A stretch of 64,000 bases of DNA from Trujillonella endophytica (GTDB lineage Bacteria > Actinomycetota > Actinomycetes > Mycobacteriales > Geodermatophilaceae), in the NCBI RefSeq assembly GCF_900110555.1, contig NZ_FOEE01000009.1, forward strand, positions 62,001 to 126,000, written 5' to 3'. The translations under genes and the position numbers were made by a program. Of the stretch, positions 1 through 64,000 are shown one piece after another. A model generated the notes under the pieces. The model ran no database searches. It had not been told where the DNA came from and was given only the letters and a program-made list of their open reading frames with translations. Within the stretch, counting starts at the first letter, position 1. Each line of letters starts with the position of its first letter.

Positions 1-539
1 GGGAGCGGCTGGTCCGGGAGTGGGAGGAGCTCCGCGACAGTGCCACCGAGGAGTTCCTCCGCTACTACACCCCCGCCCCCGGCGACGGCCGGACGTTCTC
101 CGCGGACGTCGAGATCGACGGCAAGCAGTTCAAGGAGGGCGAGCGGCTCTGGGTCGGCTGGGCGACGTCCAACCGCGATCCGGGCCTCTTCGAGGACCCG
201 CACGAGATCAAGCTCGACCGCAAGGGCAACCGGCACTCGAGCTTCGGCCTGGGCATCCACCGGTGCATCGGCTCCAACGTCGCCCGCGCGACGTTCAAGA
301 CGATGCTCAAGGGCGCCCTCGACCGGATGCCGGACTTCGTCTGCGACCCGGCCGGCGCGGTGCACTACGACACCACCGGCACGATCAACGGGATGAAGCA
401 CCTGCCGGCCACCTTCACCCCGGGCAAGCGCCTCGGCCCCGGTGTGACGGAGACCGTGGCCGGCCTCCAGCGGATCGTCGACGAGCAGCGGCTGGCCGAG
501 CCGGTCACCGCCCGCAAGCAGGCCCGCCTCACCGACTGA
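1..539 (+). CDS. Cytochrome P450, C-terminal part (5' end outside window)
   Basis: This is the distal part of a haem-thiolate monooxygenase that would hydroxylate a hydrophobic substrate using external electron-transfer partners. The frame is open from base 3. The ExxR element of the K helix is visible as EFLR near residue 18, and the cysteine-ligand loop FGLGIHRCIG lies near residues 81-90. The product ends ARKQARLTD, and about 180 residues of the usual ~400 are present, so the N-terminal half lies upstream. No ferredoxin or reductase gene follows. It sits at the edge of a catabolic island, and initial hydroxylation of its substrate is a reasonable but unproven role. Confidence 0.93.
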   Translation, partial: ERLVREWEELRDSATEEFLRYYTPAPGDGRTFSADVEIDGKQFKEGERLWVGWATSNRDPGLFEDPHEIKLDRKGNRHSSFGLGIHRCIGSNVARATFKTMLKGALDRMPDFVCDPAGAVHYDTTGTINGMKHLPATFTPGKRLGPGVTETVAGLQRIVDEQRLAEPVTARKQARLTD

Positions 540-550
540 TCACCCTCCGG

Positions 551-599
551 GCGCCGGTGCCCGGCCCGCGGACCGCTTCCGTGGGCCGGGCACCGGCGC
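551..599. terminator. Bidirectional hairpin terminator between P450 and TetR genes
   Basis: Bases 551-567 and 583-599 form a perfect 17-bp inverted repeat with a 15-base loop. It lies between the convergent ends of the P450 gene and the TetR gene. There is no T-tract, as is common for actinomycete terminators. Confidence 0.75.
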
Positions 600-652
600 A
601 GCCCACGATCAGGAGCAGCGCGTCGGACGACGTCGGTCGAGCCGCCCGGCCG

Positions 653-1246
653 CTAGGACGTCGGTGGGGCGATCCGCACCGTGAGGCGGTCGAACACCTC
701 GGCCAGCGCAGCCGCGAAGGGCCGCGCGGGGTCGGGCCGCCACTGCACGTGCGCGGTGCCGGAGACCGACAGCGCGATGTCCAGCAGGAGCGCAGCCTCC
801 GGCTCGGCGCCCGGCGCGGCCCGGTCGCGGACGAACTCCCGCAGGTCCACGTAGAACGGGTGCGTGTGACCGGCCGAGTGGGCGTGCAGCTCCGGTGACC
901 GCTCGTAGAGCAGCCGGACCGCGAGCGCCTGGTCCGCGGAGAGCGCGGCGAAGTCGACCAGGATCGCGACGAGGGAGTCCCACAGCTCCTCGTCCGCCGG
1001 CCGGTCGAACAGCCTCGACCAGGCCTCCCGGTCCCCCGGCGCGGGGTCCTGGATCACGGCCGGCTTGCTCGCGAAGTAGTTGAAGAACGTCGCGCGGGAG
1101 ACGCCCGCCGCGGCGGCGATGTCCTCGACGCTCACCGCGTCGAAGCCGCGCTCGGCGATCAGCCGGTACGCCGCCTCGCGGATGGCCAGCCAGGTCTCCC
1201 GGCGCATCCGCTCGCGGACGGGGACGACCGGCTCAGGCGCGCTCAC
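653..1246 (-). CDS. TetR/AcrR family transcriptional regulator
   Basis: A 197-residue repressor-type protein. The N-terminal helix-turn-helix is clear: ...AIREAAYRLIAERGFDAVSVEDIAAAAGVSRATFFNYF at roughly residues 18-55 (shown here only as its recognisable pattern GVSRATFFNYF). The C-terminal ligand domain is family-variable. The GTG at 1246 is chosen because it lies just before the conserved helix; longer in-frame extensions run into the dehydrogenase terminator. It is read in the same direction as the acyl-CoA dehydrogenase upstream but separated from it by a terminator hairpin. It is the nearest candidate for the regulator that binds the AGAAC-N3-GTTCT palindromes at 2725 and 2802; this assignment is inferred. 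The inducer is unknown. Confidence 0.9.
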   Translation of the reverse strand: MSAPEPVVPVRERMRRETWLAIREAAYRLIAERGFDAVSVEDIAAAAGVSRATFFNYFASKPAVIQDPAPGDREAWSRLFDRPADEELWDSLVAILVDFAALSADQALAVRLLYERSPELHAHSAGHTHPFYVDLREFVRDRAAPGAEPEAALLLDIALSVSGTAHVQWRPDPARPFAAALAEVFDRLTVRIAPPTS

Positions 1247-1314
1247 CGGGCCATCATCCAGTCGGCGGACCGACCGGCACGCCACGGCCCCGGGGAACGG
1301 CACCAGCCGACGCC

Positions 1315-1347
1315 GGTGGGGCAGGCGCGGTGCGCGCCTGCCCCACC
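1315..1347 (-). terminator. Hairpin terminator after the acyl-CoA dehydrogenase gene
   Basis: A perfect 14-bp stem (1315-1328 with 1334-1347) and a five-base loop lie four bases beyond the dehydrogenase stop codon on the minus strand. It should separate this gene from the downstream TetR gene. Confidence 0.7.
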
Positions 1348-1350
1348 GCA

Positions 1351-2631
1351 TCAGACGAGGCCGAGGTCCTTGCGTGCCTGCTCCCTGCGGTGCGGCAGGA
1401 ACTCGCTCGGCCACACCGGGTCGCCCGCGGTGTAGTCCCGCAGCAGCAGCTTCGAGAGGACGACCTGGTGCACCTCGGTCGGGCCGTCGGTCAGGGCCTG
1501 GATCTCCCCGCCGTGCAGGATGCTCATCAGGGGCAGCTCGTTGCTGATGCCGAGAGCCCCGTGCATGTGCACCGCGCGGCGTGCGATGTCGTGGATGACC
1601 GAGCCGACCAGGATCTGGATCGCCGAGACGTCCTTGCGGACCTGCCGCCAGTCGTGGCACTGGTCGTACTGCCACGCCGTGTAGAGGACGTACAGCCGGA
1701 ACTGGGCCAGCTGGGCGTAGGAGTTGGCCAGGTCCATCTGCACGGCCTGCTTGTCGGCGAGCAGCTGCCCCTTGGTGCGCCGGGAGAGGGCGCGCTCGGC
1801 CATCATGTCGATGGCCTTCTGGCAGTCCCCGATCGCGCGCATGGCCGCGTGCAGCCGGCCGCCGCCGAGCCGGGTCTGCGAGACGGCGAACGCCTCCCCC
1901 GGGGCGCCGAGGATCGAGTCCGCCGGCACGCGGGCCCCGCGGAACTCGATCAGCGCGTGCGCGCCGTCGTCCGGGGTCTCCCCCCAGAGGCCGGTCTGAC
2001 GCACGAACGTCATCCCGGGCGTGCCCTTCGGCACGATGAACATCGACATGCGGCTGGTCAGCGGGGCGTCGGGGTCGGTGACCGCCATGACGATGAGGAA
2101 CTCCGCCCATCGCGCGTGCGAGGCCCAGTACTTGTCGCCGGTGATCACCCACTCGTCGCCGTCCCGGACGGCCCGGGTGGTGAACTGCGACGGGTCGGCA
2201 CCGCCAGCGGGTTCGGTCATGGCGAAGCACGACACGATGTCACCGCCCAGGAGCGGCTCGAGGTACTCCGCCTTCTGGTCCTCCGTGCCGTACGCCGCGA
2301 GGATCTCGGCGTTGCCGGTGTCCGGGGCCATGGTCCCGAAGATCGAGGCTCCCCAGCGGCTCTGGCCGATGACCTCGTGCAGCAGGGCCAGCTTCAGCTG
2401 CCCGTACCCCTGCCCCCCGAGGTCGGGTCCGAGCTGCGTCGCCCACAGGCCGTGGTCGCGCACCTCCTGCTTGAGCGGACCGACGATCGCGCGGACCTCG
2501 TCGGCGTACGGCCGCTTGAACTGGTCCGAGGGCCAGACGTAGTCCAGCGGCTTGACCTTCGTCCGGACGAACTCCCGGGCCCAGTCGAGCTTCTCCTGGT
2601 ACTCCGGGTCGGTGCTGAAGTCCCACGCCAT
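1351..2631 (-). CDS. Acyl-CoA dehydrogenase-like flavoprotein (ACAD10/11-type active-site motif)
   Basis: A 426-residue member of the acyl-CoA dehydrogenase superfamily that should bind FAD and act on a CoA thioester. The FAD/substrate loop CFAMTEPAGGADPS lies near residue 148, and the C-terminal substrate loop reads ALTDGPTEVHQ near residue 390. That DGPTEVH form replaces the EGTxxxQ of classical family members and resembles ACAD10/11 and LvaC-like enzymes. The ATG at 2631 is preceded by a strong purine-rich ribosome site (GAGGAGAAGAGGA); the in-frame upstream extension is arginine-rich and not conserved-looking. It is divergent from the Baeyer-Villiger monooxygenase across an operator-bearing 294-bp gap, so the two are probably co-induced. 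The actual substrate is unknown. Confidence 0.92.
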   Translation of the reverse strand: MAWDFSTDPEYQEKLDWAREFVRTKVKPLDYVWPSDQFKRPYADEVRAIVGPLKQEVRDHGLWATQLGPDLGGQGYGQLKLALLHEVIGQSRWGASIFGTMAPDTGNAEILAAYGTEDQKAEYLEPLLGGDIVSCFAMTEPAGGADPSQFTTRAVRDGDEWVITGDKYWASHARWAEFLIVMAVTDPDAPLTSRMSMFIVPKGTPGMTFVRQTGLWGETPDDGAHALIEFRGARVPADSILGAPGEAFAVSQTRLGGGRLHAAMRAIGDCQKAIDMMAERALSRRTKGQLLADKQAVQMDLANSYAQLAQFRLYVLYTAWQYDQCHDWRQVRKDVSAIQILVGSVIHDIARRAVHMHGALGISNELPLMSILHGGEIQALTDGPTEVHQVVLSKLLLRDYTAGDPVWPSEFLPHRREQARKDLGLV

Positions 2632-2724
2632 CGGGGTTCCTCTTCTCCTCGGGTCGCCGGGTCGCGCGCGCAGCGGCGCCACCGGGCAGGTCGGGGACGG
2701 TCGGGCGCCCCCACCGCAGCCTGA

Positions 2725-2739
2725 CAGAACCTCGTTCTG
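2725..2739. promoter_or_regulatory. Operator palindrome 1 (CAGAAC-CTC-GTTCTG)
   Basis: A perfect 6-bp inverted repeat with a 3-bp centre in the 294-bp divergent gap between the dehydrogenase and monooxygenase genes. The same AGAAC-N3-GTTCT core recurs at 28489 and, with one change, at 2802, 23395 and 28467. A TetR-type operator is inferred. The rest of the gap (2632-2925) contains further AGAAC half-sites (around 2746 and 2825) and no gene. Confidence 0.65.
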
Positions 2740-2801
2740 AAACGCAAGAACACCAGCCGGACGACGAGCCGTTCGACGCGAGGTTCCCGGGCGACCCTTG
2801 C

Positions 2802-2816
2802 CAGAACCCGGTTCCG
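2802..2816. promoter_or_regulatory. Operator palindrome 2 (CAGAAC-CCG-GTTCCG)
   Basis: A second copy of the AGAAC-N3-GTTCT pattern with one mismatch in the right arm. Its centre is 77 bp from that of the copy at 2725, in the same divergent promoter region, nearer the monooxygenase gene. Confidence 0.55.
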
Positions 2817-2925
2817 GGGCCTAAGAACGACGCACTGACAGAGACGTAGACCACATGGCGTCAGCGCTCAGAGCAAGGAGTGACCCGCGCCGCGCCGCGG
2901 CCGCGGGAGCACCGAGGGGTGGGGC

Positions 2926-4938
2926 ATGACGCGCGGTAGACCAGAGCTGCTCGAGGCCGGCGACGAGACGATCGACGACGCGGTACGCCATGCGGACCCG
3001 ATGGTGCTCCGCGGGCTGCTGTACCAGCTCACGGGGGACGAGGAACTCGTCGACGTCCCGCTGGCGATGACGGTGGTCGGCGGGTGCCGGGAGATGTACC
3101 GCATCGCCGAGCGGTCCGACGTCGAGCGGATCCGGGCGAAGGCGGCCGCGTTCCTCCGGGAGTACCGGGACTCCGGCGCCGGCGACCTGCCCATCGGCCC
3201 CCGGGAGCGGCTGCACCGGAGCCTGAGCCTCACGGCCGGCGTCGAGGTGGACCCGCGCGAGCTGGAGCTGTGGGTGGAGGAGCTGGCGCTCGACCCGCTG
3301 GCCCGTGGCCTGCGCTGGCCGGAGGGGACCCCGCCCGAGGGGACGGCGGACTTCTCGGTGCTCGTCATCGGGGCCGGCATGGGCGGTCTGAACGCGGCGG
3401 CACTGCTGAAGCAGGCCGGCATCGCCTTCACGGTGCTGGAGAAGAACTCCGCGGTCGGCGGCACCTGGTACGAGAACCGCTACCCGGGAGCGCGGGTGGA
3501 CTCCCCCAGCCGGGTCTACACGCACGTCTACGGCGTCGACTTCCCGCACCCGTACCCCTACTGCCCGCAGGAGGTGAACGAGGGGTACTTCAACTGGGTC
3601 GCCGACACCTTCGACCTGCGCGACGCCATCCGGCTGCACACCGAGGTGACGTCCATCGTGTGGGACGACGCCGAGCAGGTCTGGGAGGTCACGGCGGAGG
3701 ATCTGGACGGCACCCGCACCTGGCGCGCGAACGCCGTCATCAGCGCGGTCGGCTTCCTGTCCCGGCCGAACATCCCGAAGCTCCCGGGGATCGAGCAGTT
3801 CCGGGGCAGGTGGTGCCACACCGCCCGGTGGCCGGCCGACCTGGACCTCACCGGCGCGCGGGTCGCCGTGATCGGCACCGGGTGCACCGGCTACCAGCTG
3901 ATCCCCGAGATCGTGGCCGACGCCGAGCACGTGTACGTGTTCCAGCGGTCGCCGAACTGGATCTACCACGCGCCCGGTTACCTCGATCCGTATCCGGACC
4001 AGGTCACCTGGCTGGACCGCAACCTCCCCTACCTGACCAACTTCTCCCGCTTCTCGGTCTCCTACATGCAGCGCCCGCAGAACACGCTGACCGCGCTGCT
4101 CGTCGATCCGGACTTCGCCGACGAGCACGCGGTGAGCGCGGTCAACAAGGCGATCCGGGACGAGCGGATGGCGTTCCTGCGGAAGAAGCTGGGGTCCCGC
4201 CCCGACCTGCTGGAGGCGATGACGCCGACGGCGCCGCCGATGTCGGCCCGCCCGGTCCTGGTCGACCAGGACCACAGCATCCTCGACATGCTCCTGCGCG
4301 ACGACGTCACGCTCGAGACCCGGGGCGTCCGGCGGGTCACCGAGGACGCCGTCGAGCTGCCCGACGGGACCCGTCACGAGGTCGACGTCATCGTGCTGGC
4401 GACGGGCTTCCGGGCCAACGACTTCCTGTGGCCGATGGAGGTCCGCGGCCGGGGCGGCCGGCGGATCGAGGAACTCTGGGCGAAGGACGGCGCCCGCGCC
4501 TACCTCGGCTCGATGCTCCCGGGCTTCCCGAACTTCTTCATGGTCTACGGACCCAACACGAACACCCTGTCGGGCATGCAGGTCGTCGACATGGAGGAGC
4601 TCACGACCCGGTTCGCGCTGGAGAGCATCGCCGGACTGCTCGAGCAGCGGCGGCGGTCCGTCGAGGTCACCGAGGACGCGTACTGGCGCTTCAACGGGGT
4701 CCTGGACGCCGCCGAGCAGTTCATGACCTACATGGACCCGCGGCAGTCCAACTACTACCAGAACGACTTCGGCCGGTCGGCGGCCAACAATCCGCTCGAC
4801 ACGAGGCTGCTCTGGAACTGGCTGCGCGATCCCGCGGGCCGCCGGACGGCGGACGCGCCGCTGGAGATCGACGAGACCCTCCTCGACCAGTACGACGCCG
4901 TGCACCCGCGCTTCGGCGCCGACCTGGTCGTCGAGTGA
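2926..4938 (+). CDS. Baeyer-Villiger monooxygenase, HAPMO-like (long N-terminal domain)
   Basis: A 670-residue FAD/NADPH enzyme that would insert oxygen next to a ketone to give an ester or lactone. The first ~140 residues form an extra N-terminal domain as in 4-hydroxyacetophenone monooxygenase; single-domain family members are ~540 residues. The FAD Rossmann motif GAGMGGLNAA is near residue 149, the fingerprint FRGRWCHTARWP near 289, the NADPH motif GTGCTGYQ near 318, and an ATGF motif near 490. The ATG at 2926 has an upstream GAGGGGTGGGG ribosome site. The next gene encodes an esterase and starts inside this stop codon (GTGA), which suits ketone to ester to alcohol plus acid. An aryl or cyclic ketone substrate is inferred. 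Confidence 0.94.
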   Translation: MTRGRPELLEAGDETIDDAVRHADPMVLRGLLYQLTGDEELVDVPLAMTVVGGCREMYRIAERSDVERIRAKAAAFLREYRDSGAGDLPIGPRERLHRSLSLTAGVEVDPRELELWVEELALDPLARGLRWPEGTPPEGTADFSVLVIGAGMGGLNAAALLKQAGIAFTVLEKNSAVGGTWYENRYPGARVDSPSRVYTHVYGVDFPHPYPYCPQEVNEGYFNWVADTFDLRDAIRLHTEVTSIVWDDAEQVWEVTAEDLDGTRTWRANAVISAVGFLSRPNIPKLPGIEQFRGRWCHTARWPADLDLTGARVAVIGTGCTGYQLIPEIVADAEHVYVFQRSPNWIYHAPGYLDPYPDQVTWLDRNLPYLTNFSRFSVSYMQRPQNTLTALLVDPDFADEHAVSAVNKAIRDERMAFLRKKLGSRPDLLEAMTPTAPPMSARPVLVDQDHSILDMLLRDDVTLETRGVRRVTEDAVELPDGTRHEVDVIVLATGFRANDFLWPMEVRGRGGRRIEELWAKDGARAYLGSMLPGFPNFFMVYGPNTNTLSGMQVVDMEELTTRFALESIAGLLEQRRRSVEVTEDAYWRFNGVLDAAEQFMTYMDPRQSNYYQNDFGRSAANNPLDTRLLWNWLRDPAGRRTADAPLEIDETLLDQYDAVHPRFGADLVVE

Positions 4939-5918
4939 CCGCGCCGGAGGTGCCCGTCGCCGCGGTCCGGGCGGTCCCGCCCTACGACACCGAGCTGATC
5001 CAGGTCCACGCGCCGTACGCGCGCGACCGGGTGACCCTCGCGCCCGAGATGATCCCGGTGGTCCGCCCGGTGATCGCGTCCACGGCCGCGCACGCGCTCG
5101 CCGGGCGCCCGATCATCGCGACCGACCACACGGTCCCCGGCCTCCCGGGCGCACCGGACGTGACGGTCACCGTCCTCGAGCGCCCCGACCGCCGGCGGGG
5201 CGGGCCGGCGGTCCTCTACCTGCACGGCGGCGGGCTGGTCATCGGCGACCGCTTCTTCGGCCTGGGCCCGGTGCTGGGCTGGGTGGAGGACCTGGACGCC
5301 GTCCTGGTGACCGTCGAGTACCGGCTGGCCCCGGAGCACCCCTACCCCGCCGCGCTCGACGACTGCGCCGCCGCGCTGTCCTGGCTGGCCGCCGAGGCCG
5401 CCCCCCTCGGCGTCGACCCCGGCCGGCTGGTCCTGGCGGGCGCGAGCGCGGGCGGCGGCCTGGCGGCGGGCCTGGCCCTGCGGGTCCGGGACTCCGGCGG
5501 CCCGGCGCTCGCCGCGCAGGTGCTGATCTACCCGATGCTCGACGACCGCAACGACACGGTGTCCAGCCGCCAGTTCGACGGCTTCGGCCGGTGGGACCGC
5601 GGCAGCAACGACACCGGCTGGGACGCCTACCTGGGCGACCGCCGAGGAACCGACGCCGTCGAGGCGTACGCGGCCCCCGGGCGGGCGCCGGACCTCTCGG
5701 GACTCCCCCCGACCTACATCGACGTCGGCAGCGCCGAGGTGTTCCGCGACGAGGACGTCGCCTACGCCTCGCAGCTGTGGGCGGACGGCGGCGAGTGCGA
5801 GCTGCACGTGTGGCCGGGGGGCTTCCACGCCTTCGACATGGAGGCCCCGACCGCCCGGCTGTCGGCGGCGATGGTCGAGACCCGGACGGCGTGGCTGCGG
5901 CGCACGCTGCTCCGCTGA
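4935..5918 (+). CDS. Alpha/beta hydrolase, hormone-sensitive-lipase-type esterase
   Basis: A 327-residue esterase. The oxyanion-hole motif HGGG is at about residue 97 and the nucleophile elbow GASAGG at about residue 173. The acidic residue is probably in the VFRDEDVAYA segment, and the catalytic histidine in GGFHAFD near residue 298. Its GTG start overlaps the stop of the Baeyer-Villiger monooxygenase gene, indicating translational coupling. The likely job is to hydrolyse the ester or lactone made by that monooxygenase. It is shared architecture with the esterase at 19951-20928, so the island carries two such enzymes. Confidence 0.92.
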   Translation: MTAPEVPVAAVRAVPPYDTELIQVHAPYARDRVTLAPEMIPVVRPVIASTAAHALAGRPIIATDHTVPGLPGAPDVTVTVLERPDRRRGGPAVLYLHGGGLVIGDRFFGLGPVLGWVEDLDAVLVTVEYRLAPEHPYPAALDDCAAALSWLAAEAAPLGVDPGRLVLAGASAGGGLAAGLALRVRDSGGPALAAQVLIYPMLDDRNDTVSSRQFDGFGRWDRGSNDTGWDAYLGDRRGTDAVEAYAAPGRAPDLSGLPPTYIDVGSAEVFRDEDVAYASQLWADGGECELHVWPGGFHAFDMEAPTARLSAAMVETRTAWLRRTLLR

Positions 5919-5932
5919 GGACGGGAGACACG

Positions 5933-6706
5933 ATGGACCGGCTGAGCAACAGGGTCGCCCTGGTCACGGGAGCGGCCAACGGGATCGGCGAGGCCACGGC
6001 GTACCGGCTGGCCGCGGAGGGCGCCGCCGTCGTGGTGACCGACATCGACGACGAGCGGGGACGGGCCGTGGTGGCGGCGCTCGCCGCGAACGGCGCGCGG
6101 GCCGCCTACCTGCACCACGACGTGGCCTCGGAGACGGACTGGCAGCACGCGGTCGAGGCCACCGTCGAACGATTCGGCGCCCTCGACGTGCTGGTCAACA
6201 ACGCCGGGGTGCACGGCGAGCGCGAGTCCATCGAGGACGTGACCCTCGCCGCGTGGGAGCGGAGCATCGCCATCCTGCAGACCGGGGTGTTCCTCGGCAT
6301 GCGGTGCGCTACGCCCGCGCTCCGCGCCTCCCCGCACGCCTCGGTGGTCAACATCAGCTCGATCTTCGGCGCCAGCGGCGGCTTCGGCGGCTCCCCCGCC
6401 TACCACGCCGCCAAGGGCGCGGTCCGGGTGCTCACCAAGAACGCCGCGGTGCACTGGGCCCGCGACGGCATCCGGGTGAACTCCATCCACCCCGGCTTCA
6501 TCGACACCGGTCTGCTGGGGTCGGCGTCCACCGAGCAAGGCGGTGCGTCGGCCGGGATGCAGCAGGTGATGCTCGACGTCACGCCGATGGCCCGCCTCGG
6601 CCGGCCCGAAGAGGTCGCCGCCGGCGTCGCCTACCTCGCCGGCGACGACGCCGCGTTCGTCACCGGCTCGGAGCTCTACATCGACGGTGGGTTCAGCGCC
6701 CGATGA
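5933..6706 (+). CDS. Short-chain dehydrogenase/reductase
   Basis: A 257-residue classical SDR. The cofactor motif TGAANGIG is at residues 12-19. The D at position ~37 in TDIDDERGR favours NAD(H). NNAG is near residue 88, the catalytic serine lies in NISSIF, and YHAAK is the YxxxK pair near residue 155. The C-terminal IDGGF ending is typical. The ATG follows ACGGGAGACACG. It lies 14 bases after the esterase and overlaps the next SDR by four bases, so it belongs to the monooxygenase operon, probably oxidising an alcohol before or after ring oxygenation. Confidence 0.92.
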   Translation: MDRLSNRVALVTGAANGIGEATAYRLAAEGAAVVVTDIDDERGRAVVAALAANGARAAYLHHDVASETDWQHAVEATVERFGALDVLVNNAGVHGERESIEDVTLAAWERSIAILQTGVFLGMRCATPALRASPHASVVNISSIFGASGGFGGSPAYHAAKGAVRVLTKNAAVHWARDGIRVNSIHPGFIDTGLLGSASTEQGGASAGMQQVMLDVTPMARLGRPEEVAAGVAYLAGDDAAFVTGSELYIDGGFSAR

Positions 6707-7509
6707 CCGCCACGGGTGCACGGCGGGTGGCGTGGGTGACCGGGGCGAGCCGCGGCATGGGGGCGAACACGGCCGTGGAGCTCGCGCGCGCCGGTTTCGA
6801 CGTCGCCCTCACGGCGCGGGACCAGGCCCGGCTGGAGGCCGTGGCCGACCAGGTGCGGGCCGCGGGCGGGGCCGCGCTGCCCGTCTCCGCCGACCTCGCC
6901 GACCGGGCGTCGGTCAGCGCCTTCGCCGAGGCCGCCGTCGACCGCTTCGGCCGCTGCGACGTCCTGTGCAACATCGGGGTCTACCAGGGGCCGGCGATGG
7001 CGACCGTCCTGCTCGACACCTCGCTGGACGAGCTCGCCGCCAGCCTGGAGGCCGACGTCGTCGCCCCCGCCCTGCTCTGCCGGCGGGCGCTGCCGCTCAT
7101 GCTCGAGCACGGCCGCGGGACGATCGTGAACATGAGCTCCGGGGTGGCGACCCTGCAGCCCCGCGCGTCCGTCGCCACGAACGGGTGGAGCTTCGCGTAC
7201 GCCGCCGGCAAGGCAGGCATCGACCGCCTCGCCGGCATCGTGAACGCCGAGCTGGGCGACCGGGGCATCCGGGCCTTCACCGTCGAGCCCGGCATCGTCG
7301 CCTACGGCGAGAAGCTCGCCGAGTACCTGGAGAAGTACTCCGGGGCGCCCGTGTCGCCCCCGGAGTCCATCGGCCCCGCGATCGTGTGGCTCGTCGACTC
7401 ACCCGACGCCGACGAGCTCCTGCCGAAGCGGATCAACCTGCCGGGGCTGACGCACCGGTACGGGCTGCTGCCCGGCTGGGAGGGCCCCGGCTCCCCCGTG
7501 GCCGGGTGA
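6703..7509 (+). CDS. Short-chain dehydrogenase/reductase, divergent
   Basis: A 268-residue SDR whose ATG overlaps the preceding stop (ATGA). The cofactor motif TGASRGMG is at residues 13-20. The usual NNAG motif is altered to CNIG. The catalytic stretch has NMSSG and YAAGK, so Ser, Tyr and Lys are kept. The C-terminus (LPKRINLPGLTHRYGLLPGW) lacks the usual DGG end, so substrate binding is probably unlike that of its neighbour. It is the last gene of the monooxygenase operon and converges on the minus-strand acyl-CoA dehydrogenase gene 25 bases away. Confidence 0.9.
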   Translation: MTATGARRVAWVTGASRGMGANTAVELARAGFDVALTARDQARLEAVADQVRAAGGAALPVSADLADRASVSAFAEAAVDRFGRCDVLCNIGVYQGPAMATVLLDTSLDELAASLEADVVAPALLCRRALPLMLEHGRGTIVNMSSGVATLQPRASVATNGWSFAYAAGKAGIDRLAGIVNAELGDRGIRAFTVEPGIVAYGEKLAEYLEKYSGAPVSPPESIGPAIVWLVDSPDADELLPKRINLPGLTHRYGLLPGWEGPGSPVAG

Positions 7510-7534
7510 ACCGCGCCCGGGCCCGGCGTCCGGG

Positions 7535-8746
7535 TCAGGACGAGAGGCGGCCCCGAGCGGCCTTGGCGGCGCGCTTGGAGATCGCGAAGCGGTGCACCTC
7601 CGACGGCCCGTCGTAGACCCGGAAGGGACGCACCTCGCGGGCGATGCGGGCGATCGGCAGGTCGGCGGAGACGCCGAGTCCGCCGCACAGCTGCATCGCG
7701 CGGTCCACGACCCGCCCGATCGCCTCGCCGCCGAACGTCTTGGCGATCGACGTCTCCTGCGCGGCGGCCGAGCCGGCGTCCAGGGCGGCGCACGCCACGT
7801 CCAGCAGCGCCCGGGTGGCGGCCAGGTCGATCTCGTTCTCGGCGATGAGCTGCTGCGCCGGGCCGAGCTCGGCGACCGCGCTGCCGAAGCCCCGCCGCGC
7901 GACGGCGTACTCCACCGCGACCTCGTGCGCGCGGACGGCGGCACCCAGCCACCGCATCACGTGGGTCATCCGGGCCGGTCCCAGCCGCACCTGCGCGTAG
8001 CGGAACCCCTCGTCGACCTCGCCGAGCACCGCCTCGTCCGGGACGACGACGCCCTCGAACGTCACCTCGCAGTGCCCGCCGACCATGGACCGGTCCATCG
8101 TGGGCACGTGCCGGCCCACCTCGAGTCCGGCCGTCGCACCCGGCACCAGGAACATCGTGCCGCCCCCGCGGTCCCCGGCCTCGCCCCGCGTCCGGGCCAT
8201 GACGATGAAGAAGCCGGCGCCGTCGGCACCGGTGATGAAGGTCTTCCGGCCGTCGATCCGCCACCCGCCGGCGACCCGCGTCCCCCGCGTGGTCAGCGCC
8301 GAGGGATCGGAGCCCGCGCCGGGCGCGGGCTCGGTCATCGCGAAGGCCGACCGCACGTCCCCGCGCACGAGCGGCGCGAGGAACTCCTCGCGCTGCGCCG
8401 GGGTGGCCACGTGCGCCAGCAGGTGCACGTTGCCCTCGTCCGGCGCCGCCGCGTTGATCGCCAGGCCCCCGAACAGCGACGTGCCCGCGGCCTCGAAGAC
8501 CCGCGCGCGCCCGACCATCGACAGGCCCAGCCCGCCGAGCTCCACCGGGGCGTGCGGGGTCAGCAGCCCGCGCTCCCGGGCGCCGGCCTGCAGCTGCCGC
8601 CGCAGGTCGTCCCCGCCGGCCGCCGTCACGTCCCCGTCGAACCGGTCCTCGACCGGCAGCACCTCGGTGCGGACGAACTCCCGCGTGCGCTCCACCAGCT
8701 GCGGAACGTCGGCCTCGGGACCCGTCGGATCGGTCGTGCTGCTCAC
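7535..8746 (-). CDS. Acyl-CoA dehydrogenase family protein, ACAD10/11- or LvaC-like
   Basis: A 403-residue acyl-CoA dehydrogenase fold protein. FAMTEPAPGAGSDPS near residue 138 is the flavin/substrate loop, and YDGPSEVHR near residue 380 replaces the classical YEGTxxxQR, so the usual catalytic glutamate is an aspartate. This signature is found in ACAD10/11 and in LvaC of levulinate catabolism, which handle 4-phosphoacyl-CoA. The immediately upstream gene is an APH-type kinase and the one before that an acyl-CoA synthetase, matching that set. The GTG start at 8746 follows GGGAGAGCA. It is the last gene of the long mhp-type operon. Confidence 0.9.
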   Translation of the reverse strand: MSSTTDPTGPEADVPQLVERTREFVRTEVLPVEDRFDGDVTAAGGDDLRRQLQAGARERGLLTPHAPVELGGLGLSMVGRARVFEAAGTSLFGGLAINAAAPDEGNVHLLAHVATPAQREEFLAPLVRGDVRSAFAMTEPAPGAGSDPSALTTRGTRVAGGWRIDGRKTFITGADGAGFFIVMARTRGEAGDRGGGTMFLVPGATAGLEVGRHVPTMDRSMVGGHCEVTFEGVVVPDEAVLGEVDEGFRYAQVRLGPARMTHVMRWLGAAVRAHEVAVEYAVARRGFGSAVAELGPAQQLIAENEIDLAATRALLDVACAALDAGSAAAQETSIAKTFGGEAIGRVVDRAMQLCGGLGVSADLPIARIAREVRPFRVYDGPSEVHRFAISKRAAKAARGRLSS

Positions 8747-8755
8747 TGCTCTCCC

Positions 8756-9784
8756 TCAGGTGGATGACGTGGTGCGGCGGCCCAGCGCCGCGAGTCCGGC
8801 CGCGACCAGCTCGGGGACGGCCTCGCTCGCCCGCGCGGCGTCGCGGCCGGCATCGGCTCCGGCACCGGCGCGGTGGGCGATGCCCTCGGCGATGACCGCG
8901 AGCTTCAGGTGGGCCAGGCCCAGGTAGAACGGCCATCCCGCCAGGTCCCGGCCGGCGCCGCGGGCGTAGCGCTCGGCGAGCGCGTCGGCCGACGGCAGCC
9001 GGTCGCTGGTCCACGCCGCGGGGATCCCGAGGATCGTGTCCAGCGCGGGATGGCGGTAGACGCACATCAGCGCCACGTCGGTCAGCGGATCGCCCAGCGT
9101 GGACAGCTCCCAGTCGACGACCGCGAGCACCTGCGCCGGGTCCGACCGGCTCAGGATGGCGTTGTCGATGCGGTAGTCGCCGTGCACGACGGTGGCCGCG
9201 GACTCCGCGGGGACGGCGGCGGCGAGCAGCCCGTGCAGGCGCTCGAGGTCGGGCAGGTCACGGGTGCGGACCTGGTCCCACTGCCGGCGCCACAGCCGGA
9301 CCTGCCGCTCGAGGAACCCCTCGGGCCGCCCGAGGCCGCGCAGCCCGACGGCGTCGACGTCGACGGCGTGCAGCGCCACGAGCACGTCGACCAGCGCCGC
9401 CGTCGTCCGCTCGACGTCGTCGTCGGACAGCGCCGCGAGGTCGTCGCGATCCCGGACCACGGCGCCGTCCACCCACTCGACGACCGTGAACGGCGCGCCC
9501 GTCACGGACACGTCCTCGCACAGGTCCACCGGCCGGGCGACGGGGACGGCCCCGACCAGCGCGCTCGTCACCCGGTACTCCCGGGCCACGTCGTGCGCGG
9601 AGGCGGTCAGGCCGGCCAGCGGCGGGCGGCGCACGGCCCACCGCGAGACCCCGTCCGTGACCGAGAAGGTCAGGTTGGACCGGCCGCCCGCGACGAGCTC
9701 GGCCACCAGCGGCCCGGCGACCGGCACGCCCACGGCGACCATGCGGGCGCGCAGTGCTGCCAGGTCCAGGCCGGGGTGCGTCAC
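8756..9784 (-). CDS. APH-fold phosphotransferase, LvaA/ACAD10-N-terminal-like
   Basis: A 342-residue small-molecule kinase with the aminoglycoside-phosphotransferase fold. VVHGDYRIDN near residue 200 is the HGDxxxxN catalytic loop, and VVDWELSTLGDPLTD near residue 224 carries the magnesium-binding aspartate. The N-terminal GRSNLTF matches the nucleotide-binding loop of the ACAD10/11 kinase domain. Known relatives phosphorylate the 4-hydroxyl of 4-hydroxyacyl-CoA. The GTG start overlaps the synthetase stop (GTGA), and the dehydrogenase follows after nine bases. It is more likely a catabolic enzyme than an antibiotic-resistance enzyme. Confidence 0.88.
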   Translation of the reverse strand: MTHPGLDLAALRARMVAVGVPVAGPLVAELVAGGRSNLTFSVTDGVSRWAVRRPPLAGLTASAHDVAREYRVTSALVGAVPVARPVDLCEDVSVTGAPFTVVEWVDGAVVRDRDDLAALSDDDVERTTAALVDVLVALHAVDVDAVGLRGLGRPEGFLERQVRLWRRQWDQVRTRDLPDLERLHGLLAAAVPAESAATVVHGDYRIDNAILSRSDPAQVLAVVDWELSTLGDPLTDVALMCVYRHPALDTILGIPAAWTSDRLPSADALAERYARGAGRDLAGWPFYLGLAHLKLAVIAEGIAHRAGAGADAGRDAARASEAVPELVAAGLAALGRRTTSST

Positions 9785-11331
9785 GACGGGCCGCGCAGCC
9801 GGGCGCGCAGCGTCGCCTTCTCGATCTTGCCGGTCGAGGTCTTCGGCAGCTCGGTGAAGGAGAACCGCCGGGGGACCTTGAAGCCCGCCAGGCTGGTGCG
9901 CAGGAACGCGATCAGGTCCTCGGGCTCCAGCGACGCTCCCGGCCGCACCGTCACGAAGGCGACCGGCACCTCTCCCCACCGCTCGTCGGGCGCCGCGACG
10001 ACGGCGGACTCGACGACGTCGGGGTGGGCATCGAGGGCGCGCTCGACCTCGACGGAGGCGATGTTCTCCCCGCCGGAGATGATCACGTCCTTGGCGCGGT
10101 CCCGGAGCTCGACGTAGCCGTCCGGGTGGTGCACCCCCAGGTCGCCGGTGCGGAACCAGCCGTCGACGGTGGCCGCCTCGGTCGCCGCCGGGTCCCGGTA
10201 GTAGCCGAGCATCACGTCGTTGCCGCGCGCCACGATCTCCCCGATGGTGACGCCGTCCCGCGGCACGTCCGCGCCGTCGGCGTCGAGCACCCGCAGGGGC
10301 GTGGCGATGACGTTGCCGACGCCCTGCCGGGCGCGCAGGCGCGCCTGCTCGTCGGCCGGGCGCTCGTCCCAGGCGGGCTGCCAGTCGTTGACGGCGATCG
10401 GGCCGAACGTCTCCGTCAGCCCGTAGAGGTGCAGCACGTCCAGGCCCAGGCCGTCCAGCCGGGCCAGCAGGGTCGGCGTCGGCGGAGCGCCACCGGTCTG
10501 GACGGCGACCCGGTTCGCCGGCGCCGGGCCCTCCGCCTCCGGCGCGGCGGCCAGCATGGTCAGCACGGTGGGGGCCGCGCTGAAGTGGGTCACCGCGTCG
10601 GCGCGCAGAAGCTCCCAGATCCGGGGGACGTCGATGCCCGGCAGGCAGACGTGCGTGCCGCCGAGGGCGGTCACGCCCCAGGTGAGGCACCAGCCGTTGC
10701 AGTGGAACATCGGCAGCGTCCACAGGTACCGCGCTCCGGCGCCCATGCCGGTGTGCACGGTGAGCGCCAGGCTCTGCAGGTAGGCCCCGCGGTGGTGGAC
10801 CAGCACGCCCTTGGGCCGGCCCGTGGTGCCGCTCGTGTAGTTGATCCCGAGCACCCCGCGCTCGTCGGCGCAGGGCACCGGAGCGGGCTCCGCGCGCGCC
10901 AGCAGGTCCTCGTACTCCGAGCCCGCGCCGGCGACGACCACCCGGACGCCGAGCCCGTCGGCCGCCTGCCGCGCCCGCTCGGCGAGGTCCGCGGTGGCCA
11001 GCAGCAGCCGGGCACCGGAGTGCTCGAGGACGTAGGCCAGCTCGGGAACCGACAGCCGGACGTTCAGCGGGACCAGCACCGCGCCGCGCATCGGGACGCC
11101 GTTGTGCGCCTCGAGCATCACGTGGCTGTTCGTGCAGAGCGCGGCCACGCGGTCGCCGGGCTCGACGCCCGCCGCGGCCAGCAGCCCGGTGAGCCGCAGC
11201 GCCCGGTCCAAGAACTCCCGGTAGGTGAATCTCAGCGCGCCGTCGACGATCGCCGTGCGCTCGCCGTGGACCTCCCCGGACCGGCGCAGGAAGTCGGTCG
11301 GGGTCAGTTCGGCGAAGGTGAAGTCGGCCAT
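9781..11331 (-). CDS. Acyl-CoA synthetase (AMP-forming, class I adenylate-forming)
   Basis: A 516-residue ANL-superfamily ligase that would activate a carboxylic acid to its CoA thioester through an acyl-adenylate. The P-loop-like motif YTSGTTGRPKG is near residue 170, YGLTETFGP near 310, the hinge region GWFRTGDLG near 410, and the C-terminal lysine in STGKIEKATLR near 500. It lies seven bases after the ArsR gene in the mhp operon and overlaps the kinase gene. The acid released by the MhpC-like hydrolase is a natural candidate substrate, but this is inference. Confidence 0.93.
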   Translation of the reverse strand: MADFTFAELTPTDFLRRSGEVHGERTAIVDGALRFTYREFLDRALRLTGLLAAAGVEPGDRVAALCTNSHVMLEAHNGVPMRGAVLVPLNVRLSVPELAYVLEHSGARLLLATADLAERARQAADGLGVRVVVAGAGSEYEDLLARAEPAPVPCADERGVLGINYTSGTTGRPKGVLVHHRGAYLQSLALTVHTGMGAGARYLWTLPMFHCNGWCLTWGVTALGGTHVCLPGIDVPRIWELLRADAVTHFSAAPTVLTMLAAAPEAEGPAPANRVAVQTGGAPPTPTLLARLDGLGLDVLHLYGLTETFGPIAVNDWQPAWDERPADEQARLRARQGVGNVIATPLRVLDADGADVPRDGVTIGEIVARGNDVMLGYYRDPAATEAATVDGWFRTGDLGVHHPDGYVELRDRAKDVIISGGENIASVEVERALDAHPDVVESAVVAAPDERWGEVPVAFVTVRPGASLEPEDLIAFLRTSLAGFKVPRRFSFTELPKTSTGKIEKATLRARLRGPS

Positions 11332-11338
11332 TCCGCGC

Positions 11339-11686
11339 TCACCTGCTCCCCGCGCGCGCCCCGGCGGCGGGTGCGGGCACCGCCGAGCCGGCGACCTCGG
11401 CCCCGGCGACCTCGGCCAGCCGGTCGACCACCTCGCCGACGGTGTCCCGGCGCAGGGCGTAGAACACCTTCCGTCCCCGTCGGCGCAGCTCGACCACGTC
11501 GGCCACGACCAGGACCCGCAGGTGGTAGCTGGCCATGTCCGGCGCGAGCCCCGTCGACTCCTCGATCGCGCCGCGCGCCACCTCCTCGCCCGAGGCGATC
11601 AGCCGCAGCATGTGGCGGCGGGTCGGGTGGGCGAGCACCCGGAAGAACTCGACCGTCCGGGCGGGGTCCTGGCCCACTGCGCTCAC
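11339..11686 (-). CDS. ArsR-type winged-helix regulator embedded in the mhp operon
   Basis: A 115-residue small regulator. FFRVLAHPTRRHMLRLIAS near residues 13-31 starts the winged helix, and MASYHLRVLVVADVVELRRRGRKVFYAL is the recognition helix and wing (cited here as MASYHLRVL and RRGRKVFYAL). There is no obvious metal-binding cysteine motif, since no CxC or similar is present. The GTG start overlaps the stop of the mhpC-like gene (GTGA), so the regulator is translated within the operon. It may provide feedback control by an acid or CoA ester; no target site could be identified. Confidence 0.85.
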   Translation of the reverse strand: MSAVGQDPARTVEFFRVLAHPTRRHMLRLIASGEEVARGAIEESTGLAPDMASYHLRVLVVADVVELRRRGRKVFYALRRDTVGEVVDRLAEVAGAEVAGSAVPAPAAGARAGSR

Positions 11687-12528
11687 CGGCCGGTGAGGAA
11701 GTCGAGCATCAGCCGGTCGTAGGCCTCCGGCTGCTCCCACTGGGGCCAGTGGCCGGCGCCCGAGATCAGCTGGAACTCCCCACCCGGCAGCGTGTCCGCC
11801 ATGGCCATCCCGGCGCCGGCGGGACCCGACGGGTCGTCGGAGGTCCAGATCACCAGCGCCGGGTTCCGGATCGACCGGAGCTCGTCGTCGCTGACCAGGT
11901 TCCGGGCCCGGATCTCGGGGTCCTGCAGGCACAGCAGGTGCCGCATCGAGTCGGCGAAGCCGGGCTGCGAGTAGATGCCGCGCCGGACGTCGACGAGCTC
12001 GTCGGTGACCGACGACGGATCGGCCATCAGCCACTCCAGCCGGGCGCGGATCCGCTCCGGGGACGGGTCGTCCGCGGCCGCCTGGCTCAGCGAGCGGATG
12101 CGCTCCATCACCTCGGGGGTCGCCATGGTGCCGCCGGGGGTGTTCAGCACCAGCCGGTCGACGAGCTCCGGGTGGGCCGCGGCGAACTTGATGGCGACCC
12201 AGCCGCCGAGCGACTCCCCGCACAGGTGCGCGGAGGAGATGCCCAGCACCTCCATCAGCTGCCGGAGGTGGTCGACGTAGTCGGCGATCTCCAGGTCCCG
12301 GTCGGCGTGGGTGGTGTATCCGTGGCCGGGGAAGTCGTAGGCGATCACCCGGTGGTCGCGGGCGAGCGCCTCCAGGTTGCGGGTGAACGCCTCCACGTGC
12401 CCGCCGGTGCCGTGCATGAGCACCAGGGCGGGACCCTCACCGGTCTCGAGCACCCGCGTGCGCCACTCCCCCACCTGCACGTAGCGCTGGGTCAGCGGCA
12501 GGTGGTTGATCGAGGTCCAGATGCTCAT
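11683..12528 (-). CDS. mhpC: Meta-cleavage product hydrolase, MhpC-like
   Basis: A 281-residue alpha/beta hydrolase that should split the ring-fission product into 2-hydroxypenta-2,4-dienoate and a carboxylic acid. MHGTGGH near residue 37 provides the oxyanion region, GESLGGW near residue 105 is the nucleophile elbow, and GAGHWPQWEQPE near residue 258 carries the catalytic histidine. Its ATG overlaps the stop of the dioxygenase gene and its own stop is overlapped by the ArsR gene. Family and context support the role well; the exact side chain of the substrate is not known. Confidence 0.88.
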   Translation of the reverse strand: MSIWTSINHLPLTQRYVQVGEWRTRVLETGEGPALVLMHGTGGHVEAFTRNLEALARDHRVIAYDFPGHGYTTHADRDLEIADYVDHLRQLMEVLGISSAHLCGESLGGWVAIKFAAAHPELVDRLVLNTPGGTMATPEVMERIRSLSQAAADDPSPERIRARLEWLMADPSSVTDELVDVRRGIYSQPGFADSMRHLLCLQDPEIRARNLVSDDELRSIRNPALVIWTSDDPSGPAGAGMAMADTLPGGEFQLISGAGHWPQWEQPEAYDRLMLDFLTGR

Positions 12529-13496
12529 CGGGCTGCCTGTTCGAGAGAGGCCGCGCTCGGCTGCGGCACGGCGGTGACGGTCGCGAAGCCGGCGATCCAC
12601 TCCGGGATCGGCCGGTAGAACGAGGAGCGCACGGTGTAGGGCCCCGTGGCGCCGAGGGTGGCGAAGGCCGCGATCCAGGTGCGGACCTCGTGGGCGGAGT
12701 GCCCGCCCTCGGCGACGAACCAGTCGTTGCTCTGCCCGTCGACCGCGCCGAGGTCACCGTCGGCCAGGGCGCGCAGCACCAGCCGGTCCCAGTCGGGGTT
12801 GAGCGGACGGAGCCCGGTGGCCCCACCGGCGAACTCGACGGCGGCAGCCAGGGTGCGGCCCTCGCGCTGGGCCCGCTGCTCCGCCGTCGGGTTGCGCCCG
12901 TGCGTGAGGCGCTGCGCGACCTCCGGCGGGGCCTCGGCCAGTCGCGGCACCGGCGGATCGTGCGACAGCCCGCCCGAGCCGAGCACGAGCACCCGCCGGT
13001 CGAGGCCGGCCAGCGTCCGGCCGATCGCCTGACCCAGGTGCCGCGCGCGGGAGGCCGGACCGAGGGGCTCGGCGACGCAGTTGATGAAGATCGGGACCAC
13101 CGGGACGCTGGTCAGCGAGTCGAAGAGGAACGTCAGCGGCTGCACGAACCCGTGGTCGACCTGCATGGCCTCCGACAGTGCGAGGTCCACGCCGGCCTCC
13201 AGCGCGCCACGGGCGAGCGCGTACGCCACGTCCCGGTCGACGTCGAGCGGGCCGGCCGGCAGGCCGTAGTCGCCGACCGCGGTGGCCGCGGCGCCCACGC
13301 AGAACGGCGGCATCATGTCGTACAGGAAGCCGTTGTAGTGGTCGGGCGCGTAGATCACGACCAGCTCGGGGTCGAAGTCCGCGACGAAGTCGCGCGCCGC
13401 GCCGAGCACCTGGTCCACCTCGGCCCGCACCTCGGGCGCTGGGTCGTTCTTGCCGATCAGCGGCGAGTGCGAGGTCGCGACGAGGGCGATGGGCAC
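12525..13496 (-). CDS. mhpB: Extradiol dioxygenase, 2,3-dihydroxyphenylpropionate 1,2-dioxygenase-like (MhpB)
   Basis: A 323-residue class III (LigB-type) iron(II) dioxygenase that opens a catechol ring next to one hydroxyl. TSHSPLIG near residue 8, APDHYNGF near 50, QVDHGFVQP near 115 and GSGGLSHDPP near 180 carry the conserved histidines; in the E. coli enzyme the DHGF and LSHDP histidines are catalytic. The GTG at 13496 has a good GAGGAGAGCCCC ribosome site. It lies 80 bases after the flavin hydroxylase gene and overlaps the hydrolase gene, so hydroxylation, ring cleavage and hydrolysis are encoded in order. Confidence 0.92.
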   Translation of the reverse strand: MPIALVATSHSPLIGKNDPAPEVRAEVDQVLGAARDFVADFDPELVVIYAPDHYNGFLYDMMPPFCVGAAATAVGDYGLPAGPLDVDRDVAYALARGALEAGVDLALSEAMQVDHGFVQPLTFLFDSLTSVPVVPIFINCVAEPLGPASRARHLGQAIGRTLAGLDRRVLVLGSGGLSHDPPVPRLAEAPPEVAQRLTHGRNPTAEQRAQREGRTLAAAVEFAGGATGLRPLNPDWDRLVLRALADGDLGAVDGQSNDWFVAEGGHSAHEVRTWIAAFATLGATGPYTVRSSFYRPIPEWIAGFATVTAVPQPSAASLEQAAR

Positions 13497-13576
13497 GGGG
13501 CTCTCCTCTCGGTTCTCCGCCACCGACCGGTGCCGGGACAGGCGTCCGGGCGGTACCCGCCCGGACGCGCCGGCGC

Positions 13577-15235
13577 TCAGGCCTGGACGGCCTCGCGGGC
13601 GCCGGCGGGCCGGGCCGCCGTCCCGGCCGGGCTGTCGCCGGGAGCCGGGATCAGCCCGATCGCGTCGGCGACCGCCCGCACCATCGACGACGCCCGCTGG
13701 GCCGGGGAGGCGCCGGCGACGACGCGGTCGGGCCGGACCAGGACGACGGTGTCGCCCCGGGTGTCGAACCACTCCTTGAGCCGGCCGGTCCGGTCCCCGA
13801 CCACGGTCACGTCGTCGGAGTCCTGGTCGGGCCAGGAGAGCTGGCACGCCGGGCGCAGCGCGACGAGCCGGCCGCCCAGCCGCTGGAAGCGGGCCAGCGC
13901 GTCGTCGTCGAGCAGCGCCCGCGGGTCGTTGTTCCACACGAGGAGGGCGAACCACGGGCCGAGGACGTCGTCCAGCCGGACGTCCTGCTGCGCCCGCGTG
14001 TCGACCCGGGGCTGCGGGAACAGCCGGCCGACCGGGGAGGGCTGCGCGACGGACTCGGCGAAGCTGAGCGCCCCGCTGGTGAAGGTCGGCATGGGCTTGA
14101 AGCGCATCTCGACCAGGTACCGCTTGGCCGAGGGGATCGCCGTGATGCCGCGGAAGAACACGTCGCGGGCCCGGGCCACGAGCTTGTTGGTCGGCGAGAT
14201 GACCCGGCCGACGAGGGTGGACAGGTCGATCATCGAGCGGGCGTGGCCGTGCCGCTCGGCGTCGTAGCTGTCCAGGAGGCTCGCGTCGCAGCGGCCCTGG
14301 AGCACGGCGGCGAGCTTCCACGCGAGGTTGCTCGCGTCGCGGATCCCGCTGTTGAAGCCCTGCCCCTGCCACACGGGCATGAGGTGCGCGGCGTCGCCGG
14401 CCAGGAGCACCCGGCCGGCCCGGAAGTCCGACACGATCCGCGAGTGGTGGGTGTAGACGCGCTGGCGCACGATGTCGACCCGCTCGGGGTCGGGCACGAA
14501 GCCGGTGAGCAGGTCGGCGATGAAGCCGGGCTCCTCGACCATCTCCTCGGTCTCGCCGTCGAACAGCATGAACTCGAAGCGGCGGATGCCGTGCGGGATG
14601 CTGATGGAGGCATAGGGACGGCGCGGGTCGGCGCCGACGATGGCCCCGGGCTGGCCGAGCGGGTCGTTGCGCAGGTCGACGACCAGCCACCGGGTGCTGG
14701 AGGTCTTGCCCTCGAACCCGATGCCGAGTGCGGTGCGGGTGGCGCTGCGGCCGCCGTCGGCACCGACGACGTAGGAGGCGGTCACCTCACCGGGCTCCGG
14801 ACCGTCCAGGGTGAGCGTCACGCCGGCGTCGTCCTGGCGCAGGCCGCTCATCCGGGTGCTCCAGCGCACCTCGATGTGGGGGTAGCGGTCGAGGCCACCG
14901 AGCGACACCTTGTCCGCGAGGGGCTGGACGAACCCGTTGCGGCGGGGCCAGCCGTACTCGTCGGTGCGCGGCGCGATCTCCGCGAGGACCTTCTTGTCCC
15001 CGTTCAGGAAGATCAGCCGCTGGTTGGGCACGGTGTGCGGCAGCACCTGCTCGACCAGCCCGGCGGTCTGGAAGGTGCGCAGGCACTCGTCGTCCATGCC
15101 GACACCCCGGGGGTAGTCGATGATCTCGGCGCGGTCCTCCACCACCAGGGCGCGAACTCCGTACTGCCCCAGCAGGTTCGCCGTCATGAGTCCGACGGGG
15201 CCGGCTCCGACGATCACCACGTCCCAGTGCGCCAT
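13577..15235 (-). CDS. mhpA: FAD-dependent aromatic hydroxylase, 3-(3-hydroxyphenyl)propionate hydroxylase-like (MhpA)
   Basis: A 552-residue flavoprotein hydroxylase that should introduce the second ring hydroxyl to make a catechol. [13 protein letters not shown] at residues 10-22 is the FAD Rossmann motif, [11 protein letters not shown] near residue 175 is the DG motif, and [20 protein letters not shown] near residue 296 carries the GD motif (20 residues quoted). The ATG at 15235 sits behind GAGGTGG. It is the first gene of the minus-strand operon. Its 135-bp upstream gap holds a promoter and palindrome shared with two substrate-binding-protein genes. Alternative aryl substrates are possible. 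Confidence 0.9.
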
Positions 15236-15243
15236 GCCACCTC

Positions 15244-15259
15244 GTTCGTTATATGCAAC
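15244..15259 (-). promoter_or_regulatory. Operator-like box downstream of the mhpA promoter (GTTG-N8-GAAC)
   Basis: On the minus strand the box reads GTTGCATATAACGAAC and ends just before the mhpA ribosome site. A nearly identical 16-bp box lies at 28637-28652 and a symmetrical one (GTTGCATATTTTGCAAC) at 26288-26304. The neighbouring IclR protein is the most likely binder; this is inferred. Confidence 0.55.
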
Positions 15260-15282
15260 AAGCGTTGAAGTATGTGAGCCAA

Positions 15283-15311
15283 AACGTAACAGCGGTGACA
15301 TACCGGGTCAA
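15283..15311 (-). promoter_or_regulatory. mhpA promoter, TTGACC-N17-TACGTT
   Basis: On the minus strand a -35 box TTGACC (15311-15306) and a -10 box TACGTT (15288-15283) are separated by 17 bases. The spacer end and -10 read ACCGCTGTTACGTTT, identical over 15 bases to the promoter at 28605-28619. Transcription should start near 15276. Confidence 0.55.
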
Positions 15312-15370
15312 GGGTGGCACGGGGTTCGCGCCGACCGCCCCCGGCCGGATCCCGGCGGTGCGCGGACCGG

Positions 15371-16144
15371 TCAGGGGGCCCCGCCCGGCAGGGAGCGCCG
15401 GCGGGCGATCGTGCTCGCCAGCCCCGCGGCGGCCGCGCGGACGGCGGTGACGTGCTGCTCGGGTCGCAGCCGCGTCGTCGGGCCGGTCACGCTGATCGCG
15501 GCGACGGCGTCGGTGCCGCCGACCAGGACCGGCGCGGCGACGCAGGTGATGCCCACGGCCGACTCCTCGTGCTCGAAGGCGACCCCCGCCTCGAGCACCT
15601 CGTCCAGCTGCCGGGCGAGGATCCCCGACGCCACGATCGTGCGCGGGGTGCGCCGCTCCAGCGGGCCGGCCAGCACCTCGCGCCGCAGCTCCGGACCGGC
15701 ATGGGCGAGCAGCACCTTGCCCAGCGCCGTGCAGTGCAGCGGCATCCGCCCGCCGGTCCGGGACGGCGTCGCGGCCTGACGGTGCCCGCCGATCTTGGCC
15801 ACGTAGACCACCTCCGCGCTCTCCCGGATGCCCAGGTGCACGGTCTCGTGCGTGCGCTCGTAGAGGTCCTGCAGGAACGGCATCGCGAGCTCGAGCAGGC
15901 TGCGTTCCACCGAGGCCCGCATGCCCAGCTCGAACAGACCCCCGCTGAGCCGGTAGCCGCCGTCGACCCGGTCGAGGAGGCGGTTGCCCACCAGCTCCCC
16001 CACCAGCCGGTGCACCGTCGCCTTGTGCAGCCCGGTCCGCCGCACCAGCTCGGCCAGCCCGACGACCTGGTCGTCGGGGGCGAACGCGCGCAGGATCGTC
16101 ACGGCCTTGCCCAGGACGGTGTTGCGGTCCGTCTCCTCGCCCAC
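15371..16144 (-). CDS. IclR-family regulator, MhpR-like
   Basis: A 257-residue IclR protein. The N-terminal winged helix includes [20 protein letters not shown] near residues 30-49, and the C-terminal effector domain includes [15 protein letters not shown] near residue 128 and GITCVAAPV near residue 200. The GTG at 16144 follows GGAGGT at good spacing. It sits between mhpA and the divergent mhpD-F-E genes, as IclR-type MhpR does beside mhpA in enteric bacteria. It is the natural candidate for controlling mhpA and, through shared boxes, two distant substrate-binding-protein genes. The 109-bp gap to mhpD shows no motif I can assign. Confidence 0.9.
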
Positions 16145-16253
16145 GTCGCACCTCCGGCCGGCCACCGTATCGCTGAGCGAGACGCGGGGCTGGATCCGGG
16201 ACGCCCGCGGAGGGACAGTCGCCACACACCACGTCGCCGGCCGGAAGCGGAGC

Positions 16254-17111
16254 ATGAGCACCAGCCAGTACCAGGTCCCGGGTGGGCCCGTGACCGCGCC
16301 CACCACCACCGTCGCGCCCGACCGGGTCGCGGCCGCCGTCGACCGCCTGGTCGCCGCGCACTTCTCCGGCGTCGCCTGCGCCCCCGTCCGCGACCTCATC
16401 GGCCGCGACGACGTCGCGGCCGCGTACCAGGTCCAGCAGGGGCTCAACGCCGCCAAGGCGGCGCGCGGCGCCCGCGTCGTCGGCCGCAAGATCGGGGCGA
16501 CGTCGGAGGCGGTGCAGCGGCAGCTCGGGGTGGACCAGCCCGACTTCGGCGTGCTCTTCGACGACATGGTCTACGCCGAGGACACGGTCATCCCGCTGTC
16601 CCGGCTGATCCAGCCCAAGGCCGAGGCGGAGGTCGCCTTCGTCCTCGCCGAGGACCTGGCCGAGGGCCCCCTGGACCTCGCCCAGGTCCGCGCGGCGATC
16701 GACCACGCCGTGGCGGCACTGGAGATCGTCGACAGCCGCATCACGGACTGGGACATCTCCTTCGCGGACACGGTCGCGGACAACGCGTCGTCCGGCGTCT
16801 ACGTGCTCGGCGGTCAGCGCCGCAGCCTCGACGACCTCGAACCCGTCGACGTGACCATGTCGATGAGCATCGACGGCGAGGAGGTCTCGACCGGCACCGG
16901 TGCCGCCTGCCTCGGCGACCCGCTGGTCGCCGTCGCCTGGCTCGCCCACCAGGCCCGCACCTTCGGCGAGCCGCTGCGTGCGGGCCAGGTCGTCCTGTCC
17001 GGGGCCCTGGGCCCCATGCGCCCGATCCCTCCGGGCGCCACCGTCACCGCCGCGATCAGCGGCCTCGGCTCCGTCACCGCACAGTTCAGCACCCGGGAGG
17101 ACCAGGCATGA
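16254..17111 (+). CDS. mhpD: 2-keto-4-pentenoate hydratase, MhpD-like
   Basis: A 285-residue member of the fumarylacetoacetase/hydratase family that adds water to 2-hydroxypenta-2,4-dienoate to give 4-hydroxy-2-oxovalerate. [17 protein letters not shown] near residue 80 and [15 protein letters not shown] near residue 121 are typical, with the E-x-E of PKAEAEV as metal ligands and [10 protein letters not shown] near 158. The ATG at 16254 follows GGAAGCGGAGC. It overlaps the aldehyde dehydrogenase gene by four bases (ATGA) and opens the lower-pathway operon. Confidence 0.93.
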
Positions 17112-18064
17112 CAGCGAAGAAGACCAAGGTGGCCATCATCGGGTCGGGCAACATCGGCACCGACCTGATGATCAAGGTCCTGCGCGGCTCCGCCAACCTG
17201 GAGATGGGCGCGATGGTGGGCATCGACGCGGGCTCCGACGGGCTCCGCCGCGCCTCCCGGATGAAGGTGCCCACGACCCACGAGGGCGTCGAGGGCCTCA
17301 TCGCGATGCCCGGGTTCGACGAGATCGAGATCGTCTTCGACGCGACGTCGGCGTCGGCCCACAAGGCCAACGCGGCCGCGCTCGCGCCGTACGGCAAGCG
17401 GCTGATCGACCTGACGCCCGCGGCGCTGGGGCCCTACGTCGTGCCCGCGGTCAACCTCGACGAGCACCTGGACGCCGAGAACCTCAACATGGTCACCTGC
17501 GGCGGCCAGGCGACCATCCCGATCGTCGCCGCGGTCTCCCGGATCGCGCCCACGCCGTACGCGGAGATCGTCGCCTCCATCGCGTCGAAGTCGGCCGGCC
17601 CCGGCACGCGGGCCAACATCGACGAGTTCACCGAGACGACGTCGCAGGCCATCGTCAGCGTCGGAGGCGCCGCGCGGGGCAAGGCGATCATCATCCTCAA
17701 CCCCGCCGAGCCGCCGCTGATCATGCGCGACACGGTGTTCTGCCTGGTCGTGGCCCCGGACGAGGCCCTCCACGACGAGATCCGCGCGTCCGTCGAGAAG
17801 ATGGTCGGGGACGTCGCCGCCTACGTGCCCGGCTACCGGCTCAAGCAGCAGGTGCAGATCACCGAGATCCCCGCCGACCAGCCGGTCGAGACCCTGCTCG
17901 CCGAGGGGACGACGACCCGGCCGACCCACCGCGTGTCCGTCTTCCTCGAGGTCGAGGGAGCGGCGCACTACCTGCCGGCCTACGCCGGCAACCTCGACAT
18001 CATGACCTCCGCCGGCCTCCAGGTCGCCGAGCGGATCGCGGCTGCGAAGGAGAACGCGCGATGA
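17108..18064 (+). CDS. mhpF: Acetaldehyde dehydrogenase (acylating), MhpF-like
   Basis: A 318-residue enzyme that oxidises acetaldehyde to acetyl-CoA with NAD and Co[13 protein letters not shown] at residues 12-23 is the cofactor loop, [11 protein letters not shown] near residue 130 carries the nucleophilic cysteine, and the length matches the family. Its ATG overlaps the hydratase stop and its stop overlaps the aldolase start. In this family the dehydrogenase forms a channelling complex with the aldolase encoded next, and the strict coupling of the two genes here fits that. Confidence 0.95.
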
Positions 18065-19086
18065 GCGACGCCCAGGGCACGCCGATCTTCGTCCAGGACG
18101 TGACGCTGCGGGACGGCATGCACGCCATCCGGCACCGCATCAGCCCGGCCGACGTCCAGCGCATCGTCACGGCCCTCGACGCCGCGGGTGTCGACGCCAT
18201 CGAGGTCGCCCACGGTGACGGTCTCGCCGGCGGGTCGCTGAACTACGGCCCCGGCTCGAACACCGACTGGGAGTGGATCGAGGCCGCCGCCGACGTGCTG
18301 CAGCGCGCCCGGCTCACCACGCTCCTGCTGCCCGGCGTCGGGACGGTCGAGGAGCTCAAGCACGCCTACAGCCTCGGCGTGCGCTCGGTGCGGATCGCCA
18401 CGCACTGCACCGAGGCGGACGTCTCCGCGCAGCACATCTCGACCGCCCGCGAGATCGGCATGGACGTCTCCGGCTTCCTGATGATGAGCCACATGGCGCC
18501 GGCGGAGGAGCTGGCCCGGCAGGCCAAGCTGATGGAGTCCTACGGCGCGCACTGCGTGTACGTCACCGACTCCGGCGGCCGGCTCACGCTGACCGGTGTG
18601 GCCGAGCGGGTCCGCGCCTACCGGGAGGTCCTGGACGCCGACACCGAGATCGGCATCCACGCGCACGAGAACCTGTCGCTGTCGGTGGCCAACTCGGTCG
18701 TGGCGGTGGAGAACGGCGTGTACCGCGTCGACGCCTCGCTGGCCGGCCACGGAGCCGGTGCCGGCAACACCCCGATCGAGGCCTTCATCGCGGTCGCCGA
18801 CATCTACGGCTTCGACCACCGGTGCGACGTCTTCGCGCTGCAGGACGCGGCCGACGACATCGTGCGACCGCTGCAGGACCGTCCCGTGCGGGTGGACCGC
18901 GAGACCCTCACCCTCGGCTACGCCGGGGTGTACTCGAGCTTCCTCCGGCACGCCGAGGCCGCGGCGGCCAGCTACGACCTCGACGTGCGGTCGATCCTGC
19001 TCGAATGCGGTCGCCGCAACCTGGTCGGCGGCCAGGAGGACATGATCGTCGACATCGCCCTCGACCTGGTCTCGGCGAAGGCCTGA
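18061..19086 (+). CDS. mhpE: 4-Hydroxy-2-oxovalerate aldolase, MhpE-like
   Basis: A 341-residue DRE-TIM metallo-aldolase that splits 4-hydroxy-2-oxovalerate into pyruvate and acetaldehyde. [13 protein letters not shown] at residues 14-26 holds the metal-binding aspartate and catalytic arginine/histidine, and [15 protein letters not shown] near residue 198 holds the HxH metal ligands. Typical homologues read HAHHNLSLG, so the residue after HAH is glutamate here, and TDSGG replaces the usual TDSAG. These substitutions leave the known metal ligands intact. ATGA overlap with mhpF indicates translational coupling. Confidence 0.93.
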
Positions 19087-19108
19087 CCGGCCGGACCCGA
19101 GGTCTCCT

Positions 19109-19139
19109 CCGCCGCCCGGGGCACGGCCCCGGGCGGCGG
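19109..19139. terminator. Bidirectional hairpin terminator
   Basis: A perfect 14-bp stem (19109-19122 with 19126-19139) and a three-base loop separate the mhpE gene from the convergent IclR gene. Confidence 0.75.
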
Positions 19140-19159
19140 GGTCCCGTTCCCGCGCCGGC

Positions 19160-19846
19160 TCAGCGCACCGTCGCGCTCAGCGAGTCGGCGGCCTTCACCA
19201 CGCTGGCGGTGGCGTCGAGCGCCCGCTGCTCGAGGTGGGTGATGAGCGCGAGGCAGGCCCGCGGGTGCACGCCCCGGATCGGGGCGGCGACGGCGTGCGC
19301 CCCCGCCTCGACCTCGGACTGGCTGTAGGCGAAGCCCGCCTCCCGGACCCGGACCACGGGCTCCGGGTCCGCCGGATCCGCGGGGAGCGCCGAGCGGAGC
19401 GCATACGCCGCGGCGCCGCGGTCGAGCGGTGCCCGCTCGCCCTGGCGGAAGGCGATGTGGTGCCCAGCGGCCATCGGCCAGGCCATCTCGATCGCCACGG
19501 CGGACTCGCCCTCGACCACGAAGAGGGCCACCGACGCCCCGACCCGGTCGGCGAGTTCCTGCATCACCGGCAGGGCCGCGGACCGCAGACCCGGCAGGTA
19601 GGAGTGGGACAGCGCCGCGAGGCGGGCGCCCGCGTGATAGCGGCCGTCACGGCCGGCGTGCACGAAGCCGTAGTCGGCGAGTGTCTGCAGGATGCGGTAG
19701 GCGATGGACCGGTGCACGTCCAGCGTGCGCGCGAGGTCCTGCACGGTCATCCCGGTCGGGGACTCCACGACGGCGAGCAGCGCGTTGAGGCCGCGCGCGA
19801 GCGTCTGGGTCCCCGATTGGGGCGAACGTTCCTGGGCCGGGGGCAC
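19160..19846 (-). CDS. IclR-family regulator, second copy
   Basis: A 228-residue IclR protein, slightly shorter than the ~250 typical. LARGLNALLAVVESPTGMTV is followed by the recognition helix with LDVHRSIAYRILQTL near residues 42-56. The effector domain contains LADRVGASVALFVVEGES near residue 100, and the APLDRGAAAYAL stretch corresponds to the conserved ALGKA-type region. The GTG at 19846 is preceded by CCTGCCGGT, a weak ribosome site. It converges on mhpE and points away from the esterase at 19951. Its target set is unknown. Confidence 0.88.
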   Translation of the reverse strand: MPPAQERSPQSGTQTLARGLNALLAVVESPTGMTVQDLARTLDVHRSIAYRILQTLADYGFVHAGRDGRYHAGARLAALSHSYLPGLRSAALPVMQELADRVGASVALFVVEGESAVAIEMAWPMAAGHHIAFRQGERAPLDRGAAAYALRSALPADPADPEPVVRVREAGFAYSQSEVEAGAHAVAAPIRGVHPRACLALITHLEQRALDATASVVKAADSLSATVR

Positions 19847-19950
19847 ACCGGCAGGGTACGACGCCCCCCGGCCCCTCCGGCCCGCACCGCCGTGGCACCA
19901 CCCCGGGAGGGGGACGCCGGCCGGGCCGCGAGCCGCCCGGCCGGCCTCGC

Positions 19951-20928
19951 TCAGCCCGCCGTCGGCGGGGCGAACACGGCGCGGAGGGCCTCGTAGATGT
20001 CGCGCAGGAACTGGGCGGTGCGCGGCGTCCGGGGCGGGGCGCCGAACCCGCCGTGGATGACCCCGGGGTAGACGTGCAGCTCCGTCGGCACGCCGGCCCC
20101 GGACAGCCGGACGGCGTAGTCGACGTTCTCGTCGAGGTAGGCGTCCACGTCCCCGACGCCCAGGAAGGCCGGCGCGAGCCCGGTCAGGTCCTGCGCGCGC
20201 GCCGGCGCCGCCGTCGGCGGGACGTCCCCGCCGGCCAGGGGCCCGAGGTAGGCCGCCCAGGCGAGTCGCTGCGCGCGGATGCTCCACAGCCCCGGGTGGC
20301 CGGGCTCCTCGATCGCGCGGATGGACGCCGTCACCTCCCGGTCGTCGAGCATCGGGTAGACGAGCAGCTGCAGCGCCGGCTGGGGGCGCCCGAGGTCCCG
20401 CAGCCGGAGGCAGAGCGCGGCGGCCAGCCCGGCGCCGGCGCTGGCCCCGCCCACGACGAGCCGCGCCGGGTCGACGCCGAGGGCAGCGGCGTCCTCGGCG
20501 ACCCGGGTCCAGACGGTCTCCGCGTCGTCCAGCCCGGCCGGATAGGGGTGCTCGGGGGCGAGCCGCCAGTCGACGGAGACGACGGCGCAGCCGAGCTCGA
20601 CCACCATCCGGTCCAGCCGGCCGTCGTTCTCGTCCAGGGTGCCCATGATGTAGCCGCCGCCGTGCAGCCAGACCAGGCACGGCAGCGGCCCGTCCGCGTC
20701 CGCGTCCGCCGGGCGGTACCAGCGCACCCGCACGTCGGGGCGCCCGTCGGTCCCGGCCACCACCTCGTCGGTGCGCCGGACGCGCGGGTCCGGCGGCGCC
20801 GGCGGCGCTCCGGCCGCCGCGTAGGTGGCCCGGATCGTGTCGATGCTCGTGAAGTCCCAGCGGGGCAGGAGCGGGAAGATCTCCAGCGTCCCCGGCTCGA
20901 CCCGGGCGGTCACGTCGATCGCGGGCAT
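19951..20928 (-). CDS. Alpha/beta hydrolase, hormone-sensitive-lipase-type esterase
   Basis: A 325-residue esterase with HGGGYIMG near residue 90 (oxyanion hole), GGASAGAG near 165 (nucleophile elbow), DVDAYLDENVDYA near 265 (acidic residue) and GVIHGGF near 295 (histidine). The ATG at 20928 has a GGAGG site just upstream; the longer in-frame start lacks one. It is a paralogue of the esterase at 4935-5918. It lies downstream of an alcohol dehydrogenase and a mycofactocin-type SDR on the same strand, 72 bases after the alcohol dehydrogenase, so ester cleavage followed by alcohol oxidation is a sensible reading. Confidence 0.9.
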   Translation of the reverse strand: MPAIDVTARVEPGTLEIFPLLPRWDFTSIDTIRATYAAAGAPPAPPDPRVRRTDEVVAGTDGRPDVRVRWYRPADADADGPLPCLVWLHGGGYIMGTLDENDGRLDRMVVELGCAVVSVDWRLAPEHPYPAGLDDAETVWTRVAEDAAALGVDPARLVVGGASAGAGLAAALCLRLRDLGRPQPALQLLVYPMLDDREVTASIRAIEEPGHPGLWSIRAQRLAWAAYLGPLAGGDVPPTAAPARAQDLTGLAPAFLGVGDVDAYLDENVDYAVRLSGAGVPTELHVYPGVIHGGFGAPPRTPRTAQFLRDIYEALRAVFAPPTAG

Positions 20929-21000
20929 GCGGCCTCCAGACGGCAGGGAGTGGTTCCGACGGTCATCCCACACCACCGGCCGGGGCCGCCGGGCACCCGG

Positions 21001-21948
21001 TCACGCGGGGGCGACGTCGACGACGACCTTGATCCCGCCGATGCTGCGGTCCGCCGCGACCCGGAACGCCTCCGCGGCGTCCTCGAGCGGGAACCGGTGC
21101 GTGATCAGGGTGTCGGCGATCTCCGGACGGGCGGCGAGCATCTCCGCCGCCTGCTGCATCTCGCGCCGCCCCTCGAACGCCGAGTACCCCAGCGACGCCA
21201 CCAGCGTGACCTCCTTGCGCAGCAGCGAGGTGTAGGGCACGTCCAGGCCGCCGTAGTGGACGCCGAGGATCGAGATCCGCCCGCCCGGGCGCACCAGGTC
21301 CACGGCCGCGTGCAGCGCGCTGCCCGAGCCGGCCGCCTCGATCACCACGTCGTAGAGGTCGCCGTCGGGCTCGGCGAACCCGAGGCGCTCCCGCGCCGCG
21401 TGCTGGTGCGGGTGCCGCGCCACGAGCGCGACCTCGTCCGCTCCCTGGGCCGTGGCCGCGGCGGCGGCGAGCTGGCCGACGCTGCCGCCGCCGATCACCA
21501 CGACCCGCGTGCCGGGACCCACGCCGCCCATCCGCGCGCCGTGCCACGACACCGAGGCCGGCTCCGCCAGCGAGGCGCTGCCCGAGTCCAGCCCGCGGGG
21601 CAGCGGGATCAGCTTGTGGCCGGGCACCTGGTACTGCTCGACCATGCCGCCGTCCTGCAGGATCCCGAGCGCGCGCTGGGTCGACAGCGCGCAGAGGTTG
21701 TTGCGGCCCTCGCGGCAGTAGTCGCACTCGCCGCAGCCGAACATGCCCTCGACCATGACGGGTGTGCCGTCGGCCCGGACGCCGGACAGCTCGTGGCCGA
21801 GGACCTTGGTCGTGCCCGCGGCCAGGTAGCCGAGATCGGAGGCGCAGATGCCGACCGCCCGCATCGTGATGACCTCGCCCGGGTGACCCGGGGGCTCGTC
21901 GAGCTCGACCAGGACCGGCGCGCCCTCGGAGCCTCGTACCGCCCGCAT
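21001..21948 (-). CDS. Zinc-dependent alcohol dehydrogenase, MDR superfamily
   Basis: A 315-residue medium-chain dehydrogenase. AVGICASDLGYL carries the first zinc ligand, GHELSG the histidine, and GMFGCGECDYCREGRNNLC near residues 69-87 the structural-zinc cysteines. GGGSVGQLAA near 153 is the nucleotide-binding loop. It is shorter than the usual ~345 residues because the N-terminal barrel and loops are compact. It starts two bases after the stop of the SDR gene. The two enzymes are probably used on the same alcohol or its aldehyde or ketone. Confidence 0.9.
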   Translation of the reverse strand: MRAVRGSEGAPVLVELDEPPGHPGEVITMRAVGICASDLGYLAAGTTKVLGHELSGVRADGTPVMVEGMFGCGECDYCREGRNNLCALSTQRALGILQDGGMVEQYQVPGHKLIPLPRGLDSGSASLAEPASVSWHGARMGGVGPGTRVVVIGGGSVGQLAAAAATAQGADEVALVARHPHQHAARERLGFAEPDGDLYDVVIEAAGSGSALHAAVDLVRPGGRISILGVHYGGLDVPYTSLLRKEVTLVASLGYSAFEGRREMQQAAEMLAARPEIADTLITHRFPLEDAAEAFRVAADRSIGGIKVVVDVAPA

Positions 21949-21950
21949 CC

Positions 21951-22817
21951 CTACCCCACCGCGCCGGCGTGCTTGATCAGCGAGCCGGCGTCGACGCGGA
22001 TCTGCTGACCGGTGATGTACCGGGACTCCGCGCTGGCCAGGAAGAGGACGAGGTTGGAGATGTCGACCGGCTCCACCCACGGGATGGGCATGGCCTGCCA
22101 CGCGACGAACGCCGCCTTGACGTCGTCCAGCTCCGGCTTCTCGAGGTCGGGCCGGAAGACCCGGTACAGCTCGTCGTTGTGCAGCAGGTGGGTGTTGACG
22201 TTGGTCGGGTGGATGGCGTTGACCCGGATGAAGCGGGGCGCGAGGGCCAGGCACATCTGCTCGACGTAGGAGATGAGCGTGCGCTTGGCCCAGCTGTAGC
22301 CGGCACCGCCGGGCCCGAAGGCGGGGTTGTCGGCCGCGCCCTTGAGCATGCCGGCGGTCGAGCCGGTGACGATGATCGAGCCGTGGTCGCGCAGGTGCGG
22401 GATCGCCGCCGCGACGGCGTTCATGACGCCGAGCAGGTCGACGTCCGAGGCGTCGACGAAGTCCATCGCGTCCGCGTCCTCGCCCTGGCGCATCGGCATG
22501 ATCCCGGCGTTGGCCGCGACGATGTCGAGCCCGCCCAGCTCGGCGACGCCCGCCTCGACGGCCTCGCGCAACTGCGCCCGCTCCCGCACGTCGGCCTGCC
22601 GGGTCACGATGCGCCGGTCCAGCGCCTCGACCAGCCGCTGGGTCTCCGCCAGGTCCTCCGGGGTGGACAGCGGGTACAGGTTGGACTCGATCTGGGCACA
22701 GATGTCGACGGCGATGATGTCGGCGCCCTCCTCGGCCAGCCGGACGGCGTGACTGCGCCCCTGGCCCCGAGCCGCGCCCGTGATGAGCGCGACCTTTCCC
22801 TCCAGGCGTCCCGACAT
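21951..22817 (-). CDS. Mycofactocin-type SDR (carveol-dehydrogenase-like)
   Basis: A 288-residue SDR. The cofactor motif TGAARGQGRSHAVRLAEEGAD at residues 14-34 is given here by its core TGAARGQGRSH, and the insertion DICAQIESNLYPLSTPEDL near residues 38-56 marks the mycofactocin-dependent subgroup, which keeps a non-exchangeable NAD. ANAG, GSTAG and YSWAK carry the remaining catalytic motifs. The ATG has an excellent GGAGGAACAGCC site. No mycofactocin biosynthesis genes occur in the window, so they would have to be elsewhere. The substrate is probably an alicyclic or terpenoid-like alcohol, by family resemblance. Confidence 0.9.
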   Translation of the reverse strand: MSGRLEGKVALITGAARGQGRSHAVRLAEEGADIIAVDICAQIESNLYPLSTPEDLAETQRLVEALDRRIVTRQADVRERAQLREAVEAGVAELGGLDIVAANAGIMPMRQGEDADAMDFVDASDVDLLGVMNAVAAAIPHLRDHGSIIVTGSTAGMLKGAADNPAFGPGGAGYSWAKRTLISYVEQMCLALAPRFIRVNAIHPTNVNTHLLHNDELYRVFRPDLEKPELDDVKAAFVAWQAMPIPWVEPVDISNLVLFLASAESRYITGQQIRVDAGSLIKHAGAVG

Positions 22818-22833
22818 GGCTGTTCCTCCGTTG

Positions 22834-22852
22834 TTGGTGGTGGTGGTGGTGG
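22834..22852. repeat. TGG trinucleotide repeat in the SDR leader
   Basis: About six TGG units lie 17-35 bases upstream of the mycofactocin-type SDR start (ACC repeats on its mRNA). They sit just upstream of the GGAGG ribosome site and would make an unstructured leader. Confidence 0.6.
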
Positions 22853-22869
22853 GGTGGTGCTGCGGTGGG

Positions 22870-23346
22870 TCAGGAGCCCGCGGCGGGAGCCGCGAGCTTC
22901 GAGAAGTCCCAGCTGACGATCTTCTCGGGCACGAGGCGGAGCCAGGCGTGCCGACCGTCGGCGGAGAAGCCCTGCCCGTCGGCGTACTTGTCGCCGAAGA
23001 GGCGCTCGGGTGTGGCCAGGTCCGGGTGCGGCGCGGAGGTCCGCGGCACCTCGCCGACGACCTCGACGTCCCCCACGAGTTCCACCCCGGCGAGCTCCAG
23101 GAACTCGTGCCCGGAGTCGACCAGCACGCTGACGGCGGGCGACCGCATGAGGTCGGCCCAGCGCTGGCTGCCGGTCAGGGAGTTGAGCCACAAAGCGGTG
23201 CCGTCCCAGACGAACCAGAGCGCGGTGACGTGCGGCCGGCCGTCCGGTCCGACGGTCCCCACCCGGCAGGTGCGCTGCTCGCGCAGGAACCGGTCGCGCT
23301 CCTCGGGGGACAACGCGATCCGCCTGCCCCTGCGCTGCTCGCTCAT
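22870..23346 (-). CDS. Pyridoxamine 5'-phosphate oxidase-like / F420-binding split-barrel protein
   Basis: A 158-residue split-barrel protein likely to bind FMN or F420. RVGTVGPDGRPHVTALWFVW near residues 28-47 is the first strand pair of this fold, and GQRW-like SGSQRWADLMRSPAVSVLVD (cited as RWADLMRSPAVSVLVD) follows. The C-terminus RLVPEKIVSWDFSKL is typical of the actinobacterial F420-related branch. The ATG at 23346 follows GGAAGGAAACGGA. It is divergent from the CoA-transferase gene across an AGAAC palindrome, which suggests shared control. No enzyme reaction can be assigned. Confidence 0.85.
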   Translation of the reverse strand: MSEQRRGRRIALSPEERDRFLREQRTCRVGTVGPDGRPHVTALWFVWDGTALWLNSLTGSQRWADLMRSPAVSVLVDSGHEFLELAGVELVGDVEVVGEVPRTSAPHPDLATPERLFGDKYADGQGFSADGRHAWLRLVPEKIVSWDFSKLAAPAAGS

Positions 23347-23394
23347 TCCGTTTCCTTCCACGCCGAAGGTCGTCGGCAATGATTCTGCCCACAG

Positions 23395-23407
23395 AGAACA
23401 TCATTCT
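23395..23407. promoter_or_regulatory. Operator palindrome 3 (AGAAC-ATC-ATTCT)
   Basis: A one-mismatch copy of the AGAAC-N3-GTTCT palindrome in the 151-bp divergent gap. A weak second right-arm (ATTCT at 23382-23386) would put another site centred 21 bp away, the same spacing seen in the tandem at 28467-28501. Confidence 0.5.
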
Positions 23408-23456
23408 GGCAAGCTGTACCCCAGCGCGACGAGCGCTCGTAGACGAGGAGGGGTCC

Positions 23457-23501
23457 ATGGACGTACCCGGACGAGACCGAAGCGGACGGGCGGCCCGGTG
23501 A
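23457..23501 (+). CDS. Putative 14-codon leader peptide upstream of the CoA-transferase gene
   Basis: A short frame, MDVPGRDRSGRAAR, has a strong GAGGAGGGG ribosome site six bases upstream of its ATG. Its TGA stop overlaps the GTG start of the CoA-transferase by two bases. It could serve as a translational coupler. It is very arginine-rich and has no recognisable regulatory residues. It is uncertain whether it is translated. Confidence 0.4.
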   Translation: MDVPGRDRSGRAAR

Positions 23502-24724
23502 CCGCGGTGATGAGCGGCGTCACGATCCTGGAGGTCGCCGAGCACACGTTCACCCCGCTCGCGGCCGGCATCCTCGCCGACTGGGGCGCGACGGTCGTGA
23601 AGATCGAGCACGTCTCGCGCGGGGACGCCTCGCGCGGCCTCGGCAGCACCGGCGGGATGGACGTCGGCAGCGGTGGGGTGCACGTGTTCATGGAGCACGC
23701 CAACCGTGGCAAGCAGAGCCTCGGCCTGGACCTGACCACGGAACGCGGACGCGAGATCCTCTACGCGCTCGCCGCCCGGTCGGACGTGTTCCTCACCAAC
23801 AAGCTGCCCGCCGTCGCGGCGAAGCTGAAGGTCGACGTCGACGACATCCGCGCCGTGAACCCCGACATCATCTACGCGCGGGGCACGGGCTACGGCCCCC
23901 TCGGACCGGACAAGGACCTCGGGGGCTACGACCTCCTGGGCTTCTGGGTCCGCGCCGGCATCGCGACGGCCATGCAGGTCTCGGGGTCCGACCACCTGCC
24001 CGGCCCGCCGGGCGCGGCGTTCGGCGACTCCCTCGGCGCGATGGTCATCGCCGGCGGCATCTCCGCGGCCCTGTTCCACCGCGCGCAGACCGGGGAGGCG
24101 ACGGTGGTGGACGTGTCCCTGCTCGCCACCGGGATGTGGGGGCTGGGGTCTCCGATCGCGATGTCGCAGCTCAGCGGGGTGCCGCAGTCCGCGCTCGCCC
24201 CGGGCGCCGGGGCACCGCTCAACCCGCTCGTCGGCAACTACACGACTTCCGACGGCCGGTTCATCTCGCTGTGCATGCTGCAGGGCTTCCACTACTGGCC
24301 CGAGGTCGCCCGCGTCCTCGGCCACCCGGAGTGGATCACCGACCCGCGGTTCGACACCCACGAGCGCCTGCAGCAGAACTCCGGCCCGGCCCGCGCCCTC
24401 GTCCAGCAGGAGTTCCTCGGGGACACCTTCGACAACTGGAAGTTGCGGCTGCGCGACCTCAAGGGGCAGTGGGCGCCCGCCCAGGACACGGTCGACATCG
24501 CCGACGACCCGATGGTCCGGGAGAACGGCTACCTGCTGGAGACGCGCAACGAGCAGGGCGTCCCGTTCTCGCTCGTCAGCACCCCCGTCCAGTTCGACCT
24601 GGAGCAGCGCACCCCGGGGCGCTCACCCGGCTTCAACGAGCACGGTGACCGGATCCTCGCCGAGCGGCTGGGACTCGACGAGGCCGCGATCATCCAGCTC
24701 AAGATCGACGGCGTGGTGGCGTAG
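23498..24724 (+). CDS. Family III (CaiB/BaiF) CoA-transferase
   Basis: A 408-residue CoA-transferase that would move CoA between carboxylic acids. ILEVAEHTFTPLAAGILADWGATVVKIE (recognised by ADWGATVVKIE near residue 34) is the N-terminal signature, GLDLTTERGRE follows, and FGDSLGA near residue 177 contains the aspartate expected to form the acyl-enzyme. Two starts are possible: GTG at 23498, which overlaps the stop of the small leader frame, and ATG at 23510, which lacks a ribosome site. The first is used here. It precedes an amidohydrolase gene on the same strand. Confidence 0.9.
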   Translation: MTAVMSGVTILEVAEHTFTPLAAGILADWGATVVKIEHVSRGDASRGLGSTGGMDVGSGGVHVFMEHANRGKQSLGLDLTTERGREILYALAARSDVFLTNKLPAVAAKLKVDVDDIRAVNPDIIYARGTGYGPLGPDKDLGGYDLLGFWVRAGIATAMQVSGSDHLPGPPGAAFGDSLGAMVIAGGISAALFHRAQTGEATVVDVSLLATGMWGLGSPIAMSQLSGVPQSALAPGAGAPLNPLVGNYTTSDGRFISLCMLQGFHYWPEVARVLGHPEWITDPRFDTHERLQQNSGPARALVQQEFLGDTFDNWKLRLRDLKGQWAPAQDTVDIADDPMVRENGYLLETRNEQGVPFSLVSTPVQFDLEQRTPGRSPGFNEHGDRILAERLGLDEAAIIQLKIDGVVA

Positions 24725-24798
24725 CCCGTGCCCGCCGACCGACGCCCGACCGGAACCCCGCATCCCGGAGCAGACCGACCCCGTACGGAGGAAGACGC

Positions 24799-26061
24799 AT
24801 GAACGTCGAGGACATGGTCATGGTCAGCATCGACGACCACGTGATCGAGCCGCCCGACATGTACAAGAACCACCTGCCGGCGAAGTACATGGACCTCGCG
24901 CCGAAGTCGATCGTCGACGAGAACGGCTTCGCGAAGTGGTGGTTCCAGGGCACCGCCCTGGGCTCGGTGGGCCTCAACGCCGTCGTCGGCTGGCCGAACG
25001 AGGAGTGGGGCCTGAACCCCTCGACGTTCGCCGAGATGCGCCCGGGTGCCTACGACATCCACGAGCGCGTCCGCGACATGAACCGCAACGGGATCCTGGC
25101 CTCGATGTGCTTCCCGTCCTACGCCGGCTTCAGCGCCCGGTACTTCCAGCAGGCGGAGGACAAGGACCTGTCGCTGCTCATGCTGAAGGCCTACAACGAC
25201 TGGCACATCGACGAGTGGTGCACGGCCTACCCCGGCCGGATGATCCCGCTCGCGATCATCCCGGTCTGGGACCAGCCGGCCATGGTGGAGGAGCTCCGCC
25301 GGGTCGCGGCCAAGGGCGTCCGGGCGGTCACCATGCCGGAACTTCCGCACGTCCAGGGCCTGCCCAGCTACCACGACCTGGAGTACTGGGGCCCCTTCTT
25401 CCAGGCCGCCTCGGAGCTGCAGGTCGTCATGTGCCTGCACATCGGCCAGGGCTTCGGCGCCATCACGATGGCCCCCGACGCCCCGATCGACAACATGATC
25501 ATCCTGTCCAACCAGGTCTCGTCGCTCGCGGCACAGGACCTGCTCTGGGGTGGGGCGTTCCGCACCTACCCGGAGTTGAAGGTCGCCTTCTCCGAGGGCG
25601 GCATCGGCTGGATCCCGTTCTACCTGGACCGCTGCGACCGGCACTACACCAACCAGCGCTGGCTCGGCCACGACTTCGGCGGGAAGCTGCCCAGCGAGAT
25701 CTTCCGCGAGCACTCGCTGGCCTGCTACGTCACCGACCCGACCGCGCTCAAGGTCCGCCACGACATCGGGATCGACATCATCGCGTGGGAGTGCGACTAC
25801 CCGCACTCGGACGCCATCTGGCCCAACGCCCCGGAGTGGGTGCAGGCCGAGATGGCCGGCGCGGACGTGCCGGACGACGAGATGCACAAGATCCTCTGGC
25901 AGAACACGTGCCGGTTCTTCGGCTGGGACCCGTTCCGGCACATCGCCCAGGAGGACGCCACGGTCGGCGCCCTGCGGGCCCTGTCCCCCGACGTCGACAC
26001 CACCATCCGCTCCAAGCACGAGTGGCGGAAGCTCTACCACCAGCGGACGACCTCCGCCTGA
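24799..26061 (+). CDS. Amidohydrolase family 2 protein (decarboxylase-like metallohydrolase)
   Basis: A 420-residue amidohydrolase-related TIM-barrel enzyme. VSIDDHVIEPPDMY near residues 9-22 carries the first metal ligands, LHIGQGFG near 215 the next histidine, and AWECDYPHSDAIWP near 332 the C-terminal aspartate and histidine. This arrangement is seen in ACMSD-like decarboxylases and in hydrolases of aromatic degradation. It has an AGGAAGACGC site before its ATG and lies 74 bases after the CoA-transferase. A ring-opening hydrolysis or decarboxylation is possible; the substrate is unknown. Confidence 0.87.
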   Translation: MNVEDMVMVSIDDHVIEPPDMYKNHLPAKYMDLAPKSIVDENGFAKWWFQGTALGSVGLNAVVGWPNEEWGLNPSTFAEMRPGAYDIHERVRDMNRNGILASMCFPSYAGFSARYFQQAEDKDLSLLMLKAYNDWHIDEWCTAYPGRMIPLAIIPVWDQPAMVEELRRVAAKGVRAVTMPELPHVQGLPSYHDLEYWGPFFQAASELQVVMCLHIGQGFGAITMAPDAPIDNMIILSNQVSSLAAQDLLWGGAFRTYPELKVAFSEGGIGWIPFYLDRCDRHYTNQRWLGHDFGGKLPSEIFREHSLACYVTDPTALKVRHDIGIDIIAWECDYPHSDAIWPNAPEWVQAEMAGADVPDDEMHKILWQNTCRFFGWDPFRHIAQEDATVGALRALSPDVDTTIRSKHEWRKLYHQRTTSA

Positions 26062-26077
26062 CCCCGTCCCCGACGCA

Positions 26078-26110
26078 CCCCGGTGCGCGCCCCCGCGGTG
26101 CGCACCGGGG
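26078..26110 (+). terminator. Hairpin terminator after the amidohydrolase gene
   Basis: A perfect 11-bp stem (26078-26088 with 26100-26110) and an 11-base loop. The rest of the 328-bp gap to 26389 contains the promoter region of the first substrate-binding protein and otherwise nothing I can identify. Confidence 0.7.
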
Positions 26111-26239
26111 CCGGACGCCACCCCGCGGACCAGCCGCCCCTACGGGCCGCCCCGCGGGGTTTTCGGCGCGCCGTGCCAGGCGTCCCGGAGCCCCTCCGAC
26201 GGGGCCGGACGGCCCGCCGAGCCGCCGGAACGCCACCGC

Positions 26240-26304
26240 TTGACGCCCCGCCCGCCACCTCGCTACGTTGCGGATAGCCCAACAGACGTTGCATATTTTG
26301 CAAC
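26240..26304 (+). promoter_or_regulatory. Promoter of substrate-binding protein gene 1, with palindrome
   Basis: TTGACG (26240-26245), an 18-base spacer and TACGTT (26264-26269) form a promoter. Eighteen bases downstream lies the palindrome GTTGCATATTTTGCAAC (26288-26304), with 6-bp arms. The layout and much of the sequence from TACGTT to GTTG match the promoter at 28589-28652. Confidence 0.6.
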
Positions 26305-26389
26305 ACGTCGAGGGTCAACTCCCCGCTCCGGCCGATCCCCCGGTCCGTGACCACCCCAGCGGAAGCCCCTTCCATCGAGGAGACGAAGC

Positions 26390-27625
26390 ATGCGATCACG
26401 TGGTCTGGCGGCGATCGGCGCGACCTGCGCCGTCCTGCTCCTGGCGAGTGCCTGCGGCACCGACGACGAGGACTCGGAGACCACCGGCGGTGGGGCGGAC
26501 ACCGCCTCGGGAACCGTGAAGGTCGGCCTCCTCACCCCGCTCAGCGGGCCGGCCGCCGCCTCCTACGGCGAGGCGACCCGCCTGGGCGTCGAGGCCCGGC
26601 TGGCCGCCTACGAGGCCGAGGACGGCGAGTGCGCCGGGCTGGACTTCGAGATCGTCGAGGCCGACGACGCCTCCAGCCCCCAGGGCGCACTGGCCGGGGC
26701 CCAGAAGCTGGTGCAGCAGGACGAGGTCTACGCGATCCTCGAGAACAGCCCGTTCTTCTACGGCGCGACGCCGTTCATCACCTCGCAGGCGCAGACCGTG
26801 CCGGTGATCGGCGGCGCGTACGACGGCGCCCAGGAGTGGTCGGACACCGACGACAACATGTTCCAGTCGTTCCCGGTGATCGACACCGCTGCGACCTACT
26901 CCTACCAGGGCGAGTACCTGGAGAGCCTGGGCGGCACCGTCTTCGCCGGCGTCTCCAACAGCTCCCCGAGCTCGCAGGCGTCGCTCGACTCCGTCGCGCG
27001 GTCCGCCGAGGCGGTCGGGCTGGAGCGCGGGTACATCAACGACACCGTGCCCTTCGGCAGCACCGACGTCGGCGCGATCGTGCTCGGCATCATGGAGTCC
27101 GGCGCCGACGTCGTCTACACGCCGACCAACTCCGACATCGCCTTCGCCATCCTCGACGGCCTGCGCCAGGCCGACTACCCGCTCAAGGGCTTCGTCGTCC
27201 CCACCGGCTACAGCAACGCGCTGCTGCAGTCCGAGCCCGCGGTGGCGGCCGCCCAGGGGGTGTCGTTCCAGGTGTTCTTCTCGCCGGTCGAGCTGGGCAC
27301 CCCCGAGGGCCTGCGACTGCAGGAGGCCTTCCAGGGCGAGGGGCTGGAGTCCGGCATCCCGGACTTCACCCAGACCATCGGCTACATGAACACCGACCTC
27401 TTCCTCTACGCCCTCGAGCAGTCGGGCTGCGAAGCGACCCAGACCGAGGTGATCGAGACCCTGCAGGGCGCGACCTGGGACGCGGGCGGGCTGTACCCCG
27501 AGCCGATCGACTTCTCGGTCGCCCTGCAGGACAGCCTCTGCGTCTACTACGTGAAGCTGGAGGGTGAGGAGTTCGTCCCGGACGAGAACGCCTCCCCGCT
27601 GTGCGGCGAGCGCATCGAGGACTGA
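26390..27625 (+). CDS. ABC transporter substrate-binding lipoprotein, branched-chain-amino-acid type (paralogue 1)
   Basis: A 411-residue extracellular lipoprotein that should capture a small carboxylate or amino acid for an ABC importer. A signal sequence with lipobox LASAC at residues 18-22 is followed by an acidic linker, then the periplasmic-binding-protein type 1 fold starting VKVGLLTPLSGPAAASYGEA. VEADDASSPQGALAGAQKL near residue 80 is typical of the LivJ group. It shares the same frame of conserved motifs with the proteins at 28787 and 30326 but is the most divergent of the three. No permease or ATPase gene is near. The ligand is unknown. Confidence 0.93.
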   Translation: MRSRGLAAIGATCAVLLLASACGTDDEDSETTGGGADTASGTVKVGLLTPLSGPAAASYGEATRLGVEARLAAYEAEDGECAGLDFEIVEADDASSPQGALAGAQKLVQQDEVYAILENSPFFYGATPFITSQAQTVPVIGGAYDGAQEWSDTDDNMFQSFPVIDTAATYSYQGEYLESLGGTVFAGVSNSSPSSQASLDSVARSAEAVGLERGYINDTVPFGSTDVGAIVLGIMESGADVVYTPTNSDIAFAILDGLRQADYPLKGFVVPTGYSNALLQSEPAVAAAQGVSFQVFFSPVELGTPEGLRLQEAFQGEGLESGIPDFTQTIGYMNTDLFLYALEQSGCEATQTEVIETLQGATWDAGGLYPEPIDFSVALQDSLCVYYVKLEGEEFVPDENASPLCGERIED

Positions 27626-27638
27626 GCCACCTGCCCCA

Positions 27639-27678
27639 CACAGGGCCCGGGACGCCACGCGGCGTCCCGGGCCCTGTG
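27639..27678. terminator. Bidirectional hairpin terminator
   Basis: A perfect 18-bp stem (27639-27656 with 27661-27678) with a four-base loop lies between the convergent ends of substrate-binding protein gene 1 and the phosphatase gene. Confidence 0.85.
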
Positions 27679-27683
27679 CGTGC

Positions 27684-28454
27684 TCAGGGCCCGACGAGCC
27701 GGTCGCGCAGGTCGGCGAGCTCGTCCTCGAGCAGCCCGGCGGAGAGCAGGTAGCCCCGGGCGGAGCCGTGGGTCCGGCGGAGACCGTCGAGGAACACCTC
27801 CATCACCCCGCCGTCGACCGTGTTCCGCTGCGGCTCGCGCAGGTGCATCTGGTCGGCGTAGAAGTCCAGCGACCGGAGCTGGGCGAGCATCCGGTCCAGG
27901 GACTCGTTGGTGCGCACGTAGTCGGCGACGACGACGTCGTCCGGGACCCCGACGGTCGACAGCAGCAGCGCGGCCAGGATCCCCGTCCGGTCCTTGCCCG
28001 CGGCGCAGTGGAAGAGCGCCGGCATCCCGTCGTCGAGGAGGAGGCGGACGGCCCGCGCGATCCGCTCGGCGCTGAGCTCCAGCATGCCGAGGTAGAAGGG
28101 GCCCAGGATCCCGGACAGCTGCGCCGGCGCCTGCTCCCCCACCGGCGTGTTCGGATCGGCCGGTCGCGGGACGCGGAAGGGGATGTTGACGACGGCGATC
28201 CCGCTCCCGGCGAGCAGGCCGCTGCCGCCGGCGGCCGACTCCTTCGCGAAGCGGAGGTCGAGCACCGTCCGGAGACCCACCCGGGACCGGAGCTCGTCGA
28301 GATCGCTCGGGGTCATGAGCTGGGGGGTCGCGCTGCGGAACAGCCGCCCCGTTCGCACCCGTCCGCCGCCGGCCACGGGCAGGCCGCCGAGGTCGCGGAA
28401 GTTGAGCACGCCTTCGGGGACCCACTCGGTCCCACCCACTGCACCACTGGTCAT
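27684..28454 (-). CDS. Protein-tyrosine/dual-specificity phosphatase, MptpB-like
   Basis: A 256-residue phosphatase. NFRDLGGLPVAGGGRVRTGRLFRS near residue 17 (core NFRDLGG and RLFRSA) and HCAAGKDRTG near residue 147 form the signature; the latter is the HCxxGKDRT P-loop of the lipid/tyrosine phosphatase subgroup that includes Mycobacterium MptpB. The ATG at 28454 is chosen because two AGAAC palindromes lie 13-47 bases upstream and would overlap the coding region if the longer in-frame start were used. It may act on a phospho-protein or phosphoinositide, but a catabolic phosphatase is equally possible given its promoter. Confidence 0.88.
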   Translation of the reverse strand: MTSGAVGGTEWVPEGVLNFRDLGGLPVAGGGRVRTGRLFRSATPQLMTPSDLDELRSRVGLRTVLDLRFAKESAAGGSGLLAGSGIAVVNIPFRVPRPADPNTPVGEQAPAQLSGILGPFYLGMLELSAERIARAVRLLLDDGMPALFHCAAGKDRTGILAALLLSTVGVPDDVVVADYVRTNESLDRMLAQLRSLDFYADQMHLREPQRNTVDGGVMEVFLDGLRRTHGSARGYLLSAGLLEDELADLRDRLVGP

Positions 28455-28466
28455 GCACCGACCGTC

Positions 28467-28501
28467 CAGCACGAGGTTCTGTTGGTCAAGAACCATGTTC
28501 T
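28467..28501. promoter_or_regulatory. Tandem operator palindromes 4 and 5 upstream of the phosphatase gene
   Basis: Two copies lie 21 bp apart, centre to centre. Site 28467-28481 (CAGAAC-CTC-GTGCTG on the minus strand) differs by one base from the site at 2725. Site 28489-28501 is a perfect AGAAC-N3-GTTCT. Two turns of spacing suits cooperative dimer binding. The remainder of 28455-28786 is the divergent promoter gap. Confidence 0.6.
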
Positions 28502-28588
28502 CCGCGGCGCGGGGCGCCACCTCTCACGCGACAGCTTTTGGACCGATCGGTCGTTACAAGAACGTGACCCAGCAGCACCGCCTTCGCC

Positions 28589-28652
28589 TTGACCCCCAAA
28601 TGTGACCGCTGTTACGTTTCATATAGCAGGACAGTCGTTGTAGATAACGAAC
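28589..28652 (+). promoter_or_regulatory. Promoter of substrate-binding protein gene 2, shared layout with mhpA
   Basis: TTGACC (28589-28594), an 18-base spacer and TACGTT (28613-28618) form the promoter. Bases 28605-28619 are identical to the mhpA promoter, and 28644-28654 (ATAACGAACGA) are also identical to it. The box GTTG-N8-GAAC is at 28637-28652. A leader of about 160 bases follows. Confidence 0.65.
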
Positions 28653-28786
28653 GACCAGAGCCATCAAGAGGCCTCCGCGCCCTGACGCGCACGCCGCCGC
28701 TCAGCCGCCCCGCCGGCGGGCTCCTCCGGCGTGACACAGCCTCCGCGCACCACCTCCACCGCTCGACGACGAGGAGAGACCCGAAC

Positions 28787-30028
28787 ATGAGGACGATGAC
28801 CCGAACGGCGATCGGCGCGAGCTGCGCCCTGCTGCTGACGCTGGCCGCCTGCGGCAGCGACGACGAGGAGGGCGGCGGCGGCAGCAGCTCCGGAGGCGGG
28901 GGCGGCGGCTCGCAGAGCATCAAGATCGGCGTCGTCACGCCCCTCAGCGGGCCGAGCGCGGCCACCTACGGCGACGAGGCCCGCACCGGCGTCGAGGCCC
29001 GCCTGGCCGCCTACGTCGAGGACGGCGGCGAGTGCGCCGACGTGGAGTTCGAGGTCGTCGAGGCCGACGACGCGTCGAACCCGGCCGGTGCCCTCACCGC
29101 CGCGCAGCGCCTGGTGCAGCAGGAGGAGGTCTTCGCCATCCTGTCCACCAGCTCCTCCTTCTTCGGGGCCACCCAGTACGTGACCACCCAGGCGGCGGAC
29201 GTCCCGGTGCTCGGTGACGCCTCCGACCAGAGCCCGGAGTGGCGCCGTCCCGACAACAACATGTTCCCGGCCCAGCCGGTGCCGGACCCGGAGGCCGTCT
29301 ACCCCCTCGTCGGCGAGTACATGGCGGCGGTCGGCGGGACGACGATGGGTGGCGCCTCCTTCCCGGTGCCCGCATCGCAGGGGGCCCTCGAGGCCGCCTC
29401 CCAGTCGGCCGAGGCCGCCGGGCTCGAGACGGGCTACCTCAACACCAACTTCCCGATCGGCAGCACCGACGTCGGCCCCGTGGTGCTCGGCATCGAGGAC
29501 TCCGGCACCGACGTGCTCTACCTGCCGATCACCTTCGACTCGGCGCTCGCCGTCGTCGAGGGCCTGCGACAGAACGACGTGGAGCTCGCCGGCGTCCTGG
29601 CCGCCACCGGCTACGGCAACGGACTCCTCGACTCCCCGCCCGCGGTCGAGGCCGCCCAGGGCGTCAGCTTCTCCGTCGGCTACTCCCCGGTGGAGATGAA
29701 CACCGAGGCGACCGAGCGCCTCGCCCAGGCGGTGCGCGACCAGGGCGTCGAGTCCGGCATCCCCGCGTACGCCATGACCTCGGGCTGGTTCAACGCCGAC
29801 CTCCTGCTGCACGGCCTCGAGGTGGCCGGCTGCGACGCGACGCAGGCCGAGTTCATCGAGGCGCTCAACACCGACGCCACCTACGACGGCAGCGGGCTCT
29901 TCGCGAACCCGATCGACTACAGCCTCGAGGACCAGCCGGAGCTCTGCCTCTGGTTCGTCACGCTGGAGGGCGAGGAGTTCGTCCCGGTCGAGAACGCCGC
30001 ACCGGCGTGCGGTGAGCGGCTGAACTGA
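28787..30028 (+). CDS. ABC transporter substrate-binding lipoprotein, branched-chain-amino-acid type (paralogue 2)
   Basis: A 413-residue lipoprotein with a signal sequence ending at lipobox LAAC (residue ~21), a long glycine/serine linker, then the type 1 binding fold beginning IKIGVVTPLSGPSAATYGDE. It is highly similar to paralogue 3 along the whole length, including VEADDASNPAGALTAAQRLV and NTNFPIGSTDVGPVVLGI. The ATG at 28787 has a GAGGAGAG site; a longer in-frame reading begins inside the promoter. Its promoter closely matches that of mhpA, so the ligand may be an aromatic acid or its breakdown product. No transporter permease is adjacent. Confidence 0.93.
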   Translation: MRTMTRTAIGASCALLLTLAACGSDDEEGGGGSSSGGGGGGSQSIKIGVVTPLSGPSAATYGDEARTGVEARLAAYVEDGGECADVEFEVVEADDASNPAGALTAAQRLVQQEEVFAILSTSSSFFGATQYVTTQAADVPVLGDASDQSPEWRRPDNNMFPAQPVPDPEAVYPLVGEYMAAVGGTTMGGASFPVPASQGALEAASQSAEAAGLETGYLNTNFPIGSTDVGPVVLGIEDSGTDVLYLPITFDSALAVVEGLRQNDVELAGVLAATGYGNGLLDSPPAVEAAQGVSFSVGYSPVEMNTEATERLAQAVRDQGVESGIPAYAMTSGWFNADLLLHGLEVAGCDATQAEFIEALNTDATYDGSGLFANPIDYSLEDQPELCLWFVTLEGEEFVPVENAAPACGERLN

Positions 30029-30051
30029 TCGCAGGCCCACCCGCACGCAGG

Positions 30052-30098
30052 CCGGCCCCCCTCGCCACTCCCTCCCGGGACGTGGCGAGGGGGGCCGG
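30052..30098 (+). terminator. Hairpin terminator after substrate-binding protein gene 2
   Basis: A perfect 17-bp stem (30052-30068 with 30082-30098) and a 13-base loop begin 24 bases after the stop codon. Confidence 0.85.
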
Positions 30099-30170
30099 TC
30101 CGCGTTCGCGCCCGCCGGGGTGGGATCTCTCCTCTGCGCGCCGCCCGGGACGACACGTTCTCGCAACGCA

Positions 30171-30213
30171 CCTTGTGACAAGGCTTACATCCGTTTAAAC
30201 CAGGTGTTCTAAT
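30171..30213 (+). promoter_or_regulatory. Promoter region of substrate-binding protein gene 3
   Basis: The perfect palindrome CCTTGTGACAAGG (30171-30183) is followed by TTACAT (30185-30190), a 17-base spacer and TCTAAT (30208-30213). The spacer includes GTTTAAAC. This layout differs from that of the two related genes. The rest of 30099-30325 shows nothing I can assign. Confidence 0.45.
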
Positions 30214-30325
30214 CGCGCGGTCAACCAGGTGGTGAGGCCGGCGACACCGCGTACCGACCTCCTCCCCCGCCACCTCGACGCACCTCCCCCCGCAACTCGG
30301 CTCGACGACGAGGAGACAACCGGAC

Positions 30326-31564
30326 ATGAGGACGAGGACCCGGACGGCGGTCGGCGCCACCTGCGCGCTGCTGCTCGCACTGACCGCGTGCGGCAGCGAC
30401 GACGAGGAGGGCGGCGGCGGCGGGACCACCGCCGGCGGCGAGGGCGGCGGCGGCACCGTCAAGATCGGCGTCGTCACGCCCCTGTCCGGCCCTGCCGCCG
30501 CGACCTACGGCGATGCCGCCGGCAACGGGGTCGAGGCACGGCTCGCCGCCTACGAGGAAGAGGGCGGCGAGTGCTCGGACATCGACTTCGAGGTGGTGGA
30601 GGCCGACGACGCCTCCAACCCCGCCGGGTCGCTGGCCGCCGCCCAGCGACTGGTCCAGCAGGAGGAGGTCTACGCCATCCTGTCCAGCAGCCAGGCCTTC
30701 TACGGCGCCACCGCCTTCATGCTCACCCAGCCCGGCGTCCCGGTCCTGGGCGACGGCACCGACCCCAGCCCGGAGTGGCGGGCGACGGGGAACAACCTGT
30801 TCCTGTCGCAGCCCGTCCCCGACATCACCACCGCCTACCCGATGGTCGGTGACTTCCTGGCCGCCGTCGGCGGCACGACCATGGCCGGCGTGGCCTTCTC
30901 CGTGCCGGCCTCCCAGCAGGCTCTCCAGGCCGCCGCCGACTCCGCCGAGGCCGCCGGACTCGACATCGGTTACCTCAACGACAACGTCCAGTTCGGCAGC
31001 ACCGACGTCGGCCCCATCGTCCTCGGCATCCGCGACACCGGCGCCGACGCCCTCTACCTGCCCATCACCTTCGACACCGCCCTGGCCGTGGTCGAGGGCC
31101 TGCGCCAGAACGACATCGAGGTGGCCGGCGTCCTCGCCGCCACCGGCTACGGCGCCGACCTGCTGGAGAACCCGGTCGCCGTCGAGGCCGCCCAGGGCGT
31201 CAGCTTCTCCATCGCCTACGCCCCGGTCTCCCTCGGCACCGAGGCCACCGAGCGACTCAGGAACGCGGTCATCGACCAGGGCGTCGAGTCCGGCATCCCG
31301 GGCTATGCCATGTCGTCCGGGTGGTTCAACGCCGACCTGTTCCTGCACGGCCTGGAACTGGCCGGGTGCGACGCCACCCAGCAGGAGTTCATCGACGAGC
31401 TCAACCAGGACGACACCTGGGACGCCAGTGGCCTCTACGGGGAGCCGATCGACTTCACCGTCGAGGACCAGCCCCAGCTGTGCCAGTACTTCGTCACGCT
31501 CGAGGGCGAGGAGTTCGTGGCCGTCGAGGGCGCCTCGCCGGCGTGCGGAGCGCCGCTCGACTGA
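30326..31564 (+). CDS. ABC transporter substrate-binding lipoprotein, branched-chain-amino-acid type (paralogue 3)
   Basis: A 412-residue lipoprotein very like paralogue 2. The signal sequence ends at LTAC near residue 21, followed by a glycine-rich linker and the type 1 binding fold starting VKIGVVTPLSGPAAATYGDA. The motif VEADDASNPAGSLAAAQRLV is nearly identical to that of paralogue 2, and the two share the same end motif for residues EGEEFV. Gene duplication in place is the simplest explanation. A good GACGAGGAGACAACC site precedes the ATG. Its promoter differs, so it may respond to another signal. Confidence 0.93.
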   Translation: MRTRTRTAVGATCALLLALTACGSDDEEGGGGGTTAGGEGGGGTVKIGVVTPLSGPAAATYGDAAGNGVEARLAAYEEEGGECSDIDFEVVEADDASNPAGSLAAAQRLVQQEEVYAILSSSQAFYGATAFMLTQPGVPVLGDGTDPSPEWRATGNNLFLSQPVPDITTAYPMVGDFLAAVGGTTMAGVAFSVPASQQALQAAADSAEAAGLDIGYLNDNVQFGSTDVGPIVLGIRDTGADALYLPITFDTALAVVEGLRQNDIEVAGVLAATGYGADLLENPVAVEAAQGVSFSIAYAPVSLGTEATERLRNAVIDQGVESGIPGYAMSSGWFNADLFLHGLELAGCDATQQEFIDELNQDDTWDASGLYGEPIDFTVEDQPQLCQYFVTLEGEEFVAVEGASPACGAPLD

Positions 31565-31572
31565 CCCCGGTC

Positions 31573-31628
31573 CCGGCCGGCCCCGTGCGACCTCCCCGCT
31601 CTGCGGGTGCGGCGCCGGGGCCGGCCGG
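31573..31628. terminator. Hairpin terminator, bidirectional
   Basis: A 13-bp perfect stem (31573-31585 with 31616-31628) with a 30-base loop lies between substrate-binding protein gene 3 and the convergent acyl-CoA dehydrogenase gene. Confidence 0.65.
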
Positions 31629-31634
31629 TCCGCG

Positions 31635-32789
31635 TCAGCTGCGCGGCATGCCGGCCGCGCGCAGCAGCCCGCCGCCGATGATCACCCGCTGCACCTCGCT
31701 GGTGCCCTCGTAGAGCCGGTACAGCCGGGCGTCGCGGTAAAAGCGCTCGACCGGCGTCGTCCGCAGGTAGCCCATCCCGCCGTGGACCTGGACCGCCCGG
31801 TCGGTGGCCCGGCCGACCATCTCGCTGCAGTACAGCTTCGCGGCGGAGGGACCGAGGTTGGTGTCCTCGCCGCTGTCGTAGCGGACCGCCGCCTCCCGGA
31901 CCATCGCCCGGCCGGCGACCGTCTCGGTGTACATGTCGGCGAGCAGGCCCTGCACCAGCTGGAAACGGCCGATCGGGGCCCCACCCTGCTTGGCGCTGGC
32001 GGCGTAGGCGACCGACTCGTCGAGCACGCGCTGGGCCATGCCGACGCACAGCGCGGCGATGTGCAGGCGCCCGCGGGAGAGCACGGTCAGCGCCTTGGAG
32101 TAGGCCCGCCCCTCCTCGCCCACCAGCGCGTCGGCGGGCACCCGGACGTCGTCGAAGTAGACCTCCGACGTCCACGCGCCGGCCTGTCCCATCTTGCGGT
32201 CCTTGGCGCCGAGGGATACCCCGGGCGCCTTGGCGTCGACCACGAAGGCGGAGATGCCGCGACCGCCGGTCTGCTCGGCGTCGCTCCGGGCGAAGACGAC
32301 GAAGATGTCGGCCACCGGGGCGTTGGTGATGTAGCGCTTTCCGCCGCTGATGACCCAGTCGCTGCCGTCGCGGCGGGCGCTGGTGCGCAGGCCCGCGGGA
32401 TCGGAGCCGGCCTCGGGCTCGGTCAGCGCGAAGGAGGCGATCAGCTCGCCCGCGGCCAGCCCCGGTAGCCAGCGCTGCTTCTGCGCCTCGTCGCCCCACC
32501 GGGCGATGACCTGCCCGGCGATGCCGTTGTTGGTGCCGAACATCGAGCGGAAGGCCGGCGTCGTGTAGCCGAACTCCATCGACAGCTCGACGTCGCCACG
32601 CATGTCGATCCCGAGGCCGCCGTACTCCTCGGGCAGGTTGTACCCGAACAGGCCCATCTCGGCGGCGGCCCTGCGGATCTCGTCGGGTACCCGGTCCTCG
32701 AGGTCGATCAGCTCCTCGCGGGGGATGACCACGTCGTGCACCAGCTGGTGCACGGCTGCCTTCATCTGCTTGAGGTCGTCGGCGTCCAC
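31635..32789 (-). CDS. Acyl-CoA dehydrogenase, classical type
   Basis: A 384-residue FAD enzyme that introduces a 2,3-double bond in an acyl-CoA. SFALTEPEAGSDPAGL near residue 119 is the FAD/substrate loop and RLYEGTSEVQRV near 362 holds the catalytic glutamate in its usual place. QVHGGMGYLRTTPVERFYRDAR near 335 (core QVHGGMGY) is standard. It contrasts with the two ACAD10/11-like paralogues at 1351 and 7535, whose loop reads DGPxEVH. The GTG at 32789 has no clear ribosome site, and an in-frame ATG eight codons later is a reserve start. It stands alone next to an aldo/keto reductase. Confidence 0.93.
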   Translation of the reverse strand: MDADDLKQMKAAVHQLVHDVVIPREELIDLEDRVPDEIRRAAAEMGLFGYNLPEEYGGLGIDMRGDVELSMEFGYTTPAFRSMFGTNNGIAGQVIARWGDEAQKQRWLPGLAAGELIASFALTEPEAGSDPAGLRTSARRDGSDWVISGGKRYITNAPVADIFVVFARSDAEQTGGRGISAFVVDAKAPGVSLGAKDRKMGQAGAWTSEVYFDDVRVPADALVGEEGRAYSKALTVLSRGRLHIAALCVGMAQRVLDESVAYAASAKQGGAPIGRFQLVQGLLADMYTETVAGRAMVREAAVRYDSGEDTNLGPSAAKLYCSEMVGRATDRAVQVHGGMGYLRTTPVERFYRDARLYRLYEGTSEVQRVIIGGGLLRAAGMPRS

Positions 32790-32880
32790 GCGGACAGTCT
32801 GACCGAGGAGGGCCGCCGGGTGGACACCCCCGTCGGATTTTCTTGACGTCGATGTCGAGATCGGCGGCCTCCCCGGCTCG

Positions 32881-33735
32881 TCAGGCCAGGGCGTCGAGGC
32901 GCTGCATGTCCTCGTCGGACAGCGTCAGCGCGGCGGCGCCGAGGTTCTCCGTCAGGTGGTCGACCGACTTCGTGCCCGGGATCGGGAGCACGACCGGCGA
33001 CTTCTGCAGCAGCCAGGCGAGCGCCACCTGGGACGGCGTGGCGTCGAGCTCCCGGGCGATGTCGGCGACGGGGCTGTCCGGCGCGGCGAGGTCGCCGGTC
33101 GCGATCGGGAACCACGGGATGAACCCGATCCCCTCGGCGGTCGCGTAGTCCAGGACGTCCTGGGACTTCCGGTCGGTCAGGTTGTAGAGGTTCTGGACGG
33201 TGACGACGTCGACGATCTCGCGCGCCGCCCGCAGCTCCTCCACCGAGACCTCGGAGACGCCGATGTGCCGGACCTTGCCCTCGTCCCGCAGCTCCGCGAA
33301 CACGCCGAGCTGGTCGGCGAGCGGCACGTCGGGGTCGATGCGGTGCAGCTGGATGAGGTCGATGCGCTCGACCCGCAGGTGCCGCAGCGAGAGCTCCACC
33401 TGCTGGCGGAGGTAGGCGGGGCGCCCGACCGGCGTCCAGATGCCCGGGCCCTGGCGGGTGAGGCCGGCCTTGGTGGCGACGACCAGGCCCTCGGGGTACG
33501 GGTGGAGCGCCTCGGCGATGATCTGCTCGCTGACGAAGGGGCCGTAGGAGTCGGCGGTGTCGATGAAGTCGACGCCCTGCTCGACGGCGGCGCGGACGAC
33601 GCGCAGGGCGCCGTCGCGGTCGGCCGGCTCGCCCCACACGCCCGGGCCGGGCAGCTGCATGGCGCCGTAGCCGAGCCGGTGGACGGGCAGGTCCCCGCCG
33701 ATCGAGAAGATGTCGTCGAGCTGTGCGGTGGTCAT
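32881..33735 (-). CDS. Aldo/keto reductase
   Basis: A 284-residue NADPH-dependent oxidoreductase with the AKR barrel. The catalytic tetrad can be seen in [11 protein letters not shown] (Asp and Tyr), VVATKAGL (Lys) and IQLHRID (His). [16 protein letters not shown] near residue 250 is the NADPH phosphate-binding region. The ATG at 33735 is five codons inside the longest frame and is preceded by a weak site. It is probably a general carbonyl reductase, and its link to the acyl-CoA dehydrogenase downstream is not evident. Confidence 0.92.
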
Positions 33736-33785
33736 GCCAGGGGGCAGCACGTCAGGCCGCGCGGGTGTTCCCGCCGCGGTGTTCG

Positions 33786-34388
33786 ATGGTCGGCGTGGCC
33801 GAGGCGCGGAGTGGCGAGATCGTGGTGCTGCGGCACGGGCAGACCGAGTGGAGCCGCAGCGGGCAGCACACCGGCGCCACGGACCTGCCGCTGCTCCCCG
33901 AGGGCGAGGAGCGGGCCCGGGCGCTGGCGCCGCGGCTGGGCGAGCGGACGTTCGCCGAGGTGTGGAGCAGCCCGCTGCAGCGCGCCCGCCGCACGGCCGA
34001 GCTCGCCGGCCTGGCCGTCACCGCCGTCGACCCGGACCTGGTGGAGCTGGACTACGGCGGCTACGAGGGCCGGACCACCGCCGAGATCAGCGACGAGCTC
34101 GGCCGCGCGTGGTCGGTGTGGCGCGATCCCGTCGTGCCCGGGAACACCCCCGGCGAGACGCTGGCCCAGGTGGCCGCGCGGGTGGACCGGGTGCTCGCCC
34201 GCGCCCGGGCCCGACTGGACGACGGCGACGTCGCCCTGGTCGCGCACGGGCACGTCCTGCGGGTGCTGACCGCGCGCTGGCTCGGCCTCGGACCGGAGGC
34301 CGGTGCGCTGTTCGCGCTGCCCGCCGGCGCCTACGGCCTGCTCGGCCACGAGCACGCCCGGCCGGTGCTCAGCGGCTGGGGGCTGTGA
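33786..34388 (+). CDS. Histidine phosphatase (phosphoglycerate mutase-like)
   Basis: A 200-residue member of the histidine phosphatase superfamily. [24 protein letters not shown] near residue 13 has the RHG signature with the catalytic histidine (core LRHGQTEW), [13 protein letters not shown] near 63 the second arginine, and [17 protein letters not shown] near 152 the second histidine. The family covers acid phosphatases and phosphoglycerate mutases; the small size suggests a general phosphatase. Several in-frame starts exist and the ATG at 33786 is used. Its last 20 bases overlap the convergent EAL gene. Confidence 0.85.
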
Positions 34389-35463
34389 GCTCCCCGCGCT
34401 CCACCTCGGGCTCGAGCACCTGGGGGCGGCCGAAGAACCAGCCCTGACCGAGGTCCGCGCCGAGCCCGGCGACCTCCTCGGCGATCCGCTCGTCCTCCAC
34501 ACCCTCGGCCACCACCTGCGCCCCGACCCGGTGCGCCGCGTCCACCACCCAGCGGACCATCGTGCGGGCGCCCTCGTCGGGCAGCGCGTGCACCAGGGGC
34601 TTGCCGAGCTTGACGACGTCGGGACGCAGGGTGGCCAGCAGTTCGCGGCTGCCCCATCCGGCCGCGACGTCGTCGAGCGCGACACGCCAGCCCAGCTCCC
34701 GGTACCGCTCCAGCACCGACAGCAGGTGCCCGTGCTGGGCGACGGCCGAGGGCTCGGCCACCTCGATGACCAGGCGTCCGGGCGCGAGGCCGGCGTCGGC
34801 CAGCAGCCGGCGGGTGCTCTCCAGGTCCGCGTGCGGCCGGTGCACCGACGTGGGATGGGTGTTGACGAACAGATCGGCATCGCCGAGCCACGGTGCGGCG
34901 CCGGAGACGGCGCACTCCCGGCCGATGCGGTCCAGCCGGGGCAGCCAGTCGGCGGACTCGGCGACGAAGAAGAGATCGCCGCCGCCGATCTCGCGGCCGT
35001 CGGCCAGACCGCGCAGCAGCGCCTCGTGGGCGACGACCGCGCCGTCGTGCAGGGAGACGATCGGCTGGTAGACGCTCCACAGCTCGGCCTCGGCCAGGAC
35101 CCCGACCTCGGCGGTCACGCCGCGGCGGGCGAGCTCGACGGCGAGCGTCGGCGCAGTGAGCAGGCGGGTGACCAGGGCGGTGTACTCCCCCGGCGGGTCG
35201 GCGGCCACGCGCACGACCTCGGCCTCGGCGGTGGTCAGCTCCCGGGAGAGCCGGTCGAACAGCAGCTCGACCCCGACCCCGTCCCGCTCGTCGGTGAGGT
35301 CGAGCAGCCCCTCGGCGCGGTAGACCGACAACCCGACCGCCCGGGCGATGTCGGCCACCGCGGGCAGGACGCTCTCCACGGCACTGGCCAGGAGCAGGCG
35401 CGTGGCCACCTCCGGGAGTTCCCAGGTCTCGCGCCGCCGGATCGTGCTGATGGTCCTGGGCAC
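34369..35463 (-). CDS. EAL-domain protein with degenerate motifs
   Basis: A 364-residue protein with an N-terminal ~120-residue region of unknown fold and a C-terminal EAL domain. YQPIVSLHDGAVVAHEALLRG (core HEALLRG) carries the EAL motif near residue 155. The loop-6 motif DDFGTG reads DDVAAGW, the lysine region reads VVKLGKPL, and EGVED is kept near residue 338. Most metal ligands remain, so cyclic-di-GMP hydrolysis may be retained but weakened, or the protein may be a sensor. No GGDEF domain is fused. The GTG at 35463 is used as start. Confidence 0.85.
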   Translation of the reverse strand: MPRTISTIRRRETWELPEVATRLLLASAVESVLPAVADIARAVGLSVYRAEGLLDLTDERDGVGVELLFDRLSRELTTAEAEVVRVAADPPGEYTALVTRLLTAPTLAVELARRGVTAEVGVLAEAELWSVYQPIVSLHDGAVVAHEALLRGLADGREIGGGDLFFVAESADWLPRLDRIGRECAVSGAAPWLGDADLFVNTHPTSVHRPHADLESTRRLLADAGLAPGRLVIEVAEPSAVAQHGHLLSVLERYRELGWRVALDDVAAGWGSRELLATLRPDVVKLGKPLVHALPDEGARTMVRWVVDAAHRVGAQVVAEGVEDERIAEEVAGLGADLGQGWFFGRPQVLEPEVERGELTAPSR

Positions 35464-35590
35464 CCCAGCAGGATGACCCACCCCGCCGTCGGTCACCGGA
35501 AGGCGCGCGGACCCCCCGGGCGGGCGACCCGGCCACGGTCGGGTGAGTCGAGATCCGGAACTTCCCAACTTGAGTGTCTAAGGTCGGGGC

Positions 35591-36208
35591 ATGGCAGTCG
35601 TCACCACACCCGACACCGTGCGCACGAGCCGGGGCGGTCGTCCCCGCGATCCCAGCCGCGACGGCGTGATCCGCGAGGCGATCCTGCGGCTGCTCGGTGA
35701 CGTCGGATACGGCGCTCTCACGATGGATGCCGTCGCCGCCGAGGCCGGCGTGGGCAAGGCCACGATCTACCGCCGCTGGCGCACCAAGCAGGACCTCGTC
35801 GTCGACACCATCGCGGTGATGAACCAGACCCTGGCCGCTCCGGTGGACACCGGGTCGATGGAGAGCGACGTGCGCGAGGTCGTGCACCGCATGGTCGACA
35901 TCATCAACGGGCCGGTCGGCACCGCCATCCGCTCGCTGCTGCCGTCGATGCAGCACCAGCCGGCGCTGACCGAGGCCTTCCGCACCGGGCCGCTGCAGGC
36001 CTGGCGCGACTCCTACAGCCGCATGTGGGCGCAGGCCGAGGAGCGCGGCGAACTGCCGCCCGGCATGTCGCAGTCGGTGCTGGCCGAGAGCACCACGGCC
36101 CTGCTGACCCAGCGCTGGCTGCTGACCGGCGAGCCGGTGACCCACGAGTACGCCGACGAGGTCCTGGCCCGGGTCGTGCTGCCGCTGCTGCAGGCCCAGC
36201 ACCCCTGA
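35591..36208 (+). CDS. TetR/AcrR family transcriptional regulator
   Basis: A 205-residue regulator. The N-terminal helix-turn-helix reads MDAVAAEAGVGKATIYRRW near residues 45-63, and the C-terminal part has the TetR_C-like motif HRMVDIINGPVGTAIRSLLP. It has its own upstream region with TCTAAG about 20 bases before the ATG and no strong ribosome site, so it may be leaderless. It is divergent from the EAL gene and convergent with the DUF427 gene. Its target is unknown and no AGAAC palindrome lies nearby. Confidence 0.9.
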   Translation: MAVVTTPDTVRTSRGGRPRDPSRDGVIREAILRLLGDVGYGALTMDAVAAEAGVGKATIYRRWRTKQDLVVDTIAVMNQTLAAPVDTGSMESDVREVVHRMVDIINGPVGTAIRSLLPSMQHQPALTEAFRTGPLQAWRDSYSRMWAQAEERGELPPGMSQSVLAESTTALLTQRWLLTGEPVTHEYADEVLARVVLPLLQAQHP

Positions 36209-36232
36209 CGCCGGCACCCCTGACGCCGGCGG

Positions 36233-36730
36233 TCACCAGCCGAGCGTGCCCGGCTCGCCCTTGAACGGGCCGGCGACGTCCGGGGTGATCCAGCCCCCGT
36301 AGAAGTCGCCGGCCTGGGCGCGGACCACCACGCCGTCGACCCGTGCCACGTCCACGCGGCTCGGATAGAAGGCGACGGCCCCGCGCAGGTGCTCGTAGCC
36401 GGGCGTCGGGCGGTCGTAGGACCAGCCGACCGCCGGCACCCGGCGCCCGTCGACGACCGCGTCCCAGTAGGTGGCCGCGCCCTTCCACTCGCACCACGAG
36501 GTGCCGTGCCCGCGCTCCAGCACGCCGGGGACGACGTCGTCGGGGGGCACGTAGTAGACGGGCGGGTGACTGGTCTCGCAGACGCGGACGGCGCGGGTCG
36601 TCCGCGCGATGATCCGACCGCCGAGCTCCACCTCGACCAACCGGCCGGTGACCTCCGCCGACGGTGGTCGCGGGTAGTCCCAGACCGACTCCTGCCCGGG
36701 CCCGAGCGGGTCGCGGTGGCGGGCGGGCAC
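36233..36730 (-). CDS. DUF427 domain protein
   Basis: A 165-residue protein with the DUF427 fold, marked by GHGTSWCEWKGAATYWDAVVDG (core TSWCEWKG) near residue 75, YVPPDDV near 60 and FYPSRVDVAR near 122. The function of the family is not known. The GTG start lies five bases after the stop of the DUF3618 gene, suggesting co-transcription. Confidence 0.85.
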   Translation of the reverse strand: MPARHRDPLGPGQESVWDYPRPPSAEVTGRLVEVELGGRIIARTTRAVRVCETSHPPVYYVPPDDVVPGVLERGHGTSWCEWKGAATYWDAVVDGRRVPAVGWSYDRPTPGYEHLRGAVAFYPSRVDVARVDGVVVRAQAGDFYGGWITPDVAGPFKGEPGTLGW

Positions 36731-36735
36731 GGAGG

Positions 36736-37005
36736 TCAGCGCTTGCGCTTGCCGGTGATCGCGCTGCGCTTGCGGGAGCGGCCGCGGACCTTGTTGACGA
36801 CGACGACGGTGGCGAACAGGCCCACCGCGCCGATCGTGGCCTTGCCCGCCGGGGACTGGAGGAAGCGCACGACGGCGGCCTGCCCCTGTGCCTTCAGCCG
36901 GGTGGGGCTGCTGCGGAAGGCCAGCTGGTCGAGCGTGGCCGCCAGCGACTCACGGGCGGCGTCGATCTCCAGCTGGATCTGTCGAGGGTCGCGAGGCACG
37001 CCCAC
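36736..37005 (-). CDS. DUF3618 small membrane-associated protein
   Basis: An 89-residue protein. The N-terminal half has DPRQIQLEIDAARESLAATLDQL (core QLEIDAARESL) and is amphipathic. A single hydrophobic segment near residues 53-70 (ATIGAVGLFATVVVVNKV) precedes a very basic tail, RGRSRKRSAITGKRKR, so a membrane anchor with a positive cytoplasmic tail is expected. The family function is unknown. It shares an operon with the DUF427 gene. Confidence 0.8.
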   Translation of the reverse strand: MGVPRDPRQIQLEIDAARESLAATLDQLAFRSSPTRLKAQGQAAVVRFLQSPAGKATIGAVGLFATVVVVNKVRGRSRKRSAITGKRKR

Positions 37006-37205
37006 AGCCTGCCAGAACGCCGCCCGTCCAGCGCGCGACCGCGGCCATCGGCACCCGCACGGGCGACGCCGAGCCCTGCCCCGCCGCCGTCCCCACCCCC
37101 GGTCCCGCCGAGATCGGCGATCTCGGCGCCATCAGCGGCCCATGCTGCCCAGTTCGCCGATCTCGCTGGGGCTCGGGCACGTGCGGCCGTAGACTGCGCG
37201 ACCGC

Positions 37206-37286
37206 GCGGGAGTGGTGTAACGGCAGCCACGCCAGACTTAGGATCTGGTGCCTTCGGGCGTGCGGGTTCGAATCCCGCCTCCCGCA
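37206..37286 (+). tRNA. tRNA-Leu (anticodon TAG)
   Basis: A class II tRNA of 81 bases without encoded CCA. The acceptor stem pairs GCGGGAG (37206-37212) with CTCCCGC (37279-37285), followed by discriminator A. The anticodon stem CCAGA/TCTGG encloses the loop with TAG at 37239-37241. The extra arm TGCCTTCGGGCG and the GGTTCGAAT T-loop complete the fold. There is no integrase or duplicated 3' end nearby. Confidence 0.96.
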
Positions 37287-37353
37287 CGCAGGCGCTCGAC
37301 GGGGGAACCGCCCCGCTGGGCAGGTCCCCCGCACCCGCGCGTCCCGTGAACGG

Positions 37354-37752
37354 TCAGCCGCGTCGGCCGCGCCCCAGCAACCCGCCGCCGAACAGTGCCC
37401 AGAGCACGAGCACCGGCTGGAAGAACAGCCGGACGAGCCGCTTGCCGTCGGTGTCGAGGCCGAACGCGTCGGTGCCCTCGACGTACTGCGCGACGTTGCC
37501 CGGGAAGATCACGACGAAGAAGGCGGCCAGGAGCGCGCCCACGGTGCGCCGCTTCGCCGGGAGCGCCACGAACGCCGCCCCCAGCGCGATCTCGACGACG
37601 CCCGAGCCCGTCACCGTCAGGTCGTCGTCGACGGGGAACCAGCTGGGCACCTGGGCCTGGAACTCCTGCCGCTGCGTGGTCAGGTGCGACACCCCGGCGA
37701 ACACCATCGCGCCGCCCAGGAGCAGCCGGGCAGCGGTACGGGCGAGACTCAT
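37354..37752 (-). CDS. DoxX-like membrane protein
   Basis: A 132-residue protein with about four hydrophobic segments: near residues 9-25, 50-65, 72-88 and 107-126. VFAGVSHL near residue 17 and FVVIFPGNVAQYVEG near residue 78 match the DoxX/MauE-like family of small quinone-linked or membrane-stress proteins. The function is not known here. It lies between the tRNA and the CoA-transferase gene. Confidence 0.82.
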   Translation of the reverse strand: MSLARTAARLLLGGAMVFAGVSHLTTQRQEFQAQVPSWFPVDDDLTVTGSGVVEIALGAAFVALPAKRRTVGALLAAFFVVIFPGNVAQYVEGTDAFGLDTDGKRLVRLFFQPVLVLWALFGGGLLGRGRRG

Positions 37753-37794
37753 GGGCCGACCGTAGCGGTGGGCCGGCCCCGCTCCGCACCGCGC

Positions 37795-40161
37795 TCAGTT
37801 GGCGAAGCGCTCCCGGTAGTCCTCCCCCGGCTCGTACGCGACGCCCGCGGCGACCAGGTCGTCGATCTCCCGCTGGGAGAGCCCGATGCCGTCGAGCACC
37901 TCCCGGGTGTGCTGGCCGACCAGCGGCGCCGGCCCGGCGATGCGCCCCGGCGTCTCGGAGAAGTCGATCAGGTGCCCGAACTGGCGGGTGCGGCCGTACA
38001 CCGGGTGCTCGTACTCGGCGACCAGCCCGAGGCGCACGTTGTCGGCGTCGTGCAGCGGCGCGACGCCGCCCTGGGTGTCCAGCGGGAGCTCGCACGGCAC
38101 CCCGGCGGAGTCCAGCGCCCGCTTCCAGTTCCACGCGGTGCGGCGGGCGAACGCCGCCTCCAGCTCGGCCTCCACCTCCGCGCGGTCGTCACCGCGGCGG
38201 CCGGTCAGCTCCTCGGCGCCCGCGGCCGAGCACAGCGCCGCCCACTCCGCGTCCGAGGTCGCGCACACCTGCACGTACTGCTCGTCCTGGCAGCGGTAGA
38301 GCCGGTAGCCCGGGCCCAGCCCGTGCAGCCCGGCGTCCAGGTGCGGCCGCTCCAGCGGCACCCCGTCGACCAGCAGCGCGTCGGAGGCGAACACCGCGGC
38401 GCCGTCCAGCAGCGAGGTCCACAGCTCCTGGCCCTCGCCGGTGCGGTCGCGGTGGGCCAGCGCGAGCAGGACGCCGACCACAGACAGCACCGCGTTGGCC
38501 TGGTCGGTGAAGCCGAACCGGACGTACAGCGGCCGCTGCCCCAGGTGCACGGCGCCCTGCTCGAACTCGATGCCGCCGCTGGCCTGGTAGAGCGGGTCGA
38601 GGCCACCGGAGTGCGACAGCGGCCCCTCGAGGCCGTAGGCGTAGGTGTTGCAGTAGATGACGGCCGGGTTGACGCCCCGGCAGTCGGCGTAGCCGATGCC
38701 GATGCGGTCGGCGACGCCCTTGGTCATGTTGTGGTGGACGACGTCCGCGGTCCGCACCACCTCGAGCGCGATCTCCCGCCCGCGCGGATTCTTCAGGTCC
38801 AGCGCCAGGGACCGCTTCCCCCGCTGGCAGCCGTTGAACGGCGCCTGCGCCATTCGCATGTTGTCGCCGCCGACCGGCTCGATCTTGACGACGTCCATGC
38901 CGAGGTCGCCGAGCAGCATCGGGCCGAACGGCCCGGCCAGGTACTGCCCGAAGTCGACGAGCCGCAGCCCGCCCAGCGCCGTCGGCTGCGCCGGTCCGCC
39001 GGAGGGCACCGGGAGCGGGCGCCGCGGGACCTCGCGCAGCTCCGCGCGGACCGCGGCGCCGTGCTCGTCCAGCCGCGGGCGCGGCGAGACGATCGCGCCC
39101 GGCGTGCCCAGCAGGTGGATCGGGACGCCCATCTGCGTGGTCCCGCCCAGCTCGGGGTCGGCCACCGCGGCGACCATGTCGTTGGCGGCCAGCTGCGGAT
39201 GCGGCTGCGCCAGCGACTGCTCCGCCGTGACCACCGCCTCGCACGCGTGGTTGTGCTCGCGCAGCGCCTGCACCAGGTCGGCGACCTTCCAGGAGGCGAA
39301 GGCGGCGGCGCGCTCGGCGTGCCACCGCTCGCGCTGCTCGGCCGGGGCGCTCGCCTGCAGGTACGGGTGCGGCTGGTCGAGGCCCAGGATGTCCTCGATC
39401 GACCGGGTCGGCGTCAGGCCCGACAGCACCGAGAGGTGGATCCAGCCGTCGGCGGTCTGCCAGATCATCCCCTGGTGGATGCCCGGCGGGTACGTCTTCG
39501 CCATCACCTCGTGGAACGCCGGCGCCCAGTGCTCGACGTCCTGCCAGATCTGCGTCGTGTACAGGAACAGGCCCTGCAGCAGCGAGGTGCGCACGTGCTG
39601 GCCGCGCCCGGTGGTCGCCCGCTGGTGCAGCGCCGCCAGGATGCCCATCGGCGCGAGGAAGGCGGCGCCCAGCGTCGGCGTCGGCGCGTGGTTGTAGACG
39701 GGGCCGAGCCGCCAGCCCGGCTGCTCGGACTGCGCCCCGCCGGCGGCCTGCACGAGCGCGTCCCAGCCGGGACGCTGCTCGTTGCGGTGCCCCACCGGCC
39801 AGGCGGAGACCGAGCAGTAGACCAGCGCGGGGTGCCGCGCGTGCACGGCGTCGTAGCCGAGGCCGAGCCGGTCCATGACCCCCGGCCGGAAGCCCTCCAC
39901 CAGCACGTCCGCCCCGGCGAGCAGATCCTCCATGGTCGCCGCGTCGGCCGGGTCGGTGAGGTCCAGGGCGATGGACCGGCGGCTGCGGTGCCACACCGCG
40001 CTGCCGTGGTAGCCGCGGGTGGGATCGCCGCCGGGCGGCTCCACCTTGACGACGTCGGCCCCGTGCTCGGCGAGCATCGTCACGCCGACCGACGCGCCCG
40101 GCCCCCACGTGAGGTCGAGGATCCGGATGCCGTCCAGGGCGCTGCCCGAGGGAGTCGTCAC
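37795..40161 (-). CDS. Fused double family III CoA-transferase
   Basis: A 788-residue protein with two CaiB/BaiF domains in tandem, at about residues 1-385 and 400-788; each normally occupies ~400 residues. The first reads ILDLTWGPGASVGVTMLAEHG and the second LVDFGQYLAGPFGPMLLGDLG near its start. Where the second domain has the expected acidic residue in RFGFTDQANA, the first reads YNHAPTPTLGAA at the equivalent place and has no aspartate. The N-terminal half is thus probably inactive or structural. The GTG at 40161 is used. It is divergent from an enoyl-CoA hydratase gene across an 86-bp gap, so CoA activation of the same acid is likely. Confidence 0.88.
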   Translation of the reverse strand: MTTPSGSALDGIRILDLTWGPGASVGVTMLAEHGADVVKVEPPGGDPTRGYHGSAVWHRSRRSIALDLTDPADAATMEDLLAGADVLVEGFRPGVMDRLGLGYDAVHARHPALVYCSVSAWPVGHRNEQRPGWDALVQAAGGAQSEQPGWRLGPVYNHAPTPTLGAAFLAPMGILAALHQRATTGRGQHVRTSLLQGLFLYTTQIWQDVEHWAPAFHEVMAKTYPPGIHQGMIWQTADGWIHLSVLSGLTPTRSIEDILGLDQPHPYLQASAPAEQRERWHAERAAAFASWKVADLVQALREHNHACEAVVTAEQSLAQPHPQLAANDMVAAVADPELGGTTQMGVPIHLLGTPGAIVSPRPRLDEHGAAVRAELREVPRRPLPVPSGGPAQPTALGGLRLVDFGQYLAGPFGPMLLGDLGMDVVKIEPVGGDNMRMAQAPFNGCQRGKRSLALDLKNPRGREIALEVVRTADVVHHNMTKGVADRIGIGYADCRGVNPAVIYCNTYAYGLEGPLSHSGGLDPLYQASGGIEFEQGAVHLGQRPLYVRFGFTDQANAVLSVVGVLLALAHRDRTGEGQELWTSLLDGAAVFASDALLVDGVPLERPHLDAGLHGLGPGYRLYRCQDEQYVQVCATSDAEWAALCSAAGAEELTGRRGDDRAEVEAELEAAFARRTAWNWKRALDSAGVPCELPLDTQGGVAPLHDADNVRLGLVAEYEHPVYGRTRQFGHLIDFSETPGRIAGPAPLVGQHTREVLDGIGLSQREIDDLVAAGVAYEPGEDYRERFAN

Positions 40162-40247
40162 GACCCGCAGTGTGTCCCCGCTCACGGGACGGCACAATGC
40201 TCGCGACCTGGTTACCGTCAGCCTTTCGACAAGACCGGAGGACGACG

Positions 40248-41093
40248 ATGTCCGACGCTCCACCCGCGGATCCCGCCGCCTGGGCCGAGGCAGGCCTGGC
40301 CTTCCGGGTGGAGGAGGGGGTGGCCTGGCTCGTCCTCGACCGCCCGCAGGTCCGCAACGCGATCCACCACCCCCTGCGCAACGCGCTCCTCGCCGCGATC
40401 GAGGAGGTCCGCGCCGACCCCGAGATCCGGGCGGCGGTGGTCACCGGCTCGGGCAGCGCCTTCTGCGCGGGTGCCGACCTGATGTCGCCGCCGCACATCG
40501 AGATCCCGCCCGAGCGGCAGCGCGGCGCCCTGGCCAACGTCGCGCGGGAGGACGGCCGGCGCTTCGGCTGGTGGCGCCTGGCCCGGGCGATCTGGGAGAA
40601 CGAGAAGCCGTTCGTCGCCGCCGTCAACGGCCCCGCCTACGGGGGCGGGTGCAACCTCGCGCTCGCCTGCGACCTGGTGGTGGCGGCCGAGTCGGCGCGG
40701 TTCAGCGAGGTCTTCGTGACCCGCGGCCTGCCCCTGGAGGGCGCCGCGGCCTACCTGCTCACCCGGTCGCTCAGTCCCGTCCGGGCCAAGGAGATGGCCC
40801 TGTTCGGCGACCCGGTCGACGGCCGGACGGCGGCCGAGTGGGGGCTGGCCAACCGCTGCGTCCCCGACGCCGAGCTGCTGGACCTCGCCGGGAGCTGGGC
40901 CCGCCGCCTGGCCGCCGGGCCCAGCATCGGCATCGGCCACGTGAAGGGCCAGATCAACGACGCCCTCGAGCAGACGATGGAGCAGGTCGCCAAGGCCGAG
41001 GTCACGCTCCTGGGCCTGGGCATCGGCGGCGACGCGCAGGAGGCCATGCAGGCCTTCGTCGAGCGTCGCGCGCCGCGGTTCACCGGACGATGA
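40248..41093 (+). CDS. Enoyl-CoA hydratase/isomerase (crotonase fold), copy 1
   Basis: A 281-residue crotonase. The oxyanion-hole segments are SGSAFCAGADL near residue 67 and AVNGPAYGGGCNLALACDLV near residue 125 (cores AFCAGADL and GPAYGGG). Glutamates lie in SARFSEVFVTRGLPLEGAA. Compared with canonical hydratases the second catalytic glutamate region reads LPLEG, so activity is possible. The ATG has GGAGGACGACG upstream. ATGA overlap couples it to the second hydratase. Confidence 0.9.
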   Translation: MSDAPPADPAAWAEAGLAFRVEEGVAWLVLDRPQVRNAIHHPLRNALLAAIEEVRADPEIRAAVVTGSGSAFCAGADLMSPPHIEIPPERQRGALANVAREDGRRFGWWRLARAIWENEKPFVAAVNGPAYGGGCNLALACDLVVAAESARFSEVFVTRGLPLEGAAAYLLTRSLSPVRAKEMALFGDPVDGRTAAEWGLANRCVPDAELLDLAGSWARRLAAGPSIGIGHVKGQINDALEQTMEQVAKAEVTLLGLGIGGDAQEAMQAFVERRAPRFTGR

Positions 41094-41890
41094 GCGGCCC
41101 GGTGCACCCCGAGAAGGTGCTGGTCGAGCGGCGCGGGCACGTCCTGGTCGTCACGATCAACCGCCCGGAGGTGCGCAACGCCGTCGACGGCGAGGTGCAC
41201 ATGACCATCGGCCGGCTGCTGGACGACGTCGAGGCCGACCCCGACGTCCGCGTCGTCGTCGTCACCGGCGCCGGGGACAAGGCCTTCTCCGCCGGCGCCG
41301 ACCTCAAGGCCAACGCGCGCGGGGAGACCGTCCTGCCGCCGGGCTACGAGCACTGGGGCTTCGCGGGCTGGGTCCGGCACCCGATCAGCAAGCCGACCAT
41401 CGCGGCGGTCAACGGGGCCGCGATGGGCGGCGGCGCGGAGCTGCTGCTCTCCTGCGACCTCGCCGTCGCCGCCGAGCACGCCGTCATCGGCCTGCCCGAG
41501 GTGACGATCGGCATGATCGCCGCGGACGGCGGCCCCTTCCGCGCGCTGGCCCAGCTCCCGCAGCGGATCGGCATGGAGCTCGTGCTCACCGGCGACCCGA
41601 TCTCGGCCGCCCGCGCGCTCGAGCTGCACCTGGTCAACCGCGTCGTCCCCGGGGACGAGGTGCTGGGCGCCGCGCTGCAGCTGGCCGACCGGATCGCCCG
41701 CAACGCCCCGCTCGCGGTCCAGGCCAGCAAGCGCATCGCCCTCGGCCTGCGGAACGGCGAGCGCCCGGCCGAGCGGCTGCACTGGGAGCTGACCCGCGAG
41801 CACGCCCACGCCACCGCCGGGTCGGCCGACGCGAAGGAGGGCGTGCGCGCGTTCCTGGAGAAGCGCCCGCCGGTCTGGACCGGCCGGTGA
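41090..41890 (+). CDS. Enoyl-CoA hydratase/isomerase (crotonase fold), copy 2
   Basis: A 266-residue crotonase with the motifs DKAFSAGADLKA near residue 63 and AVNGAAMGGGAELLLSCDLAVA near residue 105 (cores FSAGADL and GAAMGGG). It has VIGLPEVTIGMIAADGGPF, which supplies the first glutamate. Its ATG overlaps the preceding stop, and its stop overlaps the next start (GTGA), so three genes are translated as a unit. A second member with different loops next to copy 1 suggests two steps in the same acyl-CoA route. Confidence 0.9.
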   Translation: MSGPVHPEKVLVERRGHVLVVTINRPEVRNAVDGEVHMTIGRLLDDVEADPDVRVVVVTGAGDKAFSAGADLKANARGETVLPPGYEHWGFAGWVRHPISKPTIAAVNGAAMGGGAELLLSCDLAVAAEHAVIGLPEVTIGMIAADGGPFRALAQLPQRIGMELVLTGDPISAARALELHLVNRVVPGDEVLGAALQLADRIARNAPLAVQASKRIALGLRNGERPAERLHWELTREHAHATAGSADAKEGVRAFLEKRPPVWTGR

Positions 41891-42948
41891 GCCGCATGCG
41901 GATCGGGATGCCGCTGTCCTACAGCGTGGGCGTCCGCGAGACGGCGGCCGTCATCGGCGAGTACGAGGCCGCCGGCGTGGACGTCGTCTTCGTGGGCGAG
42001 GCCTGGTCGTTCGACGCCGTCAGCCAGCTCGGCTACCTCGCCGCGCGGACGACGACGATGCAGCTGGCCGCCGGCATCCTCAACGTCTACTCCCGCACCC
42101 CCGCGCTGCTGGCCATGACCGCCGCCGGGCTGGACGCGGTCTCCGGCGGCCGGTTCATCCTCGGCCTCGGCGCGTCCGGCCCCCAGGTGATCGAAGGGTT
42201 CCACGGCGTCCCCTACACCGCGCCCCTGGCCCGCACCCGCGAGGTCGTCGAGGTCTGCCGCACGGTGTGGCGGCGGGAGCCGCTGGTGCACGACGGGCCG
42301 CACGTGCAGGTGCCCCTGTCGCGCGAGCGCGGCGGCAGCGGCCTCGGCAAGCCCCTGACGCTGATCAACCGGCCGGTCCGCGACCGCATCCCGCTGATGC
42401 TCGCGGCGTTGGGGCCGAAGAACGTGGCGCTGGCCGCCGAGCTGTTCGAGGCCTGGGAGCCGATCTTCTACTTCCCCGAGCGGGCCGCGGACGCGTTCGG
42501 CGCCCCCCTCGCCGAGGGCGCCGGCCGCCGGGACCCGGCGCTCGGCCCGCTCGACGTCGTCGCCGACACCCACGTGCTGGTCACCGAGGACGCCGACGAG
42601 GAGGAGCGCGCGCTGCGAAGGGTCCGCCAGCACCTCGCGCTCTACGTCGGCGGCATGGGCGCCCGGGGCCGGAACTTCTACAACGACCTGGCCGTGCGCT
42701 ACGGCTTCCCCGACGCGGCACGCGAGGTCCAGGACCACTACCTCGGCGGCCGGCCCCTGCAGGCCGCCGCCGCCCTGCCCGAGGAGCTGGTCCGCGGGGT
42801 GTCCCTCATCGGGCCGCGCGGGTTCGTCGCCGAGCGGGTCGCCGCCTTCGCCGAGGGCGGGGCGACGACGCTCAACGCCGCCCCGCTCGGCGAGGACCAC
42901 GCGACCCGGCTGGCCTCCGTGGCCGCCCTGCGGGAGCTCGCCCCCTGA
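41887..42948 (+). CDS. Luciferase-like flavin-dependent oxidoreductase (LLM class)
   Basis: A 353-residue monooxygenase or F420/FMN-dependent reductase of the luciferase-like family. IGMPLSYSVGVRETA opens the barrel, LAAGILNVYSRTPALLAMTAAGLDAVSGGRFILGLGASGP (core SGGRFILGLGASG) near residues 88-100 is the family signature, and HVLVTEDADEEERALRRV near residue 230 is typical of actinobacterial F420-dependent members. Cofactor choice (F420 or FMN) cannot be told from sequence alone. It starts inside the hydratase stop. Confidence 0.9.
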   Translation: MSRMRIGMPLSYSVGVRETAAVIGEYEAAGVDVVFVGEAWSFDAVSQLGYLAARTTTMQLAAGILNVYSRTPALLAMTAAGLDAVSGGRFILGLGASGPQVIEGFHGVPYTAPLARTREVVEVCRTVWRREPLVHDGPHVQVPLSRERGGSGLGKPLTLINRPVRDRIPLMLAALGPKNVALAAELFEAWEPIFYFPERAADAFGAPLAEGAGRRDPALGPLDVVADTHVLVTEDADEEERALRRVRQHLALYVGGMGARGRNFYNDLAVRYGFPDAAREVQDHYLGGRPLQAAAALPEELVRGVSLIGPRGFVAERVAAFAEGGATTLNAAPLGEDHATRLASVAALRELAP

Positions 42949-43023
42949 CCCCGGCGGGCCGACCTGCCGCGCGACGCGACTCCTGACTACGGTCTCAATC
43001 ATTGCCATGACAGGGAGGTCGAC

Positions 43024-44106
43024 GTGACGGTCACGGTCGTGCACTGGGGCACCGGCGCCACCGGCGCGCTCGCGCTGCGCGGGATCCTTTCCCACCCGGA
43101 GCTCGAGCTCGTCGGGCTGTACGTGCACTCGGCGGAGAAGGCCGGCCTGGACGCGGCCGAGCTCTGCGGGCTGAGCGAGCCCACCGGAGTGGTCGCCACG
43201 AACGACGCGGCCGCGCTGCGCGCGCTGGGCGCCGACTGCCTCTCCTACTTCGGCCCGGGCCGGGCGCCGACCGCGATCGGTGACGTGCTGCCGTTCCTCG
43301 AGGCCGGCATCGACGTCGTCACCACGAGCTTCGGCGGCCTGACCCACCCGCCCGCCGCCGAGTCGGTCCTCCGCGAGCCGGCCGAGGCGGCGGCGCTGGC
43401 CGGCGGCGCGTCGCTGTTCTCCACCGGGATCGAGCCCGGGTACGCCAGCGACCTGCTGCCGCTGGCGCTGCTGTCGGCCTGCGACGACGTCCACGGGGTC
43501 CGGATCCAGGAGGTCGCCGACTACTCGCACTACCCCGGGGCCGACGCCCTGCGGATCGGCTTCGGCTTCGGCGAACCCGCCGACTACCCGGCCGCCCTCG
43601 CCGACCCCGCACGCCTGATCGGCGGGTGGCGCGGCGTGGTCGAGCTCGTCGGCGACGCCCTCGGCGTTCGCTTCGACTCGGTGGAGGCGACCTACGAGCG
43701 CCGGTCCCTGGACCGCGACGTCGACACCGCCATCGGGGTCGTCCGGGCGGGCACCACCGCCGCGGTCCGGTTCGAGGTGCAGGGCATGGTCGACGGCGTG
43801 CCGTTCGTCGTGCTCGAGCACGTCAACCGGATGGCCGCCGACGCCGCCCCCGACTGGCCGCACGCCCGCCTCGGCGACCGGCTGGTCTACCGCACCGAGG
43901 TGACCGGCCGACCCGGCTTCGCCTGCGAGCTCGCCTTCGACGAGCCGCAGTCGGAATTCGGCCGGATCGCCACCGGGATGCGCGCGGTCAACGCGATCCC
44001 CGCGGTGGTCGCCGCGCGGCCGGGACTGCTGTCGGCGACCGACCTGCCGGTCACGGTGAGCCGCAACAGCCGGCCCGGGGGAAGGCCCGTCCCGGTCCGG
44101 AGCTGA
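43024..44106 (+). CDS. NAD(P)-binding dehydrogenase, dihydrodipicolinate-reductase-like
   Basis: A 360-residue protein whose N-terminal Rossmann domain has VVHWGTGATGALALRGI at residues 5-21. The C-terminal part (VEATYERRSLDRDVDTAIGVVRAGTTAAVRFEVQG) resembles the actinobacterial family of diacylglycerol/NAD-dependent dehydrogenases of unknown substrate. The GTG start follows GGGAGG. It is 75 bases after the luciferase-like gene, with its own possible promoter sequence, so it is likely in the same functional set but may be separately transcribed. Confidence 0.8.
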   Translation: MTVTVVHWGTGATGALALRGILSHPELELVGLYVHSAEKAGLDAAELCGLSEPTGVVATNDAAALRALGADCLSYFGPGRAPTAIGDVLPFLEAGIDVVTTSFGGLTHPPAAESVLREPAEAAALAGGASLFSTGIEPGYASDLLPLALLSACDDVHGVRIQEVADYSHYPGADALRIGFGFGEPADYPAALADPARLIGGWRGVVELVGDALGVRFDSVEATYERRSLDRDVDTAIGVVRAGTTAAVRFEVQGMVDGVPFVVLEHVNRMAADAAPDWPHARLGDRLVYRTEVTGRPGFACELAFDEPQSEFGRIATGMRAVNAIPAVVAARPGLLSATDLPVTVSRNSRPGGRPVPVRS

Positions 44107-44151
44107 GCCGCGACCCGCCGGGCGGGAACGCCCCCGGCGCCGGTCGCCGGT

Positions 44152-45072
44152 TCAGCCCAGCAGCACCCGCAGGTCCAGTTCGGTGGAGGGCACGGCGGGG
44201 TCGTCGCCGTCGACGACGGCGACCAGGCGCGCCTCCCCGGCGGCGACCGACCGGAGGGCCAGACCCTCGACCTTGTGCACGCGCCCGCCCGCGCGGGGCA
44301 GCGGGACGACGTCGAGCACCCGGTCCCCGTCGAGGAGGGCGAGCGCGGTGGCGACGACCGGGCCGTCGTCCACCGCGTTCGGCGTGTCCTCCGCCGCCGC
44401 GCTGAGCAGGGTGCGCCCGTCGGGCAGGGCCACGGCGTCGGTCACCGCCAGGCCCACGCCGCCCACCTCCCCGAGCGCGTAGCGCTGCACGCCGCCGATC
44501 GGCACGGCGGCGGCCGCGACCTCGCCGAGGAGGGCCGCGACGAGGGCGTCCAGCGGCAGGTCCACGCTCGCCGAGGGCACGCCGGCCGCCAGGTTGCCCC
44601 GCTGGAACCAGCGCACCGTGTCGCCGTGCCGGCTGCCGCCCTCGAGGTTCAGGTGCCCGGGCGCGGCCCCCAGCGCCTCGGCGACCCGGCGGTAGAGCGG
44701 GGTCAGGTCCGCGGCCGCGGTGACCGGCGCGCCGGCGGCCAGCCGCACCAGCACGCCCTGCATCCGGCGCGGCGACGAGCCCGATCCCAGCGCCAGGACC
44801 GCCGGAGCGCCGTCGACCCCGACCGCGCAGGCCACCTCGAGGTCCGGCTTCAGGTGCTTGGTCCCGTCGGCGGAGCCGAACCGGTCCAGGCCCTGGACCG
44901 GGGGCAGCAGCCGCACCGGGAGCACCGAGTCGCCGCGGCGCCACGCGCCGATCGTGGCGTCGTCGGAGACGACGAGCCAGCCGTCGCCCAGCGGAGCCAC
45001 CCCCGAGGCGGCGGTCACCGGCGTCCCGTCGTCGAACCGCAGCTCGGCCGTGCCCTCCACGAAGACCTGCAC
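44152..45072 (-). CDS. Conserved hypothetical protein, possibly beta-propeller-like
   Basis: A 306-residue protein with no signal sequence. Regular strand-turn repeats such as GVAPLGDGWLVVSDD, VDGAPAVLALGSGSSPRR and DAVALPDGRTLLSAAAEDTPNAVDDGP suggest a blade-like beta fold. I do not recognise a catalytic motif. It is the first downstream gene of an FMN-binding protein on the same strand (27 bases). The GTG at 45072 is used as start. Confidence 0.7.
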   Translation of the reverse strand: MQVFVEGTAELRFDDGTPVTAASGVAPLGDGWLVVSDDATIGAWRRGDSVLPVRLLPPVQGLDRFGSADGTKHLKPDLEVACAVGVDGAPAVLALGSGSSPRRMQGVLVRLAAGAPVTAAADLTPLYRRVAEALGAAPGHLNLEGGSRHGDTVRWFQRGNLAAGVPSASVDLPLDALVAALLGEVAAAAVPIGGVQRYALGEVGGVGLAVTDAVALPDGRTLLSAAAEDTPNAVDDGPVVATALALLDGDRVLDVVPLPRAGGRVHKVEGLALRSVAAGEARLVAVVDGDDPAVPSTELDLRVLLG

Positions 45073-45099
45073 GCGGAGAGGATGCCCCTTCGCGCGCCG

Positions 45100-45618
45100 T
45101 CAGGCCTGCGGGAACCGCCACCGGGTCTGGCTCGACGGGGACTTGGCGAAGCCGAAGACCGTCCGCGGGCGCACCCGGAAGACCAGCGCCGAGCCGTGCG
45201 GGTCGGCGAAGCCCTCCTCGGTCGGCTCGAAGCGCCACACCGGCCCGTACTTCTTCTCCCACGCGCCGGCCAGGGCCACCAGCTCGGCGCGGTCGCGCAC
45301 CCGCTCCGCCGTCCCCTCGACGACGACGTCCAGCCCCTCGTCCCAGCGATTGCCCCCGGTCGTGAGCACGACCTCGGCGTTGGTCTCGAGGTTGCGCGCC
45401 TTCCGCTCGGCGGCGCCGGTGCAGAAGTGCAGCGCGCCGTCCCGCCAGACGGTGAGCAGCGGGGTCACGTGCGGCCGGCCGTCCGGCCGGACCGTGGACA
45501 CCCAGCTCAGCGGGGCCGCCGCGAGCAGGGCCTCCGCCTCCGCCCAGGGGCGCGGGCCGGCCCCGGTCTCCCCGTAGCGGGGGTCGACCTCGGTCACCGG
45601 TTCGACGGTCGTGGTCAT
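45100..45618 (-). CDS. Pyridoxamine 5'-phosphate oxidase-related FMN/F420-binding protein
   Basis: A 172-residue split-barrel protein. SWVSTVRPDGRPHVTPLLTVWRDGALHFCTG near residue 38 (core TVRPDGRPHVTPL) is the signature, and KARNLETNAEVVLTTGGNRWDEGLDVVVEGTAE follows. It resembles the protein at 22870-23346 in fold but is clearly separate. The ATG has GAGGAGGCAGGC upstream. Function unknown; F420-dependent reductases are known in the family. Confidence 0.85.
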   Translation of the reverse strand: MTTTVEPVTEVDPRYGETGAGPRPWAEAEALLAAAPLSWVSTVRPDGRPHVTPLLTVWRDGALHFCTGAAERKARNLETNAEVVLTTGGNRWDEGLDVVVEGTAERVRDRAELVALAGAWEKKYGPVWRFEPTEEGFADPHGSALVFRVRPRTVFGFAKSPSSQTRWRFPQA

Positions 45619-45682
45619 GCCTGCCTCCTCGGGTCGTCGGGGGTAGGACCCGGAGCGCGGCGGGGACTCATCGGTCCGGCGG

Positions 45683-46726
45683 TCAGGAGCCGATCAGCGC
45701 GCGGTGCAGCACGGCGATGAGCTCGGTCCTCGTGATGATCCCGACCAGCCGGCCGTCGCCGTCGACCACCGGCAGGTTCCGCAGGCCGCGGTCGGTCATC
45801 AGCTCGACGAGCTCGGCGACGGGGGTGTCGGCGTCGACCGTGGTGACCGGCGTGGTCATCACCTTCGCGACGGGGTCGAACTCGACGACGTCCCGGTTGA
45901 ACAGGTCGAAGACCGTTATGATCCCGACCACGTGCTCGTCGTCGTCGACGACCGGGACTGCCTTGACGTGGTGCTGGTTGATCACCATCCGCGCCCGGTA
46001 GAGGGTGTCGCCCGGGCGCACGCTCTTCACGTCGCGCGCCATGAGCGTGCCCACCCGGAGGCGGCCGAGCCGGCGGTCCAGCGCGTGCGCCTCGGCGTCC
46101 CGGATGAGGGCGACCACGTCGCCGGGCAGCACGTCCAGCCCGCGGTCCAGCCGGGCGATCGCGGCGGTGACGTCCTCGGTGGAGACCCCGACCCGCTCGC
46201 TGGGCGCCGGGTCGGTGCCCTGGTGCTGCGGCGGGGGCGGGGGCACGTGCGGATAGGGGCGCCCGGTCAGGTTGTTCACCGCCGCGCCGATCGCGAGCAG
46301 GACGACGGTGTTCACGCCGACCGGCCACACGGCGAACGCGTACCCGTGCTCGGCGACCGCGGACCCGCCGACGGCGGCGAACAGGGCGCAGGCACCGCCG
46401 GGCGGGTGCACGCAGCGGAGCAGCATCATGATCGCGATGGCCGCGCCGACCGCGACCGCGGCGGCGAGGGCCACGTCGTCCACCAGCCGCCCGGCGGTGA
46501 CCCCCACCAGCGTGGAGACCACGTTGCCCACCAGCAGCGACCACGGCTGGGCGAGCGGGCTGGCCGGGGCGGCGAACAGCAGGACGGCCGTGGCGCCCAT
46601 CGGCGCCACGATGAACGGCAGGGCCTCGGGCCCGCCGGGGACGAGGCGGGCGGCCAGCGCGGCGACGGCGATGCCGAGCAGCCCGCCCAGGCCGCCGCGG
46701 AGCAGGTCGGCCGGTCGGTAGCCCAC
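45683..46726 (-). CDS. HPP-domain membrane protein fused to a pair of CBS domains
   Basis: A 347-residue protein in two parts. The N-terminal ~160 residues form the four-helix HPP domain (GIAVAALAARLV, FIVAPMGATAVLLFAA, VTAGRLVDDVALAAAVAVGAA, VGVNTVVLLAIGAAVNNL) with the eponymous HPPGG near residue 107. The C-terminal part has two CBS motifs (VGTLMARDVKSVRPGDTL and KVMTTPVTTVDADTPVAEL), expected to bind adenine nucleotides and gate the membrane part. The GTG at 46726 lacks a ribosome site. An in-frame CTG at 46774, after GGGGGAGGACACCG, would add 16 plausible residues and may be the true start. Confidence 0.87.
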   Translation of the reverse strand: MGYRPADLLRGGLGGLLGIAVAALAARLVPGGPEALPFIVAPMGATAVLLFAAPASPLAQPWSLLVGNVVSTLVGVTAGRLVDDVALAAAVAVGAAIAIMMLLRCVHPPGGACALFAAVGGSAVAEHGYAFAVWPVGVNTVVLLAIGAAVNNLTGRPYPHVPPPPPQHQGTDPAPSERVGVSTEDVTAAIARLDRGLDVLPGDVVALIRDAEAHALDRRLGRLRVGTLMARDVKSVRPGDTLYRARMVINQHHVKAVPVVDDDEHVVGIITVFDLFNRDVVEFDPVAKVMTTPVTTVDADTPVAELVELMTDRGLRNLPVVDGDGRLVGIITRTELIAVLHRALIGS

Positions 46727-46901
46727 CGGCCCGGGGCGCAGGGAGGCGAGCCAGGCTCGGCGGTCGGCGTACAGCGGTGTCCTCCCCCGACGGCAACCCT
46801 GCCGTCGACCGCGGCGACCTTAGCCGCTCCTCCCCACCCCTTCGGGGGAGCCCGCCGCGTCCCCGCTGGAGCCGCCCGACGCGGGTGCCGACGTCCTGGT
46901 C

Positions 46902-47099
46902 ATGACCGCCGTCCTGCCCCGCCCGACCTCCGCCGGCCGCCACCGCGCCCCCGAGACCTCCGACGAGCCCCGCTGGGCGTCGGCGGCCGAGTTCTCCGCC
47001 GCCTGGGCCCGCGCCGGCCGCCACGCCGCGCCCGAGGCGTCGGGCCGCCACGCCTCCGACGACTTCGACTGGGTCGGCCGCGCGGCCGCGGCGGGCTGA
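46902..47099 (+). CDS. Small hypothetical protein
   Basis: A 65-residue frame ending WVGRAAAAG with a tryptophan- and aspartate-containing middle (EPRWASAAEFSAAWARAGRH). It lies in the 394-bp gap between the HPP-CBS and rdgB genes. No ribosome site is visible before the ATG, so it would be leaderless. It could be a chance frame in GC-rich DNA, but its amino acid composition looks coding. Confidence 0.4.
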   Translation: MTAVLPRPTSAGRHRAPETSDEPRWASAAEFSAAWARAGRHAAPEASGRHASDDFDWVGRAAAAG

Positions 47100-47120
47100 C
47101 CGGCATGCCGGTGCGCCGAC

Positions 47121-47732
47121 TCAGCGGCCCCCGAGCGCCCCGGCGACCACCGGGACCAGGGCCGCGAACGCCTGGGCCCGGTGGCTCCTCGCGTCCTTCT
47201 CCGCGGGCGCGAGCTCGGCGGAGGTGAGCTCCAGCCCGTCGGGCACGAACACCGGGTCGTAGCCGAAGCCGTTCGTACCGCGCTCCTCCCGGATCACCCG
47301 CCCGCGCCACTCGCGCTGCAGTACCTGCTCGGTGCCCTCGGGCGTGACGAGGGCGGCGGCACAGACGAACGCCGCGCCTCTCCGCTCGTCGGGGACGTCC
47401 GCGAGCTGCGCCAGCAGCAGTGCGGTGTTGGCCCGGTCCTCCCCGTGCCGGCCTGCCCACCGCGCCGAGAGGATGCCCGGCATCCCGTTGAGCGCGTCGA
47501 CGGTGATGCCCGAGTCGTCGGCGACCGCCGGCAGGCCCGTGTACCGCACCGCCTCCCGCGCCTTGAGCAGGGCGTTCTCCGCGAACGTCGTGCCCGTCTC
47601 GGGCGCCTCCGGGTACTCGGGCACGTCCCGCAGGCCGACGACGGTCACGCCCGGGACGGCGTCGGCCAGCAGCCGCTGCAGCTCGGCGAGCTTGCCCGCG
47701 TTGCGGGTGGCCAGGACCAGGCGGACGGTCAT
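47121..47732 (-). CDS. rdgB: dITP/XTP pyrophosphatase (RdgB/HAM1)
   Basis: A 203-residue nucleotide-sanitising enzyme that hydrolyses dITP, ITP and XTP to monophosphates. [16 protein letters not shown] at residues 7-22 is the nucleotide-binding N-terminus, [24 protein letters not shown] near residue 69 (core [10 protein letters not shown]) the metal site, and GFGYDPVF near residue 153 the base-binding region. Its ATG overlaps the stop of rph, the common actinobacterial arrangement. Confidence 0.95.
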
Positions 47733-48484
47733 GCCGGCCCCGCGTCGGACCGCAAGGCGCGCTGCTGCACGGCGGTGAGCTCCGCGCAGCCGGCGACGGC
47801 CAGGTCCAGCAGCGCGTCGAGCGTCGCCCGGTCGAAGACCGCCCCCTCCGCCGTGCCCTGCACCTCGACGAACCCGCCGTCCCCGGTGCAGACGACGTTC
47901 ATGTCCGTGCCTGCCCGCACGTCCTCCTCGTAGGCGAGGTCCAGTCGCGGCTGGCCGTCGATGACGCCGACGCTGACCGCGGCCACCGACTGCACGAGGG
48001 GCGTGGCCTTCGCCAGCTTCCCCCGCTCGCCCAGCCAGGAGACGGCGTCGGCGAGGGCGACGTAGGCGCCGGTGATGGCCGCCGTCCGCGTGCCGCCGTC
48101 GGCCTGCAGGACGTCGCAGTCGATCGCGATGCTGTTCTCCCCCAACGCACCCAGGTCGACGGCGGCGCGCAGCGAGCGGCCGATCAACCGGCTGATCTCG
48201 TGCGTGCGGCCCCCGATGCGGCCCTTGACCGACTCGCGCTCGCCGCGGGTGTGGGTGGCGCGCGGCAGCATCGCGTACTCGGCGGTCACCCAGCCCAGGC
48301 CCGACCCCTTGCGCCAGCGGGGCACGCCCTCGGTGACGCTCGCCGCGCACAGCACCCGGGTGCGGCCGAACTCCACGAGCACCGAGCCCTCGGCGTGGTC
48401 GAGCCAGTTGCGGGTGATCGTCACCGGGCGCAGCTGGTCGGCGGTGCGGCCGTCGGGACGTGTGGTCTGCGAGGCGGGAGTCAC
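47729..48484 (-). CDS. rph: Ribonuclease PH
   Basis: A 251-residue phosphorolytic 3'-5' exoribonuclease that trims tRNA 3' ends. [32 protein letters not shown] near residue 19 (core [11 protein letters not shown]), [39 protein letters not shown] near residue 72 (core SRLIGRSLR) and ALADAVSWL are family signatures. The GTG at 48484 is used. It overlaps rdgB by four bases. Confidence 0.95.
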
Positions 48485-48548
48485 GTGAGTCGACAGTAGT
48501 GCGGGCCGCCGCCGCCGTGTCGGCAGCAGTCGGGTTCCCCCCGCGGCC

Positions 48549-48911
48549 GGGACACCTACGCTCCGCGACGCCCATCAGTTCGCCGCGGCGATCCTGCTCG
48601 GCCCGGCCGCCATCGCGACCGCCTGGGCCGCCTACCGGTCGGCCATCGACGGCGGGGACGCGATCGCCGGCTACTCGCAGGCCACCACCCTCACCAGCCA
48701 GGCCGCCGACATCTACGGCGACGCCACCGGCCAGTTCGACCAGGAGGCCGCGGACGGGCTGCGCGACAACTTCTTCTCGGACGACCTCGAGGAGACCGTC
48801 GCCTGGTACGACGTCAGCGGCGAGGACATCACCGAAGCCGTTCGACGCCGACTCCGGGTCCCCGCACCCGCCCCCGGCGTGGGCCGCCCCGGCCACGATC
48901 AGGTGACCTGA
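48549..48911 (+). pseudogene. Decayed gene fragment, start lost and frameshifted
   Basis: A reading frame (codons in phase with 48567) encodes a well-formed stretch beginning [20 protein letters not shown] and continuing through YDVSGEDIT, with no stop. No start codon lies upstream before a TGA at 48486. After about 48835 the sense continues in another frame (KPFDADSGSPHPP), so a frameshift is likely. It looks like the remnant of a small membrane protein family with a DAHQF start, cut at both ends. I cannot assign the family with certainty. Confidence 0.55.
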
Positions 48912-48937
48912 TCCCCGCGCGTCCTCCCTCGTCGCCC

Positions 48938-49079
48938 GCGGTGTGGGAGGACGCGCTGCGGTGAGGGAGGACCCGCTGCGGTGCGGGAGGACCCGCTGCG
49001 GTGCGGGAGGCCGGCGAGGCGGTGCGGTGCGGGCGGACGCGCTGCGGTGCGGGAGGACGGCGAGGCGGTGCGGGAGGAT
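48938..49079. repeat. Degenerate 20-bp tandem repeat upstream of yjbQ
   Basis: About six imperfect copies of GCGGTGCGGGAGGACCCGCT run up to eight bases before the yjbQ start codon. Three adjacent units at 48938, 48958 and 48978 are closest to each other. The first overlaps a 12-bp inverted repeat (48917-48928 with 48945-48956) that could terminate transcription from the left. The repeat supplies purine-rich sequence just before the start codon. Confidence 0.8.
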
Positions 49080-49086
49080 CGGGCCC

Positions 49087-49491
49087 ATGCGATCCGAGCT
49101 CCGCTCCGTCCGGACCGGCGGGGTGCCCGCCGTCGTCGACCTGACCGACGAGTGCGCGGCCTTCGTGGCCGGCGAGACCGACGGGCTGCTGCAGGTGTTC
49201 GTGCCGCACGCGACCGCGGGGGTGGCGATCATCGAGACCGGCTCCGGCAGCGACGACGACCTGCTCGCCCAGCTCGACCTCCTGCTCCCCCGCGACGACC
49301 GGTGGCGGCACCGGCACGGCAGCGCCGGCCACGGCCGCGACCACGTGCTGCCGGCGTTCGTGCCGCCGCACGCCACCGTTCCGGTGCTCGAGGGCCGGAT
49401 GCAGCTGGGCACCTGGCAGCGGATCTGCCTGGTCGACACCAACCAGGACAACCCGCAGCGGCACGTGCGGCTGTCGTTCCTCGCCGGCTGA
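49087..49491 (+). CDS. yjbQ: YjbQ / UPF0047 family protein
   Basis: A 134-residue protein of the widespread YjbQ family, which has been reported to have thiamin-phosphate-synthase-like activity in vitro. GLLQVFVPHATAGVAIIETG near residue 34 and GHGRDHVLPAFVPPHATVPVLEG near residue 80 (core HATAGVAIIE and RDHVLPAF) carry the conserved histidines. QRICLVDTNQDNPQRHVRL follows. The ATG at 49087 is used because it begins at the conserved N-terminus; the region ahead is the tandem repeat. Confidence 0.88.
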   Translation: MRSELRSVRTGGVPAVVDLTDECAAFVAGETDGLLQVFVPHATAGVAIIETGSGSDDDLLAQLDLLLPRDDRWRHRHGSAGHGRDHVLPAFVPPHATVPVLEGRMQLGTWQRICLVDTNQDNPQRHVRLSFLAG

Positions 49492-49579
49492 CCGGCACGA
49501 CCGATCGAGGCGGCCGGGCCCGGGGACGCGGCGATGCCCGGCGTGGAGTCCGTCGGCCCCGCACGGCAGGATGCGCGGC

Positions 49580-50077
49580 ATGACCGACACCGCCGCGACT
49601 CCGGACGCTCCCGTCCGCCTCTCCCCCGGTGACCCGGCGCCGGACTTCACCTTGCCCGACGCCGACGGCACCCCGGTCGCACTCTCCGCGCACCGCGGGC
49701 GACGGGTGATCGTGTACTGCTACCCGGCCGCGCTGACCCCGGGCTGCACCACCCAGGCGGTCGACTTCACCGCCGCCGCGGGGGAGCTGGCCGAGGCCGG
49801 GCTGGACATCATCGGCATCTCCCCGGACCCGCCGGCGAAGCTGCTGCGCTTCCGGGAGAAGGAGCAGCTGGGCATCACCCTCGTCTCCGACGTGGACAAG
49901 GCCGTGCTGAAGGCCTACGGCGCGTTCGGGCCGAAGAAGCTGTACGGCAAGGAGGTCATCGGGGTCATCCGGTCGACCTTCGTCATCGACGCCGACGGCC
50001 GGATCGAGAAGGCCGCGTACAACGTCAAGGCGACCGGCCACGTCGCCAAGCTGCGCCGGGATCTCGGCCTGGCCTGA
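49580..50077 (+). CDS. bcp: Peroxiredoxin, Bcp/PrxQ type, without the resolving cysteine
   Basis: A 165-residue thioredoxin-fold peroxidase that reduces hydroperoxides. LTPGCTTQAVDF near residue 50 holds the peroxidatic cysteine, but the resolving cysteine five residues later in typical PrxQ (CTxQACDF) is valine here, so it should work as a 1-Cys enzyme or use an external thiol. IGISPDPPAKLLRFREKEQLGITLVSD is typical. The ATG at 49580 is three codons inside the longest frame and is preceded by GCAGGA. Confidence 0.9.
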   Translation: MTDTAATPDAPVRLSPGDPAPDFTLPDADGTPVALSAHRGRRVIVYCYPAALTPGCTTQAVDFTAAAGELAEAGLDIIGISPDPPAKLLRFREKEQLGITLVSDVDKAVLKAYGAFGPKKLYGKEVIGVIRSTFVIDADGRIEKAAYNVKATGHVAKLRRDLGLA

Positions 50078-50093
50078 CCCGCCCCCGCTCCAC

Positions 50094-50127
50094 CGACGCC
50101 CCGCCCGGCACCGCCGGCGGGGCGTCG
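50094..50127 (+). terminator. Hairpin terminator after bcp
   Basis: A 12-bp perfect stem (50094-50105 with 50116-50127) and a 10-base loop, 17 bases after the stop codon. Confidence 0.75.
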
Positions 50128-50258
50128 TGCTGTCCGGGGACGCCCCGGCGTCCCGGGCGCGGCGTCCCGAGTGATCGGGACGGCGGTCCCTCGTGCTCGG
50201 GTCACGCGGAACGCGAGAGTCCGGTCGACGAGATCACCGACTCCGGGAGAGACACCTC

Positions 50259-51050
50259 ATGCTCCGCACCACCCTGCCGACCCGCCTGCTCGCCGCGGGC
50301 TGTCTCGCCGCCGCGCTGGCCGTCACCGGCTGCAGCGCCGACGACGGCGACGACAACGCCACGGCGGCCGACGACTCCGCCGGGACCACCCCGGCCGCGG
50401 ACCTCGCCGCCTTCTGCCAGGGCGTCGTGGACTACGACGCCACCCCCGAGCCGACGGGCGGCGAGACCGGGGAGCCCAGCACGGCCGACGTCGCCGCGTA
50501 CGGGGAGGCGCTCGCGGAGCCCGTCGAGGCGATCGTCGACAACGCCCCGGCCGCGGCCACCGACGCCGCCGCCGCGCTGCACCACCTGCAGCAGCAACTG
50601 GCCGACGGCGACTCCAGCGGGCAGTTCGAGCCCGACGCCGTCGAGGCGGTCGGCACGATCGAGACCGTGGTCGCGCAGGAGTGCGACGTCACCGCCGTGA
50701 CCGTGACGGCGGTGGACTACACCTTCGAGGGCGTGCCCGCCGACCTGCCGGCCGGGCTCACGACCTTCGTGATGCCCAACGAGACCACCGCCGACGAGGA
50801 GCACGTGATGCTCATCGCCCGCGTCGTGGACGGGGAGACCCTGACGCCGGAGCAGTTCGTCGCCGACCCCGAGGGCTCCTTCGCCGCGATCGAGCTGCTG
50901 GGCGAGACGTACGCCCCGGCCGGCGCCACCGGCGGCGTGACCCTCGACCTCGCGGCCGGCGAGTACCTGCTCATCTGCCCGGTCGCCCACGACGAGGCCA
51001 GCCCGCCGCACTTCGTGCTCGGGATGATCTCCGCCGTCACCGTCGCGTGA
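50259..51050 (+). CDS. Secreted lipoprotein upstream of a multicopper oxidase
   Basis: A 263-residue lipoprotein with lipobox VTGC near residue 23. The mature part has an acidic linker, a helical region (AAYGEALAEPVEAIVDN) and a C-terminal beta-rich part with TAVDYTFEGVP, FVMPNET, and EYLLICPVAHDEA. The last third resembles a cupredoxin-like fold: it has a cysteine and a histidine (LICPVAHD) placed like copper ligands near the C-terminus, although a complete site is not visible. Its stop overlaps the oxidase start, so the two probably work together in copper or redox metabolism. Confidence 0.78.
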   Translation: MLRTTLPTRLLAAGCLAAALAVTGCSADDGDDNATAADDSAGTTPAADLAAFCQGVVDYDATPEPTGGETGEPSTADVAAYGEALAEPVEAIVDNAPAAATDAAAALHHLQQQLADGDSSGQFEPDAVEAVGTIETVVAQECDVTAVTVTAVDYTFEGVPADLPAGLTTFVMPNETTADEEHVMLIARVVDGETLTPEQFVADPEGSFAAIELLGETYAPAGATGGVTLDLAAGEYLLICPVAHDEASPPHFVLGMISAVTVA

Positions 51051-52594
51051 GCCCCCGTGCCCCCGGGGGAACCGGCCGCCCCGGTTCCCCCGGTCGGCAC
51101 CCGGCCGGCGTCCTGAGCCGGCGGGCGTTGCTCGGTACCGCCCTCGCCGGGCTGGCCCTGCCGGCGCTGTCCGCCTGCCGGGGCGGTCCCACGCCCCGCG
51201 CCACCTCCTCGACGCCGCCGCGGCGCCCCGCCCCCGCCCTGGCCGACGACGGCATCCCCCTGGTCCCGACGCCGCCGCTCGCGCCGTCGACCATCGACCC
51301 CGACGGCGTGCGGGTGTTCCGACTCCGCGCCCGGGCCGGCACCACCGAGTTCCGCCCCGGCGTCGCGACCCCCACCTGCGGATACGAGGGCGCCTACCTC
51401 GGCCCGACCCTGCGCGCGCGGCGCGGGGAGACCGTGCGGGTGGAGGTGGTCAACGAGCTCCTGCAGGACACCACGCTCCACTGGCACGGCATGGAGCTGC
51501 CCGGAGCCGCGGACGGGGGCCCGCACGCCCTCATCCCCTCCGGCGGTTCCTCCTGGCCCACCTGGACCGTCGCCCAGCCCGCCGCGACGCTCTGGTACCA
51601 CCCGCACCCGCACGGAGCCACGACGGCGCAGGTGCTGCGCGGTCTGGCCGGCGCCTTCCTCGTCGACGACCCCGACGGTCGGGGCTCCCCGGGCCTGCCC
51701 GACGAGTACGGGGTGGACGACGTCCCGCTGCTGCTGCAGGACCAGCGGCTGACCGCCGACGGCCGGATCGACGAGGAGACCCGGACGGCGATCGGTCCGC
51801 TCGGCGACGTCGTCCTGGTCAACGGCGTGGCCGGCGGCTGCCTGCCGGTGACCACCACGCGGGTGCGGCTGCGGGTGGTCAACGCCTCCCCGGCCCGCGT
51901 CTACGCCCTCGCCGCCGCCGATGGCCGCGACCTGGTCCTGGTCGGCACGGACGGCGGCCTGCTCGCCGCCCCGGTGCCGGTCCGGTCGGTGCGGCTCTCG
52001 CCCGGCGAACGGGCCGAGGTCGTGGTCGCCCTGACACCCGGCGAGCGGCTCGGCCTGGTCTCCCTGCCGCCCGACCTCGGCCTGCTCCCCCAGCTCGCCG
52101 GCACCTACGGGGCGGCGGGGACCCTTCCGCTGCTGGAGCTCCGGGCCGCGGCGGAGCTCCGCCCCTCGCCCGATCTGCCGGCGACGACGGCCGTCGTCCC
52201 GCCCGCCGACGCGGCTTCCGCGGGGGGCGAGCGGCGGTTCGAGCTGTCGGCCGGCCGGATCAACGGGCGCACGCCCGACCCGGGCCGCATCGACCTCCGG
52301 GTCCCGCTGGGCGCGACCGAGGTGTGGACGGTGACCAGCGCCCACGAGCAGCCGCACAGCTTTCATCCGCACGGGGTCCGGTTCCGGGTGCTCTCGGTCG
52401 GCGGGGCGGCACCGCCGCCGGAGCTGGCCGGCTGGAAGGACACCGTCTACGTGCCCCCGCGGACCCCCCTGCGGCTGCTCGTGCGGTTCGACCAGCCCGC
52501 CGACGAGCGGACGCCGTTCATGTACCACTGCCACGTCCTGTGGCACGAGGACCAGGGGATGATGGGTCAGTTCGTCGTCGACCCGGAGACCTGA
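51047..52594 (+). CDS. Multicopper oxidase (CueO/SufI/laccase-like), Tat-type lipoprotein
   Basis: A 515-residue three-domain copper oxidase. LSRRALLGTALAGLALPALSAC near residue 25 is a twin-arginine signal ending in a lipobox. Copper motifs are HWHGM near residue 146, WYHPHPHG near 184, HSFHPHG near 439 and MYHCHVLWHEDQGMMGQF near 489; the last holds the type 1 and trinuclear ligands with a methionine axial ligand. Methionine-rich loops of CueO are absent. The start GTG overlaps the stop of the lipoprotein. Likely oxidation of metals or phenols outside the membrane; a link with aromatic catabolism is speculative. Confidence 0.92.
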   Translation: MSPRAPGGTGRPGSPGRHPAGVLSRRALLGTALAGLALPALSACRGGPTPRATSSTPPRRPAPALADDGIPLVPTPPLAPSTIDPDGVRVFRLRARAGTTEFRPGVATPTCGYEGAYLGPTLRARRGETVRVEVVNELLQDTTLHWHGMELPGAADGGPHALIPSGGSSWPTWTVAQPAATLWYHPHPHGATTAQVLRGLAGAFLVDDPDGRGSPGLPDEYGVDDVPLLLQDQRLTADGRIDEETRTAIGPLGDVVLVNGVAGGCLPVTTTRVRLRVVNASPARVYALAAADGRDLVLVGTDGGLLAAPVPVRSVRLSPGERAEVVVALTPGERLGLVSLPPDLGLLPQLAGTYGAAGTLPLLELRAAAELRPSPDLPATTAVVPPADAASAGGERRFELSAGRINGRTPDPGRIDLRVPLGATEVWTVTSAHEQPHSFHPHGVRFRVLSVGGAAPPPELAGWKDTVYVPPRTPLRLLVRFDQPADERTPFMYHCHVLWHEDQGMMGQFVVDPET

Positions 52595-52602
52595 CCGGCT
52601 TC

Positions 52603-53088
52603 TCACGCCTCCCACGTGCCCGGCCGCGGCTGGCACGCCGGCGGGCCCGCCCAGCCGACGTCCCACGGATAGCGGCCGGCGTGGTCCGGCCACGCCAGCT
52701 GGTACGCCGGGACCGAGTGCTCGGCCGGCCGACGGTAGGAGCGGTTGGCGCCCAGCACGACCTCGCCCGGGTTGGGACAGACCTCGACGACCACCTCGCC
52801 CGGCCCGTGCCCGACGGACAACCGCTCGCCGGGGACGACGTCGCGGCCGTCGGCGACCTGCTCCGCCACCGGCTGCAGCAGCCCGTGCGCGTTCCAGGCA
52901 TCGAGGCCGACCACGACGAGTTCCGGATGGCCCAGGCCGAACAGGCCGATGGTGTAGCCGAAGGCGGGCTGTCCGGGCTCGTCGCCGGCACCGACGTACT
53001 GCACCGCCCAGCGGTGTGCACGGATTACGGCGGCCAGGTGGGCGTCCTCCTGGTCCAGCCAGGCGGTGGTCTGCGGGTCGAGGTACAT
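52603..53088 (-). CDS. DUF4262 domain protein
   Basis: A 161-residue protein with the DUF4262 signature: AVQYVGAGDEPGQPAFGYTIGLF near residue 28 (core FGYTIGL) and GHPELVVVGLD near residue 52. HSVPAYQLAWPDHAGRYPW near residue 127 is another conserved part. The family function is unknown. The ATG at 53088 is chosen because the signature begins soon after; upstream in-frame sequence is low-complexity. Confidence 0.82.
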   Translation of the reverse strand: MYLDPQTTAWLDQEDAHLAAVIRAHRWAVQYVGAGDEPGQPAFGYTIGLFGLGHPELVVVGLDAWNAHGLLQPVAEQVADGRDVVPGERLSVGHGPGEVVVEVCPNPGEVVLGANRSYRRPAEHSVPAYQLAWPDHAGRYPWDVGWAGPPACQPRPGTWEA

Positions 53089-53195
53089 GCCCGGGATCGT
53101 GCGGTCCGGGGACGACGCGCCGCCGAGGATCGCCGCCGGGGCTGTGGACGCGCCCGACCCGGGGGACGGGACGACGGAACCGTCACCCCGACCTG

Positions 53196-54149
53196 CTAGC
53201 CGTCGCCGGCCTCCCGGCGGGCGCGGGCGCGGCGCCGCCCCTCGTGCATGGCCGCCACGCGGGCCACGGGGATGGTGTGCCCCTCGGCCACCAGCTCCGC
53301 CGGCAGCTGCTGCGGCTCGGGCAGCTCGGCCGCCCAGAGGTCGCCCCCGCCGAGCAGCTCCCCCGCCGTCCGCACGGTCACCCGCCCGGGATCGGCGTCG
53401 TCCAGGTCCGCCCAGTCGACCGGGGCGGAGACGGGCAGCCCGGGGCGGATCCGCGGGCTGTAGGCGGCCACGATCGTCGTCGTGCCGGAGCGCGTGGAGT
53501 CGACGAACACCCGCCCGTGCCGGTCGTCCTTGATGTAGGCGGTGGTGGCCAGCTCCGGCTCCAGCCGCTCGGTGCGGGCGGCCAGCGCCCGGGTCGCGGC
53601 GGCGGCGTCGTCCGGCTCGGCGTCCCGGATCGGGACGACGACGTGCACGCCCTTGGACCCGCTCGTCTTGACCGCGCCGGCCAGCCCCGCGTCCGTCAGC
53701 GCCCGCCGGACGAGGTGCGCCGTGCGCACCACCACCTCGAACGGGGCGCCCTCGGGCGGGTCGAGGTCGAGCACCAGGCCGGTGGGCCGCGTCGCCCCGG
53801 CCGGGAGGAACGGCACGTGGAACTCCACGGCGCGCTGGTTGCCCAGCCACAGGAGGGTGCGCCGGTCGTCGCACAGCACCTGGTGGATCTGCCGGGACGT
53901 CGACGCCGACCAGACCGGCACGGTGGCGACCCAGTCCGGCGCCCCCTTGGGCACGTTGCGCTGCATGAACGGCGCCGCTCCCGGGCGCACGCGCATGACC
54001 GACAGCGGCCGGCCCGCGAGCAGCGGCACCAGCCGGTCGGCGAACGCGTCGAGATGGTCGACGAGGTCGCCCTTGGTCACCCCGAGCCCGTCCCCGAGGG
54101 GAGAGTCCAGCGAGGTCAGCCGGACGCCGTCGCGCTCGTCGTCCACCAC
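53196..54149 (-). CDS. LigD-type polymerase (primase-polymerase) domain protein
   Basis: A 317-residue protein of the archaeo-eukaryotic primase-like polymerase family found in bacterial NHEJ ligase LigD and as free-standing proteins. LVLDLDPPEGAPF near residue 124 holds the catalytic metal-binding aspartates (DLDP), KTSGSKGVHVVVPI near residue 160 the NTP/primer contact, and VDSTRSGTTTIVAAYSPR near residue 217 the third motif. It is free-standing: no ligase or nuclease domain or ku gene is present in the window. The GTG at 54149 is used. Confidence 0.9.
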   Translation of the reverse strand: MVDDERDGVRLTSLDSPLGDGLGVTKGDLVDHLDAFADRLVPLLAGRPLSVMRVRPGAAPFMQRNVPKGAPDWVATVPVWSASTSRQIHQVLCDDRRTLLWLGNQRAVEFHVPFLPAGATRPTGLVLDLDPPEGAPFEVVVRTAHLVRRALTDAGLAGAVKTSGSKGVHVVVPIRDAEPDDAAAATRALAARTERLEPELATTAYIKDDRHGRVFVDSTRSGTTTIVAAYSPRIRPGLPVSAPVDWADLDDADPGRVTVRTAGELLGGGDLWAAELPEPQQLPAELVAEGHTIPVARVAAMHEGRRRARARREAGDG

Positions 54150-54188
54150 CGGGCCACCGTGCCCGTCGACCGGCGGGCCGGCAAGTCC

Positions 54189-54926
54189 TCAGACCTGGTA
54201 GGTGGCGCCCGGCGTGACCAGCTCGGAGCGCCGGAACGCCGTGCGGGCCGCGGCCAGCTGGGCGGCCGGGTCGACCCAGGAGGGCACGTGCGTGACCAGC
54301 AGCCGGCCCACCTGCGCCGCGGCGGCGAGCTCGCCGGCCTGCCGGCCGGTCAGGTGCAGCCCCGGCGGCAGGTCCGCCACGTCGGGGTACGCGGCCTCGG
54401 CCAGCAGCACGTCGGCGCCCTGCGCCAGCTGCGCCACCCGGGCGCTGGGCCCCGTGTCACCCGTGTAGACCAGCGAGCTCCCCTGCGCGCTCAGCCGGAC
54501 GGCGTGGCACTCGACCGGGTGCTCGGTGCGGGCGGTCCGCAGCGTGAAGGGACCCAGTTGCGCGGTGACCGGCACGGGCACGAACTCGAAGACGTCGCTG
54601 AGCGGCTTGCCGCCCTCCTCGCAGACCACGGCCAGGCGCCGCTCCGCCCCGGCAGGGGCGACGAGCGGGATCCGCCGCCGGGAGCTGCGGCCCGACCACC
54701 GGTGCCAGACCACGAACGGCGCCACGTCCAGGCAGTGGTCGGCGTGCAGGTGGGTGAGGAACACGGCATCGACGGCGTCGGGGTCCACGACGCCCTGGAG
54801 CGGACCGAAGGCGCCGTTGCCGAGGTCGAGGAGCAGCCGGAAGCCGTCGTGCTCCACCAGGTAGCAGGAGGCGGCCGACACCGGCCCCGGTCCGCTGCCC
54901 GAGCAGCCGACGACCGTGAGCCTCAC
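54189..54926 (-). CDS. Metallo-beta-lactamase-fold hydrolase, Rv1339-like
   Basis: A 245-residue MBL-fold enzyme. LTHLHADHCLDVAPF near residue 58 is the HxHxDH motif, HPVECHAV near 137 the next histidine, and YTGDTGPSARV near 152 the aspartate. LVTHVPSW gives the last histidine. The N-terminal VVGCSGSGPGP is typical of the actinobacterial group to which M. tuberculosis Rv1339 belongs; that protein has been described as a class II-like cAMP phosphodiesterase. The order of neighbours, cysM-cysO-mec on the same strand, agrees with Rv1334-Rv1339, so orthology is likely. Confidence 0.88.
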   Translation of the reverse strand: MRLTVVGCSGSGPGPVSAASCYLVEHDGFRLLLDLGNGAFGPLQGVVDPDAVDAVFLTHLHADHCLDVAPFVVWHRWSGRSSRRRIPLVAPAGAERRLAVVCEEGGKPLSDVFEFVPVPVTAQLGPFTLRTARTEHPVECHAVRLSAQGSSLVYTGDTGPSARVAQLAQGADVLLAEAAYPDVADLPPGLHLTGRQAGELAAAAQVGRLLVTHVPSWVDPAAQLAAARTAFRRSELVTPGATYQV

Positions 54927-55066
54927 GCCTCACCCTTCCGCAGCATCCCCATGGCGGGCGCCAGGCTAACCGGCGGCACGATGCGCCGTGCACGGTGATC
55001 GAACCGCCCCCGGGCAAGGTCCCGCGCCGCGTGGAGCCGGGCGCGGGGGCCGAGGGGATCCTCCGA

Positions 55067-56513
<1,447 letters not shown>

Positions 56514-56530
56514 GAGGACGGGGTCCTTGA

Positions 56531-57004
56531 TCAGTCGTAGACGACGGTGGTCGGCGAGTGGCCGAACAGGTAGGAGTCGAGGATCTCGACGCCCTCCTCC
56601 GTGACCTGGCCGTCGACGATCCGGAAGCTGCGGAACTCGACGTCGTCGCCGGCGAGACCGGTCTGCTCCCCGTGGTGGCGGGTGGACACCAGCACGTAGT
56701 GCGCGTTCGGCTCGGAGGCGAGGGAGACGTCGGTGCGGGAGGGATGCGCCTCGGTGGCGGTGTGCGAGTGGTAGATCACCACCGGCTCCTCGTCCCGGTC
56801 GTCCATCTCCCGGTACAGCCGCAGGAGGTCACCGGAGTCGAACTCGTAGAAGGTCGGCGACCGCGCCGCGTTGACCATCGGGATGAACCGCTCGGGCCGG
56901 TCGCTGCCCTCGGGGCCGGCGACGACGCCACAGGCCTCGTCCGGGTGGTCCTCCCGGGCGTGGGCCACGATGGCGTCGTAGGTCGCGCGGTCGATGCGCA
57001 GCAC
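56531..57004 (-). CDS. mec: Mec, JAMM metalloprotease acting on CysO-cysteine
   Basis: A 157-residue JAB1/MPN zinc peptidase. DEACGVVAGPEGSDRPERF near residue 19 carries the catalytic glutamate region, and YHSHTATEAHPSRTDVSLA near residue 74 the H-x-H-x10-D zinc motif. In Mycobacterium, Mec releases cysteine from CysO-cysteine to finish the synthesis. The GTG at 57004 is chosen because the preceding AUGGGGGGC supplies a ribosome site and the conserved N-terminus (LRIDRATYDAIVAHA) starts there; an in-frame ATG three codons earlier is possible. It is upstream of cysO and cysM. Confidence 0.93.
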   Translation of the reverse strand: MLRIDRATYDAIVAHAREDHPDEACGVVAGPEGSDRPERFIPMVNAARSPTFYEFDSGDLLRLYREMDDRDEEPVVIYHSHTATEAHPSRTDVSLASEPNAHYVLVSTRHHGEQTGLAGDDVEFRSFRIVDGQVTEEGVEILDSYLFGHSPTTVVYD

Positions 57005-57132
57005 GCCCCCCATCCTAGGCGGCCGCCGCGCGCGATCCCCGCCGTCCTCCGGACGGGGGACCCCACGCACGGTGGGCGACGCCTCATCGGTGGCGCGGGT
57101 CACGCCGTGGCGGACGGGTTACGGTCCGTGCC

Positions 57133-57489
57133 GTGCTCGTCGACATCGTCCTGGCCGCCGTGACCGCGGCGCTCGCGCTGCCGGCGCTCGTCCTGGGGAC
57201 CGCCGGGGTCCTGCGCCGCCGCGGGCGGTTCAGCGGCGACCCCGGCGCCGACCGCGCCTCGCGGATCGTGGTCGTCGTCCTGCGCGGGGTGGCCCTGCTG
57301 CTGCTGCTCGGCGCGGCCGCGCTCACGCTGGTCTCGACGATCGGCGCCGCGATCCAGGACGTCGAGCTGCACGGCTTCGTCTACGTGTTCTTCGTGCTCA
57401 CCGCGCTGCTCGCGCTGCTGGTGCTGACTACCTTCGGGCGGCGCGCCCCGCGGCGAGCGAGTCCACGAGCGACCCCTGCACGGCGGTGA
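57133..57489 (+). CDS. Small membrane protein of unknown function
   Basis: A 118-residue protein with three hydrophobic segments: residues 1-25, 45-70 (IVVVVLRGVALLLLLGAAAL) and 80-100 (FVYVFFVLTALLALLVL), and a basic tail [17 protein letters not shown] do not recognise a family. The final 62 bases overlap the convergent DUF2017 gene, so one of the two 3' ends may be mis-set. The GTG start has no strong ribosome site. Confidence 0.65.
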   Translation: MLVDIVLAAVTAALALPALVLGTAGVLRRRGRFSGDPGADRASRIVVVVLRGVALLLLLGAAALTLVSTIGAAIQDVELHGFVYVFFVLTALLALLVLTTFGRRAPRRASPRATPARR

Positions 57490-57925
57490 GCCAGTAGTAG
57501 ACCGCCAGCTGCTGGTCGGTCTCGCTGACCAGCTCCGCGGGCGGCTCGGTGTCCGCGCTGATCCCCAGCCGGGTGCCGAGGGCCAGCCGCAGGTCGTTGG
57601 TCGTCCGCAGCCACGCCCCGGCCTGGTCGGCGTCCAGGTGCAGCGTCCCGCCGTCGGGCGGCAGGGTGGCGCGGACGGCAGCCAGGTCGTCGGACTTGCC
57701 GGCCACGAGCGAGTCGCGGGTCAGCTCGCGGTAGTCGGCGGCCAGGTGCGGGTCGCCCCGGTGCCCCTCGGGCAGCAGCCGCGCCAGGACCTCGTCGCCC
57801 TCGACGTCCTCGTCCTCCCCGGAGAGCAGCTGCTCCAGCTGGTCGAGCAGCAGCCCGACGATGCCCGCCTCGGCGGGATCCAGGCGGGCGACGTAGGAGT
57901 CCCCGCGACGACGGAACGGCTTCAT
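57428..57925 (-). CDS. DUF2017 protein
   Basis: A 165-residue protein of the actinobacterial DUF2017 family. [34 protein letters not shown] opens the protein (core [11 protein letters not shown]). [15 protein letters not shown] near the C-terminus is conserved. Its ATG overlaps the stop of clpS (ATGA), an arrangement kept across actinobacteria, so it may assist ClpS or ClpP-dependent proteolysis, though no function is established. Confidence 0.88.
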
Positions 57926-58218
57926 GTGTCCTTCTGGTAGCTGGCCCACAGCCCGTAGGCGTGCAGCCGGCTGGTGTCGTGCTCCATGCGCTCGCGGGGG
58001 CCGGAGCTGACGATCGCCCGGCCCTCCTGGTGCACCTGCAGCATCAGCTCGGTCGCCTTCGCCTCGTCGTAGCCGAAGAGCTCCTGGAACACGTAGGTCA
58101 CGTACGTCATGAGGTTGACCGGGTCGTCCCAGACGATGGTCACCCAGGGTCGGTCGAGGTCGGCGTCCACCTCGACCACGGTCTCGGGGGACCGGGTGGG
58201 AGCGAGCGGTCCGGCCAC
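57922..58218 (-). CDS. clpS: ATP-dependent Clp protease adaptor ClpS
   Basis: A 98-residue adaptor that delivers N-degron substrates to ClpAP or Clp[31 protein letters not shown] near residue 22 (core [12 protein letters not shown]) is the substrate-binding core, and [26 protein letters not shown] near residue 54 (core [12 protein letters not shown]) the Clp-binding helix. The GTG at 58218 is preceded by CGGGGGC. A longer in-frame start exists but adds a divergent stretch. Confidence 0.93.
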
Positions 58219-58286
58219 GCCCCCGAGCTTAGGACGCCGGGCACTGGCCGGGTCGACCCCCACGGCGCCGCCTAGTCTCGGGAGCC

Positions 58287-59570
58287 ATGCCGACCGGAAC
58301 CGCCCTGCTCACCGACCGGTACGAGCTCACCATGGTCGCCGCCGCGCTGGCCGACGGCACCGCCGACCGCGACTGCGTGTTCGAGGTCTTCGCCCGCCGG
58401 CTGCCGCACGGTCGCCGCTACGGGGTGGTCGCCGGCACGGGGCGGCTGCTGGAGGTCCTCCCGCACTTCCGCTTCGGCGACGAGGAGCTCGCCACGCTGC
58501 GCGCGCAGGGCGTGACCGACGCCCGGCTGCTCGACTGGCTGGCCGACTACCGCTTCGGCGGCGACGTGGACGGCTACGCCGAGGGCGAGTACTTCTTCCC
58601 CGGCTCCCCGGTGCTCACGGTGCGCGGGTCCTTCGCCGAGGCGGTGCTGCTGGAGACGCTGGTGCTGTCGGTGCTCAACCACGACAGCGCGATCGCCTCG
58701 GCCGCGGCCCGCATGATCGGCGCCGCCGCGGACCGGCCGTGCATCGAGATGGGGTCGCGGCGCACCCACGAGGCCGCCGCCGTCGCCGCGGCCCGCGCCG
58801 CGTCGCTGGTCGGCTTCGCGTCGAGCTCCAACCTGGAGGCCGGCCGCCGCTACGGCGTCCCGACCACGGGCACCAGCGCGCACGCGTTCACGCTGCTGCA
58901 CGACGACGAGGCGTCGGCGTTCCGCGCGCAGGTCGCGACGCTGGGCACCGGCACCACGCTGCTGGTCGACACCTACGACGTCGAGCAGGGCATCCGCACC
59001 GCCGTCGAGGTCGCCGGGCCCGGGCTCGGCGCGATCCGGCTGGACTCCGGCGACCTGCCCACGCTCGCCGTCTCCGCCCGCGAGCTGCTGGACTCCCTCG
59101 GCGCCCCCCGGACGAGGATCATCGTCACCAGCGACCTGGACGAGTACGCGATCGCCGGGCTCGCGGCCGCACCGGTCGACGGCTACGGCGTGGGCACCTC
59201 CCTCGTCACCGGGTCGGGGGCGCCGACGGCCGGCATGGTCTACAAGCTCGTGGAGCGGGACGGGGTCCCCGTGGCGAAGCGGTCCGAGGGGAAGAACTCG
59301 GTGGGCGGCCGCAAGCACGCCGTCCGCCGGCACGACGCGTCGGGCACCGCCACCGCCGAGGTGGTGTGCAGCGGCCCGATCGATCCCGCCGACGGCGACC
59401 GCGACCTGGTCGTGCCCCTCGTCCGCGGCGGGGAGAGCTGCAGCGGGCTCGCCCCGGCGCAGGCCCTCGCCGAGGCCCGCGCGCACCACGAGCGGGTGCG
59501 CGCGACGATGCCGGCGGAGGCCTTCGCGCTCTCCCGCGGCGACTGCGCCATCGAGACCATCCACCAGTGA
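58287..59570 (+). CDS. pncB: Nicotinate phosphoribosyltransferase
   Basis: A 427-residue enzyme of NAD salvage that joins nicotinate and [22 protein letters not shown] at residues 8-25 is the conserved N-terminus, [21 protein letters not shown] near residue 181 (core [12 protein letters not shown]) contains the histidine that is phosphorylated during ATP-coupled turnover in relatives, and [13 protein letters not shown] near residue 250 is the phosphoribosyl site. It lies 14 bases before pncA on the same strand. Confidence 0.95.
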
Positions 59571-59584
59571 CGGGAGGACGTCCC

Positions 59585-60160
59585 ATGACCCGCGCCCTGC
59601 TCGTGATCGACGTGCAGAACGACTTCTGCGAGGGCGGCAGCCTCGCCGTGGCCGGCGGCTCCGACGTCGCGGCCGGCATCAGCGAGCACACCCGCACGGC
59701 CGGCGGCGACTACGCGCACGTCGTCGCGACCCGGGACCACCACGTCGACCCGGGGAGCCACTTCTCCCCCGCCCCCGACTTCGTCGACAGCTGGCCGGCG
59801 CACTGCGTCGTCGGCACCGGCGGCGTCGACCTGCACCCCCGGCTGGACCGCGGCCCCCTCGAGGCGGTGTTCGACAAGGGCGAGTACGCCGCCGCCTACT
59901 CCGGCTTCGAGGCCCGCTCGGCGGGAACGCCGCTGGCCGAGTGGCTCCGGTCGCGCGGGGTGGACGCCGTCGACGTCGTCGGCATCGCCACGGACCACTG
60001 CGTGCGCGCCACGGCCCTGGACGCGGTGGCCGAGGGATTCCGCACCCGCGTCCTGCTGGACCTCACCGCGGGGGTCTCGCCGGCCACGACCGAGGCCGCG
60101 CTGGAGCAGCTCCGCACGGCGGGCGTCGAGCTGGCCGGCGAGGTCCACCGCGCCGGCTGA
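59585..60160 (+). CDS. pncA: Nicotinamidase
   Basis: A 191-residue hydrolase that converts nicotinamide to nicotinate, feeding PncB. LLVIDVQNDFCEGGSL at residues 5-20 contains the catalytic aspartate, ATRDHHVDPGSHF near residue 48 the metal ligands, VFDKGEYAAAYSGFE near 97 the lysine, and GIATDHCVRATALDA near 136 the nucleophilic cysteine. The ATG at 59585 has GGGAGGACGTCCC upstream. Pyrazinamide activation is a known side activity of the family. Confidence 0.95.
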   Translation: MTRALLVIDVQNDFCEGGSLAVAGGSDVAAGISEHTRTAGGDYAHVVATRDHHVDPGSHFSPAPDFVDSWPAHCVVGTGGVDLHPRLDRGPLEAVFDKGEYAAAYSGFEARSAGTPLAEWLRSRGVDAVDVVGIATDHCVRATALDAVAEGFRTRVLLDLTAGVSPATTEAALEQLRTAGVELAGEVHRAG

Positions 60161-60283
60161 GCTCGTCGTCGCGGGTGTTCCTCGCGCTCTGACGGTCCTG
60201 CGGGACCCGCAACGCACGGAGAAGACCGCCACTGGCATGGGCGCTCGCCACGCGGCCCCGATGTCGTCCGGAGGACCGCCCCG

Positions 60284-61558
60284 TCAGTCGCAGGCGTCGA
60301 GGACCTCGTCGCGCGTGAAGCCGAGCACCTGCAGGACGGCGTCGAGGTAGGGCTGGTTCAGGGCGGTGTGCGCCTGCTCGCGGACGACGGGCTTGGCGTT
60401 GAACGCGATGCCCAGGCCGGCCGCGTTCAGCATGTCGAGGTCGTTGGCGCCGTCGCCGACCGCGACCGTCTGCTCCAGCGGGATGCCGTACTCCCGGGCG
60501 AAGCGGGCCAGCGCCCGGGCCTTGCCCGCCCGGTCGACGATCTCGCCCACCAGGCCGCCGGTGAGCCGGCCGTCCGCGACCTCGAGGGTGTTCGCCGCGG
60601 CGAAGTCCAGCCCGAGGCTCTCCGCGAGCGGGTCGGTGATCTGCGTGAACCCGCCGCTGACGATGCCGCAGCGCAGGCCCAGCCGCTGCAGCGTCCGGAT
60701 CAGGGTGCGCGCGCCGGGGGTCAGCACCAGCGCCTCCCGCACCTCGTCGAGCACCTCCACGGGCAGCCCGGCGAGGGTGGCGACCCGGGCGCGCAGCGAC
60801 TCGGCGAAGTCCAGCTCGCCGTTCATCGCGGCCGCGGTGATGGCGGCGACCTCCGCGGCGCGACCGGCGCGGGCGGCGAGTTCGTCGATGACCTCGCCGC
60901 GGACCAGCGTGGAGTCCACGTCGAGCACGATGAGGCGCTTGCTCCGCCGGGCCAGGCCCACCTGCTCGACGGCGATGTCGGTGCCGGTCTCGGCGGCGAC
61001 GGCGGCGAGCACGGTGCGCAGCTCGGTCGCCTCGGCACCGGAGACGGTGAGCTCGAAGCTGGTGACCGGGTAGTCCGAGAGCCGGCGGATCGCGTCGATG
61101 TTCGCGCCGGTGCCGGCGATGGCCGTGGTGGCGCCCGCGACGGCCGCCGGCGACACGGGTCGGCCCAGCAGGATCACGTGGTGGGGGCGGTCCGCGGCAC
61201 CCGCCGCGGCGCCGGGGCCGGTGGCCTCGACGCGCACCTGCATCCCGGTGTCCCGGGCGACGTCGTCGGCGAGCCGGCCCAGCCGGGCGACCAGGGCCGC
61301 CTCACCCCCCTCGCCTCCCTCGCCTCCCTCGGCCGGCGTGCCGACGGCGACCACGATCCCGAGGACGAGCTGCCCGTGGACGACGACCTGCTCGAGATCG
61401 AGCACCTCCACCGCCGGCACCCCCTGCCCGGGGGCGGCCAGCGCGGTGAACAGCCGTGCGGTGACGCCGGGACGGTCGGGGCCGCTGACCGTCAGGACGG
61501 CGCTCGGCCGGGAGGAGCCCTCCGGGGCCGGCGTGCGGGGGGCGGGGTCCGGCGACAC
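60284..61558 (-). CDS. serB: Phosphoserine phosphatase SerB, two ACT domains plus HAD domain
   Basis: A 424-residue enzyme for the last step of serine synthesis. ACT-like parts at about residues 18-90 and 110-190 precede the HAD domain. LIVLDVDSTLVRGE near residue 214 carries the DxDxT nucleophile, GIVSGGFTQI near 310 the second motif, and VAVGDGANDLDML near 372 the third. A GGEGGEGGE stretch near residue 79 is a low-complexity insertion in the first ACT domain. As in Mycobacterium, it lies directly beside ctaD. The GTG at 61558 is used. Confidence 0.93.
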   Translation of the reverse strand: MSPDPAPRTPAPEGSSRPSAVLTVSGPDRPGVTARLFTALAAPGQGVPAVEVLDLEQVVVHGQLVLGIVVAVGTPAEGGEGGEGGEAALVARLGRLADDVARDTGMQVRVEATGPGAAAGAADRPHHVILLGRPVSPAAVAGATTAIAGTGANIDAIRRLSDYPVTSFELTVSGAEATELRTVLAAVAAETGTDIAVEQVGLARRSKRLIVLDVDSTLVRGEVIDELAARAGRAAEVAAITAAAMNGELDFAESLRARVATLAGLPVEVLDEVREALVLTPGARTLIRTLQRLGLRCGIVSGGFTQITDPLAESLGLDFAAANTLEVADGRLTGGLVGEIVDRAGKARALARFAREYGIPLEQTVAVGDGANDLDMLNAAGLGIAFNAKPVVREQAHTALNQPYLDAVLQVLGFTRDEVLDACD

Positions 61559-61718
61559 CCGGTCATCGTGCCGCACCGCCCGCGACCGGCCGGGACCCGG
61601 CCCACCGCCCGGACCGCGCCGCACCCGGTGCCGTCCGCCGGGTGGTCCGGACCCCGCCGGTCCCCCGGCCGCGCGCCCCGGCCACGCGCCCCGGCCACGC
61701 GCCCATGCCGCGCACATG

Positions 61719-61756
61719 ACGACGCCCCGCCGGCCCGAAGGCCGACGGGGCGTCGT
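61719..61756 (-). terminator. Hairpin terminator after ctaD
   Basis: An 11-bp perfect outer stem (61719-61729 with 61746-61756), extended inward by further G-C pairs to a CGAA loop, starts 13 bases beyond the ctaD stop. The remaining gap 61559-61718 shows nothing I can assign. Confidence 0.8.
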
Positions 61757-61768
61757 GAACAGGCTCTC

Positions 61769-63526
61769 CTACGTGAAGTCGGGGTCGTTCTCGCCCTGAC
61801 GACGCCCGGCGGTGCCACCGATCTCGCTGACCCCGCCGTAGGGCTCGTGCCGCTTGCCCACGTGCGCCTCGCGGTGCAGCCGCTCCACCAGGTGCGGGTA
61901 GTGCGCCTCGAAGGCCGGCCGCTCGGAGCGGATCCGCGGGATCTCCGTGAAGTTGTGCCGCGGCGGCGGCGACGAGGTCGCCCACTCCAGCGAGTTGCCG
62001 TGGCCCCAGGGGTCGTCGCGCAGCGCGAGCTTCCCGTGCTTCCAGGACTTGATCACGTTGTAGAAGAACGGGATCACCGAGGCGCCGAGCACGAACGAGA
62101 AGATCGTCGAGACGACGTTCAGCGTCGTGAAGCCGTCGATCTCCTGGTAGTTGACGTAGCGGCGCGGCATGCCCTCGCCGCCCAGCCAGTGCTGGACCAG
62201 GAACGTGCCGTGGAAGCCGATGAAGGTCAGCCAGAACTGCAGCTTGCCCAGCCGCTCGTCCATCATCCGGCCGGCCATCTTCGGGAACCAGAAGTAGACG
62301 CCGGCGTAGGCGGCGAACACGACCGTGCCGAAGACGACGTAGTGGAAGTGGGCCACGACGAAGTAGCTGTCGTTCAGGTGGAAGTCCAGCGGCGGGCTGG
62401 CCAGCAGCACACCGGTCAGACCACCGAGGAGGAAGGTGATCACGAAGCCGAGCGAGAACAGCATCGGCGTCTCGAACGTCAGCTGGCCGCGCCACATGGT
62501 GCCGATCCAGTTGAAGAACTTGATGCCGGTCGGCACGGCGATCAGGTAGGTCATGAACGCGAAGAACGGCAGCAGGACCGCGCCGGTGGCGTACATGTGG
62601 TGCGCCCACACGGCGACCGAGAGGATCGCGATCAGCAGGGTCGCGCCGACCATGCCCTTGTAGCCGAACAGGGGCTTGCGGCTGAACACCGGGATGATCT
62701 CGGTGACGATGCCGAAGAACGGCAGCGCGATGATGTAGACCTCGGGGTGGCCGAAGAACCAGAAGAGGTGCTGCCACAGCATCGGCCCGCCGTTCTCGGC
62801 GGAGAAGATCAGCGAGCCGAGGTTGCGGTCGGCCAGCATGCCCATGATCGCGGCCGTCAGGATCGGGAACGCGAACAGGATCAGCAGGCTGGTGACCAGC
62901 GTGTTCCAGGTGAAGATCGGCATCCGGAACATGGTCATGCCGGGCGCGCGCAGGCAGATGATCGTGGCGATGAAGTTGACGCCACCGAGGATCGTGCCCA
63001 GGCCGCTGACCGCGAGGCCGGCGAACCACAGCGTCGCGCCCGCACCCGGGGAGTGCACCGCGTCCGACAGCGGCGCGTAGGCGTACCAGCCGAAGTCGGC
63101 GGCCCCGCCGGGGGTGAGGAAGCCCGAGACCGCGATGGTCGAGCCGAAGAGGAACAGCCAGTACGACAGCGCGTTCAGCCGCGGGAACGCGACGTCCGGC
63201 GACCCGATCTGCAGCGGCATGATCAGGTTCGCGAACGCGAAGAACAGCGGCGTCGCGAACATCAGCAGCATGATCGTGCCGTGCATGGTGACCAGCTGGT
63301 TGTACTGCTCCGGCGAGAGGTACTGCAGACCCGGCTGCGCCAGCTCCCCGCGCATCAGCATGGCCATGAGGCCGCCGATCACGAAGAACACGAACGAGGT
63401 GACCAGGTACATCAAGCCGATGGTCTTGTGGTCGGTGGTCCGCAGCAGGTTCGAGAGCCGCGAGCCCTTCTCGACCTCGCGAGCCGGGCTGGGCCTGCTC
63501 ACGATCGGAGCCGGTGCGATCGTCAC
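61769..63526 (-). CDS. ctaD: Cytochrome c oxidase subunit I (aa3-type)
   Basis: A 585-residue membrane haem-copper oxidase subunit with about twelve transmembrane segments. HGTIMLLMF near residue 80 has a low-spin haem ligand, [13 protein letters not shown] near residue 265 the CuB ligand and the cross-linked tyrosine, WAHHMYATG near residue 315 the two CuB histidines, and [10 protein letters not shown] near residue 398 the haem a/a3 ligands. The actinobacterial form ends with a hydrophilic tail, [11 protein letters not shown]. The GTG at 63526 is used. It transfers electrons to oxygen and pumps protons in the cytoplasmic membrane. Confidence 0.96.
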
Positions 63527-63593
63527 GCCGCCACCTTAGACGGTGCCTCCGGCCCACATCGCGCCGACGCCGGAGGCGACGGTCACGGTGCGG

Positions 63594-64000
63594 TCACACC
63601 CCACGGACCCAGCTGGTGACCTGCACGGCGACGGTCACCCGGACCGGCTCGGGCAGCCCCGCGACCGCGCCCACGAGGGCGTCGGGCGACAGGTGCCGGG
63701 CGTGCGGACCCATGCCCACGAGGGTGACGACGTCGGCGCGCGGCAGCTGCCGCACCTCCCGGTGGACGGTCGTCGCCGCGTGCGCCAGGTGCGGCTCCAG
63801 CGTCCCGGCGAGGCGGGCGTCCTTGTCGGGGTCGACCCGGAGCAGGCCCAGCGGAGCGACCAGCTCGACGAGGTGGTCCGGGGCCGGGGTCACGACCACC
63901 AGGCGCCCGCCGGGCGCGAGCACCCGCGCGGTCTCGGGTCCGTTGCGCGGCGCGAACACGCCGAGCACCCGGTCGACCGCAGCGTCGCGCACCGGCAGCC
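63594..64000 (-). CDS. 23S rRNA (guanine-N1)-methyltransferase, RlmA/TlrB-like, C-terminal part
   Basis: The last ~135 residues of a SAM-dependent methyltransferase; the gene runs off the right edge. VLGVFAPRNGPETARVLAPGGRLVVVTPAPDHL (cores VFAPRNGPE and PGGRLVVVTPAPDHL) and GLLRVDPDKDARLAGTLEPH match the RlmA(I)/TlrB family that methylates guanine in helix 35 of 23S rRNA and can give resistance to tylosin-like macrolides. The N-terminal zinc finger and SAM loop lie outside the window, so the assignment rests on the C-terminal motifs. Confidence 0.82.
   Translation of the reverse strand, partial: LPVRDAAVDRVLGVFAPRNGPETARVLAPGGRLVVVTPAPDHLVELVAPLGLLRVDPDKDARLAGTLEPHLAHAATTVHREVRQLPRADVVTLVGMGPHARHLSPDALVGAVAGLPEPVRVTVAVQVTSWVRGV

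Follow-up and report, generated by a model that had tools for sequence, protein, structure and literature searches.

Evidence for a single working site in a tandem, single-chain family III CoA-transferase from Trujillonella endophytica

The tandem family III CoA-transferase encoded in the window, which is the whole 64,000-nucleotide stretch of Trujillonella endophytica DNA that was analysed, is very probably a single-chain pseudo-heterodimer with one working site, at D553 in its second half, and with the first half acting as the partner. The open reading frame is on the minus strand at 37795-40161 and encodes 788 residues. It begins with a GTG start codon at 40161, its coding part is 37798-40161, and the stop codon occupies 37795-37797. 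Pfam CoA_transf_3 (PF02515) matches this one frame in two stretches, with 551 bits in total against a cut-off of 23.3 and the best stretch at residues 396-752, which bears out the sequence-only reading that two family III copies are fused here. CoA_transf_3 is the only Pfam domain found in the 788-residue protein. Since no NCBIfam model scores above its cut-off, the reaction of the protein is assigned by no model. The first (N-terminal) half, residues 1-388 (38998-40161, minus strand), delimited by Pfam and alignments, lacks the catalytic Asp. The second (C-terminal) half, residues 389-788 (37798-38997, minus strand), delimited by Pfam and an alignment with human SUGCT, is catalytically intact by sequence. 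The two halves are 28% identical over 372 columns. The linker, approximately residues 378-394 (38980-39030, minus strand), lies where the split relatives have a stop codon and a new start codon, and its block 381-390 has a mean pLDDT of 65 in the fused model. The codon-position GC pattern of the gene resembles that of the neighbouring genes.

The fused frame is also present, at 89-90% identity, in four Blastococcus-type sequences (genomes G001 and G002 and loci L050 and L051), the Blastococcus loci L050 and L051 (89-90% identical) being the nearest named relatives. With the second half as query at an E-value of 1e-90, its own genome is the sole match in a sample of 396 genomes of the phylum. 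With the whole protein as query at 1e-60, five of 59 genomes, its own included, have matches, and the full-length matches of 89-100% identity among those 59 are confined to its own genome, G001 and G002.

The predicted acyl-accepting residue, D553 (codon 38503-38505, minus strand), is located by alignment with SUGCT and with the family: T552 and D553 of the second-half segment FTDQANA fall on the TD of human SUGCT. In the first half, where the corresponding segment is NHAPTPTLG, the catalytic-Asp column is occupied by T163 (codon 39673-39675, minus strand) in a 41-row alignment that comprises both halves of 14 tandem proteins (28 rows; nine proteins from the window's genome and five from G001, G002 and G054) and 13 single-domain enzymes. 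The column holds Asp in all second halves and in all 13 single-domain enzymes of this alignment. The earlier observation of an Asp in FTDQANA of the second copy and none in NHAPTPTLG of the first is thus upheld by the alignment as D553 versus T163. In the best 80 of 535 confirmed loci from a scan of the GTDB genome collection, Asp fills the column in 80/80 second halves and in 2/80 first halves. These counts include two partial second halves, one whose open frame ends early (L073) and one at a contig end (L059), and leave three own-genome matches (L028, C31:62672 and C26:160865) outside the table. The first halves of the same 80 loci have Ser in 59 cases, Asn in 12, Thr in four, Ala in two, Asp in two and Gly in one; after thinning of these 80 to 28 loci below 60% identity, the residues are Ser in 22, Thr in three, Ala in two and Asn in one. 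In G001, G002, L050 and L051 the first-half residue is Thr three times and Ser once. An acid elsewhere near the first-half site would speak against a dead half; no Asp or Glu lies within eight columns on either side of the catalytic column in the window's first half, and the only acids within the same distance in the first halves of the best 80 of 535 loci are the two Asp in the column itself. A substitute acid beside the first-half site is rejected for the window protein on this ground.

The Asn at position 478 (codon 38728-38730, minus strand), which we take to correspond to the CoA-contacting Asn of formyl-CoA transferase, is kept in second halves and lost in first halves: among the best 80 of 535 loci, Asn is found in this column in 80/80 second halves and 2/80 first halves. 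Since this Asn is present in 10 of the 13 single-domain enzymes and absent from three that bear the Asp, its loss points to inactivity less strongly than does the loss of the Asp.

The dead half is nonetheless under purifying selection nearly as strong as that on the live half, with dN/dS between the window protein and four orthologs of 0.19-0.22 for the first half and 0.15-0.19 for the second. The second half is the more identical of the two in 42/45 subfamily pairs, 9/10 Blastococcus-type pairs and 290/378 diverse pairs, and a mild relaxation of the first half, which changes somewhat faster, is possible. This conservation fits a half that is an obligate partner with a share in the single site, and is also compatible with a second binding role. 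The first half may instead have kept or gained binding of its own, for a second CoA or acid or for the docking of a pathway partner, which is a good deal less probable. The purifying selection speaks for such binding, as do the non-random residues at the former Asp position (Ser in 59 of the best 80 of 535 loci, otherwise mostly Asn or Thr) and two basic columns of the same 80 first halves, the K449 column being Lys or Arg and the R447 column Arg in 80/80. Against it, the Asn of the N478 column is lost in 78 of these 80 first halves, Pfam detects no additional domain, and an obligate interlocked partner would be conserved anyway. The earlier proposal of a dead half available for binding a partner or a second acid finds no support, the half having lost both Asn and Asp and being conserved like a structural partner. 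Most likely the dead half is a structural partner that completes the single site.

SUGCT and the bacterial formyl-CoA transferases, which match the second half over nearly its full length, including the catalytic Asp of SUGCT, assemble as homodimers; unlike the window protein, they are not fused and have one kind of chain. Also comparable to the window protein is succinyl-CoA:(R)-benzylsuccinate CoA-transferase, BbsEF (PDB 9fn0, 9fol and 9fun), which is built from two different family III chains, although these are two proteins and the window protein is one chain. In all eight split relatives of the window protein, one of the two subunits only has the Asp. The title of one BbsEF PDB entry names a D178-CoA adduct, and a literature search found no paper on the BbsEF structure. 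The pairing of the halves with the BbsEF chains is not firm, since the searches disagree: the whole-protein search pairs the first half with chain A and the second half with chain B, and a profile of 11 first halves also prefers chain A to chain B, whereas the first half alone scores 61 bits with chain B and 48 bits with chain A.

Like the window protein, PtmU4 and DddD are single chains with two family III domains in tandem. According to the published description, PtmU4 homologs, of which 2401 are bacterial and mostly from Actinobacteria and Proteobacteria, have a two-domain layout with a conserved catalytic Asp in the C-terminal domain; PtmU4 and DddD are characterized two-domain members whose reactions are other than plain transfer, and PtmU4 requires its C-terminal Asp430 (PMC6006322). 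DddD is described as having two CaiB domains (PMC7174347). Judged from its sequence, the window protein fits this published layout with a C-terminal Asp, and the layout is already known. What was proposed from the sequence, a pseudo-heterodimer with a single working site, remains the probable reading, in view of the one intact Asp and of the Asp/non-Asp gene pairs in the relatives; the arrangement is not an unusual one. The window protein also differs from PtmU4 and DddD in its genomic setting, beside enoyl-CoA hydratases, and in that its own subfamily occurs as two separate genes as well.

These two-domain enzymes raise the alternative that the family III scaffold carries out some other CoA-ester chemistry here, such as a DddD-like lyase, a PtmU4-like sulfur transfer or a racemase-like reaction, with D553 as base or nucleophile. 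This seems rather unlikely. That PtmU4 and DddD do more than plain transfer, with Asp430 needed in PtmU4, is in its favour, and the alpha-methylacyl-CoA racemases share the fold. However, the best profile and fold matches of the second half are all transferases, namely SUGCT, formyl-CoA transferase and the BbsEF chains.

The AlphaFold2 model of the whole chain, from 41 sequences, has a pLDDT of 91.3 and a pTM of 0.94. A Foldseek search with this model ranks a chain from BbsEF first, practically tied with SUGCT, and its identity to BbsEF is about 23-28%. In the VIA alignments, formyl-CoA transferase and SUGCT superpose on approximately residues 391-782 with Z about 27 and rmsd 2.1-2.5; since the coverage of the fused model by the VIA rows is almost confined to the second half, the lack of first-half rows carries no meaning. 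Modelled alone, the first half has a pLDDT of 67.3 and finds family matches in Foldseek at a TM-score of about 0.55, with rmsd mostly 8-9. Since this model was made from 10 sequences, against 41 for the fused one, its pLDDT is not a clean test of dependence, and the poor lone fold is a weak hint, confounded by alignment depth, that the first half may depend on its partner. In mesaconyl-CoA transferase, the interlocked chains are described as threaded through each other with the active sites at the dimer interface (PMC9813914), and by analogy we infer that the halves of the window protein interlock like two subunits.

In the mechanism that we favour for the single-site pseudo-heterodimer, the two halves would wrap around each other like the subunits of an ordinary family III enzyme. 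D553 would attack the acyl-CoA to give an aspartyl anhydride and then an aspartyl-CoA, which, following the mechanism of the family, would pass its CoA to a carboxylic acid. The first half, without its Asp and Asn, would act as the obligate partner, completing the single site at the interface.

The genome from which the window comes (G000, 4.9 Mb) has undergone a strong expansion of this family, with 33 CoA_transf_3 matches, nine of them tandem frames. In these nine frames, the second half always has the Asp (9/9), and the corresponding first-half residues are T, D, Y, Q, F, E, T, A and T. The Asp and the Glu belong to the paralogs C28b and C28a, so that a non-acidic first-half site is no absolute rule. 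C28b (130894-133227 of contig C28; related loci L036, L037, L038, L101 and L104) is a Blastococcus paralog (also in L036/L040) that is tandem like the window protein and 37% identical to it overall. C28b and its orthologs in G001, G002 and B. endophyticus (L104) have PWVDLG, with a GAC codon for the Asp, whereas four near relatives have PWVS, with an AGC or AGT codon for the Ser. At the position of the co-conserved Asn, C28b and its orthologs still have Ser. C28a (100766-102964 of the same contig; L044) has Glu in the first-half catalytic-Asp column. The first half of C28b or C28a may thus represent a regained or retained second site. If the C28b half were active again, the picture would be of a subfamily that alternates between two genes and a single chain and, in the same genus, of single-chain family III enzymes that can lose and regain a second site, the two sites perhaps differing in the acid that they prefer, a scenario that we regard as speculative and not likely. 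Activity of both halves of the window protein itself, with the first half using another nucleophile or the alignment being shifted, is highly improbable, even though C28b and C28a are among the tandem frames of the same genome: its first half has lost the Asn as well, has no Asp or Glu within eight columns of the site, and belongs with 80 first halves (best 80 of 535 loci) in which the near-site acids are two Asp at the site only.

The subfamily of the window protein is found both as one chain and as two genes. The halves are two adjacent genes in eight of the best 80 of 535 loci, all of them within this subfamily. Among the same 80, the 11 loci closest to the window comprise three fused ones (L050, L051 and L052) and eight split ones, in which the two genes are in different frames, the first gene having Ser and the second Asp in 8/8. 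Start and stop codons overlap at the split junction in five of the eight: in L053, L054 and L059 the first base of the start codon immediately precedes the stop codon, and in L060 and L061 the two codons share one base. In L117, L076 and L057 the start follows the stop by 1, 2 and 10 bases, respectively. Even though the nine closest non-Blastococcus loci (among the best 80 of 535) are eight two-gene and one fused, a spurious joining of two genes by a frame or assembly error has practically negligible probability, since five concordant Blastococcus-type assemblies, the window included, have both halves in one frame.

In a tree of 24 rows of joined halves, the 14 rows of the subfamily group as a single clade (100/100), within which the five fused Blastococcus-type rows form a further clade (100/100), flanked and surrounded by split rows. 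Three changes are needed to explain the fused/split label on this tree and two to three across the bootstrap trees, and the starred branches force two. Since the ten outside rows are all fused, a split within the subfamily may have come first and been followed by renewed fusion. The linker of L052 consists of the first-gene tail and a long linker, and the Blastococcus-type form is without that tail; on sequence grounds this difference fits separate fusions but is no proof of them. The tree suggests that the window gene arose by fusion of two adjacent heterodimer genes, whose two-gene state is still seen in the relatives, the direction of the change being a reading of the tree. In a quick tree, the first and second halves of the wider group to which the window protein belongs separate into two 24-row groups (SH-aLRT 94 and 96), and the C20a/C20b/C20c/C28a proteins and C34 lie apart from that group. 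The hypothesis that all first halves, or all second halves, go back to a single origin is not rejected by the AU test (p 0.27 and 0.17), which covered 20 of 29 tandem proteins and 12 of 13 single-domain enzymes. The literature search found no report of a switch between split and fused forms within one subfamily. Since this subfamily exists in both states, it offers a natural test of the role of the Asp-less half and of how an obligate dimer becomes one polypeptide.

The likely role of the enzyme is CoA activation of some catabolic carboxylic acid, most likely for the neighbouring enoyl-CoA hydratases. Divergent from the gene, on the plus strand, is an enoyl-CoA hydratase/isomerase gene (40245-41093, start codon chosen by eye), which is overlapped by a second one (41090-41890, by Pfam) and followed by a gene for an LLM-class F420-dependent oxidoreductase of the Rv3520c subfamily (41887-42948, plus strand, by Pfam and NCBIfam). 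The four Blastococcus-type loci that were compared (L047, L048, L050 and L051) share this hydratase-hydratase-LLM order, which was not found around the eight split relatives. After the LLM gene, the window has a diaminopentanoate dehydrogenase-like gene (43024-44106), which has no homolog in the four Blastococcus-type loci. Within 6 kb of the best 80 of 535 loci, the neighbours include Amidohydro_2 (40 loci), thiolase (32), acyl-CoA dehydrogenase (26), ligase (13) and enoyl-CoA hydratase (9), with LLM, EAL, DUF427, TetR and substrate-binding proteins at one to three each; the 28 loci left after thinning of these 80 have Amidohydro_2 in 13 and thiolase in 14. Since there is no random-locus background and several queries come from the same loci, these counts only hint at CoA-ester catabolism. 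One Rhodococcus and one Sphingopyxis plasmid relative lie amid annotated acyl-CoA dehydrogenases, thioesterases, amidohydrolases and CoA ligases/AMP-binding proteins. The annotated relatives examined are all named simply CoA transferase, a plain label that hides the probable inactivity of one half.

Amidohydro_2 proteins are encoded next to family III CoA-transferases of tandem, split or single form at 24799-26058 of the window and at L040:5721-6833, L045:7898-9142, L045:15916-17154, L054:4701-5981, L060:10-1158 and L061:2687-3898, and are joined by a Thiolase_C_1 protein in L040, L045 and L060. The window also encodes, in a stretch of about 5 kb (26390-31561), three substrate-binding proteins of the Peripla_BP_6 type; the genes of the first and second are separated by a tyrosine phosphatase-like gene.
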